DNA from: Rugamonas sp. | GTDB lineage: Bacteria > Pseudomonadota > Gammaproteobacteria > Burkholderiales > Burkholderiaceae_D | Direction of reading: 5' to 3' | Assembly: GCF_025354735.1 (NCBI RefSeq) | Contig: NZ_JANXMI010000312.1 | Location: 1 to 64,000, forward strand | DNA: 64,000 bases | In this document: in pieces, positions 1 through 64,000 of the stretch | Layout: each line of letters starts with the position of its first letter | How positions within the stretch are numbered: the first letter of the stretch is position 1 | Notes under the pieces: generated by a model | Seen by the model: only the letters and a program-made list of their open reading frames with translations | What the model was told of the DNA's origin: nothing | The model's database searches: none | Translations under genes and position numbers: made by a program

Positions 1-956
1 TCGATGCCCAGGTCGGCCAGCGCCTGGCGCGTGTCGAGGTAGGATTTGCCGGCGGTGATGATGCCGATCTTCGGCTTCGGGCTGTCCCAGATAATCTTGT
101 TCAGCTTATTGGCGCGCGCATAGGCCAGCGCGGCGTACCACTTGTAGCTGTTCATCCGCACTTCCATATCGAGCACGGTGTCGGGCCAGCGGATATTGAG
201 GCCGCCCTCGGGCAGCGCGAAATCGGTCGGCGTGACGATCTGCACGCGGTCCGGGTCGAATTCGACGACGGCGCCGGACTCGATGATGTCGGTCACGCAC
301 TTCATCGACACCCACAGGCCGGTGTAGCGGCTCATGGCCCAGGCGTGCAGGCCGTAGTCGATATATTCCTGCACCGACGACGGATACAGCACCGGTATGC
401 CGCAGGCGTTCAGGATGTGGTCCGACTGGTGCGCGGTGGACGAGGATTTGGCGGCGTGGTCGTCGCCGGCCAGCACCAGCACGCCGCCGAACTTGGCCGA
501 GCCGGCGTTGTTGGCGTGCTTGAAGACGTCGCCGCAACGGTCGACGCCGGGGCCTTTGCCATACCACATGGAAAAGACGCCGTCGTACTTGGCGTCCTTG
601 AACAAATTGGTTTGCTGCGTGCCCCAGACGGCGGTGGCGGCCAGGTCCTCGTTCATCCCGGGATGGAATTTGACGTGGTGCGCGTACAGGTATTTTTTGG
701 CCTTCACGGCCGTCATGTCGACGCTGGTGACGGGCGAGCCGCGATAACCGGTGATGTAGCCGGCCGTGTTCAGGCCCGCCTTCAGGTCGCGCTCGCGCTG
801 CATCATCGGCAGGCGGATCAGGGCCTGGGTGCCGGTCATGAAGGCGCGGCCGCGGTCGAGGGTCCACTTGTCGTCGAGGGTGATGTCGTCCGGATTCGAG
901 TTCGAATTCGGGCTCATGCCTGGCTCCAGCTGCGAGCCCTTGTGAGGTGCGTTCAT
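1..956 (-). CDS. indolepyruvate ferredoxin oxidoreductase family protein (N-terminal part; runs off window start)
   Basis: Reverse-strand reading from ATG at 956 gives MNAPHKGSQLEPGMSPNSNSNPDDITLDDKWTLDRGRAFMTGTQALIRLPMMQRERDLKAGLNTAGYITGYRGSPVTSVD..., typical of the fused IOR family. Missing from the ORF track, probably because it has no stop inside the window. Confidence 0.85.
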   Translation of the reverse strand, partial: MNAPHKGSQLEPGMSPNSNSNPDDITLDDKWTLDRGRAFMTGTQALIRLPMMQRERDLKAGLNTAGYITGYRGSPVTSVDMTAVKAKKYLYAHHVKFHPGMNEDLAATAVWGTQQTNLFKDAKYDGVFSMWYGKGPGVDRCGDVFKHANNAGSAKFGGVLVLAGDDHAAKSSSTAHQSDHILNACGIPVLYPSSVQEYIDYGLHAWAMSRYTGLWVSMKCVTDIIESGAVVEFDPDRVQIVTPTDFALPEGGLNIRWPDTVLDMEVRMNSYKWYAALAYARANKLNKIIWDSPKPKIGIITAGKSYLDTRQALADLGI

Positions 957-1149
957 TACATAGTCTCCATTATTCTCTAAGCTTTGCGCAAGCCGGCCGG
1001 GTGGGCCGGGCTGCGCGCGATTCCGGCCCGCCTTGTGGGCGCGCGCGGAACGGAAAAATGATTTTTTTACAGGGTATCACAGGGCGGCGCCCGTCTGCGC
1101 GGTGCTGCCGTCCCTCAAACCTGGGGCGTCGATCCGGTCCCGGACTTTC

Positions 1150-2283
<1,134 letters not shown>

Positions 2284-2410
2284 ATGCGGTCTCCTTCTTG
2301 GAATAGCGCACAGTATAGTCCTGGCCGGGCGGCATTAAATTGCAAACAATTCCCCCGCGCCGATAATTTAAGCAATAATATTGCCTGAACATTCGCCAAA
2401 CGAGGAATTC

Positions 2411-2932
2411 ATGACCAAGATCGCGCTCGATAAAACGGACCGCAAAATTCTGTCCATCTTGCAGGCCGACGGCCGGCTGTCCAACCAGGACGTGGCCGAA
2501 CTGGTCAACCTGTCGCCGTCGCCCTGCCTGCGCCGCATCAAGCGGCTGGAGGAGGCGGGCGTGATCCGCCAATACGTGGCGCTGCTCGACCCCGACAAGA
2601 TCGGCCTCGGGCTGCTGGCGTATGTGAACGTACGGCTGGAAAAGCACAGCGACGCGGCGGCCCACAGCAACGCGCGCGCGCTCGGCGCGGCGCCGCCGGT
2701 GGCCTCGCCGCGCGCCGACTTCGCGGTCTCCGTCGAACAGTGGCCGGAAGTGGTGGCCTGCTACGCGATGACGGGCGAGATGGATTATCTGCTGCGGGTG
2801 CACGTGGAAGACATGGACCATTTTTCGCGCTTCATGATGGCGACGCTGCTGCGCCATCCGGCGGTGCTGGACGTGAAGTCCAGCTTCGCGCTGCAAAGGA
2901 TCAAGGACACGACGGCGCTGCCGCTGGTGTGA
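2411..2932 (+). CDS. Lrp/AsnC family transcriptional regulator, divergent from hppD
   Basis: MTKIALDKTDRKILSILQADGRLSNQDVAELVNLSPSPCLRRIKRLEEAGVI: Lrp-type HTH plus a C-terminal RAM-like domain. Confidence 0.9.
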   Translation: MTKIALDKTDRKILSILQADGRLSNQDVAELVNLSPSPCLRRIKRLEEAGVIRQYVALLDPDKIGLGLLAYVNVRLEKHSDAAAHSNARALGAAPPVASPRADFAVSVEQWPEVVACYAMTGEMDYLLRVHVEDMDHFSRFMMATLLRHPAVLDVKSSFALQRIKDTTALPLV

Positions 2933-2951
2933 GCGCCGGCGCCGGGCCGGC

Positions 2952-3635
2952 TCACTCGCTCTTGCGGCCGGGCAGGCGGTCCAGCCACTTGACGGCGGCG
3001 CGCTTGTTGGCCTTGTAGGCGTAATCGAGCATGGCCACCTGTTCCTCCATCGCCTCCTGCAGGACGCTGCCGGGATTGGGCGGCGGCAGCTTGAGGTAGG
3101 CGTCGGCCTCGCCATAGTCGCGGTGGATGGCCATGCCGGCTTTTTTCGCGATATGCATCATGGTCGCGTTGGACGACAGGCAGTGCATGTACAGCGTGTC
3201 GATATCGTTGTTGCGGCAGTGGATGGCGGCCCGTTCGAACAACTTGCTGCCGACGCCCATGCCGCGCATGGAGTGCGCCACCGAGACGCCGAATTCGGCC
3301 ACGCGCTCCTTGTCGGTGGCGGCGCTTTTGCGCGGCGACGCGTCCCGCGGCGCGAACGCCAGGTGGCCGACGGCGACCAGCTTGAACACGCGGTTGTAGA
3401 CGCCGAACACCATGTCGCGCGCGAAGTCGATGCCGTTGACGTATTTGGCGACCTGCTCGTCGGGCACGATGGCGCCGAAGCGCAGCAGGCGGTCGCGGCT
3501 TTCCAGCGCCAGGAAGTGCTTGACCATGCGGCGGCGGTCGCGCTCCTTGAGCTCCTTGACGCGCACCGTCGGCCGCGCCGCGCCGCCCTTGAACCAGCGT
3601 CCCAGCGGATTTTGAAACAGGTCGATCGAACTCAT
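2952..3635 (-). CDS. GNAT family N-acetyltransferase
   Basis: MSSIDLFQNPLGRWFKGG...SVAHSMRGMGVGSKLFERAAIHCRNNDIDTLYMHCLSSN: acetyl-CoA binding motif (R/Q-x-x-G-x-G/A). Confidence 0.8.
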   Translation of the reverse strand: MSSIDLFQNPLGRWFKGGAARPTVRVKELKERDRRRMVKHFLALESRDRLLRFGAIVPDEQVAKYVNGIDFARDMVFGVYNRVFKLVAVGHLAFAPRDASPRKSAATDKERVAEFGVSVAHSMRGMGVGSKLFERAAIHCRNNDIDTLYMHCLSSNATMMHIAKKAGMAIHRDYGEADAYLKLPPPNPGSVLQEAMEEQVAMLDYAYKANKRAAVKWLDRLPGRKSE

Positions 3636-3714
3636 AGCACTCCATCCGGCGTCGATGGTGCAGCGCACCATCGGGCATTGTATCGCAAGCCCGCCCTCGC
3701 TGCCGGCGGCGCGC

Positions 3715-4986
3715 TTAAAGGGCGGCGGCCGCCGGCGGCGCCGCGTCGTCGTCTTCGATGGCGCCGATGGCCAGCTTGACGGCGCCGACGCGGGCCCGGT
3801 GGATGCGCTCCGGGATGCGCTGCGGCTGGTCGGCGCTGGCCTGGGCGATGTCGCCGGCGTTGACGGCGCGCGCGGCCGCCATCGCGCTTTCCAGATAGGC
3901 CAGTTGGGGGAAGGGCTGGTCGGCAAAACTCGCACTGGCGCCGATGCGGCCGCGCGAATCGCATTCGGTCGCCAGCAGCATCTGGCTGAAACGGGCCGGC
4001 TTGCGGAAGGCGTCGCAGCGCTCCAGCAGGGTGACGATGGTGTTGGCGCGCAGGACCAGAGCGCGGCCGACGTTGCCGTGTTCGCGCGCCGTCATCACGG
4101 CCAGGTCGCGGCAGTCGGTGGGCACCTTCAGGCGCTTGCAGACCTGTTCCACCAGCGGCACGCCGAGGCCCTCGTGGCCGTGGTGGGCCGGCCATTTGTC
4201 GGCCGGCGTCACGCCCTTGCCCAGGTCGTGCATCAGGCAGGCGAAGCGCGTCGGCAGCTCCAGGCCGCGCGCGGCGGCGCAGTCGAGCACCTGCAGCATG
4301 TGGACCCCGGTGTCGATCTCGGGGTGGTACTGCGGCGGCTGCGGCACGCCCCACAGCGCGTCGAGCTCCGGCAGGATGCGCGCCAGCGCGCCGCAGTCGC
4401 GCAGCACCTCCAGCATGCGCGAGGGCCGGTCCTCCATCAGCCCGCGCGACAGTTCCTGCCACACGCGCTCGGGCACCAAAGCGTCGACCTCGCCCTGCGC
4501 CACCATCTGCCGCATCAGCGCATTGGTTTCCGGGGCGATGACGAAATCGGCATAACGGGCGGCGAAGCGGGCGATCCGCAAAATGCGCACCGGGTCTTCG
4601 GCGAAGGCCTCGGAGACGTGGCGGAAGATGCGCTGCTCGATGTCGCGGCGGCCGCCGTAAGGGTCGGTCAGCGTGCCGTCCGGCGCCTGCGCGATGGCAT
4701 TGACGGTGAGGTCGCGCCGCACCAGGTCCTGTTCCAGCGTGACGTCGGGCGAGGTGTGGAACACGAAGCCGCGGTAGCCGGGCGCGGTCTTCCTTTCGGT
4801 GCGGGCCAGCGCGTACTCCTCCTGCGTGCGCGGGTGCAGGAACACGGGGAAGTCCTTGCCGACGGGACGGAAGCCCTGGCGCAGCATGTCTTCCGGGGTG
4901 GCGCCGACGACCACGTAGTCGCGGTCCTTGACCGGGCGGCCCAGCAGCGCGTCGCGCACGGCGCCGCCGACCGTATATATTTTCAT
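3715..4986 (-). CDS. cca: multifunctional CCA-adding tRNA nucleotidyltransferase
   Basis: MKIYTVGGAVRDALLGRPVKDRDYVVVGATPEDML...RRDLTVNAIAQ...HD motif FACLMHDLGKG. The 1206 aa ORF in the track is an over-extension of this frame. Confidence 0.95.
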   Translation of the reverse strand: MKIYTVGGAVRDALLGRPVKDRDYVVVGATPEDMLRQGFRPVGKDFPVFLHPRTQEEYALARTERKTAPGYRGFVFHTSPDVTLEQDLVRRDLTVNAIAQAPDGTLTDPYGGRRDIEQRIFRHVSEAFAEDPVRILRIARFAARYADFVIAPETNALMRQMVAQGEVDALVPERVWQELSRGLMEDRPSRMLEVLRDCGALARILPELDALWGVPQPPQYHPEIDTGVHMLQVLDCAAARGLELPTRFACLMHDLGKGVTPADKWPAHHGHEGLGVPLVEQVCKRLKVPTDCRDLAVMTAREHGNVGRALVLRANTIVTLLERCDAFRKPARFSQMLLATECDSRGRIGASASFADQPFPQLAYLESAMAAARAVNAGDIAQASADQPQRIPERIHRARVGAVKLAIGAIEDDDAAPPAAAAL

Positions 4987-5006
4987 CTCGGGCATGGCGC
5001 TGGCGA

Positions 5007-5723
5007 TCAGGGCATCTCGGCGTCGTGCTTGGGCGCCGTTTCGGTTTCGGCCAGCGCCTCGGCGACCCAGCGCGCCACGGCCGGATGGGCCAGCACCCGC
5101 TCGCAATAGGCGTTCAGCGCCGGCGCCAGCGTCACGCCGTAGGTGCGGAAGCGCGCCACCACCGGCGCGTAATAGGCGTCGGCGATGGAGAACTCGCCGA
5201 ACAGGAACTGGTGCTGGCCGCCGAAGCGCGACAGGCAATCCTCCCAGATTTCGCTGATGCGGCCGATGTCGGCCTGGGCGCCGTTGGTGCGGCCCTTGCC
5301 CGGACAGCGGGCCTTGATATTCATCGACATGGCGTTGCGCAGGTCGGCGAAGCCGGCGTGCATCTCGGCGCAGATCGAGCGCGCCATCGCGCGCGCGGCC
5401 ACGTCCTGCGGCCACAGGCCCAGCTCCTGGAACTGCTCGGCCAGATATTCGCAGATGGCCAGGCTGTCCCAGATCGTCATCTCGCCGGCCAGCAGCACCG
5501 GCACCCGGCCGCAGGCCGAATACGAGGCGATCTTGGCGGCCGTGTCGTCGCAGTCGAGCAGCACGCGCACTTCCTGGAAGGGGATGCCGAAGGCCGTCAT
5601 CGCCACCCACGGCCGCATCGACCAGGACGAATAATTCTTGTTGCCGATGATGAGCGTCAGGCCCGGCTCGCGCGCGGCGGCCAGTGCTTGCGACAGGGTG
5701 GGATCGAGTTCGGTGGTTTGCAT
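5007..5723 (-). CDS. glutathione S-transferase family protein
   Basis: LTLIIGNKNYSSWSMRPWVAMTAFGIPFQEVRVLL...: thioredoxin-fold GST N-terminus. Confidence 0.85.
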   Translation of the reverse strand: MQTTELDPTLSQALAAAREPGLTLIIGNKNYSSWSMRPWVAMTAFGIPFQEVRVLLDCDDTAAKIASYSACGRVPVLLAGEMTIWDSLAICEYLAEQFQELGLWPQDVAARAMARSICAEMHAGFADLRNAMSMNIKARCPGKGRTNGAQADIGRISEIWEDCLSRFGGQHQFLFGEFSIADAYYAPVVARFRTYGVTLAPALNAYCERVLAHPAVARWVAEALAETETAPKHDAEMP

Positions 5724-5753
5724 GGTGTCGTCCGTGGTTTTTATAGGGGGTCT

Positions 5754-7742
5754 TCAGCGGCCGCCGAAGCTCGTTTCCTGTTCTTCCTGCGCGCTGTAGC
5801 CTTTCGGCGCGACGCTGCCCAGGCGCGCCTTGAGCGACTGCGGCCGGCCTTCGAACAAGGCCGCGTAGTAGGCCGTGTTCGACATCACGTTGCGCACATA
5901 GGCGCGGGTTTCGACGTAGGGGATGGACTCGATGAAGATGGCGCTTTCCATCGGCCCGGTCAGCGTCGAGCGCCAGGTGCGCAGCCGTCCGGGGCCGGCG
6001 TTGTAGGCGGCCGTGGCCAGCACTTCGGAGCCGTCCATATTCCCCAGCACGATGTTCATATAGCTGGCGCCGAGCAGGATGTTGGTGTGGACGTCGCTCA
6101 GCATGTCCTGCACGAAGTCGGCCAGGCCGATTTTTTTCGCGACCCAGCGCCCGGTCGACGGCATCACCTGCATCAGGCCCGAGGCGCCGACGCTCGATTG
6201 CGCGTCCATGATGAAGCGCGACTCTTGCCGGATCAAGCCATAGACCCAGGCCTGGTCCAGGCCCAGCGTCTGCGTGGTGCTGCGCATGATGTCGTTGTGC
6301 GGCGCCGGGAAGCGCTGCGTGTAGTCGACCTGGATGCGGGTGCGCTCCGAGGTGCTGACCATGCGGTCCAGGATATTGTTCTGGCGCGCGAATTCGGCGG
6401 CGGCCAGGTGTTCGCGTTCGCTCAGGCCGCGCAGCGACCAGTTCCACTCGCGCGTGCCCTCGAAGCGCAGCCGCATGCCGAAGAATTTGAGCGCGCGCTG
6501 GAAGCCGGGATTGGCGGCGATGGGCGCGATTTCGGCCGCCGAGATGGGCGCGCCGGCCGGCGGGATCGTGATGAGGCGGCCGGTTTCCTCCAGCGCCAGC
6601 TGGCCGTAGAAATTCGACTGCTCGGCGATGCCGCGGAACAGCTGCAGCGCCTCGCCGCTGGCGGCGCCGGTCGGGCCGGTGGCGCCGTCGGCCATCAGCG
6701 CGCGGCCCAGCCAGTAGGTCCACGCCGGATCGGCGCGCAGCGCGGGCGGCATGGCGCGGATGTCGGCCTTCACTTCCTGCCAGTCGCCGTCGCGCAGCGC
6801 GTAGCGCGTCTTCCATTGCAGGGCGTCGTTCGACAGCGGCGCGCCGCTGGACTTGCGCCAGTAGCCGCGCGTTTCCGGCGCCAGCGTGTACGACGATTGC
6901 AGCGCGATGTTGGCCCAGCCCTGGGCCTGTTCCTGCGCGCTCAGGCGCGGCGCCGCCTTGTTCAGCGCCAGCACCGCCAGCTTGACGCTGGTCTTGGCCA
7001 TGCGGCCGATGGCGACCAGGTAAATTTCGTGTTCGGCCTGGCCGCCGCCCATGCCCTTGGCCAGCGCGATGGCCGGCAAGTCGATCGCCTGCGCGATTTT
7101 TTTCTCGGAGCCGCCCAGCAGCGCCATGGCGCGCCGGGCCGGCCCCGTGGCGTCGAATTCGCCGGCCAGGCGCACCTGCGTCCACAGGTCGTTGTTGTCG
7201 AACTGGCCGGCCAGCGCCAGCGTGGCGATCAGGCCGGAGCAGCCGTCGCCGTAGAGGGGCGGATTGACCAGCAGCGCGCGCGCCTCGTCGGCCACCTTCT
7301 GGCCCTTGAGCGCGCGCGATTGCAGCGCGTAGCATTTGACCTGGATGTCGTCGTTGAGCGCGAACAGCGGCAGCTGCTCGTCGAAGGTGGCCCAGTCGCG
7401 GCGCCGGCCCAGGTCCAGCAGCCAGTCGTTGCGCAGGCGGTCGGCGATGGCGCTGCCGGCGTAGCGGTTCAGGAAATCGCGCAGGTCGGCGTAGCTGACG
7501 TCACGGAAGTGGGATTTGAGCCGATAATAGTCGACATAGGACGGGATGGAATACGCGCCCAGTTTGGCCGCGTAAAAGTCGGCCTTGACGGCATCGTCCT
7601 GGCGCACGGCGTCGCGCAGCAGCAGGAAGGCGTCATCGTCCTTGCGGGCGTCGATTGCGCTGTCGTCGGCGTGGGCCAGACCGGTGGCGACGCTGGCCAA
7701 TACGACGGCGGCGCCGGCTATCCATTTCGAAGCGTAAATCAA
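5754..7742 (-). CDS. soluble lytic murein transglycosylase (Slt-like)
   Basis: ESRFIMDAQSSVGASGLMQVMPSTGRWVAKKIG...AAYNAGPGRLRTWRS: SLT domain with signal peptide and long alpha-helical N-terminal region. Confidence 0.9.
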   Translation of the reverse strand: MIYASKWIAGAAVVLASVATGLAHADDSAIDARKDDDAFLLLRDAVRQDDAVKADFYAAKLGAYSIPSYVDYYRLKSHFRDVSYADLRDFLNRYAGSAIADRLRNDWLLDLGRRRDWATFDEQLPLFALNDDIQVKCYALQSRALKGQKVADEARALLVNPPLYGDGCSGLIATLALAGQFDNNDLWTQVRLAGEFDATGPARRAMALLGGSEKKIAQAIDLPAIALAKGMGGGQAEHEIYLVAIGRMAKTSVKLAVLALNKAAPRLSAQEQAQGWANIALQSSYTLAPETRGYWRKSSGAPLSNDALQWKTRYALRDGDWQEVKADIRAMPPALRADPAWTYWLGRALMADGATGPTGAASGEALQLFRGIAEQSNFYGQLALEETGRLITIPPAGAPISAAEIAPIAANPGFQRALKFFGMRLRFEGTREWNWSLRGLSEREHLAAAEFARQNNILDRMVSTSERTRIQVDYTQRFPAPHNDIMRSTTQTLGLDQAWVYGLIRQESRFIMDAQSSVGASGLMQVMPSTGRWVAKKIGLADFVQDMLSDVHTNILLGASYMNIVLGNMDGSEVLATAAYNAGPGRLRTWRSTLTGPMESAIFIESIPYVETRAYVRNVMSNTAYYAALFEGRPQSLKARLGSVAPKGYSAQEEQETSFGGR

Positions 7743-7774
7743 TGTGCAACTCTCTTTAGTCTTGAAGCCAGAAT

Positions 7775-8368
7775 ATGACCAGCGACCCTAGAATACCACG
7801 CGCCATGACCGATCCACCAGCCCCGGCGGCCCTCGCCAAGGCGCAATTGCGGGCCCGCTTGCTGGCGGCGCGGCGCGGCGTCGACGCGGCCACCAAGGCC
7901 GTGTGGGACCGCGCCATCGCGGCGCGGGTGCTGGCGTGGGCGCGTGAGCAGAATGTCGCGGCGCTGGGCGTGTATTGGCCGCTGCGCGATGAGCCCGATC
8001 TGCACGCGGCCTATGCGGAACTGGCGCGGTTGGGCGTGCGCCTGCTGCTGCCGGTGGTGGTGGAACGGCACGCGGCGCTGGAGTTCGCGCAGTGGCAAAT
8101 CGGCGAGGCCATGGTCAGGGACCAGATGGGCGTGGCGGTGCCGGCGCAGTTGCGGATGGAGGCGGCGCCGCCGGCCTTGCTGGTGCCCTGCCTCGGCTTT
8201 AACCGCGGGCGCTACCGGCTCGGCTATGGCGGCGGTTTCTACGACCGCACGCTGGCGCGCCAACCCAGGCCGAAGACGGTGGGGGTGGCGTACGCGTGCC
8301 TGGAGGCGGACTTCGACAACGACGCGCACGATGTCGCGCTGGATTTGGTGTTGACCGAGGCGCGCTAG
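7775..8368 (+). CDS. 5-formyltetrahydrofolate cyclo-ligase
   Basis: VPCLGFNRGRYRLGYGGGFYDRTLA signature. The start may instead be the ATG at 7805. Confidence 0.9.
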   Translation: MTSDPRIPRAMTDPPAPAALAKAQLRARLLAARRGVDAATKAVWDRAIAARVLAWAREQNVAALGVYWPLRDEPDLHAAYAELARLGVRLLLPVVVERHAALEFAQWQIGEAMVRDQMGVAVPAQLRMEAAPPALLVPCLGFNRGRYRLGYGGGFYDRTLARQPRPKTVGVAYACLEADFDNDAHDVALDLVLTEAR

Positions 8369-8405
8369 GCGCAGCCGAAAATGCGGTAGGCCACGGTTTC
8401 GGAAA

Positions 8406-8460
8406 ACGGGGTCAGACCACGGTTTCGAATGAATCTCTCGAAACCGTGGTCTGACCCCGT
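8406..8460. repeat. perfect 23-bp inverted repeat (REP-like hairpin)
   Basis: ACGGGGTCAGACCACGGTTTCGA - ATGAATCTC - TCGAAACCGTGGTCTGACCCCGT: 23-bp arms, 9-nt loop. Confidence 0.9.
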
Positions 8461-8524
8461 CGCTACGCCCCGTCGCTGCATCCTGTCGTTACAGGCCGGC
8501 TGCGCGAGGTATCGTCAGCGCTGC

Positions 8525-9352
8525 TTACACCAGCCGCTGCCACAGCGCCGTCGTCGCGGCGGCCTGGTTCATGCTGTAGAAGTGCAGGCCCGGCGCGCCG
8601 CCGGCCAGCAGGCGTTCGCACAGCGCCGTCACCACGTCGAGCCCGAAGGCCTTGATGGAGGCACTGTCGTCGCCGAAGCTGGCCAGTTTCAGCCGCACCC
8701 AGCGCGGGATCTCGGCGCCGCACATGTCGGAAAAGCGCATCAGCTGCGTGTAGTTCGTGATCGGCATGATGCCGGCGACGATGGGCACGTCGATACCGAG
8801 CCTGGCGGTCTGCTCGACGAACTGGAAATAGGCGTCGGCGTTGTAAAAATACTGGGTGATGGCGGCGTCCGCGCCGGCCTTGACCTTGCGCTCGAAGGCC
8901 AGCAAATCGTCTTGCGGCGACCGGGCCTGCGGGTGCACTTCGGGATAGGCCGCCACTTCGATGTGGAACCAGTCGCCCGTTTCGGCGCGGATGAATTCGA
9001 CCAGCTCGTTGGCGTAGCGGAACTGGCCGCTGGCGCCGTAGCCGCTGGGCAGGTCGCCGCGCAGCGCCACCACGCGCTTGATGCCGTGCGACTTGTATTC
9101 GTCGAGCACGGCGCGGATCGACTCGCGCGTGCCGCCGACGCAGGACAGATGCGGCGCGGCCTGTTCGCCGGCGGCCATGATGTCGCGCACGGTGTCGAGC
9201 GTGCCTTGCTGTGTGCTGCCGCCGGCGCCGAAGGTGACGGAAAAATAGCGCGGGTGCAGTTCGGAGAGCTGGGCGCGCGTGGCGCGCAGTTTCTCCGCGC
9301 TTTCCGCCGTCTTGGGCGGGAAGAATTCGATGCTGAAGTTAGGAGCGTCCAT
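8525..9352 (-). CDS. metF: methylenetetrahydrofolate reductase
   Basis: MDAPNFSIEFFPPKTAESAEKLRATRAQLSEL...YFSVTFGAGGST. Confidence 0.95.
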   Translation of the reverse strand: MDAPNFSIEFFPPKTAESAEKLRATRAQLSELHPRYFSVTFGAGGSTQQGTLDTVRDIMAAGEQAAPHLSCVGGTRESIRAVLDEYKSHGIKRVVALRGDLPSGYGASGQFRYANELVEFIRAETGDWFHIEVAAYPEVHPQARSPQDDLLAFERKVKAGADAAITQYFYNADAYFQFVEQTARLGIDVPIVAGIMPITNYTQLMRFSDMCGAEIPRWVRLKLASFGDDSASIKAFGLDVVTALCERLLAGGAPGLHFYSMNQAAATTALWQRLV

Positions 9353-9695
9353 GGGATTTGCTTAAGAGGATGGTGGACAAGGCCCAGGAAATCACGCTGT
9401 ACAGCAGGGCGCCGGCGATGGCGGACCAGAAGCTGTCGACGTGGAAGCCGTCGACCAGTTGCGCGGTCAGCCAGAACATGAAGCCGTTGATGACGAAGAT
9501 GAACAGGCCCAGCGACAGCATCGTCACGGGCAGCGTCAGCACCAGCAGCGCGGGGCGGATCAGCGTGTTGACCAGGCCGAGGATCAGGGCCGCGACCAGG
9601 GCCGCACCGATGCTCGTGACATCGATGGAATGCATCAGGTAAGGCAGCGCCATCAGGGCCACCGCATTGATTAACCAGGTAAGGACCAAACGCAT
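9339..9695 (-). CDS. phage holin family / DUF-type small integral membrane protein
   Basis: MRLVLTWLINAVALMALPYLMHSIDVTSIGAALVAALILGLVNTLIRPALLVLTLPVTMLSLGLFIFVINGFMFWLTAQLVDGF: four hydrophobic segments; overlaps the metF start. Confidence 0.8.
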   Translation of the reverse strand: MRLVLTWLINAVALMALPYLMHSIDVTSIGAALVAALILGLVNTLIRPALLVLTLPVTMLSLGLFIFVINGFMFWLTAQLVDGFHVDSFWSAIAGALLYSVISWALSTILLSKSHGRS

Positions 9696-9821
9696 AAGTG
9701 GCTCGAAGATAGTGGCTCGAATTCGGGGGGTGTCGCAAACGGGCGCCGATGAAAACAGGGCCGGCGATGTGGCCGGCCCCGCTTCATGGCAGGTGGCTAG
9801 CCCGCGGGGTGTCACGCCATA

Positions 9822-11252
<1,431 letters not shown>

Positions 11253-11278
11253 GCCCTCCTTTCAGTTAGAAAAAAGTA

Positions 11279-11341
11279 ACGTGAGCGCGGTTGCAGATTC
11301 CGAGCCTGGCGAATCGGTGATTCGTCGCAACGCTCCTCGGA
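11279..11341 (-). ncRNA. SAH riboswitch in the ahcY leader
   Basis: Minus strand CCGAGGAGCGTTGCGACGAATCACCGATTCGCCAGGCTCGGAATCTGCAACCGCGCTCACG matches the SAH riboswitch pattern: P1 CCGAG/CTCGG, CCGAGGAGCG core, AGGCTCGG, and 3' CGCTC able to pair with GAGCG as the pseudoknot. Lies ~30 nt upstream of ahcY. Confidence 0.9.
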
Positions 11342-11524
11342 AGGTGCATTCTAGCACCGTTGGAAACGGCTGACGACGCGGTGGGGCAAAAAAATCGCCG
11401 GACGCGCGGCAGAAGTTGCACGCCTCGGCGCCGGCCTTGAGCGGAATCAGATCGCCGCCGGACTGCCGCTCAGGGACTACACGTAAGCCTATAGTGATTT
11501 TTTATCCGCAAATGAGCCTCTATC

Positions 11525-12034
11525 ATGGACCCACGCGACGCCATCTGGGACGGGACGACCAAGCTGCTCTACAACGTCAACTATGCGGAAAAAATCGAAC
11601 AGGCATTGCTGGCACGCTGGACCTGGATGGATAGCATTACCAAGATAGCCGTGGCGATCTCATCAGCCAGCGCCGCGCTGGCCGGCCTCGTATTTTGGAA
11701 AAATCCAAACTATACTTTTCTATGGCCGTTGTTTACATCGGCCAGTACCCTGCTCGCTATCGTATCGAAGCAGCTATCCGTCACGGACAAGGTGACGCAG
11801 CACGCCACCTGCGCCGCAGAGCTGGCATCATTGGCAGTCGATATCGATAGCCTCATGGTACGCATGCGTATCAATGCGGAATTCCCCATTGCCGACTACA
11901 CAAAAAAATTAATGGTCCGCATGGATAAGTACCGTTTCATTTACAGTGAACTAAAATACGATTTACTACTCACAGAGAGAGTGCGCGCTCGGGCGCAACA
12001 AAAAATCGATACCCAGGTCGCTGACTGGCATTAG
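11525..12034 (+). CDS. SLATT-like two-TM protein (hypothetical)
   Basis: 169 aa: N-terminal helix, two hydrophobic segments (ITKIAVAISSASAALAGLVFW, FLWPLFTSASTLLAIVS), then a long amphipathic helical tail; SLATT-like layout by inspection only. Confidence 0.7.
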   Translation: MDPRDAIWDGTTKLLYNVNYAEKIEQALLARWTWMDSITKIAVAISSASAALAGLVFWKNPNYTFLWPLFTSASTLLAIVSKQLSVTDKVTQHATCAAELASLAVDIDSLMVRMRINAEFPIADYTKKLMVRMDKYRFIYSELKYDLLLTERVRARAQQKIDTQVADWH

Positions 12035-12044
12035 GAGAACTCAA

Positions 12045-12119
12045 ATGAACAACGATGATTTCCGACGCAAATACCTGCCCCCCAATCCGCCGCCGCCACT
12101 ACCGGCGCGCCCCAAATAA
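12045..12119 (+). CDS. 24-aa proline-rich micro-ORF
   Basis: MNNDDFRRKYLPPNPPPPLPARPK*. Strong RBS AGGAG overlaps the stop codon of the upstream ORF. Not in the supplied ORF track because of its length. Confidence 0.6.
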   Translation: MNNDDFRRKYLPPNPPPPLPARPK

Positions 12120-12128
12120 ACGGCCCAT

Positions 12129-12167
12129 GCAAAACGCCCCGGATCGCGAGATGCCGGGGCGTTTTGC
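12129..12167. terminator. bidirectional intrinsic terminator
   Basis: GCAAAACGCCCCGG - ATCGCGAGATG - CCGGGGCGTTTTGC: 14-bp stem with A-tract and T-tract, between two convergent units. Confidence 0.85.
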
Positions 12168-12227
12168 TTTGCGGCTCTATGGCAGAGCCTGCTTAGCCGC
12201 TGAGCGGCTCAGCAGCAGTTTACTTGC

Positions 12228-13397
12228 TTACTTCAGGCCGGCGGCCTCGCGCAGGATGGCGGCCTTGTCGGTGCGCTCCCACGTGAATTCCGGCTCTTCG
12301 CGGCCGAAGTGGCCGTAGGCGGCGGTCTTTTGGTAGATCGGGCGCAGCAGGTCCAGCATCAGCACGATGCCTTTCGGACGCAGGTCGAAATGTTCCATCA
12401 CCAGTTCGGCGATCTTGTCGTCCGAAATCACGCCCGTGCCTTCGGTGTAGACGGTGATGTTGATCGGCTTGGCCACGCCGATGGCGTAGCTGACCTGCAC
12501 CTGGCACTGGCGCGCCAGGCCGGCGGCGACCACGTTCTTGGCCACGTAGCGGGCCGCGTAGGCGGCCGAGCGGTCGACCTTGGACGGATCCTTGCCCGAG
12601 AACGCGCCGCCGCCGTGCGGGCTGGCGCCGCCGTAGGTGTCGACGATGATCTTGCGGCCGGTCAGGCCGCAATCGCCCTGCGGGCCGCCGATGACGAAGC
12701 GGCCGGTCGGATTGACCAGGTAGCGGGTTTCCTTGAGCCACTCGCGCGGCAGCACCTGCTTGATGATCTCTTCGATCACCGCTTCTTCGATCTGCTTGTG
12801 GCTGACGTCCGGCGCGTGCTGGGTCGACAGCACGACCGTGTCGACGGCGACCGGGCGGCCGTTGATGTAGCGCAGCGTGACCTGCGACTTGGCGTCCGGA
12901 CGCAGCCACGGCAGGCGGCCGTCCTTGCGCAGCTGCGACTGGCGCTCGACGAGGCGGTGGGCGTAGTGGATGGCGGCCGGCATCAGCTCGGCCGTTTCAT
13001 CGCAGGCGTAGCCGAACATCAGGCCCTGGTCGCCGGCGCCCTGGTCGAGGTCGATACCGGCGCCTTCGTCGACGCCCTGGGCGATGTCGGGCGACTGCTT
13101 GTCGTAGCCGACCAGCACGGCGCAGCCGCGGTAGTCGATGCCGTAGTCGGTGTTGTCGTAGCCGATGCGCTTGATGGTTTCGCGCGCCACTTGAATATAA
13201 TCGACGTTGGCGTGGGTGGTGATTTCACCGGCCAGCACCACCAGACCCGTGTTGCACAGGGTTTCGGCGGCGACGCGCGCCTTCGGATCCTGGGCCAGGA
13301 TGGCGTCGAGGATGGCGTCGGAAATTTGGTCGGCGACCTTGTCCGGGTGACCTTCGGACACGGATTCGGAAGTGAAAAGATAATCGTTGGAAGACAT
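12228..13397 (-). CDS. metK: S-adenosylmethionine synthetase
   Basis: [34 protein letters not shown]...[19 protein letters not shown]. Confidence 0.97.
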
Positions 13398-13596
13398 TGC
13401 AAGCTCCTGAAACTGGTTTTGAACAAATGTCGCCAACCAATGACGGCTTGCGACGCTTTAGCGATATTTATATTCCGCTTCGCAAGTTGTCTATTAACTC
13501 AGCGGTGACTCATACGTGGTATTTTACGCTTCTTAAAAAATTTTTGCCTAAGCAAAATACAGTCTGTCGGCAACCATCAACAAAACTGATCCACTC

Positions 13597-14451
13597 ATGC
13601 TCGTTCCCATCTTTCGTTTCCTCTCCCTGTTTCCCCTGCCCCTGCTGCACGCCCTGGGCGCCGCGCTGGGCTGGCTGGTCTACCTCGCTTCGCCGTCCTA
13701 CCGGCGGCGCATGCGCAACAACCTGGCCCAGGCCGGCTTTTCGCAACATCTGCCGGCCGCCATCGCCGAAGCCGGTAAAAGCATACTCGAACTGCCCTTC
13801 ATCTGGTGCGCCGCGCCGGAACGCGTGTCGCGCCGCGCCAACGATGTCAACTGGGACATCGTGCAAACCGAGCTCGACGCCGGTCGCGGCATCGTCTTCC
13901 TCACGCCCCACCTCGGCTGCTTTGAAATCGTGGCCCAGGAAATCGCCCTGCGCACCGAGCTGATGGTCATGTATCGGCCGCCCAAGCAAGAAACTTTAAA
14001 GCCGCTGATCGAAGGCGCGCGCGCGCGCAAGAATCTGCTGCTGGCGCCGGCCACCATGGCGGGCGTGCGCATGCTGGCCAAGACGCTGAAAAAAGGCAAG
14101 CCCATCGGCCTGCTGCCGGACCAGGTGCCGCAGGAGGGCGAAGGCGTGTGGGCCGCGTTCTTCGGGCGCCAGGCTTACACGATGACGCTGCCGGCCAAGC
14201 TGGCCCAGCTGGGCGACGCCACCGTCATCGTCACCTACGCCGAGCGCCTGCCGCGCGGCAAAGGCTATCTGATCCGCTTCGTGCCCTTCGAAGGCACGCT
14301 GGACGGCACGCCGGCCGAGCAGGCGCGCGCCATCAACGCCGCCATGGAAAGCCTGATCGCGCGCAGCCCGGCGCAATACTACTGGAGCTACAACCGCTAC
14401 AAGGTGCCGCACGGCATCGCCGCGCCGGACGCCGCCCGGGAGGCCGCATGA
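13597..14451 (+). CDS. lysophospholipid / lipid A biosynthesis acyltransferase
   Basis: LpxL/HtrB family: RRRMRNNLAQAGFS, FLTPHLGCFEI, LLPDQVPQEGEGVWAAFFG. Confidence 0.9.
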   Translation: MLVPIFRFLSLFPLPLLHALGAALGWLVYLASPSYRRRMRNNLAQAGFSQHLPAAIAEAGKSILELPFIWCAAPERVSRRANDVNWDIVQTELDAGRGIVFLTPHLGCFEIVAQEIALRTELMVMYRPPKQETLKPLIEGARARKNLLLAPATMAGVRMLAKTLKKGKPIGLLPDQVPQEGEGVWAAFFGRQAYTMTLPAKLAQLGDATVIVTYAERLPRGKGYLIRFVPFEGTLDGTPAEQARAINAAMESLIARSPAQYYWSYNRYKVPHGIAAPDAAREAA

Positions 14452-15326
14452 AGCTACTGCTCGGTTTCGTGTGGCTGCTGCATTGGCTGCCGCTGCCGCT
14501 GCTGGGCCGCTTCGGCGACGCCGTCGGCAGCCTGCTGTTCCTCGTCATGCGGCCGCGGCGCCACATCGCGCTGACCAATTTGCGCCTCTGCCTGCCCGAG
14601 CTGAGCGAGGCCGAGCGCGTCGCCATCGCGCGCCGCCATTTCCAGGCCTATTCGCGCAGCGTGTGGGAACGCGGCATTTTGTGGTGGGCCTCGGAAGCGC
14701 GGCTGCGGCGCCTGATCCAGGTCGAGCCGGGCCCGGTGCCGGTGGCCGCCATGACGTCCCGGCCGACCATCCTGCTGTGCCCGCACTTCGTCTGCCTCGA
14801 CGTGGCCGGCGCCTCGATCGCGATGGTGGCCAGCGCCTCGTCGATGTATGTGCAGCAAAAGAACGCCACCTTCGACCAGGTGTTGCGCAAAGGCCGCGCC
14901 CGCTTCAAGCCGGTCAAGCTGTTCACGCGCCAGGACGGCATCAAGCCGATTCTGCGCGCGCTGCGCGACCACCTGCCCTACTTCATGCTGCCGGACATGG
15001 ACTTCGGCGAGAAGGATGCAGAGTTCGTCCCCTTCTTCGGCGTGCCGGCCGCGACGCTGACGGCCACCGCCCGCATCGCCTCGGCCACCGGGGCCCAGGT
15101 GATGCCGGTGATCGCCACCTTCCTGCCCAATTATCGTGGCTGGCGCGTCAAATTCTATCCGGTGTGGGACAATTACCCCGGCCCCGACATGGCCGCCGCC
15201 ACGCTGCGCATGAACCAGTTCATCGAGGAGCGCGTGCGCGAAGCGCCGGCCGAATATTTCTGGACCCATAAGCGCTTCAAGACACGGCCGAACGGCGAAC
15301 CGTCGCTGTACCTGGCCGCCGACTGA
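14448..15326 (+). CDS. lipid A biosynthesis lauroyl acyltransferase family protein
   Basis: MKLLLGFVWLLHWLPLPLLGRFGDAVG...RHIALTNLRLCLPELSEAERVAIARRHF...PHFVCLDVAG...; ATGA overlap with the preceding gene. Confidence 0.9.
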   Translation: MKLLLGFVWLLHWLPLPLLGRFGDAVGSLLFLVMRPRRHIALTNLRLCLPELSEAERVAIARRHFQAYSRSVWERGILWWASEARLRRLIQVEPGPVPVAAMTSRPTILLCPHFVCLDVAGASIAMVASASSMYVQQKNATFDQVLRKGRARFKPVKLFTRQDGIKPILRALRDHLPYFMLPDMDFGEKDAEFVPFFGVPAATLTATARIASATGAQVMPVIATFLPNYRGWRVKFYPVWDNYPGPDMAAATLRMNQFIEERVREAPAEYFWTHKRFKTRPNGEPSLYLAAD

Positions 15327-15383
15327 GCACGCGGTCCCCGGGCCGCACACTCGGCCATCACCTAGCCCACCACTGACGACACG

Positions 15384-16247
15384 ATGAAACTCAAATTCAC
15401 CAAGATGCACGGCGCCGGCAACGACTTCATCGTCATCGACGCCATCAACCAGCACATCGATTTCACGGCCGACCAGTGGCGCCGGCTGGCCGACCGCCGC
15501 TTCGGCATCGGCGCCGACCAGATCCTGGTGGTGCAGACGTCGGCGCTGCCGGGCTGCGACTTCCGCTACCGCATCTACAACGCCGACGGCGGCGAAGTCG
15601 AGCAATGCGGCAACGGCGCCCGCGCCTTCGTCAAATTCGTCGCCGAGCAGGGCTTGACGGAGCGCCGCAGCATCACCGTTGAAACGCTGGCCGGTGTCAT
15701 CGCGCCGCGCCTGGAAGCGGACGGCAACATCACCGTCGACATGGGCGCGCCCGTGCTCGACGCGGCCGCCGTGCCCTTCGACGCCGACGGCCTGGTCGGC
15801 GAGTCCCAGGGCCGCGACACGCTGTGGCCGCTGGTGCTGGAGCTGGGCGGCGTCAAGGAAACGGTACTGGTATCGGCCGTGTCGATGGGCAATCCGCACG
15901 CGGTGCAGGTGGTGGCCGACGTCGACACCGCGCCCGTCGAACTGAGCGGCCCGCTGATCGAGCACCACCCGCGCTTCCCGGCCCGCGTCAACGCCGGCTT
16001 CATGCAGATCGTCGACCGCGGCCACATCCGGCTGCGCGTGTTCGAGCGCGGCGCCGGCGAAACGCTGGCCTGCGGCACCGGCGCCTGCGCCGCCGTCGTG
16101 GCCGGCATCCGGCGCGGCCTGCTCGACTCGCCGGTGCGCGTCGACGCGCGCGGCGGCCAGCTGTCGATCGCCTGGGCCGGCGACGGCCTGCCGGTCTTGC
16201 TCAGCGGCCCGGCCGTGACCGTGTTCGAAGGCGAAATCGACATCTAA
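15384..16247 (+). CDS. dapF: diaminopimelate epimerase
   Basis: [23 protein letters not shown]...[20 protein letters not shown]...[13 protein letters not shown]. Confidence 0.97.
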
Positions 16248-16657
16248 GGCGCCGCGTTCCGGTCCTGCGCTTCCCGCCGCCATCGGCGGCACCGGCGCGC
16301 GCCCCGCCGCGCCCTTCCCCCATCGCCACCACCCTGCGCGCCGCGCTCGAGCGGCGTCGCGGCGTGCCGTGCCTGGCGGCCGGCCTTCATGGCATGCCGA
16401 CGGCGGCTTGCGCTCGTCCCTTGCCGCCGCCCCCTGGCGGTCTCGGCCGCCTTGGCACCCCCTGCCGGCCCGACTTGTGGCGCGCACGCCGCACCCCAGC
16501 CCGCTAAGCGTCCAGACCTTGATGAGACGCAAATATTAGCCCATGCCTTGCCGTGTACGCTGGGGTTCCTGTCGGCGCAAAGACAAGCAAGGCCAGGCAC
16601 GGCACCGGCCCTGCAAGGCGCTTGAAAAGTCGTCGTTCACTCTCAAGGGAACAACCC

Positions 16658-17698
16658 ATGAAAAAATCTTTAGTGATCCTGGCACTGCTGGCCGCTTCCG
16701 CCGCCACGGCGCAAGCGCAATCGAACGTGGCCATCTACGGCACCATCGATTCGGGCATCAACAAGGCCACCGGCACCACCCTGGCGGTCGGCAAGCGCGA
16801 CAACAACAAGCTCGGCTTCAAAGGCGTGGAAGACCTGGGCGGCGGCCTGAGCGCGCTGTTCCAGCTCGAAATCCGCTTCGAGCCCGACACCGGCGCCGTC
16901 GAAAACACCACCACCACCACCTACCGCCCGCTGTTCCAGGGCCAGAGCCGGGTCGGCCTGCAAGGCGGCTTCGGCACGCTGCGCTTCGGCCGCGGCCTGA
17001 GCGCCTACCAGGAAACCTCGATCACCTTCGAGCCGTGGTCCGGCATGCCGACGCCGGCCGGCTTCATGACCGACCTGCAAGTGGCCGGCTACACCAGCGA
17101 CCCGCTGAGCGCGGCCGGCAATTCGCGCAACCGCTTCTCGAACGCGGTGTTCTACAACAGCCCGCTGTTCTTCGGCGTCGGCCAGATCAACGTCACCTAT
17201 GGCACGAAGGAAGCCAACGGCAATCCCGCCATCATCGGCCGCGGCACGGCGCTGGCGCCGCAGTTTCCGGCCAATTCGCCGCCCGCCGAGGCGCCGTATT
17301 CGGTGTCGGGCACCATCCTCAGCGGCCCGCTGGGCTTGATGGCGGCCTACGAAAAGAACGGCGTCGAGACCGACATCTGGTCGGTGGGCGCCTCCTACAA
17401 GCCGATCAACCCGCTCAAGCTGATGGTCACCTACCAGCGCCAGAACCAGGATTACACGCTGCCCTTCAATCCGGCCACGCGGGCCTGGGTGATAGGCGCC
17501 AACTACCTGGTCGGCCCCGGCAAGGTGCTGGCCGGCTTCGGCCGCAAGTCGCCCGACGGCGTGACCATGACGCGCCAGTATTCGCTCGGCTACGAATACA
17601 ATCTGTCGGTGCGCACCTATCTGTACTCCGACATTTCGACCCGCCACGCCGACAACCACGTCAATTACTACAGCCTGGGCATCCACCACAATTTCTGA
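16658..17698 (+). CDS. Gram-negative porin
   Basis: Signal peptide MKKSLVILALLAASAATAQA, then QSNVAIYGTIDSGINKATG..., C-terminal HHNF; typical betaproteobacterial porin. Confidence 0.92.
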   Translation: MKKSLVILALLAASAATAQAQSNVAIYGTIDSGINKATGTTLAVGKRDNNKLGFKGVEDLGGGLSALFQLEIRFEPDTGAVENTTTTTYRPLFQGQSRVGLQGGFGTLRFGRGLSAYQETSITFEPWSGMPTPAGFMTDLQVAGYTSDPLSAAGNSRNRFSNAVFYNSPLFFGVGQINVTYGTKEANGNPAIIGRGTALAPQFPANSPPAEAPYSVSGTILSGPLGLMAAYEKNGVETDIWSVGASYKPINPLKLMVTYQRQNQDYTLPFNPATRAWVIGANYLVGPGKVLAGFGRKSPDGVTMTRQYSLGYEYNLSVRTYLYSDISTRHADNHVNYYSLGIHHNF

Positions 17699-17705
17699 GC
17701 GCGGA

Positions 17706-17733
17706 CGGACATGGCGGCCATGTCCGTTTTTTT
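17706..17733 (+). terminator. porin terminator
   Basis: CGGACATGGC-G-GCCATGTCCG followed by TTTTTTT. Confidence 0.8.
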
Positions 17734-17807
17734 GTCGCGCGCGGCCCATGGCGCCGGGGCCGGCGTCGGGTAAAATGCGATCTGCTCCCTCACCGACCCC
17801 AAGCTCA

Positions 17808-18479
17808 ATGACCGCCATCCTGGAATCCCATCTCGTCGCCCAATACCTGCACGAGCATCCCGACTTTTTCGAAGAACATGCCGCCTTGTTGGGCGAGATT
17901 AAATTGTCCAGCCCGCTGACCGGCCGCGCCGTGTCCTTGCAGGAACGGCAAATGGAAGTGATGCGCGACAAGTACAAGGCGCTGGAACTGCGCATGTCCG
18001 AGCTGATGCGCCTGGCCGCCGAGAACGAGGCCATCGCCAACAAATTCCACCGCTGGACCCAGACCCTGCTGCAGGCGGACGACGTGGCCGCGCTGCCGCG
18101 TGCCGTGGCCGACGGCATCAAGACCAGCTTCGACGTGCCGCAGGTGACGTTGCGCCTGTGGAACACGGCGCCCGACTACGCCGGCGCCTGGTTTGTCGAC
18201 GGCGTGTCCGACGACGCCCGCCTGTTCGGCGCCGGCCTGGCCGCGCCCTATTGCGGCGCCAACAACGACTTCGAGGCCGTGCGCTGGCTCGACGACGCCG
18301 CCGCCGTGCGCTCGACCGTCATCATCCCGCTGCGCCGGCCCGGCAGCAAGGGCGGCGCCTTCGGCCTGCTGATCCTCGGCTCGCCCGACACCGAACGCTT
18401 CACCGCGCTGATGGCGACCGACTTCCTGGTCCACATCGGCGAGACCGCCAGCACCGCGCTGGCGCCGCTGCTCGCCTGA
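17808..18479 (+). CDS. DUF484 family protein
   Basis: MTAILESHLVAQYLHEHPDFFEEHAALLGEIKLSSPLTGRAVSLQERQMEVMRDKYKALE; directly upstream of xerC. Confidence 0.9.
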   Translation: MTAILESHLVAQYLHEHPDFFEEHAALLGEIKLSSPLTGRAVSLQERQMEVMRDKYKALELRMSELMRLAAENEAIANKFHRWTQTLLQADDVAALPRAVADGIKTSFDVPQVTLRLWNTAPDYAGAWFVDGVSDDARLFGAGLAAPYCGANNDFEAVRWLDDAAAVRSTVIIPLRRPGSKGGAFGLLILGSPDTERFTALMATDFLVHIGETASTALAPLLA

Positions 18480-18486
18480 GGCCGCG

Positions 18487-19434
18487 ATGGACGCCGCGCC
18501 CGCCGCTCTGAACTGGATAGATGCTTATCTGGCACAGCTGAAGACGCAGCGCCAACTGTCGCCGCACACCTGCGCCGCCTACGCGCGCGACCTGCATGAG
18601 CTGCTGGTCCTGAGCGGCGTCGCCGAGTGGACGCAACTGCGCCACGCGGACGTGCGGCGCCTGACCTTCACGCTGCACAGCCGGGGCCTGGAGCCGCGCT
18701 CGATCGCGCGCAAGCTGTCGAGCTGGCGCGGCTTTTTCAACTGGCTGGGCGGACAAACGGCGCTGGCCGCCAATCCGGTCGACGGCGTGCGCGCGCCGAA
18801 ACGCGCCAAAACGCTGCCGCGCGCGCTGTCGGTGGACGACGCCGTCCACCTGGTCGCGCCGGCCGCGCACGCCGGCCGCGCGCCCGAGCCCGTCGAACTG
18901 TGCAACACCGCCATGTTCGAGCTGCTGTATTCGAGCGGCCTGCGGGTCTCCGAATTGACCGGCCTCGACGTCGCCTACCGCAAGGCCGACGCCAACGGCC
19001 CCGCGTCGCCGGGCTGGATAGACGCCGAGGCCGGCGAGGTCATCGTCACCGGCAAGGGCGGCAAGATGCGCAAAGTGCCCGTCGGCGGCCCCGCGCTGAC
19101 GGCGCTGGCGGCCTGGCTGGCGGTGCGGCCGGCGCCCGCCGACGGCAGCCATGCCCTGTTCCTGAGCGCGCGCGGCGGCCGCATGACGCCGCGCGTGGTG
19201 CAGCTGCGGCTCAAAGCCCATGGCCAAAAAGCCGGCACGCCGGTCAGCGTCCACCCGCACATGCTGCGCCACTCCTTCGCCTCGCACGTGTTGCAATCGT
19301 CGGGCGACTTGCGCGCCGTGCAAGAGATGCTGGGCCATGCCAGCATCACCTCGACCCAGGTCTACACCGCGCTCGATTTCCAGCACCTGGCCCTGGTCTA
19401 CGACAAGGCGCACCCGCGCGCCAAGATCAAATAA
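18487..19434 (+). CDS. xerC: tyrosine recombinase XerC
   Basis: Phage integrase family: LLYSSGLRVSELTGLD, HPHMLRHSFASHVLQSSGDLRAVQEMLGHASITSTQVYT. Confidence 0.95.
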   Translation: MDAAPAALNWIDAYLAQLKTQRQLSPHTCAAYARDLHELLVLSGVAEWTQLRHADVRRLTFTLHSRGLEPRSIARKLSSWRGFFNWLGGQTALAANPVDGVRAPKRAKTLPRALSVDDAVHLVAPAAHAGRAPEPVELCNTAMFELLYSSGLRVSELTGLDVAYRKADANGPASPGWIDAEAGEVIVTGKGGKMRKVPVGGPALTALAAWLAVRPAPADGSHALFLSARGGRMTPRVVQLRLKAHGQKAGTPVSVHPHMLRHSFASHVLQSSGDLRAVQEMLGHASITSTQVYTALDFQHLALVYDKAHPRAKIK

Positions 19435-19592
19435 GGCGCGCAAGCGACCCGCCACCTTGCGCGACGGGCAACGGTCGGCAACAGCGCGCGCCGTAGCCAC
19501 CGTGGCGTTTGCAAGGTTTTCCAGAATTCCGGCATAATCGGCCGCTGATCCACGATCGGCGCATTTTCCATACTACGTATCGGCTAGCAATC

Positions 19593-20648
19593 ATGGCACT
19601 TATACCCACCACCATCCTGACCGGCTTCCTCGGCGCCGGCAAAACGACGCTGCTCAACCGCATCTTGCAGGAAGACCACGGCCAGCGCATCGCCGTGATC
19701 GAAAACGAGTTTGGCCAGGAAAATATCGACAACGAAATCCTGGTCCAGGGCAGCAGCGAACACATCGTGGAAATGAACAACGGCTGCATCTGCTGCACCG
19801 TGCGCGGCGACCTGATCGTGGCGCTGACGTCGCTGGCGCAAAAGCGCGAAGCCGGCCTGTTGCATTTCGACCGCGTCGTCATCGAGACCACCGGGCTGGC
19901 CAATCCCGGCCCGGTGGCGCAGACCTTCTTCGTCGACGAGGAAGTGGGCACTTACTATATGCTCGACGCCATCGTCACCGTCGTCGATGCGCGCCACGCG
20001 ATGGCCCAGCTCGACGAACACGAGGAAGCCCAGCGCCAGGTCGGTTTCGCCGACAAGCTGCTGCTGTCGAAAACCGACCTGACCACGCCGGACCAGCTGG
20101 CGCTGCTGCTGCCGCGCCTGAAGCGCATCAACCCGCGCGCGCCCATCGTCACGGCCGACTTCGGCCGCACGCCGCTGACCGAGGTGCTCGACATCCGCGG
20201 CTTCAACCTGAACGAGAAACTGGAGCTGGACCCGGACTTCCTCGCCACCGAGGAGGCGCACGCGCACCACGAGCACGACCATGAACACGCCGATCATTGC
20301 GACCACCCCAGCCACGATCACAGCCGCGACCACCACCACAGCCGCCACGCCGACGACATCGCCGCCTTCGTCTTCAAAAGCGCCCGCCCCTTCGATGCGG
20401 CGCGGCTGGAGGAATTCCTCAACGGTTTGATTCAAGTCTACGGCCCGCGCATGTTGCGCTACAAAGGCGTCTTGTGGATGGAGGGCGGCGCGCGCAAGGT
20501 CGTGTTCCAGGGCGTGCACCAGATTATGGGCAGCGACGTCGGCGCCCTTTGGGGCGAAAACGACGTCCGTGGCAGCAAAATGGTGTTTATTGGTAAAAAT
20601 CTACCGAAAGATATCTTTATTAGCGGATTGGAACAATGTTTGGTATAA
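19593..20648 (+). CDS. CobW/COG0523 family GTPase with His-rich metal-binding region
   Basis: MALIPTTILTGFLGAGKTTLLNRIL (P-loop), GCICCTVRGDL (CxCC), ETTGLANP; His/Asp-rich HAHHEHDHEHADHCDHPSHDHSRDHHHSRH. Confidence 0.95.
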   Translation: MALIPTTILTGFLGAGKTTLLNRILQEDHGQRIAVIENEFGQENIDNEILVQGSSEHIVEMNNGCICCTVRGDLIVALTSLAQKREAGLLHFDRVVIETTGLANPGPVAQTFFVDEEVGTYYMLDAIVTVVDARHAMAQLDEHEEAQRQVGFADKLLLSKTDLTTPDQLALLLPRLKRINPRAPIVTADFGRTPLTEVLDIRGFNLNEKLELDPDFLATEEAHAHHEHDHEHADHCDHPSHDHSRDHHHSRHADDIAAFVFKSARPFDAARLEEFLNGLIQVYGPRMLRYKGVLWMEGGARKVVFQGVHQIMGSDVGALWGENDVRGSKMVFIGKNLPKDIFISGLEQCLV

Positions 20649-20746
20649 ACTATCCGGGTTTTACGGGGGCGGCCCCGGTCGGCCCCGCGGTATCGGCGAC
20701 GATGTGAACGCGTCTTTCCAACGCTGCAACAAATCGGGATGGCAAT

Positions 20747-21544
20747 ATGAAGCAAAGCGTGCCAAAATCAGCCCGAACTATACGGTCCGCCCCGGCGGCG
20801 CACGACGCACCTGATCTGTCCGCCCTGAAGGCGGTGGCGACGGCGCTGGCAGCCAAACTGTGCGGTACGCCGGCCGTACCGGTCCGGTCCGCCCAGCCCG
20901 GCGCTTCCACCTCAGGCATAAACAACGCGCCGCTAGCGCAGGCGAGTACGAAACGGGAACAAGGCGCCAAGAAAGCAAGCGCAGGACTCTCCGGCCAGCT
21001 CATACGGGCCGAAACGGATACCGGACCAGTTGACGGCGCAGTTGCCGCACCAGCTGATCAATTTGAAAACTCTGTCGTATCGAAGGTAAGCGAAGTGATG
21101 ACTAAAACTAATAAATCGACCCCCGCCGCCAGCGACCGCATCCTGACCGATGAAGAAATTCTGAAGATGGATGAAAAGGACTACATGAACGCGGCGCAAC
21201 TGGCGTTTTTCAAGGCCAAATTGCAGGCGCTTGAAAAAGAGCTGTTGAAAAACGCCGGCGAGACCACCGAGCACCTGCGCGAAACCGTGCTGGTGCCGGA
21301 CCCGGCCGACCGCGCCACCATCGAGGAAGAGCATGCGCTGGAACTGCGCACCCGCGACCGCGAACGCAAGCTGCTCAAGAAGGTGCAGCAGTCCATCGTC
21401 GCCATCGATGGCGGCGACTATGGCTGGTGCGAAGAAACGGGCGAGCCCATCGGCGTGCCCCGTTTGATCGCCCGCCCGACCGCCACGCTGTCGCTGGAAG
21501 CCCAGCAGCGCCGCGAACTGAAGCAAAAACTGTACGGCGACTGA
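20747..21544 (+). CDS. dksA: RNA polymerase-binding protein DksA, zinc-finger cysteines largely missing; start uncertain (20747 or 21098)
   Basis: DksA core RILTDEEILKMDEKDYMNAAQLAFFKAKLQALEKELL...DPADRATIEEEHALELRTRDRERKLLKKV...YGWCEETGEPIGVPRLIARPTATLSLEAQQRRE. An internal ATG at 21098 (MTKTNKSTPAASD) would give a conventional-length protein. Confidence 0.9.
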   Translation: MKQSVPKSARTIRSAPAAHDAPDLSALKAVATALAAKLCGTPAVPVRSAQPGASTSGINNAPLAQASTKREQGAKKASAGLSGQLIRAETDTGPVDGAVAAPADQFENSVVSKVSEVMTKTNKSTPAASDRILTDEEILKMDEKDYMNAAQLAFFKAKLQALEKELLKNAGETTEHLRETVLVPDPADRATIEEEHALELRTRDRERKLLKKVQQSIVAIDGGDYGWCEETGEPIGVPRLIARPTATLSLEAQQRRELKQKLYGD

Positions 21545-21568
21545 TTTCCCCCTCCCCCGACATGAAAG

Positions 21569-21596
21569 ACACGCGATGCCCTCGCGTGTTTTTTTT
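21569..21596 (+). terminator. dksA terminator
   Basis: ACACGCGA-TGCCC-TCGCGTGT followed by a T run. Confidence 0.85.
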
Positions 21597-21716
21597 CGAC
21601 CTTTTTTTTGTTTCAACACGTGACAGCGGACGGCAACGGTTTGCCCATCGGCTACACTATCAGTCCGGCGCCATCGCAGCGCGCCGCATCGCGTTCCGGC
21701 GCATAACGAGGCCACG

Positions 21717-23114
21717 GTGGGATTGTTTTCCATTTTCAAGAAAACCGGCGCTACACCGACGGAGCCCGTCCCCACGCCCCCCGAAGAGAGCGCGCGCCTG
21801 GACGCCAACAGCGAACTGGCGCGCCTGAACACGCAAGCCTTGCAGCGCGACATCGCGCGCGCCACGGCCATGAAAATCGACGCCATCGAATCGGCCATGG
21901 CCTTCGACATCTTCAACACGCCGGAGCCGGCCTGGGGCAGCCGCCCGCCGCGCCCGGCCAAGCCGGCCGAATCGGCCCCGGCCGCCACCGACGAATCCGC
22001 CGAGGCGCCGCCCGACACGGTCGCGGCGGCCGACGACGACGGCAATGCCGACGCCGACGATCCGGCCACGCTGCCGCTGATCGATGAAGCGACCACCGAA
22101 CTGCTGGACGAGGAAGACTTGCCACTGAGCACGGTCATGGCCGAAAGCGCCTCCGTGGTCGAGGAAATCGCCGTCCTCTACGCCAGCGGCCAGCAGGCCG
22201 TCGCCGAGCAGATGCTGGTGGCCAACCTGCCGGCCTGCGGCGGACAGGACCGCACCATCTGGTGGATGTTGTTCGACCTGTACCAGATCGGCGGCCGCCA
22301 GGACGCCTTCGACAACCTGTCGATCGACTACGCCAGCTGCTTCGAGACGTCGCCGCCGGCCTGGAACGCGGTGGCCGCCGCCGAAGCGCCGGCCGACAGC
22401 TACAGCGGCGTGGCGCCGACCGAAGCCTTCGCCGGCGTGCTCGACGGCGCCATCGCGCCGCAGCTGGAGCGCCTGCGGCAACTGGCCGCCGGCAGTCCGG
22501 TGCTGCGGCTGGAATTCAACCGCATCACCAGCGTCGAGCCGGACGGCTGCGCCCTGCTGCTGGCCGCGCTGCAAAGCCTGCAACGGCAGCAGCGCGAGCT
22601 GATCGTGGTGGCCGCCGCCGAGCTGGTCGAGCTGATCCGCCCCATCATCGCCGTCGGCCGCCGCGACGAGGGCGCCGCGCCCTGGCTGCTGTTGCTGGAA
22701 CTGCTGCAATTGCTGAACCGCGAAAAAGATTTCGAGGAAAGCGGCATGGATTACTGCGTCACCTTCGAAGTGTCGCCGCCGTCCTTCGTCGCGCCGCAAA
22801 AAGTCGCCATGGCCGCCAGGCAGCACGTGTCGGCCTCGCCCGACCGCTTCATGCTGCCGCCCGTGATAGAAGGCAATCTCGACACTTTACTGGCCGCCAT
22901 CGGCGACTATGCCGCACAATATCCCGCCATGGTGTTCGACTGTTCGCGCCTGAGCCGGCTGGAATTGGGCGCCGCCAACCAGCTGCTGGCCCAACTGCAA
23001 ACGCTGGCGGCCGGCCGCAGGCTGGAGTTCCGCGACGTCAACCACCTGGTGACGGCGCTGCTGCGGCTGCTGGGCTACGCGGAACTGGCCAGGATTTATC
23101 CGCACAAGTATTAA
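21717..23114 (+). CDS. hypothetical STAS-domain-like protein
   Basis: 465 aa; two SpoIIAA/STAS-like segments (PVLRLEFNRITSVEPDGCALLLAALQSLQ; AMVFDCSRLSRLELGAANQLLAQLQTL) behind a variable acidic/Ala-rich N-terminal region. Confidence 0.75.
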   Translation: MGLFSIFKKTGATPTEPVPTPPEESARLDANSELARLNTQALQRDIARATAMKIDAIESAMAFDIFNTPEPAWGSRPPRPAKPAESAPAATDESAEAPPDTVAAADDDGNADADDPATLPLIDEATTELLDEEDLPLSTVMAESASVVEEIAVLYASGQQAVAEQMLVANLPACGGQDRTIWWMLFDLYQIGGRQDAFDNLSIDYASCFETSPPAWNAVAAAEAPADSYSGVAPTEAFAGVLDGAIAPQLERLRQLAAGSPVLRLEFNRITSVEPDGCALLLAALQSLQRQQRELIVVAAAELVELIRPIIAVGRRDEGAAPWLLLLELLQLLNREKDFEESGMDYCVTFEVSPPSFVAPQKVAMAARQHVSASPDRFMLPPVIEGNLDTLLAAIGDYAAQYPAMVFDCSRLSRLELGAANQLLAQLQTLAAGRRLEFRDVNHLVTALLRLLGYAELARIYPHKY

Positions 23115-23150
23115 GCGCGCAGGTCGATACGCAGCCGACCCCGACGTCGC

Positions 23151-23180
23151 GCGGCACGCGGCACGCGGCACGCGGCACGC
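23151..23180. repeat. short tandem repeat (GCGGCAC)x4
   Basis: gcggcacgcggcacgcggcacgcggcacgc: four perfect 7-mers plus GC. Confidence 0.9.
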
Positions 23181-23260
23181 CTTCCAGCATCTTGTAATCG
23201 CCCGTCCCAGCCCCACTATTTGATCTTGCACCCGCCGCATCCTCACCACGAGAGCTCATC

Positions 23261-23806
23261 ATGGAACAATTTCACGGCACCACCATCCTGTGCGTGCGGC
23301 GCGGCAAGCAAGTCGCGCTGGGCGGCGACGGCCAGGTCACACTCGGCAATATCGTCATGAAAGGCACGGCCCGCAAGGTGCGCAAGCTGTACCAGGGCAA
23401 GGTCCTGGTCGGCTTCGCCGGCGGCACGGCCGACGCCTTCACCCTGCTCGACCGCTTCGAGGGCAAGCTCGAGAAACACCAGGGCAATCTGCTGCGCGCC
23501 TCGGTCGAGCTGGCCAAGGACTGGCGGACCGACCGCGTGCTGCGCCGCCTGGAGGCGATGCTGCTGGTGGCCGACAGCGAGTCGACCCTGGTCATCACCG
23601 GCAACGGCGACGTGCTCGAACCGGAAGACGGCATCGGCGCCATCGGCTCCGGCGGCACCTACGCCCAGTCGGCGGCCAAGGCCTTGCAGGAAAACACGGA
23701 ACTGACGCCGGCTGAAATCGTCAAGAAATCGCTGACGATCGCCGCCGAACTGTGCATCTACACCAATATGTCGCACATCATCGAAACGCTGGATCAAGCC
23801 GGATGA
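23261..23806 (+). CDS. hslV: ATP-dependent protease subunit HslV
   Basis: [56 protein letters not shown]. Confidence 0.97.
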
Positions 23807-25164
23807 CCGCCATGAATATGACCCCCCAGGAAATCGTCGGAGAACTCGACAAACACGTCGTCGGCCAGGCTAAGGCCAAGCGCGCCGTCGCCATCGCCTT
23901 GCGCAACCGCTGGCGCCGGCAGCAGGTGGAGGAACCGCTGCGCCATGAAATCACGCCGAAAAACATCTTGATGATAGGCCCCACCGGCGTCGGCAAGACC
24001 GAGATCGCGCGCCGCCTGGCCAAGCTGGCCGGCGCGCCCTTCATCAAGATCGAGGCCACCAAGTTCACCGAAGTGGGCTACGTCGGCCGCGACGTCGACA
24101 CCATCATCCGCGACTTGATCGACATCGGCGTCAAGCAGACGCGCTCGGCCGAGATGGCCAAGGTGCGCGCCCGCGCCGAGGACGCGGCCGAAGACCGCGT
24201 CATCGACATCCTGGTGCCGCCGGCGCGCGACTTCGGCTTCCACCCGCCGTCCGCCGGGGCCGCCGCCGACGGCGGCGCCCAGCCCGGCGACAGCACCCGC
24301 CAAACCTTCCGCAAGCGCCTGCGGCAGGGCGAGCTGGACGACAAGGAAATCGAGATCGAGCTGGCCGACGCCGGCCCGCAAATGGAAATCATGGCCCCGC
24401 CCGGCATGGAGGAAATGACGGAGCAGATCAAGTCCATGTTCTCCGGCATCGGCGGCGCGCGCAAAAAGGCGCGCAAGGTCAAGATCAAGGAGGCGATGAA
24501 ACTGCTGGTCGACGAAGAGGCGGCCAAGCTCATCAACGAAGACGAGATGAAGCAGAAAGCCATCCAGAACGTCGAGCAGAACGGCATCGTCTTCCTCGAC
24601 GAGATCGACAAGATCGCCTCGCGCTCGGAAACCGGCGGCGCCGACGTCTCGCGCGCCGGCGTGCAGCGCGACCTGCTGCCGCTGGTCGAGGGCACGACCG
24701 TCAACACCAAATACGGCATGATACGCACCGACCACATCCTGTTCATCGCGTCCGGCGCCTTCCACCTGGCCAAGCCCTCGGACCTGATCCCGGAACTGCA
24801 GGGCCGCTTCCCGATCCGGGTCGAACTCGAATCGCTGGCGATCGCCGACTTCGAGCGCATCCTCACCAGCACCGACGCCTGCCTCACCAAGCAGTACGAG
24901 GCGCTGCTGGCGACCGAGAACGTGACCATCGCCTTCGCGCCCGACGGCATCCACCGCCTCGCCGAAATCGCGTTCTCGGTCAACGAGCGCACCGAAAACA
25001 TCGGCGCGCGCCGGCTCTACACGGTGATGGAAAAGCTGCTGGAAGAAGTGTCGTTCACTGCCAGCGAAACGGGCGGCCAGACCATCGCCATCGACGCCGC
25101 CTACGTCAACGCCAAGCTCGATGCGCTGGCCGTCAACGAAGACCTGTCGCGCTACGTGTTGTAG
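23803..25164 (+). CDS. hslU: ATP-dependent protease ATPase subunit HslU
   Basis: [34 protein letters not shown]...[20 protein letters not shown] overlap with hslV. Confidence 0.97.
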
Positions 25165-25179
25165 GGGGCCGGCCGGCGC

Positions 25180-25794
25180 TCAGCGCCGGTCCGGGCCCTG
25201 CGGCGGCGCCACGCCATCGGTGCGCGGCAGTTGCGCGCCCATGGTCATCGTCGAATTGACCGGCCCCGTATAGGGCTGCGGCTGGCCGACGGTGCCCGGC
25301 GGCGGCGATGGCGACGGCGACGGCATTTGCGGTTGCAACTGCGCCTGCGGCATGGGCTGCGGCATCGCGCCCGGCGCCGCCATCGCGCCGGGCGCGGCGC
25401 CATCGCTGGCCAGGTCGACGCGCTTGCTCACGCCGCCCTCCGACAACATCACATACCTGGGATGGATTTCCTGCACCGTCACGCCGGACGCCACTTCGCG
25501 GCCGACCGCCAGCGCCAGCGCCGGCTTGCCGTCGACGCCGATGATGGCCGCGCTGTCGCGTCCCACGCCGGCGACGATCACGCCGCGCAGCTGATAATTG
25601 CTGACGGCGGCCGTCACGACCTGGCCGCCGAACAAGCCCTGGGCCGCCGCCACGCCCGGCTCCGGCGCGGCGACGATGGCCAGCGGCGCGATCGGCCGCT
25701 GCGCCGGCTTGAACATTTGCAGCGCCCAGTAAGCCAGCGAGGCGGCCAGCGCCGCGACGGCGACGATGGTGAAGAGGAATGGCAAACGCTTCAT
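25180..25794 (-). CDS. gspC: type II secretion system protein GspC-like (HR domain, no recognisable PDZ)
   Basis: MKRLPFLFTIVAVAALAASLAYWALQMF...LFGGQVVTAAVSNYQLRGVIVAGVGRDSAAIIGVDGKPALALAVGREV, then a Pro/Ala/Met/Gln-rich tail. Confidence 0.8.
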   Translation of the reverse strand: MKRLPFLFTIVAVAALAASLAYWALQMFKPAQRPIAPLAIVAAPEPGVAAAQGLFGGQVVTAAVSNYQLRGVIVAGVGRDSAAIIGVDGKPALALAVGREVASGVTVQEIHPRYVMLSEGGVSKRVDLASDGAAPGAMAAPGAMPQPMPQAQLQPQMPSPSPSPPPGTVGQPQPYTGPVNSTMTMGAQLPRTDGVAPPQGPDRR

Positions 25795-25829
25795 GGTGTC
25801 CTTGTTTGACTGACTTGCCGGCGGCGCGC

Positions 25830-27050
25830 TCAGCGCACCAGCTGATTGATTTCGATAATAGGCATCAGCACCGCCAGCACGATCAGCAGCACCACCACGC
25901 CCATGGCCAGGATCAGCGCCGGTTCGAGCAGGCCGGCGATGGTCAGCGTGCGCCGTTCCAGGTCCGATTCCTGGGCGGCGGCGGCGCGGTCGAGCATGGC
26001 CGGCAGCTCGCCGGTGATTTCGCCGGCCCGTATCATGTGGATCAGCATGGGCGGAAAATGCTGTTGCGCCGACAGCGCCCGCGCCAGGCTGACGCCCTCG
26101 CGCACACTGTCGCTGGCCTCGTCGACCAGCTCCTGCATCGCCACGTTCGACAGCGTGTCGCGGCTCGTTTGCAGCGCGCGCAAAATCGGCACGCCCGAAC
26201 CGGTGGTGATGGCCAGCGTGCTGGCGAAGCGCGCCGTGTTCAGGCTGCGCTCGAATTTGCCGTAGATGGGGGCCGTCAGCAGCCAGGCGTGCCAGCGCCG
26301 CTTGAGCGCCGGACCTTGCAGCGCGCGCCGCCACAGATACCAGGCGCCGGCGATCAGGATGGCGGCGTAGATGCCGTCGGCGCGCACGAAGTCGGACACC
26401 GCCAGCATCACCGTCGTCAGCAGCGGCAGCTTTTGCTTGGTGGTCGCGAACACGGAGACGATCTGCGGCACCACGTAGGTGAGCAGGAAAATCACGATCG
26501 CGAAGGCCACCACCGTGACGATGGCCGGATAGGTGAACGCCAGCTTGACCTTTTGCACCAGCGCGTTGCGGCGCTCGATGTAGTCGGCCAGCCGTGACAG
26601 CACGCGCGACAGATGGCCGATCTGCTCACCCGACGCCACCAGCGCGCGGTAGATGTCGGCGAAGTCGCGCGGGTGGCGCGACAGCGCGTCCGACAGCGCG
26701 GCGCCGCCGATGACTTCCGAGCGGATCGACGCGATCAGGTCGCGCACGTACACGCGCTCGGCCTGTTCCAGCAGCGCGGTGAAGGCCTGCTCCAGCGGCA
26801 GGCCGGCCTCCAACAAGCTGGCCAGCTGGCGCGTGAACAGCGCCAGCTCGGTGGTCGACAGCTTGTCGCCGAAGGCGCGGCTGCGGGCCACGCCGGCCGC
26901 GTCGAGCTGGGCGGCGATGGCGTCGACCTTCAGCGGCGTCAAGCCCTGGGTGCGCAGGTCCGAGCGCGCCGAGCGGGCGTTGTCGGCATTGAGGACGCCC
27001 TTGCGGGTGGCGCCGCCGGCGTCGACGGCTTCGTAGCGGAATGCTGGCAT
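25830..27050 (-). CDS. gspF: type II secretion system inner membrane protein GspF
   Basis: MPAFRYEAVDAGGATRKGVLNADNARSARSDLRTQGLTPL...; T2SSF domains and TM segments. Confidence 0.95.
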   Translation of the reverse strand: MPAFRYEAVDAGGATRKGVLNADNARSARSDLRTQGLTPLKVDAIAAQLDAAGVARSRAFGDKLSTTELALFTRQLASLLEAGLPLEQAFTALLEQAERVYVRDLIASIRSEVIGGAALSDALSRHPRDFADIYRALVASGEQIGHLSRVLSRLADYIERRNALVQKVKLAFTYPAIVTVVAFAIVIFLLTYVVPQIVSVFATTKQKLPLLTTVMLAVSDFVRADGIYAAILIAGAWYLWRRALQGPALKRRWHAWLLTAPIYGKFERSLNTARFASTLAITTGSGVPILRALQTSRDTLSNVAMQELVDEASDSVREGVSLARALSAQQHFPPMLIHMIRAGEITGELPAMLDRAAAAQESDLERRTLTIAGLLEPALILAMGVVVLLIVLAVLMPIIEINQLVR

Positions 27051-27065
27051 GGTCTGGCGTCTTCC

Positions 27066-28490
27066 CTAGTCTTCTTTGGTCACGCGCAGCAGCTCGGCCT
27101 GGGTGGTCACGCCCTCGCGCAGCCAGCGTTCGCCGTCCTCGCGCATGGTCTGCATACCGCTCTTGAGCGCCGCCGCCTTGACGTCCGCCTCGGAGGCGCG
27201 GTTGTGGATCTGGGCGCGGATCTGCTCCGTCGTCGTCAACAGTTCGTAGACGCCGACCCGGCCCTGGTAGCCGGTCTGGCCGCAATGCTCGCAGCCGACC
27301 GCGTGCCACAGCGCGCCGTCGTAGCGCTTGCAGTTGCCGCACAATTTGCGCACCAGCCGCTGCGCCAGCACGCCGAGCAGCGACGACGACAGCAGGAACG
27401 GTTCGATGCCCATGTCGAGCAGGCGCGTGACGGCGGCGGCGGCGTCGTTGGTGTGCAGGGTCGCCAGCACCAGGTGGCCGGTCAGCGAGGCCTGCACCGC
27501 GATCTGCGCCGTTTCCAGGTCGCGGATCTCGCCTATCATGATGACGTCCGGGTCCTGCCGCAAGATGGCCCGCAGCGCTTTCGCGAACGTCATGTCGATG
27601 CGCGCGTTGACCTGGGTCTGGCCGACGCCGGCCAGGTCGTATTCGATCGGGTCTTCCACCGTCAGGATGTTGGTGGTGGTGGCGTTGAGCAGCGACAGCG
27701 CGGCGTACAGCGTGGTGGTCTTGCCGGAGCCGGTCGGACCGGTCACCAGCACGATGCCGTGCGGCTGGTTGATCAGCGCGTCGAAGCGCGGCAGCATCTG
27801 CTCGCTCATGCCCAGGTGCTGCAAGTCGAGGCGGCCGGCCTCCTTGTCGAGCAAACGCAAGACCGCGCGTTCGCCGTGGCCGGTCGGCAGCGTCGACACG
27901 CGCACGTCCACCGGCTTGCCGCCGATGCGCAGCGTGATGCGGCCATCCTGCGGCAGGCGCTTTTCGGCGATGTCGAGCTGCGCCATGATCTTGATGCGCG
28001 AGATCAGCGAACCGTGGATGGCCTTGCGCGGCCGGACGATGTCGCGCAGGCTGCCGTCGATGCGGAAGCGCACCACCGAGGTCTGCTCGAAGGGCTCGAT
28101 GTGGATGTCGGACGCGCTGTCGCGCAGCGCCTGCGTCAGCAGCGCGTTGATCATGCGGATCACCGGCGCGTCGTCGCTCGATTCGAGCAAGTCCTCGATG
28201 GCCGGCACGTCCTGCAGCAGCTTGGTCAGATCGAGGTTGGCGTCGAATTCGTCGGCCACCATCGAGGCGTTGCCGCCGGCGCCGGCGTAGGCGGCGGCGA
28301 TGGCCGCCTCCAGCTCGGCGCGCGGCATGGACTTGAGCTGGATGCGGCCGAAGCGGCGCGACACTTCGGCGATCGCGGCCGGCGCCGTGGCGCTCGAGAC
28401 CAGGATGTCGACCGTGTTCTCGGCGCTGTCGCTGGGCTGCGCCAGCACGACGAAGTCGCGCGCGAAGGCGTAAGGTAAAAGGTTACTCAT
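27066..28490 (-). CDS. gspE: type II secretion system ATPase GspE
   Basis: [22 protein letters not shown] (Walker A), [33 protein letters not shown], CxxC zinc site (KLCGNCKRY...[13 protein letters not shown]). Confidence 0.96.
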
Positions 28491-28511
28491 GGCGGTTACG
28501 CGGCTCCGTCA

Positions 28512-30791
28512 TCAGTGTTCGATGGCCGACGGCGTCGGCGTCGACGGCAGGGCCTCGCCCGGCGCCTGCGACGGCAAGGGCTGCGGCGCCGGCGGCAGCG
28601 GGCGCGCCACCGTGGCGCCCAACGGCTGGCCGTTGGCCAGCGCCGGCAGCAGCGGCTGGCCGAAGTTCGTCACCAGCGCGCTGTTCTCGGGCTGGTCCGC
28701 CTGCTGCATGCCGCGCATATAGTCGTAGCGGTCGGCCGACAGGCTGGTGCTCTGCTCCTTGGTGCGCACGATCACGGGCCGCAGGAACACCATCAGATTG
28801 GTTTTGCTGCGCGAGCGTTTCTGATACTTGAACAAGCCGCCGATGATGGGCAGGTCGGCCAGGCCGCGCACCTTGTCGACGTTGTCGCCGGTGCTGTCCT
28901 GGATCAGGCCACCGAGCACGATGATCTGGCCGTCGTCGGCCACCACATTGTTCTCGATGACGCGGCTGTTCAGGGTGATGCCGGCGGTCGCGTTCAGCGT
29001 CGACTGGTCCACCGTCGACGTCTCGTGATAGATCGCCATCTTGATGGTGCCGCCCTCGGAAATTTGCGGCCGCACCTTCAGCGTCAGGCCGACGTCCTTG
29101 CGGTCGATGGTCTGGAAGGGATTGGTCGCGGTGCCGGCGGTGCTGGTGAACTGGCCGGTCAGGATAGGCACGTTCTGGCCGACGCGGATGGTCGCCACTT
29201 CGTTGTCGAGCGTGATGAGATTCGGCGTCGACAGGATGTTGGTGTTGCCGTCCGATTCGAGCGAGTGGGCGATCGCGCCCAGGCCGATCTTGTTGAACAC
29301 GCCGATCGACAAGCCGTCGCCGGGCAGCACGGCGCCCTTGCCGGTGGCCAGCGCCGTCAGGCTGTTGTTGGTGCCGCCGGTGGAAAACGACTGCAGGGTG
29401 CCGATGCGGTAATTGCTGCTGCTGCTGCCGCTGGCGCCCAGCCACTGCACGCCGAATTCGGAGGCCTTGTCGGACGTGACTTCGACGATCAGCGCTTCGA
29501 TATAGACTTCGGCGCGGCGCTGGTCGAGCTGGTCGATGACCACGCGCAGATTGCGGTAGACCGATTCCGGCGCCGTGATGATGAGCGAGTTGGTCGACGC
29601 GTCGGCCTGGATGAAACCGGCCGAGCCGCTGCCGCCGGCGCTGTTCTGCTGGCCGCTGGAGGACGCGTTGAGCAGCGGATTGGTGGCGCCGCCGCCGATG
29701 CCGGTGCCGCTTTGCGCGCCGCCGCCGTTGGCGCCCGACTGGCCGTTGCCGCCGTTGCTGGAACCGAGGCCGTTGGCGCCGCCGCTGTTGTTGCCGGTGC
29801 CGCCGCCGCCCTGCTGGCTGTTGGCCGAGGCGTCGTTCGAGACGACGGCGCGCAGCGTCTGCGCCAGCTTGACCGCTTCGGCGTTTTTCAGATAGACCAC
29901 GTGCACATTGCCCGGCTGCGCGGTCGGCTGATCGAGCTTGGCGATCAGCGACTTGGCCAGGTTGGCGCGCGCCAGCGACGGCGCGCGCAGCAGCAGCGCG
30001 TTGGTGCGCGGATCGGCCATCACGCTGAGGCGGTCGGCGCCGACCCCGGCGGCGCCGGCGCCGCCACCCGGTTCGAGCAGCTTGTTGACCAGCGAGGCCA
30101 GGTCGCTGGCGATGGCGTAGCGCACCGGGATCACGTCGACGTCGCTGGCGGCCGGCGCGTCGAGGGCGGCGATGATCTTGGCCAGGCGGTTCAGGTTATC
30201 GGCGTAGTCGGTGATGACGACGGTGTTGTTGCCGGGGTTGGCGTTGATGGTATTGTTGGGCGAAATCAGCGGCCGCAATACCGTCACGACGTTGGCGGCC
30301 GCCTCGAAGTTCAGGTGGAACACCTGGCTGACCACCTGGTCGCCCTTGATGCCGGTGGGCGCGGAGCCGACCTGGATCGGGCCCGATTGCAGCTTCGCCT
30401 CCGCTTCCGGCACCACCTTGGTGTAGCCGTCGGCGCTGACGACGGCGAAGCCCTGCAAGCGCAGCGCGGACGTCAGCAGCTGGAAGGCCTGCGACTTGCT
30501 GATCGATTTTTCCGACACCAGCGTCAGCGTGCCCTTGACGCGCGGGTCGATGACGAAGGTGATGTTGGTGTAGTGGCCGACCGCCTTGATGACGGACTCG
30601 ATGTCGGCGCCGACGAAGTTCAGCGCGGCCTGGTCGCCGGTGTCGGCGGCGTCGGCGCGGTCGGCCCTGGCCGGTTTGGCCAGCAGCGGCGCCGACGCGG
30701 ACAGCCCGGCCACCGCGCAGCACAACATGGCGCCCGCGCTCACACGGCGCAGTGCGGGAAGATCAAGCTTGCTGATAAACTGTTTTTTCAT
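28512..30791 (-). CDS. gspD: type II secretion system secretin GspD
   Basis: N0/N1/N2/N3 and secretin domain (VPILTGQFTSTAGTATNPFQTIDRKDVGLTLKVRPQISEGGTIKM; GLIQDSTGDNVDKVRGLADLPIIGGLFKYQ). Confidence 0.96.
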   Translation of the reverse strand: MKKQFISKLDLPALRRVSAGAMLCCAVAGLSASAPLLAKPARADRADAADTGDQAALNFVGADIESVIKAVGHYTNITFVIDPRVKGTLTLVSEKSISKSQAFQLLTSALRLQGFAVVSADGYTKVVPEAEAKLQSGPIQVGSAPTGIKGDQVVSQVFHLNFEAAANVVTVLRPLISPNNTINANPGNNTVVITDYADNLNRLAKIIAALDAPAASDVDVIPVRYAIASDLASLVNKLLEPGGGAGAAGVGADRLSVMADPRTNALLLRAPSLARANLAKSLIAKLDQPTAQPGNVHVVYLKNAEAVKLAQTLRAVVSNDASANSQQGGGGTGNNSGGANGLGSSNGGNGQSGANGGGAQSGTGIGGGATNPLLNASSSGQQNSAGGSGSAGFIQADASTNSLIITAPESVYRNLRVVIDQLDQRRAEVYIEALIVEVTSDKASEFGVQWLGASGSSSSNYRIGTLQSFSTGGTNNSLTALATGKGAVLPGDGLSIGVFNKIGLGAIAHSLESDGNTNILSTPNLITLDNEVATIRVGQNVPILTGQFTSTAGTATNPFQTIDRKDVGLTLKVRPQISEGGTIKMAIYHETSTVDQSTLNATAGITLNSRVIENNVVADDGQIIVLGGLIQDSTGDNVDKVRGLADLPIIGGLFKYQKRSRSKTNLMVFLRPVIVRTKEQSTSLSADRYDYMRGMQQADQPENSALVTNFGQPLLPALANGQPLGATVARPLPPAPQPLPSQAPGEALPSTPTPSAIEH

Positions 30792-31564
30792 TATCTGAAC
30801 TCTAACGCGATGATGTTTTTGTCGCTACCGGAACGGCGCTGGCCCAGCAAATTCAATAGATTGGCCAACGTCTCTTCATATCCCTCTGCCGCCTGCGCCT
30901 GTCCCGAAAACTGGACCCGGCCATGCTGCAAGCTCCCTGTGCCGCTCAATAACAGCGGCCCCTTTTGCGAACTCAAATTCAGTTGCGCTTGTTGTCCATG
31001 CCAGTCCAGCGCCAGCGCGTAACTGCCCAGCGGACGCACCGCCGACAGGGTCGACGCCATGTCCGTCATCTCCAGCGTGGTGCGGCCGTTGACGGCGACC
31101 GTGCGGTCGGCCAGCGCCAGCTCCAGCGTGGTCCACGACAGCCGCATGGCGCCGGTCGGCGCCACCGTGTTGAGGGGTGCGCCCAGGCCGGCCAGGCCCT
31201 CGGCCGGCAGCAGCAGCGCCGACGGACTCAGTTGCCACTGGCTCCAGCTGCCGCGGAAGGTCACCGGCTGCGCCAGCGCGTCCGGGTTTTCCAGCCGCAG
31301 GTCGACCATGCCGAACAGCGACAGCGGCGACACCCGCCACGCGAAACGGCCCGGCAGCAGCGGCGTGACGGGACCGTCGCCGCTGGCCGCGCCGCCGACG
31401 AAGGCCGAACCGCGCCACAGCGTACCTTGGGCGTCGCCCAGCGTCAAACGGCCGCCCGTCTTTTGCTCGACCAGCGCCGCCAGCCAGCTGGCCGGCGCGC
31501 ACACCAGCAGCGTCGCCGCCACCACCGCGACGATCAGCAGCAACCATAGCATGGCGCGCTTCAC
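30791..31564 (-). CDS. gspN: type II secretion system protein GspN
   Basis: 257 aa with N-terminal TM, ALVEQKTGGRLTLGDAQGTLWRGSA typical of GspN; position in cluster. Confidence 0.88.
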   Translation of the reverse strand: MKRAMLWLLLIVAVVAATLLVCAPASWLAALVEQKTGGRLTLGDAQGTLWRGSAFVGGAASGDGPVTPLLPGRFAWRVSPLSLFGMVDLRLENPDALAQPVTFRGSWSQWQLSPSALLLPAEGLAGLGAPLNTVAPTGAMRLSWTTLELALADRTVAVNGRTTLEMTDMASTLSAVRPLGSYALALDWHGQQAQLNLSSQKGPLLLSGTGSLQHGRVQFSGQAQAAEGYEETLANLLNLLGQRRSGSDKNIIALEFR

Positions 31565-31619
31565 CGGCCGCCCTTTATCTGCGGCGTGGTTTGCGCCAGC
31601 GGCGCAGCGGCCCGCATGC

Positions 31620-32135
31620 TCATCGCGCCGCGCCCTGGTGCAGCGTCAGCGCGGCGTCGACCATGCCGGCCGTGTCCTGCGCGGTGATGGTGGCATCGAG
31701 CACGTCGACATGGCTGTCGCGGCGCTGCGCGTCGAGCCAGGCGATCAGGCCGGAGAACGGCACGCCCTTCAATTGCAGCTTGGCGTATTCGCCCGTCATG
31801 GCCAGCGATTGCGCGGTCAGGCCGCTCGCTTTCAGGCTGTCGGCGACGCTGTCGTGCGTCATCGGCGGCGGCGTGACGGCCGGCTGGGCTTTCAGCGCGC
31901 CGGCCTGCAAGGCCAGCGCCTGCAATTCGGCGGCCTGCTGGCGCAGCGTCGGCAGATCCTTGCGCAGCTGCTCGCGGCCGTCGAGCGCCGGCGCGATCAA
32001 CACACCATAGGCCAGCAGCACGCCGAGCAGCGCGCCGCCGACGCCGAGGAAGCGGCGCTCCTGCTCCGTGCGCGCCTGCCAGAAGGCGGCGCCGTTGTCG
32101 CGCAGCTGCTGTCGCATCGTGGAAAATTGACTCAT
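31620..32135 (-). CDS. gspM: type II secretion system protein GspM
   Basis: Single TM (FLGVGGALLGVLLAYGVLIAPA), position between gspL and gspN. Confidence 0.88.
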   Translation of the reverse strand: MSQFSTMRQQLRDNGAAFWQARTEQERRFLGVGGALLGVLLAYGVLIAPALDGREQLRKDLPTLRQQAAELQALALQAGALKAQPAVTPPPMTHDSVADSLKASGLTAQSLAMTGEYAKLQLKGVPFSGLIAWLDAQRRDSHVDVLDATITAQDTAGMVDAALTLHQGAAR

Positions 32136-33385
32136 GATTTGCTCCCGGTCGCGGCCAGCGTGATGCGCCAGGTGCCCGGCGTCGCCTCGCCCAGGTCCAG
32201 ATGGCGGGCCGCCAGCGCCGCCTTGATCCGGCCCATCGCGGCCGCATCGACCATATTCGGTTTGATCTTCACCACCAGCGCGCGCTCGCGGTATTCGAGC
32301 GTGGCGATGACGTCCTTGCGCGGCAGGACGCTGAGCGCCTCGCCCAGCGCGGCGCTCAGCGACGTGAATTCGTCGGGGCCGACCTGGCCGCCGCTGACGC
32401 GGGCCACGGCGATATTCTTGCGCATCTGCGCGGCCGGATCGAGGATCACGGTTTCATTCGGATAGGCGGCCTTGAAGGTCTGCTTCATCGCCGCGCGCAC
32501 ATCGGCCGCTTCGTGCTTCAGGTGCAGCCACTCGGCGTTGATGCCGACGATATTGACCAGCAGCGCCAGCGCCGCGATCCGCACCGGCCAGCGCCAGCGC
32601 TGCCACTGGCGCGCGCCGGCGCCGCTGGCGCCGAGCGCCGGCACCAGGTCGAGCGCAGTCGATTTCGACGCCGAGATCCAGTGCGCCCAGTGATCCTCGA
32701 CCAGGGTGATGGCGGACAGGCCGGCATCGGCGGCGACCAGCGCCGCGTACTGCGGCATCTGCGCGGCCGGCAGGTAGAGGCTGACCGGCGCCTCGCCGGC
32801 GCCGGTCATTGCGCGCAGCGTGTGCAGCGCCGCTTCCGGCTGGGCCGACAGCGCCAGGCCGAGACCCTCGTACTGCGACTGGCGCAGCGCCAGTTCCAGG
32901 CCGTGGTCGCCGGCGCTGAGCGCGGCCGACACGCTGCCCGGCTGGAACGGCAGGCACAATTGCGCCGGCAGCGCGGACACGCCGTGCGCGCCCTGCGCCA
33001 GCAGCGCCTTGACCAGCACTTCCAGCCACGCGCGCTGCACCACGGCGACGCTACGCATGCCGTCGGCGCCCGGCGCCGGCGCGGCCGCCATCACGCTGTC
33101 GGCGATGTCGCCCAGGATCTGGTCTTCCACCAGGTTGGGCAGCGCGGCCTTCAGGCGCGCCGCCGACAGCGGCGGCACCTTCACCCGTAGCAGCGTGACG
33201 TCGGAAGCGGCCAGCAACAGCACCACGCGGCGCGCCGACGCGATCAGGTCGCCCAGGTTGCCGAGCGCGGACACGCCCTGCTGCAACAGCTGGCCGCCAT
33301 CGCCGGCCAGCGCGTAGGGACACGCCGGCGCGGCGCCGCCGATGGCGCCCGCGCGGGCCGGGTAGCGAATGTAAAGAGTCGTCAA
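32132..33385 (-). CDS. gspL: type II secretion system protein GspL
   Basis: Actin-like cytoplasmic domain (LPNLVEDQILGDI), TM and periplasmic domain; 4-nt overlap with gspM. Confidence 0.9.
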   Translation of the reverse strand: MTTLYIRYPARAGAIGGAAPACPYALAGDGGQLLQQGVSALGNLGDLIASARRVVLLLAASDVTLLRVKVPPLSAARLKAALPNLVEDQILGDIADSVMAAAPAPGADGMRSVAVVQRAWLEVLVKALLAQGAHGVSALPAQLCLPFQPGSVSAALSAGDHGLELALRQSQYEGLGLALSAQPEAALHTLRAMTGAGEAPVSLYLPAAQMPQYAALVAADAGLSAITLVEDHWAHWISASKSTALDLVPALGASGAGARQWQRWRWPVRIAALALLVNIVGINAEWLHLKHEAADVRAAMKQTFKAAYPNETVILDPAAQMRKNIAVARVSGGQVGPDEFTSLSAALGEALSVLPRKDVIATLEYRERALVVKIKPNMVDAAAMGRIKAALAARHLDLGEATPGTWRITLAATGSKS

Positions 33386-33412
33386 AGGTTCTCGCTTTCG
33401 TTGATAGCCATG

Positions 33413-34405
33413 CTAATTTTCGCGTATCCAGACCAAGCTGGTTTTAAAGGTCAGCGGATCACGTTTTATCAGCGCCTGCGAATCGAGCGCGGCGCGGTCC
33501 AGCCGCACGCGGCTGAACACCAGAAAATAATTCGTCTTGGTCACCACGCCCACGATCGGCGTCTTGCCCTGCCCCAGTTGCGCCGTGAAGTTGCTCGCAT
33601 CACGGTAGGGTATCCGCTTGCGGTTGTTGACCAGCGTGGTGCCGTCGGACAGCGAATAACCGGGCACCAGCGCCGCCAGCAGTTCGGCCGGCGCCGTGTT
33701 CACATTCACCGGCAGGCGCTCCGGCAGCACGATGACGAAATCGCGCAGCTGCTCGATGGCCTGCGGCGTGAAGCCGGCCACCGTCAGCAAATCCTCCACC
33801 CGCAGCATCGCCATCGGCTCGGCGCCGTCGCCGCCACCGCTGCCTGCGGGGGGCTTGAGCTGTGCTCCGCCATCCGTCTGCGCCGACGCCAGCTGGCTGC
33901 GCGCCACTTCGTCCGCCACCTTCTGCGCCAGCGACGGATCGAGATGGATATTTTCCAGCAGGCGGCCGAACACCTGCACCTGCGGGGCGCTGGTGCTCTT
34001 GCCGTCGGCCAGATCGGCGAGATTGTAACGCGCCTGGGCATCGGTAATCTGGCCCGACAGCGTCGCATCGAATTTTTCGCCTTCGACCCGTTCGCGTTCG
34101 ACGTAATCGTCGAGCCGCGTCTCGGCCAGCGGCGTGGCCCAGATGCCGTTGGCGGCCGTGTAAGCGGTATCGCGGCCATCCTGGGCCAGTATCAGGCCGG
34201 CCCAATCGAGGGCGCCGCGCACGATCCACTCGGTCTGCAAATGCAGGCGCTGGTTTTCCATCGAGCGCACCTGCACCTGCTGCTGCCAGAACAGGCTGGT
34301 GACGATGGTCACGGCCAGTGTCGTCAGCAGCAGCGCCGTGATGATGGCGACGCCGCGCTGGCTTTGGGGGAAGGGGCGGCGGCGCGCCGGGGCGGACGAT
34401 TTCAT
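33413..34405 (-). CDS. gspK: type II secretion system minor pseudopilin GspK
   Basis: QRGVAIITALLLTTLAVTIVTSLFWQQQVQVRSMENQRLHLQTEWIVRGALDWA. Confidence 0.92.
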   Translation of the reverse strand: MKSSAPARRRPFPQSQRGVAIITALLLTTLAVTIVTSLFWQQQVQVRSMENQRLHLQTEWIVRGALDWAGLILAQDGRDTAYTAANGIWATPLAETRLDDYVERERVEGEKFDATLSGQITDAQARYNLADLADGKSTSAPQVQVFGRLLENIHLDPSLAQKVADEVARSQLASAQTDGGAQLKPPAGSGGGDGAEPMAMLRVEDLLTVAGFTPQAIEQLRDFVIVLPERLPVNVNTAPAELLAALVPGYSLSDGTTLVNNRKRIPYRDASNFTAQLGQGKTPIVGVVTKTNYFLVFSRVRLDRAALDSQALIKRDPLTFKTSLVWIREN

Positions 34406-35067
34406 ACCGCGCCCAGTAAAAAGACTTTTATCAGGCTGGCGTTCTGGCCGGCCAGCCGCAGCGACACTTCCAGGCCGGTCGGCCCGGTCACGATGGAGGT
34501 CAGCAGCGGCGACGGCGGCGGCGCCGACTGGTTGGCGTTGGCGGCGGACTGCCAGCCGTTGTTCTGCCAGATCCGCATCGTCAGCGAGTCGACGCCCGAT
34601 TGCAGCGCCACGCTGGCGGCCGGATCGGCGTCGCCCAGCGCCGCCTGCCACAGTGCGCTCAGCTGCACCAGGTCGCGCGTGGCGGCCGACTCGCGCCGCA
34701 CCAGCACGCCGTCGCGCAGGCGGTAGGACACCACCTGCAGGCGCGAAGGCTCGTTCTCCGCCAGCGAGGTGCGCACCAGCGTGATGCGGCCGTCCAGCGC
34801 CTGCAGGTTGACGCGGCCGTGCAGCTGGGCCGTCGTCGCCAACTGTTCGAGATCGTTCTGCATCTGCGCGAACGCCAGTTGCAGGCCGCGGGTCTGTTCC
34901 ATCTGCGCCGTCAGCGCGGCGCGCGAGCGGATGATGCCATCGAGCCCGCGCCAGCCCAGCACCGCGACGATGGCCAGGATGCTGATCGCCACCAGCAGCT
35001 CGATCAGCGTGAAGCCGCGCCGGCGGCGTGGCGGTGCGGGGTGGCGTTTGGCGTGGCGGCGCGTCAT
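34402..35067 (-). CDS. gspJ: type II secretion system minor pseudopilin GspJ
   Basis: RGFTLIELLVAISILAIVAVLGWRGLDGIIRSRAAL prepilin motif. Confidence 0.92.
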   Translation of the reverse strand: MTRRHAKRHPAPPRRRRGFTLIELLVAISILAIVAVLGWRGLDGIIRSRAALTAQMEQTRGLQLAFAQMQNDLEQLATTAQLHGRVNLQALDGRITLVRTSLAENEPSRLQVVSYRLRDGVLVRRESAATRDLVQLSALWQAALGDADPAASVALQSGVDSLTMRIWQNNGWQSAANANQSAPPPSPLLTSIVTGPTGLEVSLRLAGQNASLIKVFLLGAV

Positions 35068-35462
35068 TGGTTCAGCACCAGTTGCACCAGCTTGATGATG
35101 CGGCGCTGGGGTTGCGCCTGATCGTAGACGCTGACCTCGACCCGGCGCAGGCGCGGGTTCGGGCTGGCGATGACTTCCTGTTCGCACGTCAGTTGCAGCT
35201 CGCCCTGCGGACAGTCGAACGATTGCTTGCCGACGGCCGGGAATTCCTTGGCCAGGCGGATTTGCACCAGCCGGTTTTCGGCCGACCACGACGCCATCAT
35301 CGCGCTGCGCAAGCCGGCGCTGTTCTGGGTCAGGCTGCCGACCGCGCGCAGCGCCGCGCCGAGCGCGATCAGCACGATGAACAGCGCCACCAGCACTTCG
35401 AGCAGCGTGAAGCCGCGCGCGCGCGCCGGGCGATGCATCGGAAAGGAAGAGGAGGAGCGCAT
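35064..35462 (-). CDS. gspI: type II secretion system minor pseudopilin GspI
   Basis: RGFTLLEVLVALFIVLIALGAALRAVGSLTQNSAGLR. Confidence 0.92.
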   Translation of the reverse strand: MRSSSSFPMHRPARARGFTLLEVLVALFIVLIALGAALRAVGSLTQNSAGLRSAMMASWSAENRLVQIRLAKEFPAVGKQSFDCPQGELQLTCEQEVIASPNPRLRRVEVSVYDQAQPQRRIIKLVQLVLNQ

Positions 35463-35475
35463 CGTCGGTTCAGCC

Positions 35476-35943
35476 TCAGTCGACCGTGAAGTGGCCGATG
35501 CCGTCGGCATGGACGGCGACGCTGCCGCCGCCGCCCGTCAACGTCAGCACGAAGGGCTTGTCGACCGGTTCGCGGCCGAAGACGATGCGCAGGCCGCCGT
35601 TTTGCACGCTGGGCTGCGGATCGAGCAGCAAGGTCAGTGGCGCGTTCTTGAACGGCCGTTCGCGCAGCAGGTCGTCGCCGGTCACCGGTTGCCACTGCTG
35701 TTCGTTGCGGACCATGAAATGATAGCCTTCCGGCTGCGCCTCGAACGCGATCGGCCGGTTGCGCACGATGGCCTCGTCGCGCGCCAGTTGCAGCAGCAGC
35801 GCGATGCGCTGCGCTTCCTGCTGCATCGATTGCTGCTGGTTCGGCAGCGCGTTGAGCGTGACGGTGCCCAGCACGACGCCGACGATGACCAGCACCACCA
35901 GCAATTCGAGCAGCGTGAAGCCGGCGTTGCGCATGGCCGTCAC
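35476..35943 (-). CDS. gspH: type II secretion system minor pseudopilin GspH
   Basis: NAGFTLLELLVVLVIVGVVLGTVTLNALP. Confidence 0.9.
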   Translation of the reverse strand: MTAMRNAGFTLLELLVVLVIVGVVLGTVTLNALPNQQQSMQQEAQRIALLLQLARDEAIVRNRPIAFEAQPEGYHFMVRNEQQWQPVTGDDLLRERPFKNAPLTLLLDPQPSVQNGGLRIVFGREPVDKPFVLTLTGGGGSVAVHADGIGHFTVD

Positions 35944-35949
35944 GCCGGC

Positions 35950-36402
35950 CTAGTTATCCCAGGAGCCGATGTCGGCATCGTCGCCGCTGCCGCCGGGCTG
36001 GTTGTCGGCGCCCAGCGAGAAGACGTCGACTTCGCCGTGGATGCCGGGCGACAGATACTGGTAGGGATTGCCCCAAGGGTCCTTGGGCAGCTTGTCGAGG
36101 TAGCCGCCGGCCTTCCAGCCCTTGGCTTCGGGGCCGGTGGTCGGCTGGGTCAACAGCGCCTGCAAGCCCTGCTCGGTGGTCGGGTAGCGCTGGTTATCGA
36201 GCTTGTACAGTTTCAGCGACTGCATCACGGTGGCGATGTCCACTTTGGCGGCGGCCACTTTGGCTTCGCCCGTGCGGCCTATCAGTTTCGGCACCACCAG
36301 CGCGGCCAGCACGCCCATGATGACGACCACCACCATGATCTCGATGAGGGTGAAGCCGCGCGCCAGGTGGCGGCGGATCGAACGGTGCGATGCTGTTTGC
36401 AT
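35950..36402 (-). CDS. gspG: type II secretion system major pseudopilin GspG
   Basis: RGFTLIEIMVVVVIMGVLAALVVPKLIGRTGEAKVAAAKVDIATVMQSLKLYKLDNQRYPTTEQGLQAL. Confidence 0.96.
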   Translation of the reverse strand: MQTASHRSIRRHLARGFTLIEIMVVVVIMGVLAALVVPKLIGRTGEAKVAAAKVDIATVMQSLKLYKLDNQRYPTTEQGLQALLTQPTTGPEAKGWKAGGYLDKLPKDPWGNPYQYLSPGIHGEVDVFSLGADNQPGGSGDDADIGSWDN

Positions 36403-36609
36403 AAGAAGACGTAAAAGAATAAGAGTGCAGAGTATAAGGCCGAATCGGCGCCCCAGCAAAAACGGCGCGCCCCGAAAGACGCTAATTCAGCGTAAATAAA
36501 CAGACTTAGGCCAGGCTTAGCGAGCCGGCCGGTGCCCACGCGCTGAAATCGGGGTCAAGGCCGGGGGCGGCGACCCACGGCGGCCCCACGCCGACGGCCC
36601 TCATCCATT

Positions 36610-38742
36610 TCAATCGCGCTTGCGGGCCAGCGCCGACACGCGCGACAAGGCGCCGTCGTTGCTGCCGGCGTGGTTGGTCGACACCGGCTCGAGCGCTTTC
36701 AGCGCCGGCACGTCGCTGACGAACGGCGCGATGCCGTAGGCGACGTCGATCTCGCTCGGGTAAATCAGGTAGCCGCGCGTGATGACCGCCGCCACCTTGC
36801 GGATGTCGCCGATATGTTTGGTCGGGTCGCCGTCGACCAGCACCAGGTCGGCCAGCTTGCCGACCGAAACGCTGCCGCGGTCATTGCTGGTGCGGGTATA
36901 GCGCGCGCCATTGCGGGTCGCCACTTGCAGCGCCTGCGATGGCGTCAGCCCGGCCTTGACCAGCATTTCCAACTCGGCCTGCAAGGTGAAGCCGGCCAGT
37001 TCGTCGGTGCCGGCCACCAGCGGCACGCCGGCGCGGTACATGATGCCGACGAACTGCACCATCTTGGCGTAGGATTTTTCATAGCGCTTGAGGGTGGCGT
37101 CGTCGTCGATCTTCATGGTGCCGACCGAGAAGCCGCGCTTGACGTCCGGCGGCATGTGGTCGGCGATGGCGGCGAAGGGTTCGTTCATGTCGCCGTCCTT
37201 CTGCTTGAGGAAGGCGAAGGTGGCCAGCGTGGAGTCGATCGAGATCTGCTTCTTCGCCAGTTCGGCGACGAAGGCCTTGACCGGCTTGGAATTGAAATCG
37301 AGGTCGGCCACTTTTTCAGCCGGCAGGATGAAGCGTTGCAGCGTGCGGGTGTCGGTGTCGGGCTGCATGACGAAGTTCAGCATGACCTGGTTGATGTGCT
37401 GGATTTCGTCGTAGCCGGCGTCGAGCGCCTGCTGCGCGCGCAGGCCGGCCGGGATGTGGCCGGACACGCGCATGCCGCGGCTGTGCGCATAGGCCACGGT
37501 CTCCTTCAGGATCGCTTTCGGGAAGGAGTTATAAATCTTCAGCTGCGGATAACCATGTTCGGCGTACCAGTCGATGGCGTTCTTGGCCTGCGGCAGCGTC
37601 GAGATGACGAAGCCGCCGTTCGACGAGAACGGGCTCTCGCCCTCGAGGAAACCGGCCGGCACCACCTGCGGCGCGAGCAGCTTGCCGGCGATGGTTTCGT
37701 CGAGCTCCATTTGCAGCTGGGCGTTGTCGTTGCCCATGTCGCGCGCGCTGGTGACGCCGGCGGCCACGTGCAGCGCGTCGGACCAGCGGTCGACGTGGGC
37801 GTGCATGTCGAACAGGCCGGGCAGCATGATGCGGCCGTTGGCGTCGATTTCGTTGACGGCGCCGCGCGACGGCGCGCCGGCCGGCACCACTTCGGTGATG
37901 CGGCCGCGCAGCACGTAGACGTCGGACAGCGCGCCGACGGTGGCCTTCTCGCTGTCGAACACGCGCGCGTTGCGGATCACGGTCAGGCCGGTCAGCGGGT
38001 GCTGGAGCTGGGCCGCGTCGTCGGACAGCAGTTTGCTTTCGGCCGCTTTCTGATGTTCGGCCAGCAGCGGCGCCACGCCCTGCCAGCCCTCCTCCAGCAT
38101 CGACGCGAAGCCGGGGATGACGAGGCCGAACATGCGCGGATGCTCGCCCGTGGTGGCCCAGTAGAACGACGGCGACAGGCCGACGCCGGTCTGCGCCAGC
38201 AGCTGCACTTTCTCGGTCTTGCCGTTGGCGCTGACGTCCACCGTGTCGAGCGTGCGCTGGGCCAGCGTACCGGATGGCAGCAGCGCCAGCTTGTGGTCCG
38301 GCGCGGCGGCCAGCGCGGTGATCGAGGCCGACGCGATCTCGAAGGAGCTGTTCAGCGGTAAATACATGGCGGGGCCGGTGACGGCGGTGGCGCCGTGCTC
38401 GGAGGTCGACTTCCACAGCGCCTGGCCGTCCTTGCGCTCGAAGTGCTCGTCGACGACGGCGCCGAAGGTCGAATTGCCTTTCACCGTGTATTCGGTCATG
38501 ACGCCGTCGGCGCCCATGCGGAATTGCTCCGTCAGTTCCGGGCCGCGGCCGTTGTCCTTGTAGATGAAGCGGACCTTGGTCAGGCCATCGTCCCCGCGCT
38601 CGACTTCCTGCTCGCCGATCTGTTTGCCGTTTTCGGCCACGATCAGATATTTGGTGTGGCTGGCCGCCTGCGCCGGCGCGCTGAACGCGGCGGCGACGGC
38701 AAGGGCGAGGACCAGGGGCAAGGCGGGTAGGCTGCGCATCAT
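36610..38742 (-). CDS. secreted amidohydrolase family protein
   Basis: Signal peptide; ANGRIMLPGLFDMHAHVDRWSDALHVAAGVTSARDMG metal-binding motif; C-terminal VGKLADLVLVDGDPTKHI. Confidence 0.9.
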   Translation of the reverse strand: MMRSLPALPLVLALAVAAAFSAPAQAASHTKYLIVAENGKQIGEQEVERGDDGLTKVRFIYKDNGRGPELTEQFRMGADGVMTEYTVKGNSTFGAVVDEHFERKDGQALWKSTSEHGATAVTGPAMYLPLNSSFEIASASITALAAAPDHKLALLPSGTLAQRTLDTVDVSANGKTEKVQLLAQTGVGLSPSFYWATTGEHPRMFGLVIPGFASMLEEGWQGVAPLLAEHQKAAESKLLSDDAAQLQHPLTGLTVIRNARVFDSEKATVGALSDVYVLRGRITEVVPAGAPSRGAVNEIDANGRIMLPGLFDMHAHVDRWSDALHVAAGVTSARDMGNDNAQLQMELDETIAGKLLAPQVVPAGFLEGESPFSSNGGFVISTLPQAKNAIDWYAEHGYPQLKIYNSFPKAILKETVAYAHSRGMRVSGHIPAGLRAQQALDAGYDEIQHINQVMLNFVMQPDTDTRTLQRFILPAEKVADLDFNSKPVKAFVAELAKKQISIDSTLATFAFLKQKDGDMNEPFAAIADHMPPDVKRGFSVGTMKIDDDATLKRYEKSYAKMVQFVGIMYRAGVPLVAGTDELAGFTLQAELEMLVKAGLTPSQALQVATRNGARYTRTSNDRGSVSVGKLADLVLVDGDPTKHIGDIRKVAAVITRGYLIYPSEIDVAYGIAPFVSDVPALKALEPVSTNHAGSNDGALSRVSALARKRD

Positions 38743-38830
38743 CGTTTTAATCTCCGAATCGGACTGGTTGGGCTGCGGTTGTGTATTTGTTATGAGTGTA
38801 TCAGCACATGTAGCTGTATCAGCACATGTA

Positions 38831-39583
38831 TCAATGACCGCCGCCGCATACCGGGCAGGCGGCGTTGCGCTCGATGCGGATGCTGGTCCATTCCATGTGC
38901 AGGCCGTCGAGCATCAGCAGGCGGCCGGCCAGCGACTGGCCGACGCCCATCAGCAGCTTGAGCGCCTCGGCCGCCTGCATCGCGCCGACCACGCCGACCA
39001 GCGGCGCGAACACGCCCATGGTGGAACAGGCCACGTCCTCGAACGGCTGGTCCGGTGGGAACAGGCAGGCGTAGCATGGCGCCGCCGCGCTGCGCGTATC
39101 GAACACGCTGACCTGGCCGTCGAAACGGATCGCGGCGCCCGACACCAGCGGCTTGCGCGCGGCGACGCAGGCGCGGTTGATGGCGTGGCGGGTGGCGAAG
39201 TTGTCGCTGCAATCGAGGACCACGTCGGACGCTGCCACCAGCGCGGCCAGGCGAGCGTCGTCGGCGCGTTCGGTCAGCGCGGTGATGGCGATGTCGGGAT
39301 TGATTTGTTCGAGCGCGAGGCGCGCCGATTCGGCTTTCGGCTGGCCCACGCGCGCGGTGCTGTGGGCGATCTGGCGCTGCAGGTTGGTGAGGTCGACGAC
39401 GTCGTCGTCGACCAGCGTGATGTGGCCGACGCCGGCCGACGCCAGGTACAGCGCGGCCGGCGAACCGAGGCCGCCGGCGCCGATCACCAGCGCGTGCGCG
39501 GCCAGCAGCTTTTGCTGGCCCTCGATGCCGACTTCATTGAGCAGGATGTGGCGCGAGTAGCGCAGCAGTTGGTTGTCGTTCAT
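38831..39583 (-). CDS. moeB: HesA/MoeB/ThiF family adenylyltransferase
   Basis: MNDNQLLRYSRHILLNEVGIEGQQKLLAAHALVIGAGGLGSPAALYLASAGVG..., CxxC pairs (CYACLF, CPVCGG). Confidence 0.92.
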   Translation of the reverse strand: MNDNQLLRYSRHILLNEVGIEGQQKLLAAHALVIGAGGLGSPAALYLASAGVGHITLVDDDVVDLTNLQRQIAHSTARVGQPKAESARLALEQINPDIAITALTERADDARLAALVAASDVVLDCSDNFATRHAINRACVAARKPLVSGAAIRFDGQVSVFDTRSAAAPCYACLFPPDQPFEDVACSTMGVFAPLVGVVGAMQAAEALKLLMGVGQSLAGRLLMLDGLHMEWTSIRIERNAACPVCGGGH

Positions 39584-39734
39584 CGGGTGCGACGGGTTCC
39601 ATATTGAGGTGCGCGCGGGTGGACTGGCAGCGGCGCCGAGATCGGGATCGGTCAGCGGCGCGGACACCGGGGTCAGACCCCGTTCACGGGCAACGCTGAT
39701 CCCGGCTCCGCCGCCGGAGCCAAACCCATCGCGC

Positions 39735-41249
39735 TTATTTTTTGGCCGGCGCTTTTTTGTCGTCCGGCTTGACGTCGGTTTTCAGGTCCGGCTTGGCGTC
39801 GGACTTGACTTCGGTCTTGTCGGCCACGGCGTCGGTGGCGGCGGCGACATCGGCTTTCGCCAGCCGCACCGGCAATCCCTTGAAATGGTTCAGGGCCTGC
39901 GCCAGCTGGAAGTCGTCCTTCGATCCGAATTCGACCGGCTTCTGCTTCTTGGCCAGCGCCAGCAGGCGCTGCTCCTCTTCCAGGCCGTCGTGCCGGGGCG
40001 CTTTGACCGGGTCGGCCTGCTCGTCCTCGTTGCCCAGGTGTTTTTGCAGATCCGCTTCGCGCACGCGCAGGCTGTTCAAGCCGTCGCCGTCGGCCGTTTC
40101 GTCGACCAGCAGATCGGGCACGATGCCGCGCGCCTGGATCGAGCGGCCGTGCGGCGTGTAGTAGCGCGCGGTGGTGAGCTTGACGGCGGTGTCGGCGGTC
40201 AGCTGGCGCAGGGTTTGCACCGAGCCTTTGCCGAAGGTTTGCGAGCCCATGATGATGGCGCGCTTGTAGTCTTGCAGCGCGCCGGCGACGATCTCGGACG
40301 CGGAGGCCGAGCCGGTGTTCACCAGCACCACCATCGGCACGTCCTTGAGCGCCGCCGGCAGCTTGGCCAGCGGATCGCCGGGACCACGGCCGGCGTAGAA
40401 TTCGGGACGGCCGTAGAAGGTCTGCTTCGATTCCATCAGCTGGCCATTGGTGGTGACGATCACCGCGTCCTTCGGCAGGAAGGCGGCGGAGACGCCGACG
40501 GCGCCCGGCACCACGCCGCCCGGATCGTTGCGCAGGTCGAGCACCAGGCCTTTGATGTGCGGGTCTTGCGCATACAGGGCCGCCAGTTTTTTGGCCATGT
40601 CTTCGACGGTCGGCTCCTGGAACTGCGCGATGCGCAGCCACGCGTAACCGGGTTCGATCATCTTCGCCTTGACGCTCTGGACGCGGATTTCTTCGCGCGC
40701 CACGTGGAACAGCAGCGGCTTGTCTTCGCCCTTGCGATTGATGGTCAGCTCGACCTTGGAGTGCGGCTCACCGCGCATTTTCTTGATCGCCTCGTCGAGC
40801 GACTGGCCCTTGATGGGCGAGCCGTTGATGCGCGTAATGAGGTCGCCGGTCTTGATGCCGGCCTTGAAGGCGGGCGAATCCTCGATCGGCGAGACGACCT
40901 TGATGTAGCCGTCCTCGGTGCCCACTTCGATGCCGATGCCGACGAATTTGCCGGACACGGTTTCGCGCATTTCGCGGAAGGCTTTTTGATCGAGGTAGAG
41001 CGAGTGCGGGTCGAGCGAGGCGACCATGCCGGAAATGGCTTCGGTCAGCAGTTTTTTATCGTCGGCCGGTTCGACGTAATCGCTCTTGATGATGCCGAAA
41101 ACGTCGGTCAGCTCGCGCAATTCCTGCAGGGGCAGCGGGGCCGGCGAGCCGGTCACCTTTTGCGCGATGGCGGAAAACTGCAACGACACCGTGACGCCGG
41201 CCACCATGCCCAGACCGATCAGGCCGAAACTCTTGACTTTGTTGCCCAT
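39735..41249 (-). CDS. ctpA: S41 family C-terminal processing peptidase
   Basis: PDZ (GIGIEVGTEDGYIKVVSPIEDSPAFKAGIKTGDLI) and S41 catalytic region (VNTGSASASEIVAGALQDYKRAIIMGSQTFGKGSVQ). Confidence 0.95.
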   Translation of the reverse strand: MGNKVKSFGLIGLGMVAGVTVSLQFSAIAQKVTGSPAPLPLQELRELTDVFGIIKSDYVEPADDKKLLTEAISGMVASLDPHSLYLDQKAFREMRETVSGKFVGIGIEVGTEDGYIKVVSPIEDSPAFKAGIKTGDLITRINGSPIKGQSLDEAIKKMRGEPHSKVELTINRKGEDKPLLFHVAREEIRVQSVKAKMIEPGYAWLRIAQFQEPTVEDMAKKLAALYAQDPHIKGLVLDLRNDPGGVVPGAVGVSAAFLPKDAVIVTTNGQLMESKQTFYGRPEFYAGRGPGDPLAKLPAALKDVPMVVLVNTGSASASEIVAGALQDYKRAIIMGSQTFGKGSVQTLRQLTADTAVKLTTARYYTPHGRSIQARGIVPDLLVDETADGDGLNSLRVREADLQKHLGNEDEQADPVKAPRHDGLEEEQRLLALAKKQKPVEFGSKDDFQLAQALNHFKGLPVRLAKADVAAATDAVADKTEVKSDAKPDLKTDVKPDDKKAPAKK

Positions 41250-41264
41250 GTTTTATCCGCGACC

Positions 41265-42866
41265 CTAGAACTTGACCCACGTGGCCGGATCGAACGCCCG
41301 GCCCTGGTGGCGAAGCTCAAAGTATAAACCCGATTCTTCGTTGCCGCCGCTGTTTCCCGCGTTGGCGATGGTCTCGCCGCCCTTGACGATGTCGCCGGCC
41401 CGTTTGAGCAGCGCTTGATTGTTGCCGTAGATGCTCATGTACTGGCCGCCGTGGTCGACGATGATGAGGTTGCCGAAGCCGCGCAACCACTCGGCGAACA
41501 CGACGCGGCCGGCGGCGACGGCGTGGACGTCGCTGCCCTCGCTGGCACGGATGAACACGCCTTTCCAGCTGGGGCCGTCGCCGCGCTTGGAACCGAATTT
41601 GGCGGCGACCTTGCCGGCCACCGGCGCGCGCAGTTCGCCGCGCAGGCTGGCGAAAGCGCCTTCGGGCGCGGCCGGCGCCAGCGCGATGTCGGACGGCGCG
41701 GCCGCCGGCGCGGCGGGTCTGGCCTGCTGCTCCTTGAGGTCGGCCCATTTGTCGACCGGTTTGTCGGCGGCTTTATCGGCGGGCTTGTCGGCTGATTTAT
41801 CGGCGACCTTGTCCGCGGCCTGGGCGGCCGCCTTGTCGGACGGCTTTTGCTGCGCCAGCGCGGCGTCGTCGGCGGCCGGCAAGGGCTTCGCGGGCGCGGC
41901 CGGCAGCGGCGGCAGCTTGATGCCGGGCTTGGCCTTCAACAGCGCCAGCCGTTCGCGCTCGGCCTCGGCACGGGCCTTGGCCACGGCCAGCGCGCGCGCC
42001 TTCGCTTCGGCCCGCTCCTCGGCGTCGGCCCTGGCCTTGGCGGCCTTGACGGCGGCCACCTGTTCCAGGCGGCGCTTCTCGGCGGCGGCGGCCTCGGCCT
42101 GCTGCTCGATGAGCTTGCCGAGCTTGTCGACCAGGCCGGCCATGCGCACTTCGTCGCGCTCGACGTTGCCGGCTTCCTTGCGCTGGGCCACGAGGCGCTG
42201 CGACAGCGTCGCCAGCAGCGCGGCGTGGCGCGATTTTTCCTGTTCCAGCGCGGCTTTCTGCTGGATTTGTTCCTCGGCGATTTCTTCCAGGTCGTCCTTG
42301 GCGTCCTGCGCCTCGGCCTGGATGGTTTCGACTTGCTTGAGGTTGGCGCGCAGCGAGTCGAGCAGCCGCGCCTGAGCCTGCGACACATAGACCATCATCT
42401 GCAAGTCGCGGTTGATGCGGTTGGGATTGTCGCCCGACAGCAGCAGCTTGATGCGGTCTTCATTGCCGGCCACGTATTGCTGGCGCACCAGCTGGGCCAG
42501 CTGCTTTTTCTGCGACTCGACGGTCGCGGCCAGCTTGTCGTGCTGCTCGCCGAGCTGCTTGAGCTTGGCGTTCGTGACGCCCTGCTCGGCGGCCAGGTCG
42601 TGCAACGCGCGGTTGGCGTTCGAGATCGCCTCCTCCGAGGCGGCGAGCGTGTCGGCGGCGTCGTCCTTGGCGCTTTCGGTCTGGCCGATGTCGCGTTTCA
42701 GGGCGCTGAGCTTTTGCTGCAAGCCGGCGCGCTCGGCCTCGGCCGCCGCTTTCTGCTTGCTGCGCTCGGTGACCTTGGCGCCGGCGTGGGCGGCCCCGCA
42801 GGCCAGCGCCAGGCACAGCAAGACCGCCGCGCGGCGGGCCGTCAAACCGGTGGAAGGAGACGACAA
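41265..42866 (-). CDS. murein hydrolase activator EnvC-like (M23/LytM domain, coiled coil)
   Basis: Coiled-coil N-terminal half; VAAGRVVFAEWLRGFGNLIIVDHGGQYMSIYGNNQALL...SGLYFELRHQGRAFDPATWVKF. Confidence 0.93.
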   Translation of the reverse strand: MSSPSTGLTARRAAVLLCLALACGAAHAGAKVTERSKQKAAAEAERAGLQQKLSALKRDIGQTESAKDDAADTLAASEEAISNANRALHDLAAEQGVTNAKLKQLGEQHDKLAATVESQKKQLAQLVRQQYVAGNEDRIKLLLSGDNPNRINRDLQMMVYVSQAQARLLDSLRANLKQVETIQAEAQDAKDDLEEIAEEQIQQKAALEQEKSRHAALLATLSQRLVAQRKEAGNVERDEVRMAGLVDKLGKLIEQQAEAAAAEKRRLEQVAAVKAAKARADAEERAEAKARALAVAKARAEAERERLALLKAKPGIKLPPLPAAPAKPLPAADDAALAQQKPSDKAAAQAADKVADKSADKPADKAADKPVDKWADLKEQQARPAAPAAAPSDIALAPAAPEGAFASLRGELRAPVAGKVAAKFGSKRGDGPSWKGVFIRASEGSDVHAVAAGRVVFAEWLRGFGNLIIVDHGGQYMSIYGNNQALLKRAGDIVKGGETIANAGNSGGNEESGLYFELRHQGRAFDPATWVKF

Positions 42867-42869
42867 AAC

Positions 42870-43616
42870 TTACTTGGCCTTACCTTGATTGGCCACGGCC
42901 GCCTGCGCCGCCGCGATCGCCGCCGGGTCGCCCAGGTAGTAATGGCGTATCGGCTTCAGGTCGGCGTCGAGCTCGTAGACCAGGGGCTGGCCGTTGGGAA
43001 TGTTGAGGCCGACGATGTCGTCGTCGCTGATGCCGTCGAGCATCTTGATCAGCGCGCGCAGGCTGTTGCCGTGGGCCGAGATGATGATCTTCTTGCCGGC
43101 GCGGATGGCCGGGGCGATGTCCTCGTCCCAGACCGGCATGACGCGGGCCACGGTGTCCTTCAGGCATTCGGTCAGCGGGATGCTGGCGTGCGGCAGGCCG
43201 GCGTAGCGCGGGTCGTTGAAGGAGGCGCGCTCGTCGTCCTGCTCCAGCGGCGGCGGCGGCGTGTCGTAGCTGCGGCGCCAGACCAGCACTTGCTCGTCGC
43301 CGTACTTGGCGGCGGTCTCGCCCTTGTCCAGGCCTTGCAGGGCGCCGTAGTGGCGCTCGTTGAGGCGCCAGTCGTGCTTGATCGGCAGATACATCATGTC
43401 CATCGCGTCCAGCGACAGCCACAGCGTGCGGATCGCGCGCTTGAGCACCGAGGTGTAGGCCAGGTCGAAGCTGAAACCAGCCGCCTTGAGCACTTCGCCG
43501 GCGACGCGCGCTTCGCTGACGCCCTTGTCGGTCAGGTCGACGTCGGTCCAGCCGGTGAAACGGTTCGACAGATTCCAGGTGGATTCGCCGTGACGCATGA
43601 ATACGATTTTATACAT
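42870..43616 (-). CDS. gpmA: 2,3-bisphosphoglycerate-dependent phosphoglycerate mutase
   Basis: [32 protein letters not shown]. Confidence 0.97.
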
Positions 43617-43744
43617 AATGCCATTTTCACAAAAAGGTTAAATGCACACCTAATATGTGGACATGCACATAAAAGACGCAGCTTACAGAACTCTTCCAGC
43701 TTCTATTTTATAATGCGCGGATTGACTTAAACCATTGGGACACC

Positions 43745-44149
43745 GTGAAATTCTTCATTGACAATATTTTTATCCTCGCCATCGTCCTCGTTTCGGGCGG
43801 CGCCCTGCTCTGGCCGGTACTGACGCAACGTGGCAAACGCGTCTCTCCGCTGGAGGCCACGCAGCTCATCAACCGCGGCAAGGCCCTGATCCTGGACGTG
43901 CGGGACGCGGCCGAATTCGCGGCCGGACATGTGACGGACGCTAAAAATATCGCGCTGGCCGAGCTGGGCGGCCGCGTCGGCGAGCTGGAGAAATTCAAGG
44001 CGAAAAGCGTGATCGTCGTGTGCCAGAGCGGCGCGCGCGCGGCCACGGCGGCCGGCCTGCTGCAAAAAGCCGGCTTCACGGACGTCGTCAACCTCGACGG
44101 CGGCGTGACGGCATGGAAGGCCGCCGGCTTACCACTGGTCAACAAGTAA
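43745..44149 (+). CDS. rhodanese-like domain protein
   Basis: LILDVRDAAEFAAGHVTDAKNIAL...VIVVCQSGARAATAAGLLQKAGFTDVVNLDGGVTAWKAAGLP. Confidence 0.92.
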   Translation: MKFFIDNIFILAIVLVSGGALLWPVLTQRGKRVSPLEATQLINRGKALILDVRDAAEFAAGHVTDAKNIALAELGGRVGELEKFKAKSVIVVCQSGARAATAAGLLQKAGFTDVVNLDGGVTAWKAAGLPLVNK

Positions 44150-44210
44150 CCGAAAAATAGTTTACTCTTGGTGGCATCAAGCTAGCAAGTCAGCAAAAAT
44201 AGTGAAGGAA

Positions 44211-44477
44211 ATGATGATGACTGCCCACGTATTACTCTATAGCACCGCCGTTTGCCCTTATTGCGTGCGCGCCGAGCGCCTGTTGGAAGCGAAGGGCGTG
44301 ACCGCGATCGAAAAAGTCCGCATCGACCTCGATCCGGAACAGCGCGCGCTGATGATGAAAAAGACCGGCCGCCGCACGGTGCCGCAAATTTACATCGGCG
44401 ACACCCACGTCGGCGGTTTCGACGATTTGTACGCGCTGGACCAGGCCGGCGGCCTCGACCCCTTGTTAAACGGTTAA
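44211..44477 (+). CDS. grxC: glutaredoxin 3
   Basis: VLLYSTAVCPYCVRAERLLEAKGV...GRRTVPQIYIGDTHVGGFDDLYAL. Confidence 0.95.
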   Translation: MMMTAHVLLYSTAVCPYCVRAERLLEAKGVTAIEKVRIDLDPEQRALMMKKTGRRTVPQIYIGDTHVGGFDDLYALDQAGGLDPLLNG

Positions 44478-44647
44478 GAGACTCCAAATAGCAACGCGGC
44501 AGCAGAAATAGTTTGAATCTAAATTGGTTTTGATACAATTGGCCCCGCGTTGCACCGTAGCCGCGCAGCACGCCCGGCGCGCAGCGGTTGCAAGTACACT
44601 CTCTGAGCGGCGCGTGCCGCTCGTTTCCTCTATCACGAAAGCGTTCC

Positions 44648-45124
44648 ATGTCTGACGAAACTCTGCAACCCGTATTCCAAATCCAACGCGTCTACCTGAA
44701 AGACATGTCGCTGGAACAGCCGAATTCCCCAGGTATCTTCCTGGAACAAGAAGCGCCGACCATCGAAGTGGCGCTGGACGTGGGCGCCGAGGCGCTGGCC
44801 GAAGGCATCTACGAATCGACCGTGACCATCACCGTCACCGCCAAAATCAAGGACAAGGTCGCGTTCCTGGCCGAAGGCAAGCAAGCCGGCATCTTCGAGG
44901 CGCGCAACATTCCCGCCGACCAGATGGATCCGCTGCTGGGCATCGGTTGCCCGAACATCGTCTACCCTTACCTGCGCGCCAACATCGCCGACATGATCAC
45001 CCGCGCCGGCTTCCCGCCCGTGCACCTGGCCGAGATCAACTTCGAAGTGTTTTATCAGCAGCGCCTGCAAGCGGTGGCCGATGCCGCCGCCGCAGCGCCC
45101 GCCGACGGCGCCGCCACGCACTAA
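44648..45124 (+). CDS. secB: protein-export chaperone SecB
   Basis: [37 protein letters not shown]...[20 protein letters not shown]. Confidence 0.97.
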
Positions 45125-45198
45125 GCGACACCGGCACGCCGCGCGTCGCGCGCTGCCATGCTCGGAGGCCCCTGCGGCCTTCGAGCCTTAGTACCCGC

Positions 45199-45248
45199 TT
45201 CAAAATGACCATGGCGTTGTGGCAGCACCCGGCCATGCTCATTTTGAA
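45199..45248. repeat. 17-bp near-perfect inverted repeat
   Basis: TTCAAAATGACCATGGC ... GCCATGCTCATTTTGAA: one mismatch, 16-nt loop, no T tail. Confidence 0.8.
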
Positions 45249-45282
45249 ACAGGTTCTTATTTACTTCTCGTCAAGGCCAGCC

Positions 45283-45726
45283 ATGACCATCCCTCGTTTG
45301 ATCGCAGGCGCCATGTTGATGCTGGCGACGACGGCCAGTCTGGCCTTCGACTATAAAACAGTGGGACCGAATCCCGTCATCCTCTACGACGCCCCTTCGA
45401 CCAAGGGCGGCAAGCTGTTCATCGTGCCGCGCGGCGCGCCGCTGGAAGTGGTGCTCAGCTACGGCGAATGGGTCAAAGTGCGCGACGTCAGCGGCGATCT
45501 GGCCTGGACCGAGGCCAAGGGTTTGACGGGCAAGCGCGGCGTCATCGTCCGCACGCCCGGCCTGAAAGTGCGCGCCACGCCGGACGAGGCCGCTACGCCG
45601 GTGTTCACCGCCGACAAGGGCGTGCTGCTGGAACTGGCCGAACCGGCCAACAGCGGCTGGCTCAAGGTGCGTCACAAGGACGGCCTGGCCGGCTACGTGA
45701 AAAACGGCGACGTCTGGGGCGATTGA
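45283..45726 (+). CDS. SH3 domain-containing periplasmic protein
   Basis: Signal peptide MTIPRLIAGAMLMLATTASLAFDYKTVGPNPVILYDAPSTKGGKLFIVPRGAPLEVVLSYGEWVKVRDVSGDLAWTEAKGL. Confidence 0.85.
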   Translation: MTIPRLIAGAMLMLATTASLAFDYKTVGPNPVILYDAPSTKGGKLFIVPRGAPLEVVLSYGEWVKVRDVSGDLAWTEAKGLTGKRGVIVRTPGLKVRATPDEAATPVFTADKGVLLELAEPANSGWLKVRHKDGLAGYVKNGDVWGD

Positions 45727-45729
45727 GCC

Positions 45730-46758
45730 ATGCAAGCAGTCCGCAAGATTTCCGTCCTCGGCGCCGGCGCCTGGGGCACCGCCGTCGCGCTGGCGCTGGC
45801 GACCCGGCACGACGTGGCGCTGTGGGGCCGCAATAGCGCCGTCATGCGCGACATGGCCGAGGCCCGCGACAACCTCGCCTATCTGCCCGGCTTCCCCTTC
45901 CCCGAGGGCTTGACCGTCCACACCGAATTCGACGCCGCGCTGGCCCATGTGGCCGGCGAGCACGGCCTGCTGATCGCGGCCTGCCCGGTGGCCGGCCTGC
46001 GCCCGCTGCTGGAGCAGCTCAAGGGCCGCGCCATTCCCAACATCGTCTGGCTGTGCAAGGGTTTTGAATACGGCACCGGCTTGCTGCCGCACCAGATCGT
46101 CAAGCAGGTGCTGGGCGAGGCGGTGGCCGGCGGCGCGCTGTCCGGGCCGTCGTTCGCGCAGGAAGTGGCGCGCGGCCTGCCGTGCGCGCTGACCATCGCG
46201 TCGGACTCGGCCGCGCTGCGCGACTGCGTCGTCGCCGCCGTCCATGGCGGCAACATCCGGGTCTATTCGAGCACCGACCTGGTCGGCGTGGAAGTGGGCG
46301 GCGCGGTCAAGAACGTGCTGGCGATCGCGACCGGCGTGGCCGACGGCCTCGGCCTGGGCCTCAACGCGCGCGCCGCGCTCATCACACGCGGCCTGTCGGA
46401 AATCACGCGCCTGGGCACGGCGCTGGGCGGCCAGATCGAAACCTTCATGGGCCTGACCGGCATGGGCGACTTGATACTGACCTGCACCGGCGACCTGTCG
46501 CGCAACCGCCGCGTCGGCCTCGGGCTGGCGCAGGGCAAGCCGCTGGACGTCATCGTGAGCGAGCTGGGCCATGTGGCCGAAGGCGTGCCCTGCGCCAAGG
46601 CCGTGCGCGAACTGGCGGCCCGGCTGGGCATCGAGATGCCGATCACCAACGCGGTGGCCGGCGTGCTGTTCGACGGCGACCAGCCGCAGGATCTGGTGCG
46701 GCGTTTGCTGGCGCGCGATCCGCGCGATGAAAAAATGAATGGCGGCGTGGCGGCCTGA
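45730..46758 (+). CDS. gpsA: glycerol-3-phosphate dehydrogenase [NAD(P)+]
   Basis: ISVLGAGAWGTAVALALATRHDVALWGRN...KNVLAIATGVADGLGLGLNARAALITRGLSEI. Confidence 0.96.
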   Translation: MQAVRKISVLGAGAWGTAVALALATRHDVALWGRNSAVMRDMAEARDNLAYLPGFPFPEGLTVHTEFDAALAHVAGEHGLLIAACPVAGLRPLLEQLKGRAIPNIVWLCKGFEYGTGLLPHQIVKQVLGEAVAGGALSGPSFAQEVARGLPCALTIASDSAALRDCVVAAVHGGNIRVYSSTDLVGVEVGGAVKNVLAIATGVADGLGLGLNARAALITRGLSEITRLGTALGGQIETFMGLTGMGDLILTCTGDLSRNRRVGLGLAQGKPLDVIVSELGHVAEGVPCAKAVRELAARLGIEMPITNAVAGVLFDGDQPQDLVRRLLARDPRDEKMNGGVAA

Positions 46759-46811
46759 AGGCCGGACGGCGGCGCGGCGGGGTCCGGACCGGGCGCCGCC
46801 CGCTTCCCCGC

Positions 46812-47504
46812 CTACCCTTCGACCACGTCCTCTTCCCGCGCCTCGCGCATCCACGTCACCAGCGGCAAGGCATCTTTCCAGCCGCTCACGATTTCCGGCA
46901 CCAGCAATTCCGGCTGGTTCAGCTTCAGCTGCGCTTCCGTCCACATGAAAAAACTTTTCAGCTTGATGTACTCGATGTGCTCGGCTTCCGGGTCGAAGCC
47001 TTTGGGCGGCCGCTGCAACTTGCCTTCGTTCTGGATATCGCCATAGGTCGCGCGCAGCTTTTTATTCTTCAGCACCTTGGTGAAGCCGGCCGCGTCGTCG
47101 ACCATGTGCTGGCGCAGCGCGCGCAGGCGGCCGGCCGGCGGCATGTATTCGCCGGCGCCGAACAGCAAACGGCCCTGGCCGTCGATCTGCACATAATAGG
47201 TCGGGCCGCCGGCCTTGCTCGGCCGGCGCAGGTCGTTGGGCGCGATGGCGGCCGAAAAACGCGTCTTGTACGGGCTCTTGTCGTTGGCGAAGCGCACGTC
47301 GCGGTTGATGCGGAACATGGCCTTTTTCGGATTGCAGAATTTGACGGCCGGGTCGAACTTGCCGATTTCGGCGATCACGTCCGTCACCACTTGCAGGAAT
47401 TCTTCGCGCAGGATGTCGTAACGCGGCTTGTTCATGATGAACCATGGGCGGTTGTTATTGTCCGCCAGTTCTTTGAGGAATTGAGTCAGGTCGCGCAGAT
47501 GCAT
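46812..47504 (-). CDS. DUF2461 domain-containing protein
   Basis: FLKELADNNNRPWFIMNKPRYDILREEFLQVVTDVI...RINRDVRFANDKSPYKTRFSAAI...YYVQIDGQGRLLFGAGEYMPP. Confidence 0.88.
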   Translation of the reverse strand: MHLRDLTQFLKELADNNNRPWFIMNKPRYDILREEFLQVVTDVIAEIGKFDPAVKFCNPKKAMFRINRDVRFANDKSPYKTRFSAAIAPNDLRRPSKAGGPTYYVQIDGQGRLLFGAGEYMPPAGRLRALRQHMVDDAAGFTKVLKNKKLRATYGDIQNEGKLQRPPKGFDPEAEHIEYIKLKSFFMWTEAQLKLNQPELLVPEIVSGWKDALPLVTWMREAREEDVVEG

Positions 47505-47544
47505 GGATGGTCCAGAAAAGTTGATCGGGCTGCCGGGCCGTGCC

Positions 47545-48711
47545 CTATTTGGCGGAGGCCGGCCGCTTGCCGACGGTGACGTCGAAGGTCGACTCGCCGT
47601 TTTTGCGCAGCACCGTCATTTTAGCTTTTCCGCCGGGCGGCAGTTGGGCGATCAGGTTGAGCATGGCATTGGTGTCGGCCACCGGCTTGCCTTCGACCGA
47701 CAGCAAGATGTCGCCGGGCCGCAGGCCGGCGCGGTCGGCCGGGCCGTTGCGCACGATGCCGGCGATGATGGCGCCGCTCTGCTTGCTCAAGCCAAAGCTT
47801 TGCGCCAGCTCCGGCGTGATTTCCTGCGATTCGACGCCGATCCAGCCGCGCACCACGTGGCCGGTCTGGATGATTTCCTCCATCACCGCCTTGGCCGTCG
47901 ACACGGGGATGGCGAAGCCGATGCCGACCGAGCCGCCGCTCTGCGAGTAAATCGCCGAATTAATGCCCAGCAAGTTGCCATTGGTGTCGATCAGCGCGCC
48001 GCCCGAGTTGCCGAAATTGATGGCGGCGTCGGTCTGGATAAAGTTCTCGAAGTGGTTGATGTGCAGATTGTTGCGGCCCAGGGCGGAGATGATGCCCATG
48101 GTCACGGTCTGGCCCACGCCGAAGGGATTGCCGATGGCCAGCACGACGTCGCCGACGCGCGCCTGCTCGGCCTGGCCCAGCACGATCACGGGCAGCTTCG
48201 CGAGCGCGACCTTGATGACGGCGAGGTCGGTTTCCGGATCGGTGCCGACCACCTTGGCGGCGGCCTTGCGGCCGTCGGCCAGCACCACTTCGATATCGTC
48301 GGCGGCGTCGACGACGTGGTTGTTGGTCAGGATGTAGCCGTCGGCGCTGACGATGACGCCGGAGCCGAGGCTGGTTTCATCGTCGTCCTGGTCGCCGTCG
48401 CGCTCGCGCTCGCCGAAGAATTTCTGGAAGAAGGGATCGCGCAGCAGCCGGTGGTGGTGGCGCAGCCGCGTCTTGCTGGCCAGGATGTTGACGACGGCCG
48501 GCATGGCGCGCCCGGCCGCGGCCCGGTAAGAGCCGGGCGCCGGCGCGCCGCCGGTGGCCTGGGTCAGCACGGGGCTGGAGGCGGCGCGGCCTATCTGTTC
48601 GACGCGGCTGGCCACGCGCAGCGCGCCGTCCGGCCGCACCGCCGTGTAGACGCAATACAGCGCCAACACGATGGTCACCGTTTGCGCGAACAATAACCAG
48701 AGTCGTCGCAT
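47545..48711 (-). CDS. membrane-anchored S1C trypsin-like protease (DegS/HtrA family)
   Basis: GSGVIVSADGYILTNNHVV, INFGNSGGALIDTNGNLLGIN, PDZ domain; N-terminal TM anchor. Confidence 0.93.
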   Translation of the reverse strand: MRRLWLLFAQTVTIVLALYCVYTAVRPDGALRVASRVEQIGRAASSPVLTQATGGAPAPGSYRAAAGRAMPAVVNILASKTRLRHHHRLLRDPFFQKFFGERERDGDQDDDETSLGSGVIVSADGYILTNNHVVDAADDIEVVLADGRKAAAKVVGTDPETDLAVIKVALAKLPVIVLGQAEQARVGDVVLAIGNPFGVGQTVTMGIISALGRNNLHINHFENFIQTDAAINFGNSGGALIDTNGNLLGINSAIYSQSGGSVGIGFAIPVSTAKAVMEEIIQTGHVVRGWIGVESQEITPELAQSFGLSKQSGAIIAGIVRNGPADRAGLRPGDILLSVEGKPVADTNAMLNLIAQLPPGGKAKMTVLRKNGESTFDVTVGKRPASAK

Positions 48712-48790
48712 AGCGTCCTGCTAGGGGTATCGGCGGGGGCGGCGGGCGGCCAGTCCCGGCGGCCGCCCGGTCTTTCAATTATTCTCACAC

Positions 48791-49210
48791 TTATTTCTTC
48801 AGGGCGTCGCGGATTTCACGCAGCAGCACGATATCTTCCGGCGTCGCCGGCGCCACCGCTTCCGGCGCCGCCTCCACCCTGCGCGCCTTGTTCATGATGC
48901 GCACCATCTGGAAGATTACGAAGGCCAGGATGATGAAGTTGAGCAAAATCGTGGCGAAATTGCCGTAGGCGAAGACGGCGCCCAGTTTTTTCGCTTCGAG
49001 CAGGCTCAGCGAGGAGTTTTGCCCGTTCAGCGGCAAATAGTAATTGGCGAAATCGAGGCCGCCGAACAGCTTGCTGATCGGCGGCATGATGATGTCCTGC
49101 ACCAGCGAATCGACGATCTTGCCGAAGGCGCCGCCGATGATGACGCCCACCGCCAGGTCGACCACATTGCCTTTCATGGCGAATTGTTTAAATTCCTGCA
49201 TCATTGCCAT
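48791..49210 (-). CDS. mscL: large-conductance mechanosensitive channel
   Basis: [42 protein letters not shown]. Confidence 0.97.
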
Positions 49211-49547
49211 GTTTATATCCTCACTGTGTGGTCAATTGTGAACAGACTGCCTTCGATCATACTATTTTTTCAATTAGAATCCAAACACCGTTGCCGCTTG
49301 CGCAAGCACAACTTTCACGCCGCGCGCTTGAGCGGCGTCAACCGGGCCGCACGCGGCCCTGACGAGGAGCGGCCGCGCCGATCCCAGATTAAAAGCGAGA
49401 TATAAAAAGCCTCAATAATGATCCTTGCAACGTTTTTGCTTTAATTCGTTACTCGGTTCACCTATAATTTAAGGTTGCTATAAGCTATATTCGGGCTCTG
49501 TGTAGGTTTCGCGTTTTTGTTCGCATTATTGACTGATTGGGGTTTGT

Positions 49548-50162
49548 ATGAGTAACGAAAAGCAACTCGATTCCGGCCGGCGTGGCCTGCTGGTCGCCAC
49601 CGCCGTGGTCGGCGGCGGCGTCGGCCTGGCCACCGCCACCGCGCTGGTCAGCACCTTCCAGCCGTCCGAACGCGCCAAGGCGGCCGGCGCTCCGGTCGAA
49701 GTCGACATCTCGACGCTCGCTCCGGGCGAGATGAGGACCGTCGAATGGCGCGGCAAGCCGGTCTGGATCCTGAAGCGCACGCCCGAAATGGTGGCGTCGC
49801 TCAAGCACACCGACGGCAAGGTGGCCGACGCCGACTCCAAACGCAACCCCGACGAATTCACGCCCACCTACGCCCGCAACGAATGGCGCTCGCGCCATCC
49901 CGACCTGCTGGTCGCGGTCGGCATCTGCACCCACCTGGGCTGCTCGCCCTCGTCCAAATTCACGGCCGGCCCGCAGCCCTCGCTGCCGGACGACTGGGTC
50001 GGCGGCTTCCTGTGCCCTTGCCACGGCTCCACTTTCGACCTGGCCGGCCGCGTCTTCAAAAACAAGCCGGCGCCGGACAATCTGCAAGTGCCGCGCTATA
50101 TGTTCCTCAACGCGGAAAATACCAAGCTGGTCATCGGCAAAGACGAGAAAGGCGAGGCATAA
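49548..50162 (+). CDS. petA: ubiquinol-cytochrome c reductase iron-sulfur subunit
   Basis: Rieske motifs CTHLGC and CPCHGS; Tat-type N-terminal region. Confidence 0.97.
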   Translation: MSNEKQLDSGRRGLLVATAVVGGGVGLATATALVSTFQPSERAKAAGAPVEVDISTLAPGEMRTVEWRGKPVWILKRTPEMVASLKHTDGKVADADSKRNPDEFTPTYARNEWRSRHPDLLVAVGICTHLGCSPSSKFTAGPQPSLPDDWVGGFLCPCHGSTFDLAGRVFKNKPAPDNLQVPRYMFLNAENTKLVIGKDEKGEA

Positions 50163-50165
50163 ATC

Positions 50166-51578
50166 ATGGCGGCTTTCAAAGAGACAAAGTTTCCCGACCA
50201 TGCGCCGGTCGCTGAAAAAGCCCTGGGCTGGGTCGACGACCGCTTTCCCCTGACCAAGCTGTGGAACGATCAATGGGGCAAATACTACGCCCCGAAAAAC
50301 TTCAATTTCTGGTACATCTTCGGTTCGCTGGCCATGCTGGTGCTGGTGCTGCAAATCGTCACCGGCATCTTCCTGACCATGCACTACAAGCCGGACGCCA
50401 CGCTGGCCTTCGGTTCCGTCGAATACATCATGCGCGAAGTGCCGTGGGGCTGGCTGGTGCGCTATATGCACTCGACCGGCGCATCGGCCTTCTTCATCAT
50501 CGTCTACCTGCACATGACGCGCGGCCTGCTGTACGGCTCCTACCGCAAGCCGCGTGAACTGATCTGGCTGTTCGGCTTCGCGATTTTCCTGTGCCTGATG
50601 GCGGAAGCCTTCTTCGGCTACCTGCTGCCGTGGGGCCAGATGTCCTACTGGGGCGCGCAGGTAATCGTCAACCTGTTCGGCGCCATTCCCTTCATCGGCC
50701 CCGACCTGTCGCTGTGGATACGGGGCGACTACGTCGTCTCCGACGCCACGCTGAACCGCTTCTTCGCCTTCCACGTGATCGCCATCCCGCTGGTGCTGCT
50801 GGGCCTGGTCGCCGCCCACTTGATCGCGCTCCATGAAGTCGGCTCCAGCAATCCGGACGGCATCGAAGTGAAGGAAAACCTGGGCCCGGACGGCCACCCG
50901 GTCGATTCCATCCCATCCCACCCGTATTACACCGTGCACGATCTGTTCGGCGTGTCGGTGTTCCTCGTGATCTTCAGCGCCGTCGTGTTCTTCGCGCCGG
51001 AAATGGGCGGCTTCTTCCTGGAGTACAACAACTTCCTGCCCGGCGACTCGCTCAAGACCCCGTTGCACATCGCCCCGACCTGGTACTTCACCGCCTTCTA
51101 CTCGGTGCTGCGCGCCACCACGGCCGACTTCATGTGGGTGCTGATGTTCGGCGTGGCCGCCTATGTCGTCTTCATCTGGCTCAAGTCGCGCCTGTCGCTG
51201 GCCATCAAAGCGGCCATCGCCGTGATCGCGCTGCTGGCCATCATCGGCATGCTGCCCTCGGTGCTGGACGCGAAATTCTGGGGCGTGGTCTTCTTCGGCG
51301 GCTCGGTCGTGATCCTGGCCTTCCTGCCGTGGCTCGATCACTCCAAGGTGAAATCGATACGCTATCGTCCCGACTGGCACAAATATGTGTACGCGCTGTT
51401 CTTCCTGTCGTTCGTGACGCTGGGCTACCTGGGCACGCTGCCGCCGACCGAGACCCGCACGCTGGTGTCGCAAGTGTGCACGCTGTTCTACTTCAGCTTC
51501 TTCCTGTTGATGCCGTGGTGGAGCGCCATGGGCACCTTCAAGACGGTGCCGGACCGTGTCGTGTTCCACGCGCACTGA
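50166..51578 (+). CDS. petB: cytochrome b
   Basis: NFWYIFGSLAMLVLVLQIVTGIFLTMHYKPD...LPWGQMSYWGAQVI. Confidence 0.97.
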   Translation: MAAFKETKFPDHAPVAEKALGWVDDRFPLTKLWNDQWGKYYAPKNFNFWYIFGSLAMLVLVLQIVTGIFLTMHYKPDATLAFGSVEYIMREVPWGWLVRYMHSTGASAFFIIVYLHMTRGLLYGSYRKPRELIWLFGFAIFLCLMAEAFFGYLLPWGQMSYWGAQVIVNLFGAIPFIGPDLSLWIRGDYVVSDATLNRFFAFHVIAIPLVLLGLVAAHLIALHEVGSSNPDGIEVKENLGPDGHPVDSIPSHPYYTVHDLFGVSVFLVIFSAVVFFAPEMGGFFLEYNNFLPGDSLKTPLHIAPTWYFTAFYSVLRATTADFMWVLMFGVAAYVVFIWLKSRLSLAIKAAIAVIALLAIIGMLPSVLDAKFWGVVFFGGSVVILAFLPWLDHSKVKSIRYRPDWHKYVYALFFLSFVTLGYLGTLPPTETRTLVSQVCTLFYFSFFLLMPWWSAMGTFKTVPDRVVFHAH

Positions 51579-51611
51579 CCGCCGCCACGATAAGCTCATA
51601 AAGGACACCAC

Positions 51612-52370
51612 ATGAATTTGCATAAAAAACTGCTCTGCATCCTGGCCCTGCTGCCGGGCCTGGCACTGGCCGCCGACGAAGGCTATCTGCTAGACAAGGC
51701 GCCTGACCGCTCGCACAACATGGCCGCCATGCAAAACGGCGCCAAGCTATTCGTCAATTACTGCCTGAACTGTCATAATGCGTCCTCGATGCGTTACAAC
51801 CGTCTGCGCGACCTGGGCTTGAGCGAAGACCAGATCAAGGGCAATCTCTTGTTCACCAGTGATAAAGTGGGCGACATGATGGTCACGGCCATGAATCCCA
51901 AGGACGCGAAAGCGTGGTTCGGCACGGTGCCGCCGGATTTATCGGTGATCGCCCGCGCCAAATCGTCGGAAGCGGGCAGCGGCGCCGACTACCTGTATAC
52001 TTATCTGCGCACGTTCTACAAGGATGACACCCGGCCCACCGGCTGGAACAACGCCATCCTGAAGAACGCGGCCATGCCGCACGTGTTGTGGCAGTTGCAG
52101 GGCGTGCAGGCCGCGAAGATGGCGGACGAGATGGGCGAGGACGGCAAGCTGGTCAGCAAACTGGTCGGCTTCGAGCAAGTCACGCCCGGCACGATGACGA
52201 AGCTGGAGTTCGACACTACGGTGGCCGACCTGGTCGGCTACATGGAATGGATGGCGGAACCGACCGCACAAGCGCGCAAGCAACTTGGCGTGTGGGTGTT
52301 GCTGGTGCTGACCCTGTTCGCTTTCCTGGCGTGGCGCTTGAACGCGTCGTTCTGGAAAGAAGTCAAATAA
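51612..52370 (+). CDS. petC: cytochrome c1
   Basis: CLNCHNASSMRYNRLRDLGLSEDQIKGNL haem-binding motif; C-terminal TM anchor. Confidence 0.96.
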   Translation: MNLHKKLLCILALLPGLALAADEGYLLDKAPDRSHNMAAMQNGAKLFVNYCLNCHNASSMRYNRLRDLGLSEDQIKGNLLFTSDKVGDMMVTAMNPKDAKAWFGTVPPDLSVIARAKSSEAGSGADYLYTYLRTFYKDDTRPTGWNNAILKNAAMPHVLWQLQGVQAAKMADEMGEDGKLVSKLVGFEQVTPGTMTKLEFDTTVADLVGYMEWMAEPTAQARKQLGVWVLLVLTLFAFLAWRLNASFWKEVK

Positions 52371-52374
52371 GTAG

Positions 52375-52405
52375 GGTGCCGGCCGTTGGCCGGTGCCTGT
52401 TTTTT
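52375..52405 (+). terminator. petABC terminator
   Basis: GGTGCCGGCC-GTT-GGCCGGTGCC-type stem followed by TGTTTTTT. Confidence 0.65.
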
Positions 52406-52484
52406 GTTGCCCGCAATGGCGGGTGATCGTTCCGGGGTGATCCGTTCGCGGCTTCACCCCCTTTGTTTCTAAGGAACTATAAAC

Positions 52485-53096
52485 ATGATGGTTCTCTATT
52501 CGGGTACGACCTGCCCCTTTTCCCAACGCTGCCGCCTGGTCCTGTTTGAAAAAGGCATGGACTTCGAAGTGCGCGACGTCGACCTGTTCAACAAGCCGGA
52601 AGACATCTCGACCATGAACCCCTACGGCCAGGTGCCCATCCTGGTCGAGCGCGAACTGATTTTGTACGAGTCGAACATCATCAACGAATACATCGACGAG
52701 CGCTTCCCGCACCCGCAGCTGATGCCGGCCGATCCGCTGATGCGCGCGCGCGCCCGTTTGATGCTGTTCAATTTCGAGAAAGAACTGTTCGTCCACGTGC
52801 ACGTGCTCGAAAGCGAACGCGCCAAGGGCAACGACAAGAGCCACGACAAGGCCCGCGCCGAAATCCGCGACCGCCTGACGACGCTCGCGCCGCTGTTCCT
52901 GAAGAACAAGTACATGCTGGGCGATGAATTCTCGATGCTCGACGTGGCCGTCGCGCCGCTGCTGTGGCGCCTCGACCACTACGGCATCGAACTGTCGAAG
53001 ACCGCCGCGCCGCTGATGAAGTACGCCGAACGCATCTTCTCGCGCCCGGCCTACATCGAAGCGCTGACCCCGTCGGAAAAGGTCATGCGCCGTTAA
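52485..53096 (+). CDS. sspA: stringent starvation protein A (GST fold)
   Basis: MMVLYSGTTCPFSQRCRLVLFEKGMDFEVRDVDLFNKPEDISTMNPYGQVPILVERELILYESNIINEYIDERFPHPQLMPADP; upstream of sspB. Confidence 0.93.
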   Translation: MMVLYSGTTCPFSQRCRLVLFEKGMDFEVRDVDLFNKPEDISTMNPYGQVPILVERELILYESNIINEYIDERFPHPQLMPADPLMRARARLMLFNFEKELFVHVHVLESERAKGNDKSHDKARAEIRDRLTTLAPLFLKNKYMLGDEFSMLDVAVAPLLWRLDHYGIELSKTAAPLMKYAERIFSRPAYIEALTPSEKVMRR

Positions 53097-53172
53097 TCGG
53101 GCGCCGACCGCCTCACTTGAAGTATCGGCGCGTCCGTCCGCGGGCGCGCCGGGTTTTACAGTCTGCCAAATC

Positions 53173-53655
53173 ATGCCTGACATCTCTACCAAGCCCTATA
53201 TGCTGCGCGCCATCTACGAATGGTGTACCGACAGCGGCTACACGCCCTACCTCGCCGTCAAGGTCGACGCCTCGACCACGGTGCCGATGGAATATGTGAA
53301 GAAGGGCGAAATCGTCCTCAACATCAGCTTCGGCGCCACCTCGGGCCTGAAGATGGACAACGACAGCATCCGATTCAACGCCCGCTTCGGCGGCGTGTCG
53401 CGCGAAATCTACGTGCCGGTCAACAACGTGATGGCCATCTACGCCAACGAAAACGGCCAGGGCATGGCCTTCGAGCCGCAAGCGGGCGGCAACGCGGCGG
53501 CCCCGTCCGAGATAGCCGAGAGCGCGCCGGCGCCGGTGCTGTCGGCCGTACCGGCCAGCGCCAGCGAGCAGAAAACCGCCCCCGCCAGCACGTCGGACGA
53601 CAACAACGAACCGCCGAAAAAGGGTGGCCGCCCCACTCTGACGCGAATTAAATAG
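53173..53655 (+). CDS. sspB: ClpXP protease specificity-enhancing factor
   Basis: STKPYMLRAIYEWCTDSGYTPYLAVKVD...EIVLNISFGATSGLKMDNDSIRFNARFGGVSREIYVPVNNVMAIYA. Confidence 0.95.
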   Translation: MPDISTKPYMLRAIYEWCTDSGYTPYLAVKVDASTTVPMEYVKKGEIVLNISFGATSGLKMDNDSIRFNARFGGVSREIYVPVNNVMAIYANENGQGMAFEPQAGGNAAAPSEIAESAPAPVLSAVPASASEQKTAPASTSDDNNEPPKKGGRPTLTRIK

Positions 53656-53681
53656 CGTATAATTCGCCGCGTACAAGTTAC

Positions 53682-53757
<76 letters not shown>

Positions 53758-53794
53758 GCAACATGCATCACCCTGTATTACGCAGTATCAAAGC

Positions 53795-53826
53795 CCGCTC
53801 GCCTCATAGGTGAAGCGGGTTTTTTG
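53795..53826 (+). terminator. intrinsic terminator downstream of tRNA-Thr
   Basis: CCCGCT...AGCGGG followed by TTTTTTG. Confidence 0.6.
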
Positions 53827-53933
53827 TTGTCTCACGCCAAGTTATGCAATAGCATGGGATACCACCAAAAATATGGTTTTTTTGTTGGTATCAACAGATC
53901 GCAAAAAACCGGATACCAACAGGGGGCGAGGCA

Positions 53934-55163
53934 ATGGCACTGACAGACACAGGCATAAGACAGGTAAAGCACAGCGGTGCGCCTGCCGGCGACAAGCTTA
54001 GCGACGGCGGCGGGATGTATTTGCTAGTAACGCCGACAGCAAAATGCTGGCGTATGAATTACAGATTTAACGGCAAGCAGAAGACTCTAGCGCTGGGAAT
54101 ATACCCTGCCGTATCGCTAGCCCAAGCAAGAGCCCGTCGCGAGGAAGCCCGCAAGCTGCTAGCGTCGATCCCCCCTATCGACCCAAGCCAAGCCAAACGC
54201 GAAGAAAAACTGGCCAGGACCACTGCAGCGGAACAAACCTTTGAAGTGGTGGCGCGTCAGTGGCTTGCCAAGACAGCGGCAGACAGAGGCGCCAATACCC
54301 AAGAAAAAGTTACCTCTGCTTTGGAAAACAATGTGTTCCCTTTCTTGGGCAAGACCGCCATATCCACAATCAAGCCATTAGACGTACTGGCAACAGTTCA
54401 AAAAATGGAGGCACGAGGTGCTATCGACACAGCTCACCGGGTCAAACAAATATGTGGGCAGGTATTCCGGTATGCAGTAGCCGCTGGATTGGCTGAGCGC
54501 GATGTGACAACAGATCTCAAAGGGGCACTGTCAGCAGTCCCCAGATCACATTTTGCCGCAATCACGGAACCCAAGCAAGCCGGCGAACTGATGCGCGCCA
54601 TCTTTGACTACAACGGTTTCCCGGCGGCGGTCGCCGCGCTCAAAATGGCCCCGCTGGTGTTCGTGCGCCCGGGTGAACTCCGCACTGCCGAATGGAGCGA
54701 AATCGATCTTGATGCGGCAGAGTGGCGCATACCTGCCAGCAAGATGAAAATGAAGGTTGAACACATGGTACCGTTGTCAGTGCAAGCGGTCGAGATACTG
54801 CGTACGCTATACCCCGTAACCGGACATGGCAAGTATGTCTTCCCTAGCCTGCGCAGCAAGACGTGTATGAGCGAAAACACGATCAACGCAGCATTACGAG
54901 GCATGGGTTACGCCAAAGGTGTAATGACCGGCCACGGCTTCCGAGCAATGGCTCGCACTATCATGGATGAAGTGCTGGAAGAGCGTATCGACCTGATTGA
55001 ACACCAGCTTGCACATGCCGTTAAAGATGTGAATGGCCGCGCATACAATCGTACGGCACACCTTCCCGCACGGCGCGAGATGATGCAACGCTGGGCCGAT
55101 TACTTGGACAAATTACGTATTGGTGGCGAAATAATCCGGTTGCGAGCATGGGGTGAACAATGA
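53934..55163 (+). CDS. tyrosine-type site-specific integrase (P4 family, DUF4102 arm domain)
   Basis: MALTDTGIRQVKHSGAPAGDKLSDGGGMYLLVTPTAKCWRMNYRFNGKQKTLALGIYPAVSLAQARARREEARKLL; VRPGELRTAEWSEID, HGFRAMARTIMDE, LAHAVKD..RAYNRTAHLPARREMMQRWADYLD. Confidence 0.95.
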   Translation: MALTDTGIRQVKHSGAPAGDKLSDGGGMYLLVTPTAKCWRMNYRFNGKQKTLALGIYPAVSLAQARARREEARKLLASIPPIDPSQAKREEKLARTTAAEQTFEVVARQWLAKTAADRGANTQEKVTSALENNVFPFLGKTAISTIKPLDVLATVQKMEARGAIDTAHRVKQICGQVFRYAVAAGLAERDVTTDLKGALSAVPRSHFAAITEPKQAGELMRAIFDYNGFPAAVAALKMAPLVFVRPGELRTAEWSEIDLDAAEWRIPASKMKMKVEHMVPLSVQAVEILRTLYPVTGHGKYVFPSLRSKTCMSENTINAALRGMGYAKGVMTGHGFRAMARTIMDEVLEERIDLIEHQLAHAVKDVNGRAYNRTAHLPARREMMQRWADYLDKLRIGGEIIRLRAWGEQ

Positions 55164-56035
55164 CTCCACACACCCGGCGCGGATCGATCTGGCAATATAT
55201 TCCCTTAGTCACTCAGAACGTATTCCATTTCAGAAATCCTGATGAGGATGAGAACAGCGTACCTGCCTTGATCTTAGCTGCAGACTTACCTGAGCTTCTG
55301 TTTTCCATCATTTATAACATAAAGACTGCGGAAGATAGGGTGCGGTACCAGCGGATTTCTCCAACGGCTATCGACTCACTAACATATAAGGTTGCATCAC
55401 TAATTGATCAGGGCCGGCTCGCGGTCTACCTCCGCGACACACGTATGCGTGTGGACGAGTATACACCCGAACATGAATCGGATGTTTTCCTAGTAAGACT
55501 GGATGACGTCGAACGTATTTGTTCCACTGAAGGTATAGAGATTTCTCACAATATCGCGACAGGCCGCGCGACGATTGATTACTCCCAAATAGCCGAATTC
55601 ATCGGCCAAGACGACCTCGTAGACGACCCGTTATTCACGAACTTTTCTGAAAACAATCATTCATTGAAATATGAATCAAACATCTCACAAGAAGAACAAA
55701 TATTTAATACGCTGGATTTTGCAAAAAAAGTAAGCTTCGAAAAATCGCGGACGACAGCAGAAGCGCGGGCGACAGCAGAAGAGGATGATGATAAACCCTT
55801 GGGAACTCGTGAGCGAAACAATGTTTTTAGAGCATTCGCAGGGGTCTGCGACATCGCCGGCATAGACTACAACCATGCCTCAGCCGCTGCGGCGACGATC
55901 GTCAAAAAAACTCAACTTCGCGGCCAGACAGTGTGCGAAACCACTATTGAAAAAATGTTAAAAGAGATACCAAAAGCATTGAGAAAAAAGCCGAAACCTA
56001 AAAAAACCCGAGTAGCTGCCGACGATACTGAGTAG
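55160..56035 (+). CDS. hypothetical island protein, translationally coupled to the integrase
   Basis: 291 aa ORF starting in an ATGA overlap with the integrase stop; C-terminal RERNNVFRAFAGVCDIAGIDY...CETTIEKMLKEIPKAL resembles a helical motif seen in island/satellite proteins. Confidence 0.75.
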   Translation: MTPHTRRGSIWQYIPLVTQNVFHFRNPDEDENSVPALILAADLPELLFSIIYNIKTAEDRVRYQRISPTAIDSLTYKVASLIDQGRLAVYLRDTRMRVDEYTPEHESDVFLVRLDDVERICSTEGIEISHNIATGRATIDYSQIAEFIGQDDLVDDPLFTNFSENNHSLKYESNISQEEQIFNTLDFAKKVSFEKSRTTAEARATAEEDDDKPLGTRERNNVFRAFAGVCDIAGIDYNHASAAAATIVKKTQLRGQTVCETTIEKMLKEIPKALRKKPKPKKTRVAADDTE

Positions 56036-56107
56036 TTGCCTATACTGATTAAAAAAAAAGGAGATAGTCTTCCCATCGCGCTATGGCGTATCACCAAGGG
56101 GGAAGAG

Positions 56108-56314
56108 ATGTCAAAGAGAGTCATTAGGATTAGTCAGCTCGCCAGCACTCCTGGCAAACCAGGCCTGCTGCCCGTCAGCCCAGCGACTATATGGCGTTGG
56201 GTACGTGCGGAGACGTTCCCACGTCCTTTTAAACTAAGCCAGTCCGTGACGGTCTGGGACTATTCGCAAGTTGAAGATTTCATTGCAAGACTGGCGGAAG
56301 GCGGCATTGAATGA
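56108..56314 (+). CDS. AlpA-like helix-turn-helix regulator
   Basis: MSKRVIRISQLASTPGKPGLLPVSPATIWRWVRAETFPRPFKLSQSVTVWDYSQVEDFIARL. Confidence 0.85.
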   Translation: MSKRVIRISQLASTPGKPGLLPVSPATIWRWVRAETFPRPFKLSQSVTVWDYSQVEDFIARLAEGGIE

Positions 56315-56730
56315 GCATTCAAAATCTCTTACTGAACCTGCAGCAAGTGAAGAAGAGAGGCAGAGACAAGTGGCAAGCGTGCTGCCCTGCTCATGACGAC
56401 ATACACCCGTCTTTGGCAATCAGGGAGCTAGATGATGGGCGGATCCTTTTGCACTGTTTCGCAGGGTGCGGCGCCGCCGAGGTTCTCGGCGCTATCGATA
56501 TGAATTTTTCCGATCTGTATCCAAAGCCCATCGGTGGAAATTTTTTACAGGGAACTCGGCGGCAATTCAGTGCTAGTGATGTGTTAGTAGGCATTGCATT
56601 TGAAACCCTTGTCGCTTGGCATTTTGCGAAACAACTTGCATCTAATCACGAGCTGTCGGACTTGGAACGCGAGAGGTTATTGACTTGTGCTCGCCGGCTG
56701 CAAAACGGAATGGAGGCCGCTCTTGGATAG
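56311..56730 (+). CDS. primase-type zinc-finger protein (CHC2-like)
   Basis: GRDKWQACCPAHDDIHPSLAIRELDDGRILLHCFAGCGAAEVLGAIDMNFSDLYP: Cx2H...Cx3C zinc site. Confidence 0.8.
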   Translation: MSIQNLLLNLQQVKKRGRDKWQACCPAHDDIHPSLAIRELDDGRILLHCFAGCGAAEVLGAIDMNFSDLYPKPIGGNFLQGTRRQFSASDVLVGIAFETLVAWHFAKQLASNHELSDLERERLLTCARRLQNGMEAALG

Positions 56731-56734
56731 ATCG

Positions 56735-58090
56735 ATGGATGCGGGCTCTACTCAATTAGATACCATTGCGCTGACGAAGGACACCTCTCGCAATGCGCGA
56801 GTAGTTAGATCCGTGGAGGCCGGGCTATCTCTGCTAGACGCGATGAATTCGGACGAGCAAGCCGTGCCGAATCGTGTCGTGAGATCTGCCAGTTCGGAGG
56901 ATCCTTCACCTGTTCACAGAAGCACGTCACCCAAGCCAACGGACGAACTCGGCGGGGTTCGAGTGGTCAATCTTCGTTGTGGCAGTCAAATCGTTCCGAT
57001 GCCCATAACTTGGCTATGGGACGGCTGGCTTCCGGCTGGGAAGTTGACAATCTTAGCCGGCGCCGCCGGCACGGGTAAGACCACGCTGGCACTTGGCCTT
57101 GCCGCCGCTTTGACCTCGCAAGGAAATTGGCCCGATGGGAAGCGCTGCGGCAAGAGTGGCAACATCCTTATTTGGTCGAGCGAAGATAATGCCGACGACA
57201 CGCTCGTCCCGCGGTTGTTGGCATCCGGCGCGGACATGGCCCGCTGTCATTTCATCGATGGCATTACGCTGGATAACGAAAGAATCCCTTTCGATCCCGC
57301 TCATGATATCCATGAACTATACAAAGCTGTCGAAAAAATTGGAGGCGTTTCTTTACTCATCATCGATCCTATCGTATCCGCAGTGTCTGGTGACATGCAT
57401 CGCGCCAATGACGTGCGTCGCGCTCTGCAAGCCGTGGTCGACTTCGCAGAGACACACAACTGCGCAGTTATCGGCATCACCCACTTTGCAAAAGGCGGCG
57501 CAGGTAAGGCTCCCGCAGACCGCGTCATCGGATCCCAAGCATTCGGCGCACTCGCACGCATGGTCCTAGTGGCGGCCAAAGAGGAAGGCGGCTCTCGACG
57601 GGTCTTGGCACGAGCCAAGTCAAACATAGCACCGGACGACGGAGGCATTGCCTATGCAATCGAGCTGTCGCCCATCATCAATGGCATCGAGGCCACCCAC
57701 GCAGTATGGGAAGGCACAATTGAAGGGACCGCGAGAGAAATTTTAGGTAACGTCGAGCACGACGATAGCTGTGAAGAATCGGGTGCTGCTGGTCTGGAGA
57801 ACTTGCTAATCGATCTTTTATCGGATCACGGTGGAAGAATGCCCGCCAAAATGGTAAAGGCTGAAGTAAGCGATGCGGGATATTCATGGACTGCAGCCAA
57901 CCGCGCAAAATCAAAAATTGGCATCGAGTCTTCCAAAGAACTGGGAACCAAGACGGGCGGATGGTACTGGTATTTGCCCAAGATACTAACTACAAGAATT
58001 CAGAAAATTGACAACAAACCAGAAGAATCCAGGCGTTTTTCTTTGGAATCTTGTGTTTCTTCTGATTGTCCTGCGATATTTTCCCCGTAG
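56735..58090 (+). CDS. RepA-like AAA ATPase/helicase
   Basis: LPAGKLTILAGAAGTGKTTLALGLAAAL (Walker A), ILIWSSEDNADDTLVPRLLASGAD, VSLLIIDPIVSAVSGD (Walker B), GITHFAKGGAGKAPADRVIGSQAFGALARMVLVA. Confidence 0.88.
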   Translation: MDAGSTQLDTIALTKDTSRNARVVRSVEAGLSLLDAMNSDEQAVPNRVVRSASSEDPSPVHRSTSPKPTDELGGVRVVNLRCGSQIVPMPITWLWDGWLPAGKLTILAGAAGTGKTTLALGLAAALTSQGNWPDGKRCGKSGNILIWSSEDNADDTLVPRLLASGADMARCHFIDGITLDNERIPFDPAHDIHELYKAVEKIGGVSLLIIDPIVSAVSGDMHRANDVRRALQAVVDFAETHNCAVIGITHFAKGGAGKAPADRVIGSQAFGALARMVLVAAKEEGGSRRVLARAKSNIAPDDGGIAYAIELSPIINGIEATHAVWEGTIEGTAREILGNVEHDDSCEESGAAGLENLLIDLLSDHGGRMPAKMVKAEVSDAGYSWTAANRAKSKIGIESSKELGTKTGGWYWYLPKILTTRIQKIDNKPEESRRFSLESCVSSDCPAIFSP

Positions 58091-58426
58091 TCTTAACACC
58101 CAAGTCCGCGCCCAATTTTGAGCAGGCATAGCTTTCCTCGTTGTGACTACCCCGGTCCGCTAATGTCTGGGGCCGGTCGCTCTGGAAGAGCGCCGGAGAC
58201 GCCGGGGGTGTCGCCCTGAACGGGCGCCAGGCCGCTAAAGTGAAAAATCGGCCCGCCGGTGCGCCCCCTTCGGGAGGGCAAGCGCCTGCACCCGGCGCAT
58301 AATATGAGTCGCCACCCGTTTGACGACGTTGACCACCTCTTTGCGGTGTATAGACGCTACTCGCCATAGTGGCAAGTTAGCGCTGGCGCGAGTGGGCAAG
58401 TGTTTCAGAGGCGGATGGAAGGAGGG

Positions 58427-58732
58427 TCATTCCTTAGCGGTCTTGAGAATGGCAGCTTTTTTGCGTGCGCTCGCGCGGTGGTATGCAACCATCAGCTCAG
58501 CCAGGCGATCGTCCTCCGTGTAAAAGTACGCCGTCGGAACGTTCAAAATTTCGGCTAACCGCTGGGCAATCAGGAAGTCGGCTTTATGCACACCCAATTC
58601 GTAGCGGTTCACTCGTGTGCTCGCCACGAACTGGTCCAGACCAGCCTGAATACCAAGTGTTTTTTGTGATAGTCCAGCTGCAGTACGAATTTCCTTTAAC
58701 CTGTGCCCCCAAAGCTCATTGGCATTCGCCAT
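58427..58732 (-). CDS. XRE family HTH transcriptional regulator
   Basis: LWGHRLKEIRTAAGLSQKTLGIQAGLDQFVASTRVNRYELGVHKADFLIAQRLAEILNVPTAYFYTEDD. Confidence 0.9.
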   Translation of the reverse strand: MANANELWGHRLKEIRTAAGLSQKTLGIQAGLDQFVASTRVNRYELGVHKADFLIAQRLAEILNVPTAYFYTEDDRLAELMVAYHRASARKKAAILKTAKE

Positions 58733-58860
58733 TTTGTAGTTCCTCGAAGTTTCGGAACTACGAGAATCGTTACTTACATGATTTCACGATACTACGTATG
58801 TCGTAGCTCGTGCTAATATGCAACTTAGCAAACCTACTTTCAAATTAAGGAAGCAAAGTC

Positions 58861-59907
58861 TTGAAACTGAAATTGACAATGACGATTATTTTCGCGGCAT
58901 CGCTGTCCGCGTGCGGTGGCGGTAGTGGTGGCCCATCGGGTCAAGTCGCGGCAGCGCCGCCAGTAACCACACCTGTTGTCACTCCTCCCACCGTAACGCC
59001 AGGTGATCTGCAAACGACAGTGCCGGTCCTAACCTACGCCTCAGATTCCCCTGAATTCCAGTTCGTCTCAGCGCTCAATGACTTTCGCTCCAACCTGGGC
59101 CTGGGCCTGTTGGCGCAGAATCCGCTGCTCGATACGGCGGCATCGAATCACTTGCACTACGTGATAATCAACGATATCAACAATGGCGGGACAGTCGATA
59201 TGTCGGCGATTAACACGACGTACAGCCGTCCGCAGTTTCATATCGAAGACGCCACCAAACCATTGTTCACTGGAGTACAGGAAATTGATCGTGCGCAGCA
59301 TGCTGGTTACGCAGGCGCATATGTTGGTGAAGAAGGCGCCTTCGGAGGCAATCAGGGTATTCTGGCTGCCTTCAACTCCCTAGTGGCTACCGTGTACCAC
59401 CGAACGGGCCTGATGTATCAATTCCCGCGCGAGATCGGCGTAGCAGTCGGGGCCGATGCGTCGCAAACAGTAGTGATGGAGTTAGGCTACCAGTCCAATG
59501 TACAACCTCAGTTCAACGCCAGCGATTTCCTAGGTACCTACCCGGCAGACAAACAGACGGCCGTTCCCTTGCATGCGGGGGTGGAAACGCCCAATCCATT
59601 CCCTGATCTGTCGACATCAAATGCAGACTTTCCGACCAAAACCAGTTTCCCGATATGCGTGGCGATCAAAGAAGGGCAGACGTTAACTGTGAATAGCTTC
59701 ACCGTTACCGAAGCGGGCCAGGCAATGCCGTTGGAGGCCCGCCTGATGACGAAAGCAAATGATCCCAATGCATACCTTGCGTCGAATATTGCCTTTATCA
59801 TTGGCAAGATCCCGTTCAAAACTAATACGACCTACAACGTAGTTTTTTCCGGTAATGCCGGCGCCACCACAGTCAGTAAGACATGGAGTTTCACCACGGG
59901 TAGCTAG
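58861..59907 (+). CDS. CAP-domain (SCP-like) lipoprotein
   Basis: Lipobox-like MKLKLTMTIIFAASLSACGGGSGG; NDFRSNLGLGLLAQNPLLDTAASNHLHYVIIND...IGVAVGADASQTVVMELGY. Confidence 0.8.
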   Translation: MKLKLTMTIIFAASLSACGGGSGGPSGQVAAAPPVTTPVVTPPTVTPGDLQTTVPVLTYASDSPEFQFVSALNDFRSNLGLGLLAQNPLLDTAASNHLHYVIINDINNGGTVDMSAINTTYSRPQFHIEDATKPLFTGVQEIDRAQHAGYAGAYVGEEGAFGGNQGILAAFNSLVATVYHRTGLMYQFPREIGVAVGADASQTVVMELGYQSNVQPQFNASDFLGTYPADKQTAVPLHAGVETPNPFPDLSTSNADFPTKTSFPICVAIKEGQTLTVNSFTVTEAGQAMPLEARLMTKANDPNAYLASNIAFIIGKIPFKTNTTYNVVFSGNAGATTVSKTWSFTTGS

Positions 59908-59935
59908 CCCAAACTTGAAATTGAGGAAAAATGAT

Positions 59936-60286
59936 ATGAACGAATATGCTATTGCAACCCAACTAGCCATTACATTGGCTGCCTTGACATCTATTCTTGC
60001 GGTGTCTATCCGATTGGTTCTTTCAAAGTATCGGCCGTCAAGTTACTCAACGGACTTTTCAATTGAAATATATGAACACCAGAGAATAGATGTGAAAAAT
60101 TACGAAATAAGCCGCGCAACTGGACACATCGCGCAGTACACCAAGCCAAATTTCAAAAAAAATAACTTAGAAGAAGACCAGATTTCGAGATCTTTTAAAA
60201 TCGACACCATGGTCCCACTTGATGATCTTGCGACTGAAATGGGCTTGCACGCTGCTGGCTTAGCCAATAGTTACTTCATAGAATAA
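59936..60286 (+). CDS. small membrane-anchored hypothetical protein
   Basis: 116 aa; N-terminal TM (IATQLAITLAALTSILAVSIRLVL), soluble C-terminus; RBS-like GAGGAAAA upstream. Confidence 0.6.
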   Translation: MNEYAIATQLAITLAALTSILAVSIRLVLSKYRPSSYSTDFSIEIYEHQRIDVKNYEISRATGHIAQYTKPNFKKNNLEEDQISRSFKIDTMVPLDDLATEMGLHAAGLANSYFIE

Positions 60287-60330
60287 AAACAATACCGTCC
60301 ATGACAACGATGTGACTGATGGAGATTTGA

Positions 60331-60477
60331 ATGATCAATAAACTACTAAAGGACATTTTTCTGGAAGTGAAAAAACAGAGTTTGAAGGAAAGTCTTCAAA
60401 TTTACTTTGAGCCTGTATTTTTTTGTTTTAAATTAATGAAATTATTTCTTTTAAAGTTATACAAAATTCTCACTTGA
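60331..60477 (+). CDS. 48-aa hypothetical micro-ORF
   Basis: MINKLLKDIFLEVKKQSLKESLQIYFEPVFFCFKLMKLFLLKLYKILT*; GGAGA upstream; its 3' end overlaps the convergent ORF 60457..61320. Not in the ORF track. Confidence 0.35.
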   Translation: MINKLLKDIFLEVKKQSLKESLQIYFEPVFFCFKLMKLFLLKLYKILT

Positions 60478-61320
60478 CTCTTGGAAATACGCATCTGAAT
60501 AAAAAATATCTGTTATAATTTTTTTATCATAATCCCATATGCTGATCACAATCTTGAGATCGAAAATTTCTCGTTCGTGATTTCTAAGTTCGCACCACCG
60601 TTTTGAATTAACATCCCGAAACCATGGTGTGAGGCCAAAATGCTTAGCACGTTGCATTTCTTCGGAAAATCGAGCAGCCAATTTTCGACTTTCAAAGACC
60701 AAAAAATTCTCAATGCCATTGCGCTCGAAATATTCTAGTTTTTTAAAGAATTGATAATTTTCCTGTGCGCTAGATTTTCGAGTACGTTCCACTTCAATAT
60801 TTAACAATACATTATCATCGGACATTATAGAAATATCAGGACGAGTGTATTCATCATAGATAAATCCACGCATTACTCGATCTGTCCAAATTTCAAGCTT
60901 ACTTTGCCTAATTTTCAAATCATGCCTGTTCTTCAATAACCACAAAGCAGCCCATGATGCGATAAAGTCATGGCGCGATTGCCTTGACGCCTCCCTATCA
61001 ATTCGCCGGCCTATAAAGGGATATACTTGCTTCACAGTCCGCTGCGCCTTATGCGTCAAAACTAAAATTGTTGCAGGTCTATCATCGATAATGGCGAGTT
61101 TCGAGATGAACCATTTCTCATGAACCATCTGAGCTACCCAGTCGCGCTTAGATTGATCTAAATGGTAATTCACCATTTCGACTGTCGCCCATCCAAGTCT
61201 AGCAACAAACTGAATTACTGAATTAATTTTAAGCTGCCAGCGTTGCTCGGGAGTCCCAAGCCCCCATCGAGCGGCTATGGCTGCGGCGGTTCTCGGTTGT
61301 TTTATCGATTTAGGTTCCAT
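60457..61320 (-). CDS. hypothetical protein resembling replication-relaxation / MobC-like proteins
   Basis: 287 aa; winged-helix-like N-terminus (VIQFVARLGWATVEMVNYHL), SRHDFIASWAALWLLKNRHDL, then TRPDISIMSDDNVLLNIEVERTRKS. Confidence 0.6.
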   Translation of the reverse strand: MEPKSIKQPRTAAAIAARWGLGTPEQRWQLKINSVIQFVARLGWATVEMVNYHLDQSKRDWVAQMVHEKWFISKLAIIDDRPATILVLTHKAQRTVKQVYPFIGRRIDREASRQSRHDFIASWAALWLLKNRHDLKIRQSKLEIWTDRVMRGFIYDEYTRPDISIMSDDNVLLNIEVERTRKSSAQENYQFFKKLEYFERNGIENFLVFESRKLAARFSEEMQRAKHFGLTPWFRDVNSKRWCELRNHEREIFDLKIVISIWDYDKKIITDIFYSDAYFQESSENFV

Positions 61321-61465
61321 TTCACAATCTTAGCATTGAAGTTGTGCTTTGTGTTAGATTATGATAAATGCAACAGCATTATAATTTTGATGTTTTTTTA
61401 CATTGTTTTGAGGCTGATTTTCACAGAGCAATGCGATGATAGTTTTCAATAACCTATTCGATGGG

Positions 61466-61534
61466 GTTGTTAACAACTACATTGAGGTTGTTAACAACTA
61501 CGCCGAGGTTGTTAACAACCTCAATGTAGTTGTT
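61466..61534. repeat. array of three GTTGTTAACAAC palindromes with exact 21-bp period, nested in a 27-bp perfect inverted repeat
   Basis: Palindromes at 61466-61477, 61487-61498 and 61508-61519; AACAACTACATTGAGGTTGTTAACAAC (61472-61498) / TACGCCGAG / GTTGTTAACAACCTCAATGTAGTTGTT (61508-61534). Confidence 0.95.
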
Positions 61535-61649
61535 TTCGCACTTGGCTATTCCTGCGGTTCCAACGCTATGGCGCCAGTACGTTGGTAACAGTAGTTGTGA
61601 CCATTGTAATAAGATGAATAGGATCTTGATGGCATCCCTACGTCTTCAG

Positions 61650-61886
61650 TGTGTCGCGAAGCGACACACCTGCGCGGGTGAGTACTAACCGGCAAAGGCA
61701 GGCTCCGCCTGGCCGCTAGGGCGGCTTCCCTTTCCCTTTTCCGCTAGGGCGGAAATTAGCACGCACTCTTGCCTCCGGTTCGCTGCGCTCTCTCCGCGCC
61801 CCACAGGGGCTTGGCAGGTCCCCGCGAAGCGCGGGAAAGTGCCTTTTTTCCTCACTGGACGCTCGTCTAAAAAGCACTTTCCCGCG
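61650..61886. repeat. palindrome-rich noncoding block
   Basis: TGTGTCGC-GAA-GCGACACA; CAGGC-TCC-GCCTG; GCCGCTAGGGCGGC; TTCCGCTAGGGCGGAA; CGCGGGAAAGTGC...GCACTTTCCCGCG hairpin at 61830-61886. Confidence 0.8.
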
Positions 61887-61990
61887 TTTCACTTGGGGAC
61901 GGGCTCCGCCCCCAAACCAGACCGCGTCCTGGGGGTCGCTCTCGTCGCCGTTCGGCGCCTCATTCTGGTTCGGCTCCCCCTGCCCCGCAA

Positions 61991-62032
61991 GTCTTCGCTG
62001 TCGCTCGCTTGCGACGTCTTCGCTGCCGCTCG
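61991..62032. repeat. imperfect 17-bp direct repeat
   Basis: GTCTTCGCTGTCGCTCG (61991-62007) and GTCTTCGCTGCCGCTCG (62016-62032), 25-bp period. Confidence 0.7.
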
Positions 62033-62762
62033 ATTTTACGCGCTTCGCCGCAAAACAAATGCGATCACCCTCTTGCCGAATGCAGACTCTGGCACGGTTG
62101 ATCGCGCGTGCAAACTTCGGTTGACCGAATTGAAGGCTCTATGCTGGCAATGACGCGCGTGAGAGGGCACTGCTAAATGTCACTGTGCCGATCGGCCGTT
62201 TCCGCCCCTAAGCCGCCGCTCGCTTTGTATTATCTTTGAGCGAACAACCAATTCTTCAGCCATTGTCAGCAGTTGTCAGCCACCCTTCAAGCCATAATAT
62301 TGTCTTACTCTACGATTGGTTGCGAGGTTGACGGGCTATTTTCTCCGGAGAATCATCAAAGGTGGTAATGTGTCTACCGGATAACATGGGCTCTGCACAT
62401 GCCGAAGATCTTTGATATACACGTAGCCGTTAGACTGTGGATCCACACGTTGAATCAACGCTCTACTGCCCAAGTGTTCATTTGCACGTCGAAATGACCC
62501 AGTCCAATTGCCCCCCTCCAAGGTTTAGCACGTGCGCCCAACACTTGGAAGAATGCTCAGCATGGGTCATCCTGGGGTGCAACTATATGCCTGAGACTGA
62601 GGCAAAAATTCCTGCATATCGAAAGGCCGAATCAGCCTTTATGGCAGGAGAATTATGGTCTTTTACAGGCACCGAATGCTGCCGTTGCAGGCTGATCTTG
62701 ACAATTATCCGGCTCTGTATAGACTAAATCACGAATTGTTTTCTTGCAAAAGGAGTCGAAAG

Positions 62763-63302
62763 ATGCGCAAATTACCAATCTTATCTGTCGCCGTTGGTGT
62801 CGTTGGTCTGTTGATCGTGCTTTTCAGCGTCGCCAAAGATAACTCCGAGCCTATCCCAACTGCACAAGGATCGCCGGGCTTCGGGGTAACGCTACCAACA
62901 GGTTACCGCGAATGGCAAGTTATTAGTGTCGCGCATGAGGCCGGTAATAACAATGACATTAGGGCGATCCTAGGAAACGACATCGCTATGAAGGCAATAA
63001 GAGACGCCACCTTCCCATTTCCAGATGGCGCTATCATTGTTAGACTTGCCTATGAGTACATATCATCGGCACGCAATAACGCAATTTTTGGTCGCGATCA
63101 GTCATTTATTGCTGGAAATCCGACCAATGTTCAAGTATCGGTAAAAGATTCCAAACGTTTTACTAGTACGGCTGGATGGGGCTATGGTCAGTTTGAAAGC
63201 GGCAAAGTCAATACCAGCGAGAAAGTTACCAATAGCTGCTTCGCTTGCCATGCGAAGTTGCCTGCCAGTGAGGATTTTGTATTTACTAAATATTCAAACT
63301 AG
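62763..63302 (+). CDS. cytochrome P460-like protein
   Basis: TM/signal N-terminus; GYREWQVISVAHEAGNNNDIRAILGN...FPDGAIIVRLAYEY...SCFACHAKLPASEDFVFTKY (CxxCH). RBS AAAGGAG. Confidence 0.82.
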   Translation: MRKLPILSVAVGVVGLLIVLFSVAKDNSEPIPTAQGSPGFGVTLPTGYREWQVISVAHEAGNNNDIRAILGNDIAMKAIRDATFPFPDGAIIVRLAYEYISSARNNAIFGRDQSFIAGNPTNVQVSVKDSKRFTSTAGWGYGQFESGKVNTSEKVTNSCFACHAKLPASEDFVFTKYSN

Positions 63303-63331
63303 CTGTTTGCCGCGTGCATCGTACACCACAG

Positions 63332-64000
63332 CTAGCGCGTATCCGGACCTAACGCCAGGTCGTAACGCTGCAGCAGACTTTGCTGCAAGCCTTCTTTACG
63401 TAGGCGCATGAAGGTGCTTTTCCATTGTGAAACTTCTCTTTCGTCTTTGATCGATCCACAGGTCAGGTATAAGTCCATGTTCTGGAGCACGGCACCAACG
63501 CGCACAGCTTTCATGCTGCTACCAATTTGGCGTTGAGTCACATCAGCTACCGAGCGAAATGCCACCCAGGCGTCGATACGCCCAATAGCCAGCTTTCGCG
63601 CATTGCTTTCTGCCGTGCTTGCGGTTTCGATATCCGTTAGCCCCAGCCGGCGTACAGCTACTTCAGCTGGGCCGCCTAATACGACGCCAATATGCATGTT
63701 GCGCAATGATGTTAGATCTTTTGGGTTCAGCACACTATCGCTGCGCAATAGAACCACTAATTGTTCGCTCAACAATTTGGCCAGCCAGACACGTGTGTTT
63801 TCGACCTCCGGAAGCCGCCACATCACTGCTAACGTCTGCGGCCGCGTATTCAGCAGCGCGGTTAATCGCCTGAACGGCAGCGCACGGATATCGAGCGTCA
63901 CGTCAGTTTCGCGAGCGGCCAAGTTCAGCAATTCGTTTACTGCGCCCGCCCCTTCGCCCCGCACTGCACTGAGCGCATTCTCTTCGTTAGAGTAGAAAAA
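63332..64000 (-). CDS. periplasmic solute-binding protein family (SBP_bac_3-like), start outside window
   Basis: Open frame to the window edge: FFYSNEENALSAVRGEGAGAVNELLNLAARETDVTLDIRALPFRRLTALLNTRPQTLAVMWRLPEVE...LRNMHIGVVLGGPAEVAVRRLG. Confidence 0.7.
   Translation of the reverse strand, partial: FFYSNEENALSAVRGEGAGAVNELLNLAARETDVTLDIRALPFRRLTALLNTRPQTLAVMWRLPEVENTRVWLAKLLSEQLVVLLRSDSVLNPKDLTSLRNMHIGVVLGGPAEVAVRRLGLTDIETASTAESNARKLAIGRIDAWVAFRSVADVTQRQIGSSMKAVRVGAVLQNMDLYLTCGSIKDEREVSQWKSTFMRLRKEGLQQSLLQRYDLALGPDTR

Follow-up and report, generated by a model that had tools for sequence, protein, structure and literature searches.

Genetic Setting of the Array

The DNA considered here (the window, the whole 64-kb stretch that was analysed) carries a mobile-element-like island that stands out by its base composition, with 50% GC over 53934–61320 compared with 63% GC for the window. 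From a tRNA-Thr gene inwards, the order is tyrosine integrase, a 291-aa protein of no assigned family, AlpA-like regulator, primase zinc ribbon and AAA_25 helicase, followed by an XRE regulator, a CAP-domain protein, a 143-aa open reading frame (ORF) and a 287-aa protein (Table 1), and this order is PICI/P4-satellite-like. In two congeners, islands are found at the same tRNA-Thr, bounded by 46–53-bp copies of the tRNA 3' end; the 80.6-kb contig studied here yielded no attR copy of this end, the best local match lying within the shuffled range.

The subject of this analysis is an array of palindromes in the intergenic region upstream of a single leftward gene, the one encoding the 287-aa protein, from whose start codon it is separated by 145 bp. 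On the other side of the array, a largely non-coding stretch of 415 bp (61665–62079) is 91% identical to a sequence of one congener (L008, 8133–8546), which there precedes an AAA-ATPase/radical-SAM-like gene pair, in a setting otherwise unrelated to the window; the match was read as mobile or island-end sequence. The array was also considered as a set of integrase arm-type sites and rejected as such: the motif of the int end is TGTTGGTATC, of which the array has no copy. Apart from GTTGGTATCAAC at 53884, which is two letters off the palindrome GTTGTTAACAAC, the motifs at int, the XRE gene and the helicase gene show no close match to it.

Table 1. Positions of the island features and of the elements of the palindrome array within the window.
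Feature	Position	Strand	Basis or remark
tRNA-Thr, probable island insertion site	53682–53757	+	ARAGORN
TGTTGGTATC repeats in the tRNA-Thr–int interval; probably Xis sites or arm-type sites of the integrase	53858–53921		
Tyrosine integrase with Arm-DNA-bind_3 domain	53934–55163	+	Pfam
291-aa protein	55160–56035	+	No Pfam match
AlpA-like regulator	56036–56314	+	Pfam AlpA, barely over cut-off
Primase zinc-ribbon protein	56311–56730	+	
AAA_25/RepA-like helicase	56687–58090	+	
Degenerate direct/inverted ACAAGAATCC-like repeats, helicase 3' end	57992–58070		Probable island origin
XRE-family regulator	58427–58732	–	
Inverted repeat GTAGTTCC-N10-GGAACTAC upstream of XRE gene	58736–58761		Differs from array motif
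287-aa gene adjoining array	60457–61320	–	No significant family match
A/T-rich stretch between array and 287-aa gene	61330–61440	none	30.6% GC
50-aa ORF, rival coding reading	61436–61588	+	ORF list
Palindrome 1, GTTGTTAACAAC	61466–61477	none	Exact match
Palindrome 2, GTTGTTAACAAC	61487–61498	none	Exact match, 21 bp after palindrome 1
Palindrome 3, GTTGTTAACAAC	61508–61519	none	Exact match, 21 bp after palindrome 2
Left arm, perfect 27-bp inverted repeat	61472–61498	+	Computed
Right arm, perfect 27-bp inverted repeat	61508–61534	–	Ends in fourth half-site GTTGTT (61529–61534)

Array Architecture

From 61466 to 61534 the sequence reads GTTGTTAACAAC-TACATTGAG-GTTGTTAACAAC-TACGCCGAG-GTTGTTAACAAC-CTCAATGTA-GTTGTT. 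The first-pass annotation had described three perfect 12-bp palindromes repeated every 21 bp inside a 27-bp inverted repeat, next to an A/T-rich stretch and 145 bp from the adjacent gene, and each element of this description was borne out: the palindromes are exact matches, the arms of the inverted repeat are 100% complementary, and both the base composition of the stretch and the distance to the start codon agree. The first and third spacers are exact reverse complements of each other, and this generates the perfect 27-bp inverted repeat with its 9-nt loop, and at the third palindrome the symmetry extends to GAGGTTGTTAACAACCTC. As a tandem repeat, the array has a period of 21 and 2.6–3.5 copies (TRF).

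Perfect 12-bp palindromes number 57 in the window, so that single ones are common; the geometry of the array is far beyond chance. No perfect inverted repeat of the window has longer arms (spacer up to 30), no other place exceeds its 48-column self-identity over all lags from 15 to 39, and the three copies of GTTGTTAACAAC found in the 5.757 Mb of the genome are all within the array. As single-stranded DNA the hairpin has a predicted energy of –33.9 kcal/mol (z –8.8). The second strongest inverted repeat of the window in the same spacer range, a perfect one of 23 bp with a 9-nt loop, is located at 8406–8460.

The stretch between array and gene has a GC content within the lowest 0.5% of comparable stretches of the window, and includes a perfect TATAAT (61383–61378, minus strand) without a good –35 hexamer, the promoter being read by eye.

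The Adjoining 287-aa Protein

The gene next to the array had been labelled as MobC/replication-like, a label for which little backing was obtained, as its product gives no significant match in Pfam, NCBIfam, PHROG or PADLOC. By eye, the N-terminal part is wHTH-like and the C-terminal part displays a PD...ExE...K-like motif; a single-sequence AlphaFold model has a pLDDT of 33. Homologues are absent from plasmids, phages, viral contigs, the PDB, 75 congeners, 399 genomes of the order and 369 of the class, and one clear homologue, 34% identical, was found among 394 genomes of the family. The best Pfam match of this homologue is Replic_Relax (PF13814), with an E-value of 0.043 and a score of 14.3 bits that is below the gathering cut-off of 25.3, while the protein of the window has no PF13814 match at all. 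Judging from these sequences, the 287-aa protein is possibly a very distant MOBC/Replic_Relax relative.

The homologous gene contains a TGA stop and belongs to a locus (L013, 5214–8031) adjoined by AbiEi/AbiEii-like genes, on an island that is partly decayed and whose integrase gene is broken. The array was not found near it. The first-pass annotation had set two findings against its own reading, absence of the array near homologues of the adjacent gene and lack of protein binding or of origin or partition activity; the former, that is one half, is what is seen at the one clear homologue available.

Array-Like Sequences in Other Genomes

Scanning about 85,000 genomes with the pattern TTGTTAACAA-N11-TTGTTAACAA returned ten loci, of which one (L027) was annotated gene by gene and the rest were judged by their differing flanking sequence. 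The first-pass annotation had proposed such a search to see which gene always adjoins the 21-bp array; no constant neighbour was found among the loci inspected. In L027, a Methylotenera MAG, two exact copies of GTTGTTAACAAC with 21-bp spacing precede a leftward TonB receptor gene by about 170 bp; since the units are near-identical 21-bp tandem copies and the neighbour is a TonB receptor, the match may be a coincidence. L022 also looks like 21-bp tandem copies, and L029, read by eye, is a coding VVNNPPP heptad repeat. Among viral contigs the exact array has no match and its relaxed form has one. Three Clostridia contigs (L024, L028 and L031) share TTGTTAACAA-(N)ATAAGTAATA-TTGTTAACAA in almost identical form, and two of the three start within 40 bp of the pair, which is reminiscent of a repeat or recombination site. 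In the literature searched, neither the GTTGTTAACAAC motif nor its regulator appears in a relevant context, in agreement with the earlier remark that the motif was not recognized from a described system.

A Candidate Operator of the 287-aa Gene

Taken together, the sequence data are tentatively read as a cis-acting protein-binding platform of the satellite-like island, most likely one that serves the 287-aa gene as operator or upstream control site, an explanation that is preferred here with somewhat less than even confidence. Each palindrome would take one dimer, and, with the three sites two helical turns apart, the dimers would lie on one face of the DNA, where cooperative binding is possible. 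In this role the array would have its site centres about 100–142 bp upstream of the likely transcription start of this leftward gene. The exact periodicity and symmetry, the confinement of all three genomic copies of the palindrome to the array, and the intergenic position beside a stretch of low GC content with a perfect –10 hexamer are consistent with this proposal, as are the spacing of identical palindromes by whole helical turns close to a promoter (read by eye) and the pair of GTTGTTAACAAC in Methylotenera, which stands upstream of a leftward gene in a similar geometry. On the other hand, the sites are too distant upstream for a simple repressor, and conservation of the array with a regulator or target gene is not seen, either among the loci inspected from the genome scan or at the one clear homologue available, though that copy contains a stop codon, on an island in partial decay.

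As to the protein that would bind the array, the 287-aa protein itself is the most likely candidate once the island's other DNA-binding proteins are set aside: different repeats are found beside int, upstream of the XRE gene and, in the form of ACAAGAATCC-like sites, at the helicase end. The XRE regulator in particular was judged an unlikely binder, because the repeat upstream of its own gene differs from the array motif. AlpA, the 291-aa protein or a host protein are possible binders. Of the earlier proposal of a cooperative binding platform, which had left several functions open, the platform itself is the best-supported reading of the sequence, and the option of an origin has been weakened. 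If it does serve control or transfer, the array would help to show how satellite-like islands of this bacterial family regulate or move a poorly known gene.

The Array as a Possible Coding or Neutral Repeat

An unlikely explanation, which deserves to be weighed, is that the array has no role in cis, being either a coding heptad repeat or the product of neutral 21-bp slippage followed by template-switch correction at a palindrome. A period of 21 bp corresponds to seven codons, and the 50-aa ORF that spans the array is open, with the frame MIVFNNLFDG VVNNYIE VVNNYAE VVNNLNV, in which the array is read as heptads (VVNNYxE); the heptad repeat of L029 shows that a database match to the pattern can be coding, and copies that are perfect but have no relatives are as expected of a recent origin. 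Against the coding version, the ORF has no homologue in phages, plasmids or the 394 family genomes, an open frame on either strand is expected from a 21-bp period, and the reverse complementarity of the first and third spacers is left unexplained by a coding repeat, whereas template switching explains it. The coding or neutral reading stays in play because there is no second copy of the array for comparison.

Repeats at the Helicase Gene End and the Probable Origin

The island was compared with 13 related islands that have a helicase gene (L079–L091; helicase identity 33–72%). In at least 10 of these 13, short direct repeats with inverted copies behind them mark the helicase 3' end, in many cases reaching into the last codons of the gene; their motif, read by eye, varies by island (for example ACAAGAAAC in L079, CGAAGGGAGC in L080–L083, TTAAGRTGCTCA in L084, CCGAAGGTGCTCA in L088). 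When the several hundred 150-bp steps of each locus are ranked by their inverted repeats, the helicase 3' end is 1st to 5th in 11 of the 13 loci, L085 being weak among them, and 11th and 7th in L087 and L090, respectively. L088 has a second array (12060–12135 in helicase-oriented coordinates), located 2.5 kb downstream and of the same motif as the helicase-end array. The genome of L083 (G000:C328) contains a second related island, in which arrays of GAAGACCGCCA and CGAAGGGAGC follow the helicase gene back to back (about 6090–6290).

In the island of the window, the helicase 3' end is occupied by degenerate repeats, four ACAAGAATCC-like sites in 64 bp that form the densest cluster of this motif in the 64 kb. 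PICI origins directly follow the replication initiator gene on its 3' side and have two sets of iterons around an A/T-rich stretch (PMC6092414). The conserved position of the helicase-end arrays, its agreement with that of PICI origins and the dense ACAAGAATCC-like cluster together point to 57992–58070 as the probable origin of the island, and the helicase-end arrays of the related islands are predicted to be PICI-like origins with a motif that differs between islands. These arrays may matter more than the palindromes, as they predict replication origins and make a PICI-like life style directly testable.

The three-palindrome array, by contrast, is probably not the replication origin, and the iteron reading of the first-pass annotation loses ground since related islands have their iteron-like arrays at the helicase 3' end, where this island too has one in degenerate form. 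That it serves as the iterons of the excised island, or as a second cis-acting replication region like P4 crr, is accordingly rated as improbable. Such a role would suit an island with primase zinc-finger and AAA_25 helicase genes, an A/T-rich stretch adjoining the array and relatives with direct and inverted repeat arrays, and the second array of L088 would be a precedent for a second replication site. However, the palindromes lie 3.4 kb from the helicase gene, whose own end bears a different motif, and the two arrays of L088 share one motif while the two of this island do not match.

Mobilization and RNA Readings

It is also rather improbable that the array is an oriT, or part of one, nicked by the 287-aa protein as a distant MOBC-type relaxase for mobilization. 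Inverted repeats that adjoin a candidate relaxase gene match the usual oriT layout. The family to which the homologue has its sub-threshold match is recognized as the MobC relaxase family in streptococcal IMEs (PMC5357655). This argument is offset by the lack of such a match in the protein of the window itself, by the absence of the array near the homologue, by a comparison with the CloDF13 reading frames that gave no match (MobC itself was not identified in that record), and by the coupling-protein gene, which the MobC IMEs of PMC5357655 have and which was not seen on this island. A wider version, a long shot, is that the 287-aa protein, a wHTH and nuclease-like protein without a match in any of the libraries searched, makes up a so far undescribed mobilization or control module together with the array, which it would bind, and perhaps nick, to drive island transfer.

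Action of the hairpin as RNA, as a terminator or a small RNA, is highly improbable: the fold is strong on either strand, but the stem has about 37% GC and no proper U-tract, the Rfam matches all fall short of the gathering score (they are microRNA hairpin families and were rejected as generic long hairpins), and an RNA hairpin needs no perfect palindromic subunits at the DNA level.

Comparison With Known Systems

The island resembles the PICI/SaPI rep-ori systems (PMC6092414) in having int at its left end, alpA, primase-replication genes and iteron-like repeats. The PICI layout, with iterons immediately 3' of rep (PMC6092414), has a parallel in the arrays at the helicase ends of related islands and, in degenerate form, in 57992–58070 here. 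The array differs from a PICI origin in its distance of 3.4 kb from the helicase gene, its motif and its palindromic units; the position immediately 3' of the initiator gene is taken by other repeats, and in place of two iteron sets flanking an A/T-rich region, A/T-rich sequence is present on one side of the array.

P4 is a replicon with two sites, ori and crr, that is, two separated repeat arrays on a satellite-like element. The present island likewise has two separated arrays, but these have no common motif, so that L088 alone fits this model. In IncQ plasmids, the oriV of RSF1010 has about 3.5 iterons of 20 bp and works with a RepA helicase of the RepA/AAA_25 type. The array is similar in its about 3.5 units of 21 bp, its A/T-rich flank and the AAA_25 helicase of the element; it is dissimilar in its position, in that neither RepC nor an IncQ-type primase was seen on the island, and in that its units are palindromic and enclosed in one large inverted repeat.

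With the MOBC/Replic_Relax and oriT pairs of CloDF13 and of the streptococcal IMEs (PMC5357655), the locus shares an inverted repeat beside a possible wHTH and nuclease-like gene; it departs from them in that the 287-aa gene is below the Replic_Relax cut-off and no coupling protein was seen on the island. Finally, although no known regulator of GTTGTTAACAAC was found in the literature searched, the array is like the tandem operator arrays of dimeric repressors and activators in its identical palindromes, in their spacing by integral helical turns and in its position upstream of one gene.
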